Part shown: positions 1 through 23,942 of the stretch, piece by piece | Position numbering within the stretch: position 1 is the first letter of the stretch | Layout of the letters: every line of letters begins with the position of its first letter | Virus record (IMG/VR): IMGVR_UViG_3300017743_000122 | Location: 1 to 23,942 of that record | Length of the DNA stretch: 23,942 nucleotides | Strand: one strand, 5' to 3' | Source: a virus | The notes under the pieces: model-generated | What the model was told of the DNA's origin: nothing | The model's database searches: none | What the model saw: only the letters and a program-made list of their open reading frames with translations | Translations under genes and position numbers: made by a program

Positions 1-57
1 CATTGCTCCAGACATTAGAAATGCTGCAGCGCCGAGCAGATTAAAAACTTTTTGCAT
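1..57 (-). CDS. Partial gene, N-terminus of a small membrane or secreted protein
   Basis: Only the first 19 codons lie in the window; the gene continues past base 1. The peptide begins MQKVFNLLGAAAFLMSG, with a basic residue near the start and then a hydrophobic run, which is what a signal peptide or N-terminal membrane anchor looks like. The ATG at 57-55 lies only 14 bases after the U-run of the terminator at 71-109, so there is little room for a promoter; it may depend on read-through. The only purine-rich stretch upstream is the terminator stem, about 24 bases away. Function is not recognisable from this fragment. Confidence 0.5.
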   Translation of the reverse strand, partial: MQKVFNLLGAAAFLMSGAM

Positions 58-70
58 GATCAGATTGCAA

Positions 71-109
71 AGAAAAAACCTCCCCTGCTGTGTGAGACCA
101 GGGAAGGTT
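71..109 (-). terminator. Intrinsic terminator after the barrel-like gene
   Basis: On the minus strand an 11-bp stem (AACCTTCCCTG with CAGGGGAGGTT, including one G-U pair) closes an 11-base loop. Its 3' arm runs directly into a T-rich stretch (TTTTTTCT). It begins 25 bases after the stop codon of the gene ending at 134. This is a textbook rho-independent terminator. Confidence 0.8.
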
Positions 110-133
110 GCAGTTGCTCTTTTAAAGACTAGC

Positions 134-496
134 TCAGAAACCGTACTTCAGTCCAAGCTTTGAGCCCCAGCTGAAGTCGTCGCCAGAAACGCCGCTGAGT
201 TCTCCGTAAACAGAAACGCTTTCAGCAACCGCAACCGAGCCGCCAAATTTACCGGCAAACTCAACTTCGCTATCCACGCCATTAGGCGTGAGAATAACTG
301 GACCGCCCTGGATAAAATACGAATAAGCGCCTTCGCCGCCTTCGTAGCCAACGTCAAGGTTTAGCGAACCACCAAGGTAGTTGTCACCAACAGTTGTGCC
401 GTTGAACTCAGGATTCAGGTAAGGACCAGCGAGGGCAGACGCTGGTGCCAATGCAACTGCCGTAGCGGCTGCAGAAATCACAAAAGACTTGATCAT
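134..496 (-). CDS. Secreted small beta-barrel-like (porin-like) protein, phage accessory gene
   Basis: This 120-residue protein starts with a canonical signal peptide: MIKS, a hydrophobic core, then a PASALA cleavage motif before GPYLNPEF. The mature part, about 97 residues, alternates polar and hydrophobic residues in short strands rich in Gly, Tyr and Val (for example GYEGGEGAYSYFIQGGP) and ends in KLGLKYGF. A terminal aromatic after a short strand is typical of outer-membrane barrel proteins. From memory it resembles small secreted proteins common in marine cyanophages; no function is established that I can cite. An in-frame ATG at 529 would add 11 residues; I prefer 496 because it gives the compact signal peptide, though neither start has a clear ribosome site. 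It follows the tail module, has its own terminator and looks like a separate accessory gene acting on the host envelope or the particle. Confidence 0.75.
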   Translation of the reverse strand: MIKSFVISAAATAVALAPASALAGPYLNPEFNGTTVGDNYLGGSLNLDVGYEGGEGAYSYFIQGGPVILTPNGVDSEVEFAGKFGGSVAVAESVSVYGELSGVSGDDFSWGSKLGLKYGF

Positions 497-567
497 TGTT
501 GAGGGAGTCAACGTTTTCTGTAGGTACATTAACCGGGGCAGTCAATGGACAGTTGCCAATCTGATCC

Positions 568-762
568 TTAGTTGTCATCAACGCCAGGGAAGGTTGAATA
601 GTGCTTGCGGTGCAATCCGGTGTACAAACCACGCTTTGGATGGTCAGCGTTATCGCGGCCTTCAAGCATGTACAGCATGTTCATCCAGACAACGCGATTA
701 TTCATTGCCTCAATGTCCTCTGCCCCTGGCTTGCAGGGGATCATTGGGTCGGGTTTTTGCAT
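568..762 (-). CDS. Small uncharacterised protein
   Basis: This is a 64-residue frame beginning MQKPDPMIPC, in the gap between the fiber and the barrel-like gene. Its composition is that of a real soluble protein: Trp, Tyr, Met, Asn and charged residues are mixed, with a central NNRVVWMNMLYMLEGRD segment and a later RGLYTGLHRKHYS segment. Nearby shadow frames are poor in such residues or strongly biased. The start lies 53 bases after the fiber stop codon, and only a weak GAG lies upstream of it. I do not recognise the family. Its position after the tail genes and before a secreted protein would suit an accessory or lysis-region gene, but nothing in the sequence shows a role. Confidence 0.6.
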   Translation of the reverse strand: MQKPDPMIPCKPGAEDIEAMNNRVVWMNMLYMLEGRDNADHPKRGLYTGLHRKHYSTFPGVDDN

Positions 763-815
763 CTTGTTCTCAGGTTGACCAGCTCATCTTATTGATGGAT
801 GAACCGGCCAATACG

Positions 816-3800
816 TCAACCCTTCACAATCAGCTTCGTCGCAGCAACCGCCGTTCCAGCAAAGACTGAAATTGTGTCGGCCGTGGTTTTCAGTGAGGCA
901 TCAAATTGCACAAAATAAGACTGACCTGGGGTCAAGCTTGATTGAGCATCATCAACCGATCCAACAACCTGAATAGTTGCCGCTGCACCATCTGCATAAG
1001 CTGCGTCAGAAATGCCGATGTAATTTTCAGCCGTCAAGTCAGACGTACGAGTGCCAGTTTTTATTGAGAATGCATCTCCTGTGTTCCCCGTTTGATCCCT
1101 GCCAACAAATAAAACCCTTTGTGCGCTTGCGTCATATGTTATGCCGTTAGGACCACCCGATTGTGCATAGTTATGGCTAGTAGGGGATAGCGCCGTTTCA
1201 TTATTGGCAAAGTTTGGAGTCGTGCCTGAAATAGTTGCTGTTCGAACATATAATCGGGAATTAGTGGAAGATCCTGTATATCGGTTATAAACATGAGCAA
1301 TTGAATGCGTGTTTTCGTCATAAGCTAAATTATGTATACCCTGTGCATTTGCACCATCAAACAGTTCCGTCGCTGAACCAAAACTAATTGATGTCCCACT
1401 TACGGTGGCGACAGCGGCATAGTACTCCGCTGGATCTGTGCCTTCCTTATGGTAGGTAAACATTATTTTTTGCGAAATAGGATCATATACTGAGCCAATT
1501 GGGTTTGCTTGAGTACTTAAAAAATCACCTGCACTGCCCCATGAAATAGAAGAACCGCTAACAGTCCCAACTTTTGCAGTCCCTCTTTTAACTGATTGTG
1601 CACTATTTACTTTTCGATAGAAATAAACAACTTTTTGTGCGCTTGCGTCGTAAACCATTGTATTAGTATTTCCACCGCCAACTACATTGTTAGAGGCAGT
1701 ATCCACCGAGACTTCAGACCCGACACTAGGATTGCTGCCAGAAGAAACAGTAACAACTCTTGCTTTTCTGTGTTGGTACAAGTACGCGCAAACAACTTTA
1801 TCTGCATTTGAATCATACGCCAACGAAATCTCACCCCCATTACCATTAATTTGCGTTTCAGTACCGACAGTAGGCGACGAAGCATTTGTGATGTCAATAG
1901 TCCTACACTCAACGTCGTTATCGTCTCCCAAGTAAGCAACTAAAAATACACCCGCTGTTTCACAATAAACAATTCCATTGTTGCCATATGTAGGAGTTTT
2001 TGCGTTAGTTGCAATAGTAAATACACTGCCAAAAGTTATCTGAGCGTCAGCACTTGCCGTATTGTCAATTGTTATTACTCTTCCTTTAAGGTTGCCATTA
2101 TCATTATCATCATTGTAAATTACTAAACTTTTTTTGTTTACGGAATCATAAGCAGTATCGCAGCCGGTCACGGAAGACTTATACGTCTGCCCGTTGCCTC
2201 CAACAGTGATTGAGCTTGTGTTTATGGTCTGAACGGGCTTTTTAACAGTGCCGTTAGCCTGAACAATTACTGCATCGCCATTGGCAATCGCACCATCAGC
2301 AGTTGCTTCAAAAGTTCCGGCACCAGCAGCAGCATCCGCCCAGCTAACAGCAGCTGACGCGCCACCACTTGTAAGAATTTGACCGCTAGTGCCATAGTTC
2401 GCTCCAGCAATACCAATCTGACCAGCAGGACCAACTCGAACACGTTCCGTACCTTCAGTTGTGACTTTGAAGTGACCATCAGATCCGGTGTCAACAACCT
2501 CGGCTTCTGTGTTGCCCTCAGTGATCTTGTCGGTGTCAGCTTGCGTTCCGCTAGATGCAGCAGTAACGCGCCCTTGAGCATCAACCGTGATACTGCTGAA
2601 CGTATAACTACCAGCAGAAACTGCAGTGTCTGCAAGCTTGTCTGCTGTAACAGCGTCGTTAGCAATCTTGGCCGTTGTAACTGCAGTGCTAGCAAGTTTG
2701 TCTGCAGTGACTGCACCGTTTGCAATCTTTGCTGTGGTGACAGCCGCATCAGTAATCTCTCCGGTGCCAACTGAGCCGTTTGTTGCTGAAGTAACGCGGC
2801 CTTGAGCGTCAACAGTAATGTCCGCTGCTGTGTAAGAACCAGCGGTAACAGCAGTGTTTGCCAGTTTGTCTGCGGTGATCGCATCATCAGCGATCTCGCC
2901 AGTCCCGATCGTTCCAGAAGCAGCAGCCGTGATGCGGCCTTGTGCATCAACAGTGATGTCGGCTGCGGAGTAGCTGCCTGCAGTAACACTTGTATCGGCC
3001 AGCTTCGCTGCGTTTACAGCGTCATTGGCAATAGTCAGTGCTCCTGAGTTGCTAATTGTGGCGTCGCCAGACAGTGCAACACCAGTTGCTACGTTGCTGC
3101 TGTTGCCAACAATCAGCTGACCAGAAGTCAGGCTTGCAAGCTTGGTCAGCGCAATACTGCCAGCCAACATTCCGTTGGTGACTGTTCCCGTATCACCGGT
3201 CGTGATGATCGTTCCTGTGACGTTAGGGAACGTGATCGTGCGATCAGCAGTTGGGTTGGTAATTGCAAACGTCGTCTCGTAATCATCAGCAGAGCTGCCT
3301 TCAAATACAAGGGAAGACGAGGTGCCTAGTGTGATATTGCCTGCAAAGCTTGCTGTGCCGGTAATGCTTGGATTGTTTGATGCAAGTTTTTCAGTATCAA
3401 GCTCTGCAAGCGCGGTCTGAACATTAGTCGCCGCAATATTACCGGTTGGACTAAACGAAACGTTGCTTGCAGCTGTAGCAGCTAATGCAGTAGACAAGTC
3501 AAGAACTTGCCAGCTAGTGCCCGTAGAAAGTAAAAAATCAGGCGGAGCTAATGCATCTGCTGGTGCGTTACCGCTGCCGGTGCCTGAAACGCTGACGGTG
3601 AGATAGTGGTTGAGGTTGCTTGACGCAGGAGCAATCAAAGGTTGACCGACAGTCAGGCCGATCGCAGTACCCTTGGCAGTTACTGAAGCAACAGTATTTG
3701 TGTTTGCGTTATACGTTCCAGCAAAAACAATCTCACCACTAACAATATCGATTGACTTAAATGACGTACCTGTATATATGTACAAGTTTTCATTTGTCGC

Positions 3801-4883
3801 ATCATATAGAAACTGTCCATCGAAATCTGCGGTTCCAAAATTAACAACACCTTCAGTGTCAGGTGCTCCTGCGAATCTTGTAACAGAGCTGCTAGCAAGT
3901 TTGCCGCCGGTTACAGCATCGTTCGCGATCAGTGATGTTCCAATTGTTCCAGAGGTCAGCTTGGCTGCGCTGATGTCTGGAATATCAGAAGCAGACAGCG
4001 TCGTTCCAGCGGTCACGTGACCACGAGTGTCAACAGTGACTTTCGGATAAGTGCCAGCGGTAACGCCTGAAACGTTATGGGTCAACGCGCCAGCGCCACT
4101 GACAGATAAGGCACCAGACGGAATAGAAACCCCACCCTTGGCAGTTGTTGTACTGACAGGCAGATCAGTGGCGGCAAGTGCTGCAGTGGCTGTGATGTGG
4201 CCCTGAGCGTTAAATGTGATCCCGCTAGTCGTTCCAGCAGTAATGCTGTCGGTGTGATTTAACTGGCCGCTACCGGTAACGCTTAAGCCGCTGCCAATAA
4301 AAACACCACCAACGGCGGAGGTTGTTGCCTTAGGCAGGTCACCAGCGGCAATGCTGCCAACAGCAGTGATGTGACCAGAAGCATTAACGGTAAAACCGTT
4401 TTTGGTTTGACCCGTGACGCTGGACTGGTGCGATACAACGCCACTGCCATCAACGTTTAAGCCAGATGAAGTTGGCAAACTGACGCCACCGCGCACAGAA
4501 GCTGTCGCAGGGTCAACAGAAAACGTTCCAGACGTAGATGTAAGACCAGTGCCCGCCGCCGCACCACCAAGTGCAGCATCAGTCGCAACCGGCAAGTCAG
4601 TAGCAGCAATAACTCGTGAGCTATACGCACCACCTGCACCCGTAGGCCCAGCAATAAACTCTTTTGCCCCTGAGCTAGATCCCAGAGAACTTGGCGTAAT
4701 TGCCGCTAACTTTGCTGCCGGGATGCTGGCGTCATCAATTAGGTCAACGCCTTGCTCAACCAGGCTTTTTACACTGACCTTTTTGGTCTCACTTGCGCTT
4801 ACGTCGGCAATGGGCAGAACATCAGTTGAAGCTACGTCGGCTTCAGCCAGCTCTGTAAGAGCTGTAATCTTCTGATCGGCCAT
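816..4883 (-). CDS. Long tail fiber / receptor-binding protein with a predicted seven-bladed propeller
   Basis: This 1355-residue protein is the last structural gene of the tail module and probably makes the host-contact fiber. The start (ATG, with TAGGGG about 11 bases upstream) opens with MADQKITALTEL, an N-terminal motif I associate with marine phage fibers. Residues about 130-330 hold roughly 60-residue repeats, each with a GHITA or GHVTA motif and a GGV...SG...H segment. Residues about 600-780 hold a second array built from AVTADKLA and ITVDAQGRVTA units. Residues about 885-1280 contain seven repeats of about 50-60 residues, each with a YD...KVV.. strand pair followed by a R..TVSG..-like strand; this suggests a seven-bladed beta-propeller. 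A C-terminal domain (about 1281-1355, from NYIGISDAAY to KLIVKG) closes the protein. The propeller coding region is visibly richer in A/T than the repeat arrays. Fiber identity is from architecture and position; the receptor is unknown. Confidence 0.8.
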   Translation of the reverse strand: MADQKITALTELAEADVASTDVLPIADVSASETKKVSVKSLVEQGVDLIDDASIPAAKLAAITPSSLGSSSGAKEFIAGPTGAGGAYSSRVIAATDLPVATDAALGGAAAGTGLTSTSGTFSVDPATASVRGGVSLPTSSGLNVDGSGVVSHQSSVTGQTKNGFTVNASGHITAVGSIAAGDLPKATTSAVGGVFIGSGLSVTGSGQLNHTDSITAGTTSGITFNAQGHITATAALAATDLPVSTTTAKGGVSIPSGALSVSGAGALTHNVSGVTAGTYPKVTVDTRGHVTAGTTLSASDIPDISAAKLTSGTIGTSLIANDAVTGGKLASSSVTRFAGAPDTEGVVNFGTADFDGQFLYDATNENLYIYTGTSFKSIDIVSGEIVFAGTYNANTNTVASVTAKGTAIGLTVGQPLIAPASSNLNHYLTVSVSGTGSGNAPADALAPPDFLLSTGTSWQVLDLSTALAATAASNVSFSPTGNIAATNVQTALAELDTEKLASNNPSITGTASFAGNITLGTSSSLVFEGSSADDYETTFAITNPTADRTITFPNVTGTIITTGDTGTVTNGMLAGSIALTKLASLTSGQLIVGNSSNVATGVALSGDATISNSGALTIANDAVNAAKLADTSVTAGSYSAADITVDAQGRITAAASGTIGTGEIADDAITADKLANTAVTAGSYTAADITVDAQGRVTSATNGSVGTGEITDAAVTTAKIANGAVTADKLASTAVTTAKIANDAVTADKLADTAVSAGSYTFSSITVDAQGRVTAASSGTQADTDKITEGNTEAEVVDTGSDGHFKVTTEGTERVRVGPAGQIGIAGANYGTSGQILTSGGASAAVSWADAAAGAGTFEATADGAIANGDAVIVQANGTVKKPVQTINTSSITVGGNGQTYKSSVTGCDTAYDSVNKKSLVIYNDDNDNGNLKGRVITIDNTASADAQITFGSVFTIATNAKTPTYGNNGIVYCETAGVFLVAYLGDDNDVECRTIDITNASSPTVGTETQINGNGGEISLAYDSNADKVVCAYLYQHRKARVVTVSSGSNPSVGSEVSVDTASNNVVGGGNTNTMVYDASAQKVVYFYRKVNSAQSVKRGTAKVGTVSGSSISWGSAGDFLSTQANPIGSVYDPISQKIMFTYHKEGTDPAEYYAAVATVSGTSISFGSATELFDGANAQGIHNLAYDENTHSIAHVYNRYTGSSTNSRLYVRTATISGTTPNFANNETALSPTSHNYAQSGGPNGITYDASAQRVLFVGRDQTGNTGDAFSIKTGTRTSDLTAENYIGISDAAYADGAAATIQVVGSVDDAQSSLTPGQSYFVQFDASLKTTADTISVFAGTAVAATKLIVKG
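2555..3035 (-). repeat. Degenerate repeat array in the fiber gene (DAQGRVTA type)
   Basis: Three full units encode a VTAGSY..ADITVDAQGRVTA segment followed by shorter (T)AVTADKLA / TTAKIAND units. The GSY segments recur near 2600, 2830 and 2960. Protein identity between units is high while third-codon bases differ, so the array is old or under selection at the protein level. Confidence 0.75.
3995..4480 (-). repeat. N-terminal fiber repeats with GHITA/GHVTA motif
   Basis: Three units of about 175-180 bases recur, with the motif codons near 4370, 4196 and 4017. Each unit encodes a GGV..(P)SG.L.VSG.G.L.H stretch, then VTAGT and the GHITA/GHVTA motif. They probably form the stem of the fiber. 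Confidence 0.65.
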
Positions 4884-4903
4884 CGCCTGAAGCCCCTACA
4901 AGA

Positions 4904-5791
4904 CTAATCTTCAATCTCTAGCTTACCGCTCCCAGGCTGCTCAAGCAGGATCCGGTCAGTGTCTTCTTTCAGCACATAGTTGGTGATCACGCCAATCCCA
5001 AGCTTGGGTAAAATTGGCCCAGTGGTAACAAAGTTAAAATTAGACAGAGTTAATTGCCCCGAGCCAAGGCTAATTGCAGCATTTGTCACAATGCCTTTAA
5101 ATTCAAAGTAAAAGAAGTCATTTACTGCTTCTGCGTTTTGCCCTCTGTCAACTATATAAAGCTCAGCGTCAAACTCAGAGCCAAGCTTTTGACGCAAAAT
5201 TAACTCATGGAGGTAGCTAGGAACATCAGTGTCTACAGTTTCTCCCGCAGCATCAGGATCATAATGAAACTCGCAACTGATGCTCCCGTTTCCACTGATC
5301 AAGCCACTTTCGTTTTTCCTAAACTCGTCGCTAAGGACAGTTACATCTACAACGTCTCTATCATTGTTTAGCTCAAAAGATGTTACTAGCCCTAAAACAT
5401 TATATTCGGCCTGAACACTAGTCACTTCAATAGGAATGGCCGTTGTAATCGCAGCCAAAGTAATCTTGCCCGTGCTTTGACCGTTCAATGCATTAGCAAA
5501 AGTGTCGTAAAGGCAAACACCACCTAGCTCGTCAACATAGATATACCAAGTGCCGTCAGGCAATTGACTGCCGCCGTCCCATCCAGAGCCGTCAATAAAA
5601 GCAAGGTTTGCACCGTTAGTGCTTTTAATCTGCAGCCGATCACCCGTCAGCAACATTTCCTGCGGAAAGTCAAAGCTAAACCGCTTTTTTGCAGCGTTGA
5701 CATCGCCAGGATCTACCAAGCTGGTGAACGTGCGCCCTGGAGTCGCTCTTCGCAGCCTAATTCTTCCGTTATTGCCTAGAAAAACCGTCAT
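4904..5791 (-). CDS. Tail protein with a tail-tube-like C-terminal domain
   Basis: This is a 295-residue protein. Residues 1-125 form an N-terminal domain rich in Gly and short strands (LRRATPGRTFTSLVDPGDV, then a TWYIYVDELGGVCLYD segment). Residues about 130-275 align by eye along their length with the 134-residue product of the gene immediately upstream: both carry V..(W/F)...N..D...(E/D)VT.LS(E/D)..R.....G...G.G.(L/I).....YD, and both end in a (F)...(V)L/VT.A.(I/L)...G pattern closing with a T/SG motif. That pattern is typical of tail-tube-fold proteins. The start overlaps the upstream stop by ATGA. It probably belongs to the distal tail, for example as a fiber adaptor or tip ring. The exact role is inference. 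Confidence 0.7.
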   Translation of the reverse strand: MTVFLGNNGRIRLRRATPGRTFTSLVDPGDVNAAKKRFSFDFPQEMLLTGDRLQIKSTNGANLAFIDGSGWDGGSQLPDGTWYIYVDELGGVCLYDTFANALNGQSTGKITLAAITTAIPIEVTSVQAEYNVLGLVTSFELNNDRDVVDVTVLSDEFRKNESGLISGNGSISCEFHYDPDAAGETVDTDVPSYLHELILRQKLGSEFDAELYIVDRGQNAEAVNDFFYFEFKGIVTNAAISLGSGQLTLSNFNFVTTGPILPKLGIGVITNYVLKEDTDRILLEQPGSGKLEIED

Positions 5792-6192
5792 AGCGATTTA
5801 CTAACGAAATCACCGCTCATTATGTAGTTGACATTGACGCGCATCACTTCACCAACAACACACGACAGATCGGCGCTAGTTAGCACCGCATCAAACTCCA
5901 AAAAATTGTCGTCAAACTTAAGCTTGAGCCTTGTAGTCGCAGTGATTGAGGGGTTTGCGTTCGTGTCTTGGTTGACTTGGTTGAGCAACTTGACCGGTGC
6001 GTCGTCGTAATACAGAACCGTCAACGCTCCAGAAGCAGTGCGGATGCCAGTCGTAAACGCTCGAACGTCTTCGCTTAGCGTCGTCACCTCAAGCGCGTCG
6101 GTGTTAGCGGTCATTGACCACTGCACAACCTTGGCAACGGTTTGACCCGCAAGCTCGACGGAGCCATCTTGACCCGCGTAATACTTAGCCAT
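5788..6192 (-). CDS. Tail-tube-like protein (second tube-fold protein, downstream of the tip gene)
   Basis: This 134-residue protein opens MAKYYAGQDGSVELAGQTVA and continues with KVVQWSMTANTDALEVTTL, a profile close to phage major tail tube proteins: a Gly-turn-strand, then W(S).....(L)E.TTL, then F.TGI..ASG. The main tube gene of this phage is elsewhere (14484-15416) and is more than twice as long. This second copy lies between a small tail protein and its own larger paralogue, after the J-like gene, where lambda carries no tube gene. It may form a distal ring or attach the fiber. Family call from pattern only. Translation is coupled to the next gene by an ATGA overlap. Confidence 0.7.
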   Translation of the reverse strand: MAKYYAGQDGSVELAGQTVAKVVQWSMTANTDALEVTTLSEDVRAFTTGIRTASGALTVLYYDDAPVKLLNQVNQDTNANPSITATTRLKLKFDDNFLEFDAVLTSADLSCVVGEVMRVNVNYIMSGDFVSKSL

Positions 6193-6194
6193 GG

Positions 6195-6596
6195 TCAGGC
6201 ACCCTCTAGCTCGCCAATGAACTCACACGTCACTGTACTCAGTCCTGGCTTAACGCATTGAACTGATGGCGGCGATGCGTATTTCCACTTCAACAAGCTG
6301 TTCGTTTCTCTAATCCAAGGTATCAACGCCTCAGACGCACCAGCAGCAACGTTGCTAACGGTGAACTCTGCATAGTTGTCGTCGTCCATCACGTCTACAT
6401 AGTTCTGCAAAATCAATGCAGCTTTTTCGTCCGTGATGTTTGCAAACGTTAGGGAGAGGCTGCTGCTATATCGCTGGTTGCCGTAACGCACCCGGACAAC
6501 AGCACCATTTTGCGCCTGAAACTGCTGCTCAGGGAAAACACCAGGCGCGTAGGACCGGCTAGTTGGAACTAACGCTGGGAAGCTAACTGCAGTCAT
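6195..6596 (-). CDS. Small tail protein of unknown function
   Basis: This is a 133-residue protein, MTAVSFPALVPTSRSYAPGV at its N-terminus, with a central LSLTFANITDEKAALILQNY helix-turn segment and a C-terminal (V)QCVKPGLSTVTCEFIGELEG strand pair. The start overlaps the stop of the J-like gene by ATGA, and the next gene follows 2 bases after its stop codon, so it is part of the tail-tip cluster. The NITDE.A..IL..Y segment is familiar from phage tail proteins, but I cannot name the family with confidence. A minor tail or adaptor role is inferred from position. Confidence 0.65.
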   Translation of the reverse strand: MTAVSFPALVPTSRSYAPGVFPEQQFQAQNGAVVRVRYGNQRYSSSLSLTFANITDEKAALILQNYVDVMDDDNYAEFTVSNVAAGASEALIPWIRETNSLLKWKYASPPSVQCVKPGLSTVTCEFIGELEGA

Positions 6597-9500
6597 TCGC
6601 CTGTCACCGTGAACTGCAGTGGGTCAGGGTTAATCGTAGCCAGCGTCCCATTGCTAAGCAAAGGCTCATGGCTGGCGCTGATGTCAACAAAACCCCCATC
6701 GTCGATCGTAATGCTGGTCACGCGGTAGACACGCTTCTGCTGGTCTTGCATTTTTACGGTAAAGATTGATCCAAAGAATTCAGGATCACCTGTCTTGTTG
6801 CTGGTAACGACTAGAGAGCCTTCCTCGACTTCAGTAAAACCTGGCTTCCAATAGAACACAAGCGTGCCGTCACTGTCATTCAAAGGTGTTGTTGAGGTGA
6901 TGCCGCCATACTGATCAATGCTGCCATTGTTAAAACGGCTGGTATGAGTTGTTTTAGAAACAACCTTGATAAAGTCGCCAGGTGCAATCGTTAAAGCACT
7001 ACTTGGAGTTGTTTTAAAAGAAATGGAGTGATCACTATGCTTCCTTGTTAGCAGTTTGTATTTTGCAATGGTCTGGGCGTGGTCACTTCTAGTGCAAAAC
7101 TTAGTCATGTCAATGTATTCTTCTGGGTCGTCAATCGAACCTCCGTTGTTATTGTCTAGACGGACTTGAATAATCTTTTGCGATGCAAAGCCGTTTTCTT
7201 GTTCTTCTCTGTAAGCGACAGTAACTTTTGTTGGCTGACGGTCTTGAGCAGGTAAAAAATTAACCTGCATGTCTTTCATGTTGCCGTCAGTGAACAAAGC
7301 CTTGATGTCATTGCTGACCACTTTGGCAGGGTCAATTCTGAAATCACTTGTGTTGAAAGGCACTGCAGGCGTCAACGAAAACTTACCTCCAATAATTGAA
7401 AAATTTAAAAGGCTAAACGCGGCGTTAGCAAATATAAATTCTCTAACTGACGTTTTGTCTTCAATAATCCCGTCAAACGTAAAATTATTTCTTTGACAAA
7501 ATTTAGCCGCGACAGTCATTGAATCACGGTCTACAGTGTTTTTTGGGATCCTCTTACCGGCCCCGAGTTTTTCGCTTGTTAAAAGGTTGTAAACAATTTC
7601 AGCAAAATTATTTGTTGATGCATTTAAAACATTTTCAGCAGAGTCTGCTCCAGCGTCAGTAATTAATCGATCGACCTGGATGCCTTGTTTGACATAAGCA
7701 CTCAACTGTCCCATTGATGTCCAGTCTTTACCTGCCTGAAGACGCAGTCCCAGAAGCGACAGGTCGTTGTATTGAGCAGCGCCTTGGTTTGGCTTTCGCT
7801 TATCAGGGCGAATCATCTCATTGACAAAAACTATCGAGTGTTCTGGGTTGTCTTGATGGCTTGTTTTTTCTTGCTCGTATTTTGGAAAATCAGCGATGGC
7901 ATCTTTGACGTTTAATGCACGCTCTTCTGAATCAATATTTTCTGAACCCAGTTCAGTAATTTTTAAGATTACCCTTCTTTCATAGTCATCTGAATTAGGA
8001 AATTCAAACTCTACTTGCTTGTCCTGCGTATAGCCAGAACCAGGCTCAACAATTTTCCACTGCCATTGATTCTCGGCCAAACTTGAGGCAATTATCTTTA
8101 GGCCAGAACCATCAAGATCGTTTGCATTGGCTGGGGTGTAAATATCTGGGCTATAAACATAAGGAAATTCGTCCTCAGGGAACTCATATCGCCCAAGCTT
8201 ATATAAATTACGAGCCACTCTAATCGTTTTAGTTTCTACTTTTTCAATACTCTTAAAGTAACGAGTAGTCCCTGGTGGTGTGTATAGCTTGCGTTGAATT
8301 GCGTAAACATCACAGTTAATATCAGGATTGAACTCTTTAAAGTTGCCAATAACGTATGCAAAATTATCGACAAAATCATCAGCATCAAAATCATCATTTT
8401 GTGTTTTGTTCGTTAATGGCACTCTGTCTCCGTTCCACATACCCGTGCGAATACCATCAACTTTTCTTTCCCAAACACCAAAATAAAAATCTGGTGTATT
8501 TGGATCATATTGCTCATCTTCTGCGTTAGTGACTCCTGCTGGAATCTGTACGTTTTCACTCTGCCCATCAAGGCCAACACGATATAACTTGGTTACATCA
8601 ACCTTTTCGGTTGGATCTTGCGTTTGCAACTTGACGTCATTGCCATCAAAAAAGGCAGTTAATAAAGTTCCGTTAGGGTTGAGTTCAATATAAAAATCAT
8701 TAGTCCCGCTTGTTTTAACAAGCCTGCCAGGAACTTCTGTATTAACCTCGTATTCGGCTGGAATTACTTGAACATGATCACTAAGTTTGTACTGATACAC
8801 AGAACCAAACTCATTGTCCTCTGTATCTAAAATGCGCCCTCTCCAAGCAGCATATACAGCCCCTACATCGTTTGGATTGGTAACATTAACTAAAACACCC
8901 GTAGTAAGGACATGGCTATTAAAGTCGTAAGCGTGCTCTGGACCCTCCGCGATTTCCCAGTCAGCATCACTTGGCAACTCTCCAACAGACTCACTGTCAA
9001 ACCTAAGGACTCTGCCTGAAACAACAGCGCCTTCTTCAACACGTTTGAACTTAAATTCGTCATTTGACGCTTTGGTTTCAGTGATTCTTTCTGGGAATCC
9101 TGTATAGCTAATAATAAATTCACTGTCGTTTACACTTATTGTCGCTCGTCCATTTCCCTGCAATAACTGAACGTTGTTTGATTGACCTGCTTTGTTGACA
9201 TAAAGGCCATTTGCGAACGTGCCAGCAACCGGCACAATGCGAAATTCAAACAACCCCTCAGCATGGTTTATGCGAATTGTGTTGTACTGAGGCTGTGGGT
9301 TGTCACCTTTAACGGCAAAAATTTGACCGGCAGAAATTGATCTAAAAGCAGTAACGGAACCACCAACTTCTCTAACGTCAATCCTGAAAAAGCTATAGCG
9401 TGTTTGAAACGTACTAACTCGGCCAAGCTGAAACGATTGATTGTCTTGCTCATATTCCTCAAGCAAGGCTTTTGGCGGCTCAGATTGCACGTTGGCAAAG

Positions 9501-10978
9501 CCTTCAACCCTTTTGAATACTTCGCTTTTTATGCCAATCTCGGTTTGGTTGCACTTACGGTTGTTAGTTACGCAAGCAATCTCAATGCGTTGAAGATGCG
9601 CTCCAAACGGCGCATTGCCTGCAAGAAATGGATCATTATTAGGGTCAATAAAATAACCAAATCCTTCCTCTTCGCAAACAAACTCATAATCTAATTTTTC
9701 TAAATTTGTCTTGTCAAACGGCTTATTTGGTCGAACCGTGCAGCTAATGATTGAGCTGCCAAACGCGAACAAGTCACCAACGTTGATAAGAGAGTCTGCC
9801 TGAGAAATCCTATTGTCAATAGCTGTATTAACGTCATCCAATCCATGCGGCGGAAAAGATTCAGGGTCTTCTCGCATTTCAGAACTCCTGAACTGAAGAC
9901 GATCTCCTACCCTAATTCGTAGATTATTCGCACCGCTTGAAATTGCGTTATACGAGGTCCCATCACTATTTGGACCAACTCGATTTAAGAAAAACATTCC
10001 CTGCCGGGAGCTGTAAGGACGGGAATGCCCAGTGCCATTTGGCCCATTGATCTTTTGCCTTTTGTTAAATAAAGACTCTTTGTCGTCAAAGACCTGAACT
10101 AGGTCATAAGGCAAAAAGTACGGTGCACCATTTGAAATCGGAGAATGCACGCCAAATGCACGTTGCGAACCCGGTGTCCTTGTGCCGCTTAGCATTGGAC
10201 TGAAATTATTGACAGAAGGCTCCCGGTCGAATGCTAGAAATACATCCTCGTAAGGAAGCGCGGCCAACGTGCCTGTAAGCAAGTTTATGTTGGTTACTCT
10301 GCCGCCGTCAGATGTATTGTTTTTAAAGTATGCGGCAAACTTTGCCTCTTGATAGTTTCTTAATAACTGATCTCCAACAGCAAGCCCTGCTGCATCAGGG
10401 GGTACAGCTGGATCACCTATTTCCGAAAGGCCAAGTGTCGTCAGCATCCGTAATTCTTGATGAGAACCTTGGCTGATCAGTTGCGACCAAAGCAACATCC
10501 CTTTGACGCGGATTCCTCCAATAACTTTGTTTGGATTTGATGGGTCTACCTTTTGCCGTGCAAAAACAAGCGGAATGATGCTGCCAAGCGTGGCAAGATC
10601 TTGGAGGCTGTCAAACCCGTACAGCTCCGCAAATCGCGTCTGACCGCGTATGTCTGCTGTTTGTATTCCTTCAAGAGCCTGTTGCGGGCCTTGTGGCCTT
10701 GGCGCGAGCAAAACACTTGCAGCCGTAAAAGCAAGACCAATGGCAATTTCAATCAGAAAAGGAGTGATAGCTGGATTGCATCTGATGTCAGGGATCAGCT
10801 CATAAGCGTTGTCACGCTCCTTGGCCTTACAGTCAGCAAGACGACAAAACTCCCAGTATTCATCAAGCGTTAGGCCAAGAACGTCAATGATTTGCTGCTC
10901 TACCGGCAGTAAAGAGCGGCGGGAGTAAGACCGTTGCAGGGGATCCATATCACTTGACGATCTTTGAATTGCAGCCAT
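6593..10978 (-). CDS. J-like tail tip / host specificity protein (central hub), with an I-like N-terminus
   Basis: This is the largest gene, 1461 residues. It follows the K-like gene as J follows K and I in lambda. Residues 73-92 form a hydrophobic segment (PFLIEIAIGLAFTAASVLLA) followed by APRPQGP. In lambda-type tails a similar hydrophobic segment belongs to gpI, so the N-terminus may be an I-J fusion. A segment ending in LGSIIPLVFARQKV around residues 120-145 matches the start of many J proteins. Residues about 1075-1300 (DLSLLGLRLQAG, then LTSEKLGAG and FCQRNNFTFDGIIEDKTS) look like the hub domain of the phage tail 3 type. Residues about 360-1000 are poorly recognisable beta-rich sequence, with A/T-rich coding. 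The start at 10978 overlaps the previous gene by 79 bases; ATG at 10948 is a possible alternative. Its role is closing the tail tip and contacting the host. Confidence 0.85.
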   Translation of the reverse strand: MAAIQRSSSDMDPLQRSYSRRSLLPVEQQIIDVLGLTLDEYWEFCRLADCKAKERDNAYELIPDIRCNPAITPFLIEIAIGLAFTAASVLLAPRPQGPQQALEGIQTADIRGQTRFAELYGFDSLQDLATLGSIIPLVFARQKVDPSNPNKVIGGIRVKGMLLWSQLISQGSHQELRMLTTLGLSEIGDPAVPPDAAGLAVGDQLLRNYQEAKFAAYFKNNTSDGGRVTNINLLTGTLAALPYEDVFLAFDREPSVNNFSPMLSGTRTPGSQRAFGVHSPISNGAPYFLPYDLVQVFDDKESLFNKRQKINGPNGTGHSRPYSSRQGMFFLNRVGPNSDGTSYNAISSGANNLRIRVGDRLQFRSSEMREDPESFPPHGLDDVNTAIDNRISQADSLINVGDLFAFGSSIISCTVRPNKPFDKTNLEKLDYEFVCEEEGFGYFIDPNNDPFLAGNAPFGAHLQRIEIACVTNNRKCNQTEIGIKSEVFKRVEGFANVQSEPPKALLEEYEQDNQSFQLGRVSTFQTRYSFFRIDVREVGGSVTAFRSISAGQIFAVKGDNPQPQYNTIRINHAEGLFEFRIVPVAGTFANGLYVNKAGQSNNVQLLQGNGRATISVNDSEFIISYTGFPERITETKASNDEFKFKRVEEGAVVSGRVLRFDSESVGELPSDADWEIAEGPEHAYDFNSHVLTTGVLVNVTNPNDVGAVYAAWRGRILDTEDNEFGSVYQYKLSDHVQVIPAEYEVNTEVPGRLVKTSGTNDFYIELNPNGTLLTAFFDGNDVKLQTQDPTEKVDVTKLYRVGLDGQSENVQIPAGVTNAEDEQYDPNTPDFYFGVWERKVDGIRTGMWNGDRVPLTNKTQNDDFDADDFVDNFAYVIGNFKEFNPDINCDVYAIQRKLYTPPGTTRYFKSIEKVETKTIRVARNLYKLGRYEFPEDEFPYVYSPDIYTPANANDLDGSGLKIIASSLAENQWQWKIVEPGSGYTQDKQVEFEFPNSDDYERRVILKITELGSENIDSEERALNVKDAIADFPKYEQEKTSHQDNPEHSIVFVNEMIRPDKRKPNQGAAQYNDLSLLGLRLQAGKDWTSMGQLSAYVKQGIQVDRLITDAGADSAENVLNASTNNFAEIVYNLLTSEKLGAGKRIPKNTVDRDSMTVAAKFCQRNNFTFDGIIEDKTSVREFIFANAAFSLLNFSIIGGKFSLTPAVPFNTSDFRIDPAKVVSNDIKALFTDGNMKDMQVNFLPAQDRQPTKVTVAYREEQENGFASQKIIQVRLDNNNGGSIDDPEEYIDMTKFCTRSDHAQTIAKYKLLTRKHSDHSISFKTTPSSALTIAPGDFIKVVSKTTHTSRFNNGSIDQYGGITSTTPLNDSDGTLVFYWKPGFTEVEEGSLVVTSNKTGDPEFFGSIFTVKMQDQQKRVYRVTSITIDDGGFVDISASHEPLLSNGTLATINPDPLQFTVTGE

Positions 10979-11271
10979 CCGTCGTCATAGAAAGCAGCTA
11001 GCCCATAGCCGCTATCAGCAGCATGAACAAGCCCGATTGTGCCTACTGTAGCGGCATCTGTTTTCTTGCCCCATAGCTCTAGTTGTTCCCAAAAAATTGA
11101 GTAGTCCTTAGCTCGCAACCTTCTGTACCAAGAGGCCGTCGGATTAGGTGAGCTAATCCCATACCAAGCCAAAACCGCTTTAGACAAACTCAAGCAATCT
11201 GCAGCGCCATGCCTTTCAGGTATTGCACCAAGCCGATAGGGCAGCCCAATCAGCTGATATGGCTCAATCAA
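10900..11271 (-). CDS. K-like tail tip protein, NlpC/P60 fold, probably catalytically impaired
   Basis: This is a 123-residue protein. The segment HGAADCLSLSKAVLAWYG matches the NlpC/P60 active-site helix, with Cys26 in the position of the nucleophile. It sits between an L-like and a J-like gene, exactly where lambda K lies. The strand that should carry the catalytic His reads SGYGLAAFYDDG; the usual HVGIYLGDG-like pattern has Tyr or Gly instead of His. The other His residues (21 and 83) are not in that strand. The fold is therefore probably kept for tail assembly while peptidase activity is weakened or lost. It is shorter than lambda K and has no JAB-type N-terminal domain. The first codons overlap the upstream gene by ATGA. 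Confidence 0.7.
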   Translation of the reverse strand: MIEPYQLIGLPYRLGAIPERHGAADCLSLSKAVLAWYGISSPNPTASWYRRLRAKDYSIFWEQLELWGKKTDAATVGTIGLVHAADSGYGLAAFYDDGWLQFKDRQVIWIPCNGLTPAALYCR

Positions 11272-11735
11272 GCGTTGCTGATGCGTGCCGTAACAGGCAA
11301 AGCTCCAACGTCCTGAGAACGCAGCACCTTGTTTGGGATAGACGACGTAACTGCGTCGATTGCTGTGCTCAGAGTTAGCTGCACTCCTTCAACGTTGTAG
11401 TTGAAGCTAGAGGCAATCCAGTATTCAGTCGTCAGCGTTCGATCAGGCAAAAACGTATCAGGGTGCATTAGCACCGTTTCAACCTGAACAGACCAGAACT
11501 GAGTAGCAGCCTCGTGAATTATTTCCCTTGTTAGCACGTTTGAGGCAAACGTCAGAGTGCTTTCGAGGTTGTCGCCAGAAAGGCTTTTTGTAGCGCCGTT
11601 ATAAACAAACGGCAAAAACTCATAGCTTTTTGAGCTAAAGCTTATGGGGCTTGCAGTGTTGCTGTTTTGAAAAGTGCCCTTCTCAGCTGAGCCGTCTTGA
11701 AAAAAAATAAACGTCGTTATCGCTTCGATCGTCAT
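11268..11735 (-). CDS. L-like minor tail protein
   Basis: This is a 155-residue protein directly after the tape measure and before the K-like gene, the place of lambda L. Residues about 50-140 alternate strands: SLSGDNLESTLTFASN, EIIHEAATQFWSVQVETVLM, then VEGVQLTLSTAIDAVTSSIPN. The last segment, with (L)...AIDAV....P...LRS.(D)VGALP, resembles the middle of gpL family proteins. Lambda L carries a further Cys-rich C-terminal domain that binds an iron-sulfur cluster. Here the protein ends soon after the LP motif and has no cysteine, so that domain is absent. Both ends overlap neighbours by ATGA. It should link the tail tube to the tip hub. Confidence 0.6.
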   Translation of the reverse strand: MTIEAITTFIFFQDGSAEKGTFQNSNTASPISFSSKSYEFLPFVYNGATKSLSGDNLESTLTFASNVLTREIIHEAATQFWSVQVETVLMHPDTFLPDRTLTTEYWIASSFNYNVEGVQLTLSTAIDAVTSSIPNKVLRSQDVGALPVTARISNA

Positions 11736-13783
11736 ACGCCAATCCTGCTACGAACACTGCGCTTGTTCACAAGGTCACTGTAAACACCACGTTTGCCCAT
11801 TTCAGCGCCACGCTTAGCAGCCTGAGCCATTCCCTTCTCAAACTCAGCAGCGGTAACGTAATTAATGTTGTTGATCCGCTCAACGCTGTAGTTAACGTCA
11901 AGAACTGCATTGCTAGCTGAACCGTCACCTTCAGCTTCTTGACCGCCTGTCATTAAGGACGCAGCTGAGTTGCCTGAGCCTCTTGAATAACGCGACATTG
12001 CTTCCCTTGCAGTGTCTTGGCTTGCAACCTCTACGCCAAGACGACCGCCACGACCTCTTTTTAAAGGCATAATCGCTTCAGGGCCTGCCTCTCCCATCAC
12101 TCCCATGCCGTTAGCCATGGGGAAAACAGTTGGTTTGTTTACGACGCCGCCATAAGCAAACGGAACAACGTTGTTGTGTGCAAAAACGTTGCCCTTGGCA
12201 CTAAACAAAGCTCCCAGCAACCCAGTGCCTTTTTCTCCTCCAACACCAAAGCTGCCAATACCAGCCCTAAGAAATAGGCTTCCAATCTGCTTCAAAACGC
12301 CTGACAAGGACTCGCCTAAAGACTTTGTGCCATCGATCAAGCCCATGATTGCGTTGGTCAAACCTGTTGCAACAGTATCTTTAACTGAGTTAAAAAGAGC
12401 ATCAAGTTTTTCAGTATTTGTATTTAGATTTTTTGTTTTATCAATTGTATCTTGCAATGCTGCATTGCCTCGTATGCGTTGTTCAACGCCTGCCGCAATC
12501 ACTGGAGGTAATCCTCTTGTCTTTTCTTCAACCTTCATTTCTAACGCAACTTCTTTCTCTTTGCCTAGAATTTTCGCTTCAAGCAAACGCCTTTCATCTT
12601 CTAAGCCTTGCAACATTTTTGCAAAACTTGCAGTCTGCTTAAGAGTTATATCTACGCCTTTACTTAAAGCGGAATTGCGTTTCTTTATAGCTTGTTCTTC
12701 CGTTGAGTCTTGGTCTCCGCCAGGCTTTAGAGGCAGATCAATGGTTTGTAGTGGGTTGAATGGCTTATTAGTGTCAACAGGCGCGTCCACGCGGCCTATC
12801 AACATATCCATTATTTGCTTGTTAAATCCATACCTTTCGGCACCACCTGTAAAAATGTCCTTAGTAGCTTCAAAGGCACCACTAAAATCCTCCATTGCAA
12901 GAGACCCAAGAATCCTTGCAAGGTTCCCCGTTTGAATAACAATCTCAGTAATCCCCATCGCAGTTGCAGCGATAGAAACAGCAGTCCCTTTAATAACAAT
13001 ATCTAACGCCTGAAACATTCCAGTCATGTCATTTTCAGAGCTGAGCATTTCAGAAAACGCCAGAATGATTGAGTTAAGCGTTGGCAGCAGAAAATCAGCT
13101 AGCTGTTTCCTAAACCCGTCAAACTGAATCGCAAGAATTGAAATTTGATCATTGAAAAACTCAGCGTTTTTTGCAAAGTTCTCGCTTGTCTCATAGTTAA
13201 ATTTCCCGAGCGCCTCAGTACCGCCGTTCAATAACGTGATTAACTTTGACCCAGAACGGCCAAAAATGTCCATTGCAACAGCTGCTTTTTCAGGCCCGTT
13301 TGGCAAATCCTCAAACTTGTCTGCGATCTCACCCAGCAGCTGGTCAGAAGGCTTCAGGCTGCCATCTGCTTTTTTGACGCTTACGCCAAGCTTTGCATAA
13401 GCATCTGCATACGTTGCAACCCCGTCAGCAGCCTCAGCCTGTGTACGCGCCAAGGTGCGCAGGCCGGTCTCAAGATCGCTCTGACTTACATCAGCCAACT
13501 TGCCTGCGTTTGCATACGCCTGGAGCTTGCTTGCAGCAATGCCAGTTCTGGTGCTGAGCTTCCCAAAGGCATCTGCAGAATCAATAGCGCCCGTAACAAG
13601 GCGGCTAAAACCAGCAATAGCAGCAGCAGCAAACAACGCCTTGAATGCTGTACCAACCCCTTTAACCGCATTGGCAAGGTTTTTGGCCTTGCCCTGCACT
13701 CCCTGCATGGAGTTTCCAAGGCGTTTTATATCGTTTGCACCAGTCGTTTTGGCGCTGATCAGCATCCCAAACTTGGCAGTCAT
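11732..13783 (-). CDS. Tail tape measure protein
   Basis: This is a 683-residue, mostly helical protein and the longest between the chaperones and the tip. The N-terminal half has Ala-rich heptad-like helices (KNLANAVKGVGTAFKALFAA) and a TRTGIAASKLQAYANAG segment typical of tape measures. Around residue 260-300 there is a hydrophobic stretch (GTAVSIAATAMGITEIVI). The C-terminus holds the conserved motif FAYGGVVNKPTVFPMANGMG followed by VMGEAGPEAIMPLKRG, found at the end of many lambda H-type tape measures. Taking about 0.15 nm per residue, the general rule for such proteins, it predicts a tail of roughly 100 nm. The start lies 1 base after the stop of the chaperone frame, so it is translated with it. 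It sets tail length and may help DNA entry. Confidence 0.9.
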   Translation of the reverse strand: MTAKFGMLISAKTTGANDIKRLGNSMQGVQGKAKNLANAVKGVGTAFKALFAAAAIAGFSRLVTGAIDSADAFGKLSTRTGIAASKLQAYANAGKLADVSQSDLETGLRTLARTQAEAADGVATYADAYAKLGVSVKKADGSLKPSDQLLGEIADKFEDLPNGPEKAAVAMDIFGRSGSKLITLLNGGTEALGKFNYETSENFAKNAEFFNDQISILAIQFDGFRKQLADFLLPTLNSIILAFSEMLSSENDMTGMFQALDIVIKGTAVSIAATAMGITEIVIQTGNLARILGSLAMEDFSGAFEATKDIFTGGAERYGFNKQIMDMLIGRVDAPVDTNKPFNPLQTIDLPLKPGGDQDSTEEQAIKKRNSALSKGVDITLKQTASFAKMLQGLEDERRLLEAKILGKEKEVALEMKVEEKTRGLPPVIAAGVEQRIRGNAALQDTIDKTKNLNTNTEKLDALFNSVKDTVATGLTNAIMGLIDGTKSLGESLSGVLKQIGSLFLRAGIGSFGVGGEKGTGLLGALFSAKGNVFAHNNVVPFAYGGVVNKPTVFPMANGMGVMGEAGPEAIMPLKRGRGGRLGVEVASQDTAREAMSRYSRGSGNSAASLMTGGQEAEGDGSASNAVLDVNYSVERINNINYVTAAEFEKGMAQAAKRGAEMGKRGVYSDLVNKRSVRSRIGV

Positions 13784-13784
13784 A

Positions 13785-14108
13785 TCACTTGCTCTCCTTG
13801 TTCAAAATTTTCATGGCCGCCGCTTCCATGATTTGCAAGTCCTCTAGCACGGCTGGCGCATCCTTGACTTTATACAGTCTAAACAGCCATTGCACAGCTG
13901 TATAGTCCAGCCCGCAAACGCCAGACATTGTTGTGCGCCACTGGGTTTGGCAACGCAAGAACATTTCAACAGCGGGCCAATTTTCCTCCCATACTTCAAA
14001 GTGCTCCTCTTTTGCTTCAGGCAGCACCAAGCCAAACGCCTTGGCGTCTGCCTTTAACTGGCTTTGGTCTCCTGGACCGCTGAACAGATACTCAACGGCC
14101 TCGCTTAG
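13785..14108 (-). CDS. Frameshift-extension frame of the tail assembly chaperone (GT-type, DUF1799-like)
   Basis: The reading frame is open from the slippery site at 14108 to the stop at 13785, 107 residues, beginning LSEAVEYLFSGPGDQSQ. Its C-terminal half (FLRCQTQWRTTMSGVCGLDY, then TAVQWLFRLY) resembles the DUF1799 family found before tape measure genes. No good ATG opens the frame; the first candidate is a TTG at 14030, in the middle of a predicted domain, and it has no ribosome site. The frame is therefore most simply read as the T half of a G-GT pair, made by a -1 shift from the upstream frame, giving a fusion of about 221 residues. In lambda the GT protein recruits the tape measure; the same is expected here because the tape measure follows at once. 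Confidence 0.8.
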   Translation of the reverse strand, partial: LSEAVEYLFSGPGDQSQLKADAKAFGLVLPEAKEEHFEVWEENWPAVEMFLRCQTQWRTTMSGVCGLDYTAVQWLFRLYKVKDAPAVLEDLQIMEAAAMKILNKESK

Positions 14109-14114
14109 TTTTTT
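14075..14114 (-). promoter_or_regulatory. Programmed -1 ribosomal frameshift signal (A AAA AAC plus hairpin)
   Basis: The heptamer A-AAA-AAC (14114-14108) is in the zero frame, with AAC the last sense codon and TAA directly after. Seven bases downstream, GGCCGTTGA (14100-14092) pairs with TCAGCGGTC (14083-14075) to make a 9-bp stem with two G-U pairs and an 8-base loop. Slipping back one base enters the downstream frame exactly. All parts of a canonical bacterial -1 element are present at standard spacing. Confidence 0.88.
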
Positions 14115-14449
14115 CTCTTGGCTCCCTGCTTGCTCTCTAGATAAGCCCCAGCGATTGCCGTTGCCATCATCGGCACATCTAATAGCTCGTCTCGCTTTGT
14201 GATGCTGTACGGCAAATCCTTACCGTCCTCATCCTCGATACCAATCCACCCCATCATGACCTCACGGGCAATCTCTACGTCCGTCAAGTTGCCTTCTGAA
14301 CTCAGCTCCGCAATCTCCAAAAGTCTGCTCTGCGTCAAGTCTTTAAACTCAACATCAAAAGTGACCCGTTCGTGTTTGCCCCCATCAACAGGAACATCCA
14401 CAGAAACAGGCCACTTGTAAGTATTTGACTTCTTGAGGACGAATGCCAT
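14105..14449 (-). CDS. Tail assembly chaperone, G-type
   Basis: This is a 114-residue protein placed between the tail tube and tape measure genes. The sequence (FVLKKSNTYKWPVSVDVPVD, then VTFDVEFKDLTQSRLLEIAE) is the usual layout of these chaperones: a two-strand start with K..(F)W.V.V, then a (F)..EFK.L... helix. The helical C-terminal part (VEIAREVMMGWIGIEDEDGK, then YSITKRDELLDVP) is also typical. It ends KRKN at a slippery A-AAA-AAC, so a fraction of ribosomes extends it in the -1 frame. The chaperone coats the tape measure while the tube polymerises and is normally absent from the virion. The ATG is preceded directly by a run of six T that belongs to a hairpin-T element, and there is no clear Shine-Dalgarno site. 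Confidence 0.85.
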   Translation of the reverse strand: MAFVLKKSNTYKWPVSVDVPVDGGKHERVTFDVEFKDLTQSRLLEIAELSSEGNLTDVEIAREVMMGWIGIEDEDGKDLPYSITKRDELLDVPMMATAIAGAYLESKQGAKRKN

Positions 14450-14482
14450 AAAAAAGGTGATTCGCCGTCAGACTAGCGCACC
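14450..14482 (-). terminator. Candidate partial terminator after the tail tube gene
   Basis: Directly after the tube gene stop, GGTG (14482-14479) pairs with CACC (14459-14456). An inner CGCT pairs with GGCG across a 3-base bulge (one U-G pair), closing an 8-base loop. Six T (14455-14450) follow, and the next ATG begins at 14449. The bulged stem is weaker than a classical terminator, which would suit partial read-through. Confidence 0.45.
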
Positions 14483-14483
14483 A

Positions 14484-15416
14484 TTAAGTACAAACAATGC
14501 TGTACTCATTGTTCCCTGCAGTTGTTGGCGTTGCGTTGTAGGGCAAGTTCAACATTTGAATGCCGTCAGAATCTGAATAGGTTGGTGAACCTAGGTCAGT
14601 CTGTGGGGCACTGAAAGTGACAATGTTGCCGGCTGATTGACCATGCTGGAACGTGTTTGTTCCGGTGCTGGTGCCGGTGGCATCAGTGAAGAAGTTATGA
14701 GTGGCGAGCAATTCAGCCTCAAGCACGATCGTGCCATTAGGCCGGCGATCAGTAATCAAGACCTCTTTAGTTCCACCAACCAATTCGCGGTAAACAGTCG
14801 TATTGGACTGATCAAAACTGAAGGACTGCAACGAACCTGCGTAGCTGAACAAGGTAAAGCTTGTGGTGTTGCCGTTCTTGAAAATGACCGGGGCAGCTTG
14901 GTTTGCGTAAGTCGTGCTTGGATTTGCTGTGTCAGTTGGCGCGTTAAACAATCCCGTCATCGTGAAATTAATCACAGGGATCTGTCCCACTTCGCCTGTG
15001 ATTGCAAAGCTGCCACGACAGCCAGTCAGCTTGTGACGAACTCCATCGACAAAATACTCAAGTGTGCAACTTTCAAATGATGCGCTGATTGGCGCATAAG
15101 TAACTGAAGTGTTTGCCGCTATCGTCACCGAGTTGCCACAAGAACGGATGATTGCGTCCCATTTGGGCGCTGTGCCTGCAGCTCCAGAAGCTGCCAGCTC
15201 AACCTCAAACGAAATCTCAACCCGCTGGTTAGCAAGCAAAATGTCGTAGTTGCCCATGTAGCCACGGATCAACTCACGCTCAACAGCATCAGCTTGAAGC
15301 GGAGTAATTTCCATGTTGCGGACTAAAACCGCATCAGTGCCTGCAGCTGTTGGGTCGGACCCGTAGCTACTTTCAATCTTCGCCAGCAATAGGCGTTGAC
15401 TCGTCCTCAGTGTCAT
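14484..15416 (-). CDS. Major tail tube protein
   Basis: This is a 310-residue protein. The N-terminus (RTSQRLLLAKIESSYGSDPT, then AVLVRNMEITPLQADAVERE) is characteristic of a widespread siphovirus tail tube family, with the L(L/I)AK.E..YG.DPT signature and a following V.N.E..P motif. The middle is beta-rich (VEISFEVELAASGAAGTAPK; a RHKLTGCRGSFAITGEVGQI strand pair), followed by F.MTGLF. The C-terminal third (TTVYRELVGGTKEVLITDRR, then PNGTIVLEAELL) continues the pattern. It should polymerise into the tube around the tape measure. The start overlaps the preceding small gene by 44 bases. A hairpin and U-run follow its stop codon, as after the capsid gene. Confidence 0.85.
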   Translation of the reverse strand: MTLRTSQRLLLAKIESSYGSDPTAAGTDAVLVRNMEITPLQADAVERELIRGYMGNYDILLANQRVEISFEVELAASGAAGTAPKWDAIIRSCGNSVTIAANTSVTYAPISASFESCTLEYFVDGVRHKLTGCRGSFAITGEVGQIPVINFTMTGLFNAPTDTANPSTTYANQAAPVIFKNGNTTSFTLFSYAGSLQSFSFDQSNTTVYRELVGGTKEVLITDRRPNGTIVLEAELLATHNFFTDATGTSTGTNTFQHGQSAGNIVTFSAPQTDLGSPTYSDSDGIQMLNLPYNATPTTAGNNEYSIVCT

Positions 15417-15540
15417 CGGTTACAACCTCAAAATTGGGGCTAGTAGGTTGAGCCGGCTGAGTCCGCTCAATGAGCTTTCGTTTGCCGGTTTTTGGATTAA
15501 CGAGGTATGCACCTCCTTGACCCAAGTTTTCATCTTCCAT
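15373..15540 (-). CDS. Small acidic protein between tail terminator and tail tube
   Basis: This 55-residue frame starts at ATG 15540, 1 base after the stop of the tail-terminator gene, with AAGGA about 8 bases upstream, one of the better ribosome sites in the operon. It begins MEDENLGQGGAYLVNPKTGK, continues RKLIERTQPAQPTSP and ends in an acidic tail (VTDDTEDE then STPIAGED). Its last 44 bases overlap the start of the tube gene in another frame. Without it there would be a gap of about 125 bases in a module that has almost none. The (G)AY.VNP.TG.R.L(I)ER segment recalls short proteins found at this position in other siphoviruses, but I cannot name a function. Confidence 0.7.
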   Translation of the reverse strand: MEDENLGQGGAYLVNPKTGKRKLIERTQPAQPTSPNFEVVTDDTEDESTPIAGED

Positions 15541-15541
15541 C

Positions 15542-15973
15542 TTAAGGTCCTTGCGTCAGATCAGCTAATCGAGTTCGGTAACGAACTAGATAATCGCAAC
15601 CTATAACGCCTGCGGGTTGATCTGCATCAACCATTTCAAAACTTACGCCTTGCGGCTGAACGTCTATTGCATAACCACCAAGAGTTAAATCAGCCATGAT
15701 TTTGCTGTGCAGGCTTTCAACTATTGGGTCGGCAACTTCATCAGGCTTGTCACCTCGCACAATCACAGACACACGAACAACAAAAGACCAATCCAAGGTT
15801 GGCAAACTTGTGTTCTGTTCTGGCGTATCACTTACAGGCTCAACAACTAATGCAGGGCTTTCACCACGCTGCAATGGAACAACACGGCTGCGATAGATCC
15901 GAGCGCCCACATTCGTGGTGCCGCTCAGGCTGCTCATGATGTCTTCAAGAATGTTTTCGCGCAGTGTCGTCAT
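15542..15973 (-). CDS. Tail terminator / minor tail U-like protein
   Basis: This is a 143-residue protein. It begins with a helix (RENILEDIMSSLSG), then a strand-rich core RSRVVPLQRGESPALVVEPV, then DWSFVVRVSVIVRGDKPDEV and a helix (ADPIVESLHSKIMADLTLGG), and ends with a strand VGVIGCDYLVRYRT-like closing segment. This alpha-beta layout with R....P......P.(L)(V)V and a V.V.V.V.. strand is that of the gpU family, which caps the tail and joins it to the head. It lies between the FII-like connector and the tail tube, as expected. It overlaps its upstream neighbour by ATGA. The family name is inferred from layout. Confidence 0.7.
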   Translation of the reverse strand: MTTLRENILEDIMSSLSGTTNVGARIYRSRVVPLQRGESPALVVEPVSDTPEQNTSLPTLDWSFVVRVSVIVRGDKPDEVADPIVESLHSKIMADLTLGGYAIDVQPQGVSFEMVDADQPAGVIGCDYLVRYRTRLADLTQGP

Positions 15974-16263
15974 GTCTTCTGCAACGAGATTTCACAAAGC
16001 AACCCGTCATCAATCAAACGAGTTTCACGAACTGTATAGGCCACAGAATCAACGGTGATGCTGGTGCCTGCAGTAAGAGTTCCAAAGTCAGAAGCCTTGG
16101 CGGTGATTTGGTAGTCGGTTTGCAACACCATGTCACCAGCCAAGACTTGACTGGGCTGATCCAACAAAATTTTGGCAGTTGTAGAGCCTGACGTTGCAGA
16201 CACGCCAAAAGGATCATCAAGGAAAACTCCAAGATCATCTGTCAGAAAATCAGCTAATGCCAT
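15970..16263 (-). CDS. Head-tail connector, FII-like
   Basis: This is a 97-residue protein: a short N-terminal helix (ADFLTDDLGVFLDDPFGVSA), a strand with AKILLDQPSQV, then MVLQTDYQITAKASDFGTL, and the closing ITVDSVAYTVRETRLIDDG hairpin. Lambda FII has the same order: a variable start, a G.F(D)(D)P segment, then R..D(E)(V)..L..GD.(L)..(G)..(Y/F).V.....D(D)G. Here the VDSVAYTV.E.R..DDGLLCEISL block is the clearest match. The start codon overlaps the upstream stop (TGATG) and the end overlaps the next gene by ATGA. It should sit at the portal exit and receive the finished tail. Confidence 0.72.
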   Translation of the reverse strand: MALADFLTDDLGVFLDDPFGVSATSGSTTAKILLDQPSQVLAGDMVLQTDYQITAKASDFGTLTAGTSITVDSVAYTVRETRLIDDGLLCEISLQKT

Positions 16264-16640
16264 CAGCCGTACTTAGGGAAAGCAACCCCTTTGACACTTA
16301 CAGCACCGGCACCAGTCCCGCCAGCAACAGTAATGACAGCCCGAACGTAACGTCTGGCATCGTCAATGTTTACCGCAAGCTTTTGAACCGACGCCGCATT
16401 TGCTCCAGTTGTGCTGAAGTTTACTCCTGACAAATCGTCAAAAGAGCTGTTATCAGCTGAATCCTGAAGCTTTACCGCGTAAGTAATGCCACTGCCGCCG
16501 GCTTCTGCGTCCAAGGTGCAAAGCATTTTCCCTTCGTAAGGGAGCAGATCAACTCCTGTGGAGTTTGCGGTTGTTGTTGAAACATCATTTGGAACAAGGT
16601 CCAAAATCGCCGCACGATCGGGGACGTTACGACTTGTCAT
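16263..16640 (-). CDS. Putative head decoration or structural protein
   Basis: This is a 125-residue protein of mainly strand-forming sequence: ILDLVPNDVSTTTANSTGVD, then a YEGKMLCTLDAEAG strand, a YAVKLQDSADNSSFDDLSGV segment, and a RRYVRAVITVAGGTGAG strand pair. The pattern of an N-terminal (G)VDL..YEG, a central (V)K(L)QDS.D..SF.D(L) and RRYVRA..TV.G occurs in small phage proteins encoded near the capsid gene. A decoration role on the capsid shell is a reasonable guess given the neighbours, but is not shown. The ATG lies 14 bases inside the upstream gene. Confidence 0.6.
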   Translation of the reverse strand: MTSRNVPDRAAILDLVPNDVSTTTANSTGVDLLPYEGKMLCTLDAEAGGSGITYAVKLQDSADNSSFDDLSGVNFSTTGANAASVQKLAVNIDDARRYVRAVITVAGGTGAGAVSVKGVAFPKYG

Positions 16641-16812
16641 TGGTTGCGCTCCTTGGTTTCTTTGTTTTTGGCTTTGGAGCCTCCTTGGAGGCTTCGACGG
16701 CTTTCCCGATGCGAATCAGCAGCTCACCGTCTGCGTCGCTTAGGTCATAGCTTTGACCAGCCTCAAGGGCTTGGCCGCTTGCCATGACTGCTTTGGTGCA
16801 AGTGACTTTCAT
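16627..16812 (-). CDS. Small protein following the capsid gene
   Basis: This is a 61-residue protein, MKVTCTKAVMASGQALEAGQ followed by SYDLSDADGELLIRIGKAVE and a Lys/Pro-rich tail. Short phage proteins of the form MKV..L.A....G....G.....(L)(S/P)D.(E/D)A..LI..G.A are common after capsid genes; their role is generally unassigned. I chose ATG 16812 because this family starts with MK. The frame is open further upstream to an ATG at 16848 that overlaps the capsid stop codon (TGATG), but the 12 extra residues would be encoded by a terminator hairpin. If 16848 is used, that hairpin would also be translated, which could modulate it. Confidence 0.7.
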   Translation of the reverse strand: MKVTCTKAVMASGQALEAGQSYDLSDADGELLIRIGKAVEASKEAPKPKTKKPRSATNDKS

Positions 16813-16839
16813 AAAAAAAAGGGGGCCGTTGCCGACCCC
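16813..16839 (-). terminator. Intrinsic (probably partial) terminator after the capsid gene
   Basis: GGGGTCG (16839-16833), a GCAA tetraloop and CGGCCCC (16828-16822) form a 7-bp stem with one U-G pair. Eight T (16820-16813) follow. It begins 8 bases after the capsid stop codon and its T-run ends directly at the ATG of the next gene (16812). The GNRA loop and U8 tract make it a strong candidate. Confidence 0.85.
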
Positions 16840-16847
16840 TGTGATCA

Positions 16848-19376
16848 TCAAGCGGTGGTGATGTCTTCAATTGAAGCAAAAGCAGAACTTTGTCTGATCG
16901 CAACATCAAACGAGATGATGCCACGGACAGATGTCAGTGCCTTGCTGAAGTCATCAGAGTCAGTGCCAATTGTGATTTCCAAGCCGTTGCCGTAGAAACC
17001 AATCATGGCCTGGCTGAAGTCACCAGCAACCAATGCAGAACAAACGTTAGAAGCAGAACCTTTCGTCAAGTTAGAAGGAACAGCGTTGGTCATTGCCAAG
17101 GGATAACCGTTAAGGGTCAAAGGCGTTGGGCCACGACCGATAGCGGAAAGATCCGAGTTGTAAAGGAAAGCACCGTCACCAGCAGCTGAACCACCTGCGC
17201 GGAGTTTCTTTAATCCGCCAATCACCTTGCCGTTGGTGATATAGGCCATGTTGGGGCCAAAGGCGTTGTCCTCAGTGATGGCAGTTTCCAGATCAACCAC
17301 TTTCTCAAGGGTCAATGCACCACCGTTGGTGCCCATCGCAACGGATCCAATACCGGAAGTGTTGCGGATGCCTGTTGGCTGACCAGAGGAACCAGAACCG
17401 TTGAGGACTGCAGCATCAACAGCGTTGTTGATTCCGTCAGTCAAATCACGGCGTACAAGCTCTTCGATGCCAGGTGTGCCCTGAAGCAAGGTCTGACGGC
17501 TGTACTTGGAAAGAGCCGCAAGGTTCTTGGGGCTCATCGTGATCTGGTCGAAAGTAGATTCCGACTGGGTGATCGCGGTTGTCTCAGAAGACAGGTAGTA
17601 GGTGCTGGAAACACCGGAGCGGCGAGGGATTGCAACATCACCAACCAATCCGGTCAGGGTGCGAACTCCCAGGCCAACTACAGGTGAAGAATTACGCAGA
17701 GCTTCGATGAAGTCATCAGCCAGCAGATCGGTTGCAACAAGGTTGCCGCCTGTGTTAGCCGAACTCGTGACGTAAGTCGCGCGTTGTGACAGCGCAGAGA
17801 AAGGAACAAAGAAGGAACGCTCACTCGTGGCAGCAATGCCAGAGCTGCGCTGAACTTCTTGGCTCAGTTCACGGCAAAGACCAGCGCCATGCGATGACCA
17901 ATCACCAGTGATCAAAGCGCGAACGCCATCGATCAGCTGATAACGCTCTTGGGTCTGCTGACCAAGGTCAACAGGAGCAACACTTTCGACAGGCTTAGCG
18001 CCAATTTTTTCAAGAACAGCTGCACGGGCAACATCGATGCTGCTGCCGTTATCAATCAGCTGCTCAGCAAGGTCACGCATTTCGTGCTTGCCGCAAAGCT
18101 CTTGGATGTTTTTGATGCGGGTACGCTCTGACGAGGCAGCCTTTTTGGAAGCCTCATCGCGCACCACGTTGAGATCGGGTGCTGTGGACATTTGATTCTC
18201 AGAATCGGGTTGTGTGAGTGGTGCGACGCGAGCCGCAGAATCAACCTCAGAGGCTGTTTCTTTGTCCATTGTAGTGTCTGAAAGCAAAGATCTCCCCACG
18301 CCAATGTTTGGATCAGCGGGGACACTTACAACGCTGATTTCGTAGGGCTCCCAGGAAGTTGCCACAAATTCGTTGTTGCGCTCTTCCATCTCTTTGATTC
18401 GATAACCAAAGGAGATATTGCGCATAATTCCGTCTTTAACGTCCGCTAAAATTTCTTGCGCAAAAGAGTTGCGGCTAAAGCGAACACGGCTAACTCCTTT
18501 CTTTTTGTCGTCGTCAAGGTAGGCACGCTCAACAACACCGATCGGACGATCCATATCGTGATTGAACAAAAGCGGTGCGCCGTCGTTCAATCTGCTCAAA
18601 TCTGCAGCGTCTTTGTCATGGCTCAGGACCTCTGAACCAAAGGAACGCTCAACCGGATATTCAGAGCTAAAGCTGAACTCCATCACCCGGTCTTCTTGCT
18701 CCTCAAACTGAGTTTCCCCAGCACGCTTCAGCAATGCAGTGGCAGAACGCAATGCAGAGATTTTGGTCAGCGTTGAGAACCGATGACCGGCCTTCACGTC
18801 TGTCGCCTCAAAGCCTTCGTCTGTTTCGCGATAAACAGTGATTAACGCTGCAGGGTCATCCTCATCACCATTAATAGTGAACTCAGAACCAGGCACATTG
18901 ATTGAGCCATCACGCTCAATCCGGTCAATCTTGCCTCTGGCAGTGCCACCAGAACTGTCCCATTGGACAAAATCACCAACACTTAGGCCGTCAGGCTCTG
19001 CCCTCTTTGCAAGATCCTCAGACATTGGTAATTCACGAATATCTTTAATTCTATCCGCCTTCCCCGTTGACCACACCTGGCCCGCGTCTCCACCCCATGC
19101 AGCCCAGGCCACGCGACCGTTGGACGGGTAGCCGTCTTCTCCAGGCGAAAAACCTTCGCCTTGCTTGTCAACTTCATGGCGGGCAAACCATGCCGACATT
19201 GCAATCACAACATCACCGGATAATTCGTTGCCGCTCAGAATCTGAGTCGCACGCCGTGCCGCAACTTCTGTGCCACCCGATTTACCTTCAGACTTCCATT
19301 CGCGATAACGGTCAGCCTCGGCTTTCATGCCCTTAGTAGGCATTAAATCGATCTCTGTGCCGTTAATAGTTGCCAC
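16848..19376 (-). CDS. Prohead protease - scaffold - major capsid polyprotein with two N-terminal accessory domains
   Basis: This is an 842-residue protein with five segments. Residues about 10-110 (MKAEADRYREWKSEGKSGGT, then MSAWFARHEVDKQGEGFSPG) form a domain I know from other phage head proteins but cannot name. Residues about 131-185 (LSVGDFVQWDSSGGTARGKI, then DPAALITVYRETDEG) resemble the TUDOR-like domain of hypervirulence-associated proteins. Residues about 210-365 are an S78 prohead protease: His273 in LLFNHD and Ser322 in NISFGY, 49 residues apart as in HK97, plus Glu346 in YEISVVSVPA. Residues about 385-500 are helical, like the HK97 delta scaffold. Residues about 520-842 are the HK97-fold capsid protein. 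The start is GTG, 14 bases inside the portal gene; GGGGAAG lies about 6 bases upstream. Self-cleavage should release a mature capsid of about 300 residues. Confidence 0.88.
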   Translation of the reverse strand: MATINGTEIDLMPTKGMKAEADRYREWKSEGKSGGTEVAARRATQILSGNELSGDVVIAMSAWFARHEVDKQGEGFSPGEDGYPSNGRVAWAAWGGDAGQVWSTGKADRIKDIRELPMSEDLAKRAEPDGLSVGDFVQWDSSGGTARGKIDRIERDGSINVPGSEFTINGDEDDPAALITVYRETDEGFEATDVKAGHRFSTLTKISALRSATALLKRAGETQFEEQEDRVMEFSFSSEYPVERSFGSEVLSHDKDAADLSRLNDGAPLLFNHDMDRPIGVVERAYLDDDKKKGVSRVRFSRNSFAQEILADVKDGIMRNISFGYRIKEMEERNNEFVATSWEPYEISVVSVPADPNIGVGRSLLSDTTMDKETASEVDSAARVAPLTQPDSENQMSTAPDLNVVRDEASKKAASSERTRIKNIQELCGKHEMRDLAEQLIDNGSSIDVARAAVLEKIGAKPVESVAPVDLGQQTQERYQLIDGVRALITGDWSSHGAGLCRELSQEVQRSSGIAATSERSFFVPFSALSQRATYVTSSANTGGNLVATDLLADDFIEALRNSSPVVGLGVRTLTGLVGDVAIPRRSGVSSTYYLSSETTAITQSESTFDQITMSPKNLAALSKYSRQTLLQGTPGIEELVRRDLTDGINNAVDAAVLNGSGSSGQPTGIRNTSGIGSVAMGTNGGALTLEKVVDLETAITEDNAFGPNMAYITNGKVIGGLKKLRAGGSAAGDGAFLYNSDLSAIGRGPTPLTLNGYPLAMTNAVPSNLTKGSASNVCSALVAGDFSQAMIGFYGNGLEITIGTDSDDFSKALTSVRGIISFDVAIRQSSAFASIEDITTA

Positions 19377-20946
19377 TTTCTTCTTCCCCTACGTTCTCCG
19401 CATCATCGCCTGATGGTGGTGGGGTGTCCCCAAATGCGTCGATCGTATTTACTGGCTTGTATTGGCTAGCACCAGAACCGTTGACCGCTGATGGGTCAGT
19501 GTCCGTGATGATGTTCATCTCGTCGAGCTTGGCTAGCTCTGACTGACGGGCAACAAGCAATTCATCCAGATCGCCGCCGTTTTCCGCGACACAATCAGCA
19601 AGAGTTTTGAATCCGCTGCGAACTGCTGCCTTCTGTGCAGCAATCTCTTTTTGCGGGTCAACATAGGAATATCCACGGAAGACCCAGCGAACAGCCTCAT
19701 AACGTTCAGGCTCGGTTTCGTAAGTAGGCAGACTTAAGGCACCGCTAAGAACAGCCATCTCCAGCCAAGCGTCATAGATCGGCTGGTAGAACTGCTCACG
19801 CATCAACTGCTGAATCGACCGCCAGTTATCGCGATCCTGCAGCAAGGCCAGCCGAGAGGAGCTGTAATTGCTTTGTGAATAATCGTTACTGATGGTCTCG
19901 TAGCTGCATCCGACCCCAGAAGCCAGGGCTCTTAGCTGCGCTCTGAGGAATGGTTCGTACTCTCCCGTTGGTGAATCCATGTCTGGAATCGTCACCGTTT
20001 CACCTGGCTGCAAATACTTGAACTGCCCAGGCTCAAAGCCTGAAACACGCTCGCCGTCATAAACCTCACCGCCTGGATCAAGCTCACCTTCTGGTGATTG
20101 GATGAATCCCATCAATGCAGAACTGGCACGAGCACGCACAACGCTTGCTTGTTCCCACCCATCTAGGTGGTGCATCCGCTGCATTCCGCTCGCAAGCCAA
20201 GGCACCCCACGGGTTTGACCAGGCCGACCCGATGCACGGTCAAACAAGTGAACGACATCTTTGGCCGGGACAATGATGTGCCGGCGTTCTTTTGCCTGCG
20301 TTGGAAATGCAGTATCCCCAGGGTGACGGCTTAAAAACGCATAGTTCAGGGCTCGCCCAAAACGATCAATTTCAATTCCCATCCGCCACACAGACCCAGC
20401 TGTGCGTGAAGGACTTTGATAATCCTCGTCTAGTTGATCAGCCTCAAGAACTTCAAGAGCAAAGTTAACTTTGCTACGACCAAATTTTTGGCGAACGATG
20501 CGGACAAAAACTTCGCCGCTTTCGCACATTGACGAAACAGCAAGCTTCTCAACATCGGCAAAACACAACTGCCCTGCTGTGTTGCAACTATCTTTACGGC
20601 CCCAATCAGACCAAGCCTTTTCAATTTGCTCGTTGATCCTTGTATCTAGCTTGCCTCCACGTTGTCTTTTAATTTGCGCTTGCAATCTGACGCCAGTGCC
20701 AACAACAGAATTGCGAACAACGCGAACAGTTGACTTGGCGTAATCGTTATCTCGAACAAGCTGACGCGAGCGAGACCGCAGACGCTTAAGGCTGCCTTTT
20801 ATCTCTTGGTCGGCAGAAGTTACAGAAGTGACCCAATCACTTGTAAGACGGCTTGCTTGCGCACCGCCAAACATGCGAGCCCTAGGCCGCGGCATTGGCC
20901 CAGGATTTGAGCGCCACAATTCACGCCATGCAGATCGAACGCCCAT
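19363..20946 (-). CDS. Portal protein, lambda B type
   Basis: This is a 527-residue protein. The sequence has the lambda-type portal layout: an Arg-rich N-terminus, then LRSRSRQLVRDNDYAKSTVR and VVRNSVVGTGVRLQAQ near residues 55-95, a pattern typical of this family. A WSDWG.. region (residues about 110-118), a LEVLEADQLDEDYQSP segment near 165-185 and RRHIIVPAKDVVHLFDRASG near 217-237 follow. PGQTRGVPWLASGMQRMHHL (about 239-258) and ASGVGCSYETISNDYSQSNY (about 340-359) are further family blocks; the latter carries the (Y)S(S)..SS.R helix. Length matches lambda B (533). It forms the dodecameric ring at the packaging vertex. It follows the gpW-like gene by 1 base and overlaps the polyprotein gene by 14. 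Confidence 0.92.
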   Translation of the reverse strand: MGVRSAWRELWRSNPGPMPRPRARMFGGAQASRLTSDWVTSVTSADQEIKGSLKRLRSRSRQLVRDNDYAKSTVRVVRNSVVGTGVRLQAQIKRQRGGKLDTRINEQIEKAWSDWGRKDSCNTAGQLCFADVEKLAVSSMCESGEVFVRIVRQKFGRSKVNFALEVLEADQLDEDYQSPSRTAGSVWRMGIEIDRFGRALNYAFLSRHPGDTAFPTQAKERRHIIVPAKDVVHLFDRASGRPGQTRGVPWLASGMQRMHHLDGWEQASVVRARASSALMGFIQSPEGELDPGGEVYDGERVSGFEPGQFKYLQPGETVTIPDMDSPTGEYEPFLRAQLRALASGVGCSYETISNDYSQSNYSSSRLALLQDRDNWRSIQQLMREQFYQPIYDAWLEMAVLSGALSLPTYETEPERYEAVRWVFRGYSYVDPQKEIAAQKAAVRSGFKTLADCVAENGGDLDELLVARQSELAKLDEMNIITDTDPSAVNGSGASQYKPVNTIDAFGDTPPPSGDDAENVGEEESGNY

Positions 20947-20947
20947 G

Positions 20948-21520
20948 TCAGAACCTCACGTAAAGGGAATGTGGATCGCCCAAACCGTTTGCAATCATTG
21001 CGGCCTTGCGCTCTCGAACAACAATAGCTTTAAGTTGACTTTCGCGAACTCTTAATTCAGCAAGATCAATCCGCTTAAAGGTGCGGTTGCCGATTGAGTA
21101 TTCAGCAGCCTTGTCACTAATAATTGCGCGGATCGCTGTTGTAACTGCATCGAGATCTTGCTCAGCCTGAGTGCGACCATCGAACGCCCCAGGCTGCCCG
21201 GTATAAGCAAGGCTTGCAAAGACCTCTAGCCGTCCGCTGCCAAGCGTAAACTTCTCTGAGCCCTTAGATGCTTCAGCGCAAAAGAACCAATCCCCGGCAT
21301 CAAAACCAGCACTATCAGTCGCGCTAATACTGAACTCCCAGCCTGTGCCATAAGACGTTCCAGTGACCGTGTGGCCTTCGTGGTTGGTGTTTGTTCTTAG
21401 GTAGTAAACAAGAGAATAATTTCCACTGCCACTTGTGATGCTTTCGTTTAACGGGCCAACAGCTGCATCATCTCGCCACTTGACCGTCGTCCCTGCATAA
21501 ATTTGTTTTGGGATGTTCAC
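20948..21520 (-). CDS. gpW-like head-tail connector with an added N-terminal beta domain
   Basis: This is a 190-residue protein between large terminase and portal, the lambda W position. Residues about 117-175 match the gpW layout: a helix (EQDLDAVTTAIRAIISDKAA), a YSIGNRTFKRIDLAEL turn-strand-helix, then LRVRESQLKAIVVRERKAA. gpW of lambda is only 68 residues. Here residues 1-108 form an extra domain rich in Ser, Thr, Tyr and Gly (KWRDDAAVGPLNESITS, WEFSISATDSAGFDAGDWFF), probably an Ig-like or jelly-roll beta fold. gpW closes the portal exit after packaging; the extra domain may reach outside the connector. The beta domain might also be an unrelated small head protein fused here. Confidence 0.7.
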   Translation of the reverse strand: MNIPKQIYAGTTVKWRDDAAVGPLNESITSGSGNYSLVYYLRTNTNHEGHTVTGTSYGTGWEFSISATDSAGFDAGDWFFCAEASKGSEKFTLGSGRLEVFASLAYTGQPGAFDGRTQAEQDLDAVTTAIRAIISDKAAEYSIGNRTFKRIDLAELRVRESQLKAIVVRERKAAMIANGLGDPHSLYVRF

Positions 21521-21521
21521 G

Positions 21522-23372
21522 TCACCAAGTGTTCACGAACGACTTCACCGGCTTTGCCGGCTTATTGCTTGATTTTAGCGGTCTCTTGCCCCCTGATTCC
21601 AGTTTCTCGCGTAAGTTTTCCCACATCGTCAACTTAGGCAAACGCCTGGAATACAACAGCATGGCGGCATAGGCATAAACAAAACAGTCAAGGGCTTCGT
21701 TTCTTGCTGATGCTTTCTTGACGTATTCCCTGATTGGAAAACCTCTGTGAAAACGCAAGCGCATTTTCTCGCTGGTTAGCTGCTGGAAATACTCATGATC
21801 AGCAGCTAAGCCAAAGTTAATGCTGCCTAAGCCTTCCTTATGACGCATGCGGCCAAATAAAGTCGTTTTGATTGTGTCAGTGCCCAGAATGTATAAAACG
21901 ACGCCCTTTTTAATTGTTTTACCGCGCCAGCTCACATCAACTTTGCTGCCCTTACCTAGCGCCGCGCTGTTGCGTTTGCTGCTGCCTTTGATCGGCACAG
22001 CGCCTTGACGCAATCTGTCCCGCACATAGTTATAGGTCTCATGCGTGCAGTGACCGCCTGAGTCAATCGCCATCTGAGCAATCGTCAGATGTTTCCCACC
22101 TTCTGTGTCCCATTCAGTTTTAAGGACTTGATCTAGCTGGCCCCAAACCTCAACAGCAGTTGGATCACCCATCAACTTTTGATGCCAGATCAACCAAGCT
22201 GTTTCACCTGCGCCCCATCCCCACACCGACACTTCAAGACGATCGTCTTGTACGTCAACACCAGCCGTCAACAGCACAACGCCTTCAGGACAAGTGCCCG
22301 GCTTGTACTGCAGACGCTTTGCCATCAAGCCATCAGCGTTGACCTGTGCCGCAAAGTCCTCACTAAACGTTTCTGCCAGCCTCGTATTGACAAAGGTTCG
22401 CAATGCTGCCGGGTCAGTCTTAGCCCGCAAGAAATCCTCAGCAAGCTGACTCCAGCTCGCCCAGCCAAGCGGGCTATACAAGCCATTCAGCTGGAAGCCT
22501 GCCGTCTTCCCGTCAAAAGGTGCATGGTTCCGCCACTCGCCCTGTGGCAAGAATCGCGTCTTGTGATGCTCTTCAAAACGCTCCTTGCAATGCTCGCACT
22601 CATATTGCGCCGTCTCAGGCTTACCCTTCTCCCACTTCAGCCGCGGCCACTGCAGATGTTGAAACTCTCCACAGGCTGGACAAGGCACGTAGTAATAACG
22701 CCGATCTGAATTAAGAAACTCAGTCTCGATACGGCTGAAGTCTTTGACGGTCGGCGTTGACGTAAGCAAGATCTTGCGCCGTGCAAATGTCGTCGTCCTT
22801 CTTTCCGCAAGGCTCACAGGATCGCCCTCCCCTTGGATCTCCTGCATCGCGTCGATCTCATCCATAAACAAGAATCGACACGGCGCAGACCTAAGACCAG
22901 TCGCAGAATTGGCACCTGTCAACAACATGATCCCGCCAGGAAACTCTTTGGCAAACATCGTGTTGCCGCTATCCCTTGACCTGGCCGGTGCAATCTTCTG
23001 AGCCAGTCTTGGCGTGTCCTGGATCATGCTTTCCAGCCTCTGCTTTGACAGACGCTTTGCCATCTCAATCGTTGGCTGGACGCACAACATCGGCCCCGGT
23101 GCATGGTCGATCACATAGCCCAGAAAGTTGCTGCCCGCTTCAGTCTTCCCAGACTGTGCGCTGAACATCATCACCACACGCTGCACAGGGTGATCACTAG
23201 ACAAGCAATCCATTGGCTCGCGTAAGTACGGCGTTCTATCCGTACGCCACAACCCAGGCTCAGCACTCGCCTTGCTGCTCAGCCTTCGATACTTATCAGA
23301 CCATTCAGAAACAGTCAGCGGCTGCTCAGGTCGCAGCCCTTCCAAAAAACCTTCGCGGTACGGATTAAGCAT
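21522..23372 (-). CDS. terL: Terminase large subunit, GpA family
   Basis: This is a 616-residue packaging motor and nuclease. Counting from the ATG at 23372, the Walker A-like motif FSAQSGKTE covers residues about 70-78, with Lys76. FLFMDEID covers 167-174 and is the Walker B motif, with Asp171 and Glu172. Two CxxC pairs (CPAC at about 231-234, CEHC at about 259-262) form a zinc ribbon typical of GpA proteins. GVDVQDDRLEV near 371-381 begins the nuclease domain, with Asp373 a likely metal ligand. Length is close to lambda gpA (641). An in-frame GTG one codon upstream (23375) is possible. It overlaps the small terminase by 8 bases and is followed 1 base later by the gpW-like gene. Confidence 0.93.
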   Translation of the reverse strand: MLNPYREGFLEGLRPEQPLTVSEWSDKYRRLSSKASAEPGLWRTDRTPYLREPMDCLSSDHPVQRVVMMFSAQSGKTEAGSNFLGYVIDHAPGPMLCVQPTIEMAKRLSKQRLESMIQDTPRLAQKIAPARSRDSGNTMFAKEFPGGIMLLTGANSATGLRSAPCRFLFMDEIDAMQEIQGEGDPVSLAERRTTTFARRKILLTSTPTVKDFSRIETEFLNSDRRYYYVPCPACGEFQHLQWPRLKWEKGKPETAQYECEHCKERFEEHHKTRFLPQGEWRNHAPFDGKTAGFQLNGLYSPLGWASWSQLAEDFLRAKTDPAALRTFVNTRLAETFSEDFAAQVNADGLMAKRLQYKPGTCPEGVVLLTAGVDVQDDRLEVSVWGWGAGETAWLIWHQKLMGDPTAVEVWGQLDQVLKTEWDTEGGKHLTIAQMAIDSGGHCTHETYNYVRDRLRQGAVPIKGSSKRNSAALGKGSKVDVSWRGKTIKKGVVLYILGTDTIKTTLFGRMRHKEGLGSINFGLAADHEYFQQLTSEKMRLRFHRGFPIREYVKKASARNEALDCFVYAYAAMLLYSRRLPKLTMWENLREKLESGGKRPLKSSNKPAKPVKSFVNTW

Positions 23373-23856
23373 CACACAGCTCGATCAAACATTGCCTGTG
23401 CTCCTGCACCAACATCTGATGGATGCGTGACGGATCACTTTCCCCAGCCAGCTCGTTGCTCAAACGATCAGCAAGGTTCGCCAATGATTCGCGCACCGCT
23501 CGCGCCATCGCAAAGCTTTCCTTCTGCACCTGCGCAGCTGGCACTAAATCTTGCAACTGCTGCTCTGTACTAATCCTCGCCAGCTCCGCGTTGTAGTGCT
23601 CTTTCCTTGCGCGGCTTGTGTAAAAGTCCGGGACCTCTTCTTCTGGCGTCCTAATAACCTCAGCAACTCTCACCGGATCTAACTGGCGTGGAGCCATCGT
23701 TGCAGTCCATATTTTGCTGGCTTTGTCCAAATCCATTGCCTTTTTCTTGCCTCCGTTGTCAACCAAAGCATCATCTAATCTCCCGTCCTTGATTGCCTTA
23801 TAAACCGCTTGGCGACTGACTCCTGTCACCTTTGCAAAGGTGGCCGGGCTAACCAT
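23365..23856 (-). CDS. terS: Terminase small subunit, Nu1-like
   Basis: This is a 163-residue protein. Residues about 4-27 (PATFAKVTGVSRQAVYKAIK) form a helix-turn-helix near the N-terminus, as in lambda Nu1, used to bind the packaging site. The middle is charged, and the C-terminal half (EHYNAELARISTEQQLQDLV, PAAQVQKESFAMARAVRESL, ANLADRLSNELAG) is helical, like the oligomerisation and large-subunit contact region of this family; the (L)VPA..V.......R..R..L..L..R(L) signature is typical. I chose ATG 23856; an in-frame GTG at 23865 adds three residues. Neither has a good ribosome site. It is the first gene of the visible operon, preceded by the repeat cluster at 23866-23917. Confidence 0.85.
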   Translation of the reverse strand: MVSPATFAKVTGVSRQAVYKAIKDGRLDDALVDNGGKKKAMDLDKASKIWTATMAPRQLDPVRVAEVIRTPEEEVPDFYTSRARKEHYNAELARISTEQQLQDLVPAAQVQKESFAMARAVRESLANLADRLSNELAGESDPSRIHQMLVQEHRQCLIELCDA

Positions 23857-23865
23857 TTCACTCAC

Positions 23866-23917
23866 TTGGTTGTCACTTGGTTGTCAAAATCTTAGCTTGG
23901 TTGACAATTGGTTGACA
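23866..23917 (-). repeat. Four 10-base repeats upstream of the small terminase gene
   Basis: On the plus strand TTGGTTGTCA occurs at 23866-23875 and 23877-23886, and TTGGTTGACA at 23897-23906 and 23908-23917. They form two pairs with 11-base spacing inside each pair and a 20-base step between the middle copies. The spacing near one and two helical turns suggests protein binding on one DNA face. TTGTCAA and TTGACAA are also inverted copies of each other, so each repeat carries a half-palindrome. Confidence 0.8.
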
Positions 23918-23918
23918 A
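23889..23918 (-). promoter_or_regulatory. Weak candidate promoter for the packaging operon
   Basis: On the minus strand TTGTCA (23918-23913) is followed after 18 bases by TAAGAT (23894-23889), a 5/6 and 4/6 match to bacterial consensus. The upstream repeat pair covers the -35 and spacer and the downstream pair covers the region after the -10, an operator-like layout. No direct evidence of use. Confidence 0.3.
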
Positions 23919-23942
23919 ACTCCACGCTAAATGAAAAACGAG

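Follow-up and report, generated by a model that had tools for sequence, protein, structure and literature searches.

Background

Production of two tail chaperones, G and GT, from overlapping frames by a -1 ribosomal frameshift is a strategy known from phages. The G gene of lambda ends 15 nt beyond its slippery heptamer, and lambda is reported to require the two products at a ratio of about 30:1 (PMC5009743), while two frameshifts in HK97-like tail chaperone genes proceed at 6-7% in E. coli (PMC3711429). The mean distance between the slippery site and the stop codon is 26 nt in the SEA-PHAGES set and 36 nt in the phages of Xu et al. (PRFect paper, PMC10274946). Among phages whose T part belongs to the DUF1799 family, the junction has been recorded as a frameshift by the depositors of RcapMu, Solomon and KLB22.

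Here we describe the corresponding element in a 23,942-base virus record, the whole of which we call the window. With a probability of roughly 95% we regard the element as a signal for programmed -1 ribosomal frameshifting, as in lambda G/GT, that belongs to a siphovirus tail chaperone pair; as far as the sequence can tell, all three parts of the signal are in place.

Anatomy of the junction

The whole element and both reading frames, G and T, lie on the minus strand, a point left unstated in an earlier note on this DNA. The features are, in the direction of transcription:

14484 to 15416, minus strand: gene of the major tail (tube) protein, directly upstream (PF18906 Phage_tube_2, E 2e-19)
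14105 to 14449, minus strand: G frame, open reading frame of a tail assembly chaperone of 114 residues, C-terminus KRKN followed by TAA
14122 to 14127, minus strand: AGGGAG, Shine-Dalgarno-like stimulator 7 nt 5' of the heptamer, identified by Gly codon bias and anti-Shine-Dalgarno pairing
14108 to 14114, minus strand: slippery heptamer A_AAA_AAC in the zero frame, read from the sequence
14105 to 14107, minus strand: TAA stop of G, with a gap of 0 to the heptamer
14075 to 14100, minus strand: hairpin from RNA folding, 7 nt 3' of the heptamer (arms 14100-14091 and 14084-14075, loop 14090-14085)
13785 to 14108, minus strand: T frame (-1), DUF1799, 107 codons accessible only through the shift, then a stop
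14028 to 14030, minus strand: TTG, the earliest codon at which T could start, 77 nt beyond the stop of G
11732 to 13783, minus strand: next gene downstream, tail tape measure protein (best match among PHROG tape measure families at E 6.7e-44)

The zero frame of G ends in AAG AGA AAA AAC TAA, with the heptamer immediately before the stop as the earlier note had described it. The -1 frame is open from stop to stop over 13785-14219 and continues for 107 codons beyond the stop of G, and the predicted GT fusion comprises 114 + 107 = 221 residues; these spans agree with the lengths given before. The 9-bp hairpin that had been placed seven bases further on was likewise recovered by RNA folding, as nine pairs with an additional terminal G-U.

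Taken from this one sequence, the case for a frameshift signal is moderate and suggestive, because slippery heptamers as such are no rarity and the hairpin alone is unremarkable: in-frame X_XXY_YYZ heptamers occur 29 times in the 7695 codons of the genes in the window, three of them being AAAAAAC, and equal or better folding is reached in 8% of 45-nt segments, which makes the hairpin by itself ordinary. The A_AAA_AAC at 14108-14114 is the sole case among the 29 in which a stop codon abuts the heptamer. It is the comparison with related sequences that is decisive.

Identity of the proteins and source of the window

The gene order is tail tube - G - T - tape measure. T matches DUF1799 (PF08809, E 1.2e-18, 67.6 bits, above the cut-off of 26), in line with its first description as a DUF1799-like segment, and phrog_680 (E 2.6e-32). 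G matches phrog_569 (E 2e-16) and, at E 0.0021 and 18.7 bits, under the curated cut-off of 21.1, Phage_TAC_4 (PF08748). The AlphaFold model of G (pLDDT 82) resembles annotated phage tape measure chaperones in fold (E <1e-3), and it also matches the entry of a 236-residue tape measure chaperone from Serratia phage Scapp (E 1.3e-3). The model of T is of low confidence (pLDDT 64) and a fold search with it was uninformative; its first predicted helix begins at the junction. Searches of solved structures with G and T gave no credible match.

PHROGs calls both phrog_569 (G) and phrog_680 (T) 'tail length tape measure protein', a label that the G and T frames also carry in several RefSeq phage records, and the G of S-LBS1 is labelled as an ABC transporter ATPase.

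Elsewhere in the window, an 842-residue open reading frame (16848-19376, minus strand) joins a prohead protease (Peptidase_S78), a Hva1_TUDOR domain and a HK97-type major capsid protein. A weak second tail-tube-like match (5788-6192, minus strand; PF18906, E 2.5e-4) lies well away from the main tail tube gene, next to a match to a minor tail protein (6195-6596). Positions 134-529 (minus strand) encode a cyanophage outer-membrane-protein-like beta-barrel domain (PF24653, E 1.1e-34). This domain, together with the relatives S-CBS1, S-CBS3 and S-LBS1, indicates a cyanobacterial host, and the source, a marine phage, is probably a cyanophage.

Selection on the signal in environmental relatives

Two scans of IMG/VR yielded 155 loci, and 104 unique G genes were used for codon statistics. 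In every locus that matches both frames (down to 47% identity in G), AAAAAAC is followed directly by the stop and T lies at -1. The window is a metagenomic contig, in which a false indel might split a continuous gene, but the same arrangement in every one of these two-frame relatives, and in complete cultured phage genomes as well, refutes an assembly or sequencing error and leaves it practically no probability.

The identity of the stop varies by clade: TAA is used in the clade of the window, TAG in the next and TGA in the third. The last three codons of G yield the heptamer in all 104 unique G genes, while in the remainder of these genes A is the wobble base of 12% of Arg codons, AAA encodes 34% of Lys and AAC 64% of Asn. 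Loss of the heptamer in close relatives, which the earlier note had named as an observation that would speak against a frameshift, was consequently not found.

The upstream element is constrained in the same way. The Gly codon that supplies AGGGAG is GGA in 100/104 unique G genes, compared to 68 of the 867 Gly codons (8%) elsewhere, and a codon so constrained marks the Shine-Dalgarno-like element as being under selection, as expected of a dnaX-like signal. Among 25 diverse phages the energy of anti-Shine-Dalgarno pairing peaks at the offset of AGGGAG; in some cultured relatives, e.g. CUB19 and phiES15, the element is absent or weak. Its spacing of 7 nt is slightly below the 8-11 nt quoted for Shine-Dalgarno stimulators (PMC6321510).

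The earlier note had also proposed a comparison of heptamer and hairpin across homologues for covariation, and this revealed that the pairing is maintained. Across 20 distinct sequences from the clade of the window and the TAG clade, 97% of pair cells are kept and two of the 10 hairpin pairs show changes on both sides; 22 of 500 shuffles reached the observed covariation, and slid registers of the hairpin gave a pairing of at most 50%. The TGA clade possesses a different stem in nearly the same place, for which covariation support is weaker. For the 25 diverse phages, a peak in the fold z-score is seen solely at the hairpin offset (mean -1.88 vs about -0.25 elsewhere), and values below -2 are found in 44% at this offset vs 7% elsewhere. 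Strong unrelated hairpins occupy the same offset in the distant phages S-LBS1, ZX4290 and BUCT603B1, and the hairpin is missing or weak in some cultured relatives, again including CUB19 and phiES15. A stable hairpin 5-8 nt downstream, as in dnaX, is therefore present, although two-sided changes are few and not every relative has it.

Where the T frame begins

Past the slip site, variation in each of the three clades concentrates in third codon positions of T, which indicates that T is read from the junction onward. This bears on the reading under which most GenBank records annotate the locus, i.e. that T is an independent gene whose translation begins at an internal TTG, GTG or ATG or results from reinitiation once G has terminated. 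In the window no start precedes the TTG at +77 (14030-14028), which is the one a gene caller would use, as foreseen in the earlier note; it is not conserved, lacks a Shine-Dalgarno sequence, and starting there would cut 28 of 109 T residues. The separate gene would gain some credit from the TAG clade (L023-L036 and others), in which an in-frame ATG at +53 is frequent, but this codon is absent from the clade of the window and no Shine-Dalgarno sequence stands at normal spacing before it. In the TGA clade some members have a GTG at +35 or +38.

No conserved T start with a ribosome site was found in any homologue set: the candidates shift between clades and have no consistent Shine-Dalgarno sequence, and the T starts annotated in GenBank records scatter between -19 and +200 nt, counted from the stop of G. 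The earlier judgement that T has no credible start of its own can thus be upheld, and the conserved start that would have spoken against it did not appear in the homologues. Furthermore, the K-L at the junction is invariant and the coding conservation of T sets in at the slip site, 5' of the candidate starts, and the fixed codons of the heptamer would be left unexplained. We consider a separately initiated T very unlikely.

The start of the tape measure gene downstream of T differs between loci with near-identical G and T (L009, L016 and L134 vs L002). The tape measure gene seems to have been exchanged behind a constant chaperone pair, judging from these sequences.

The zero gap in cultured phages and prophages

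We compared 26 cultured phages and 36 prophage or other viral loci, the latter obtained by searching two bacterial classes for DUF1799 and by scanning with single proteins. Alignments of diverse T proteins contain no stretch conserved enough for a profile, and single proteins served as queries, of which RC1 and PeaS-P1 gave one and three loci, respectively; a profile was used for a second look at the junctions of L277, L282, L285 and L287.

T lies at -1 relative to G in 26/26 cultured phages and the stop follows with gap 0 in 25 of them: 23 have AAAAAAC or GGGAAAC, KLB22 has AAAGGGT and Ymer the bare tetramer A_AAG, the remaining phage being ST22 with A_AAG and a gap of 3. Among the 36 loci, 35 possess an XXXAAAC or XXXAAAT heptamer (the exception, L268, could not be placed), with a gap of 0 in 28 (e.g. 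in each of L277, L282, L285, L286, L288 and L289), of 3 in four, and of 21, 27 and 96 in one each. HK639-like loci have AAAAAAC with gap 0 throughout. Cultured phages and prophages whose T is as little as 23-40% identical still have an X_XXA_AAC at the junction, and in several of them GGGAAAC stands in for AAAAAAC.

These variants are informative with regard to transcriptional slippage, in which the polymerase would slip on the A run at the junction and produce mRNAs with joined frames, a device used by some bacterial genes (PMC5009743). The run comprises only six A, and homologues with GGGAAAC, AAAGGGT or bare A_AAG retain the capacity for ribosomal re-pairing but not a run on which a polymerase would slip. 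The uniform -1 direction in the 26 cultured phages and the spaced hairpin and Shine-Dalgarno-like element likewise suit ribosomes, and transcriptional slippage has in our opinion hardly any probability.

Given that gap 0 is widespread here, compared to 15 nt in lambda and published means of 26 and 36 nt, the zero gap appears to be a mark of the DUF1799 chaperone family. We found no published description of a zero-gap stop in tail chaperones, which is weak evidence as the subscription literature was outside the scope of the search. An adjacent stop forces a leucine codon (CTA or CTG) after the junction, and selection on this leucine could contribute to the adjacency of the stop; the gap-3 members L173 and L265 retain the leucine (as CTC) without an adjacent stop.

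Proposed mechanism and implications

From the anatomy and conservation of the junction we infer ribosomal slippage, its rate and the function of the products in tail assembly. The majority of ribosomes would read G and terminate at the abutting TAA, releasing the 114-residue chaperone, whereas a minority would slip by -1 on A_AAA_AAC and continue through the 107 codons of T to give the 221-residue GT fusion. Slippage would be aided by pairing of AGGGAG with 16S rRNA and by the hairpin 7 nt downstream. If lambda is a guide, the tape measure protein may be coated by many G and few GT molecules, with the T part recruiting the tail tube protein. Points against this frameshift are the lower shiftiness of A_AAA_AAC in E. 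coli compared to A_AAA_AAG (PMC5009743), the sub-threshold match of G to Phage_TAC_4, the cultured relatives in which hairpin and Shine-Dalgarno-like element are weak or missing, and the small number of two-sided pair changes.

The role of the abutting stop can have two explanations. On the one hand, it may be a working part of the signal: the slip, or commitment to it, would occur while AAC occupies the P site and the stop codon the A site, and the G:GT ratio would be set by competition between the release factor and leucyl-tRNA for the -1 codon CTA or CTG. Competition between release factors and slippage at a stop directly behind the slippery site has been shown for bacteria as well as human cells (PMC4373837), and a -1 slip at an A-site UGA is reported from an E. 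coli system (PMC6321510). A working stop would account for gap 0 across hosts and stop types, would bring the Shine-Dalgarno spacing of 7 nt plus one codon to 10, as in dnaX, and would mean that the phage reads the termination capacity of its host when fixing its tail chaperone ratio. We regard this explanation as possible but tentative, and rather doubtful than probable. The plainer alternative is that the abutting stop merely ends G cleanly.

Independently of the role of the stop, the frameshift reading provides a clean and fully legible signal in an abundant group of environmental phages and would explain the misannotation of the second chaperone gene in many records. The rule for the family (a heptamer and then the stop, a Shine-Dalgarno-like element upstream and often a hairpin) offers annotators a simple test for the T frame. 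Likewise, the TAA, TAG and TGA versions of one signal form a natural series on termination vs -1 slippage in bacteria.

Comparison with known systems

The element shares with lambda G/GT the gene order, with overlapping frames between the tube and tape measure genes, the -1 direction, a zero-frame slippery heptamer close to the end of G, and a T without conserved start that would be made as a fusion. The term 'canonical', used for the element in the earlier note, is apt with regard to this lambda-type -1 signal, but it overlooks the Shine-Dalgarno-like stimulator and the abutting stop: lambda has GGGAAAG with the stop 15 nt further on, in contrast to AAAAAAC and gap 0 here, where moreover an upstream Shine-Dalgarno-like element and a hairpin are present and T belongs to the DUF1799 family.

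Closer in this last respect are the DUF1799 'tape measure chaperone' pairs of Drexlerviridae and related phages (Solomon, KLB22, HK639) and of RcapMu, in which T is homologous, and of which Solomon, HK639 and RcapMu also possess an X_XXA_AAC heptamer with adjacent stop. All these pairs, as a group, differ in that identity in T is 23-50%, that some have no strong hairpin or Shine-Dalgarno element, and that KLB22 uses AAAGGGT.

E. coli dnaX follows the same three-part plan of AGGGAG, an A6 heptamer and a downstream hairpin. Its heptamer is however AAAAAAG, its Shine-Dalgarno element is 10 nt upstream instead of 7, and its shifted frame gives a short product. Finally, a stop directly 3' of the heptamer, as found here, is known from Rous sarcoma virus, barley yellow dwarf virus and a stop-substituted HIV-1 site; these are either RNA viruses that use eukaryotic ribosomes or reporters made by engineering, whereas here the arrangement characterizes a phage gene family.
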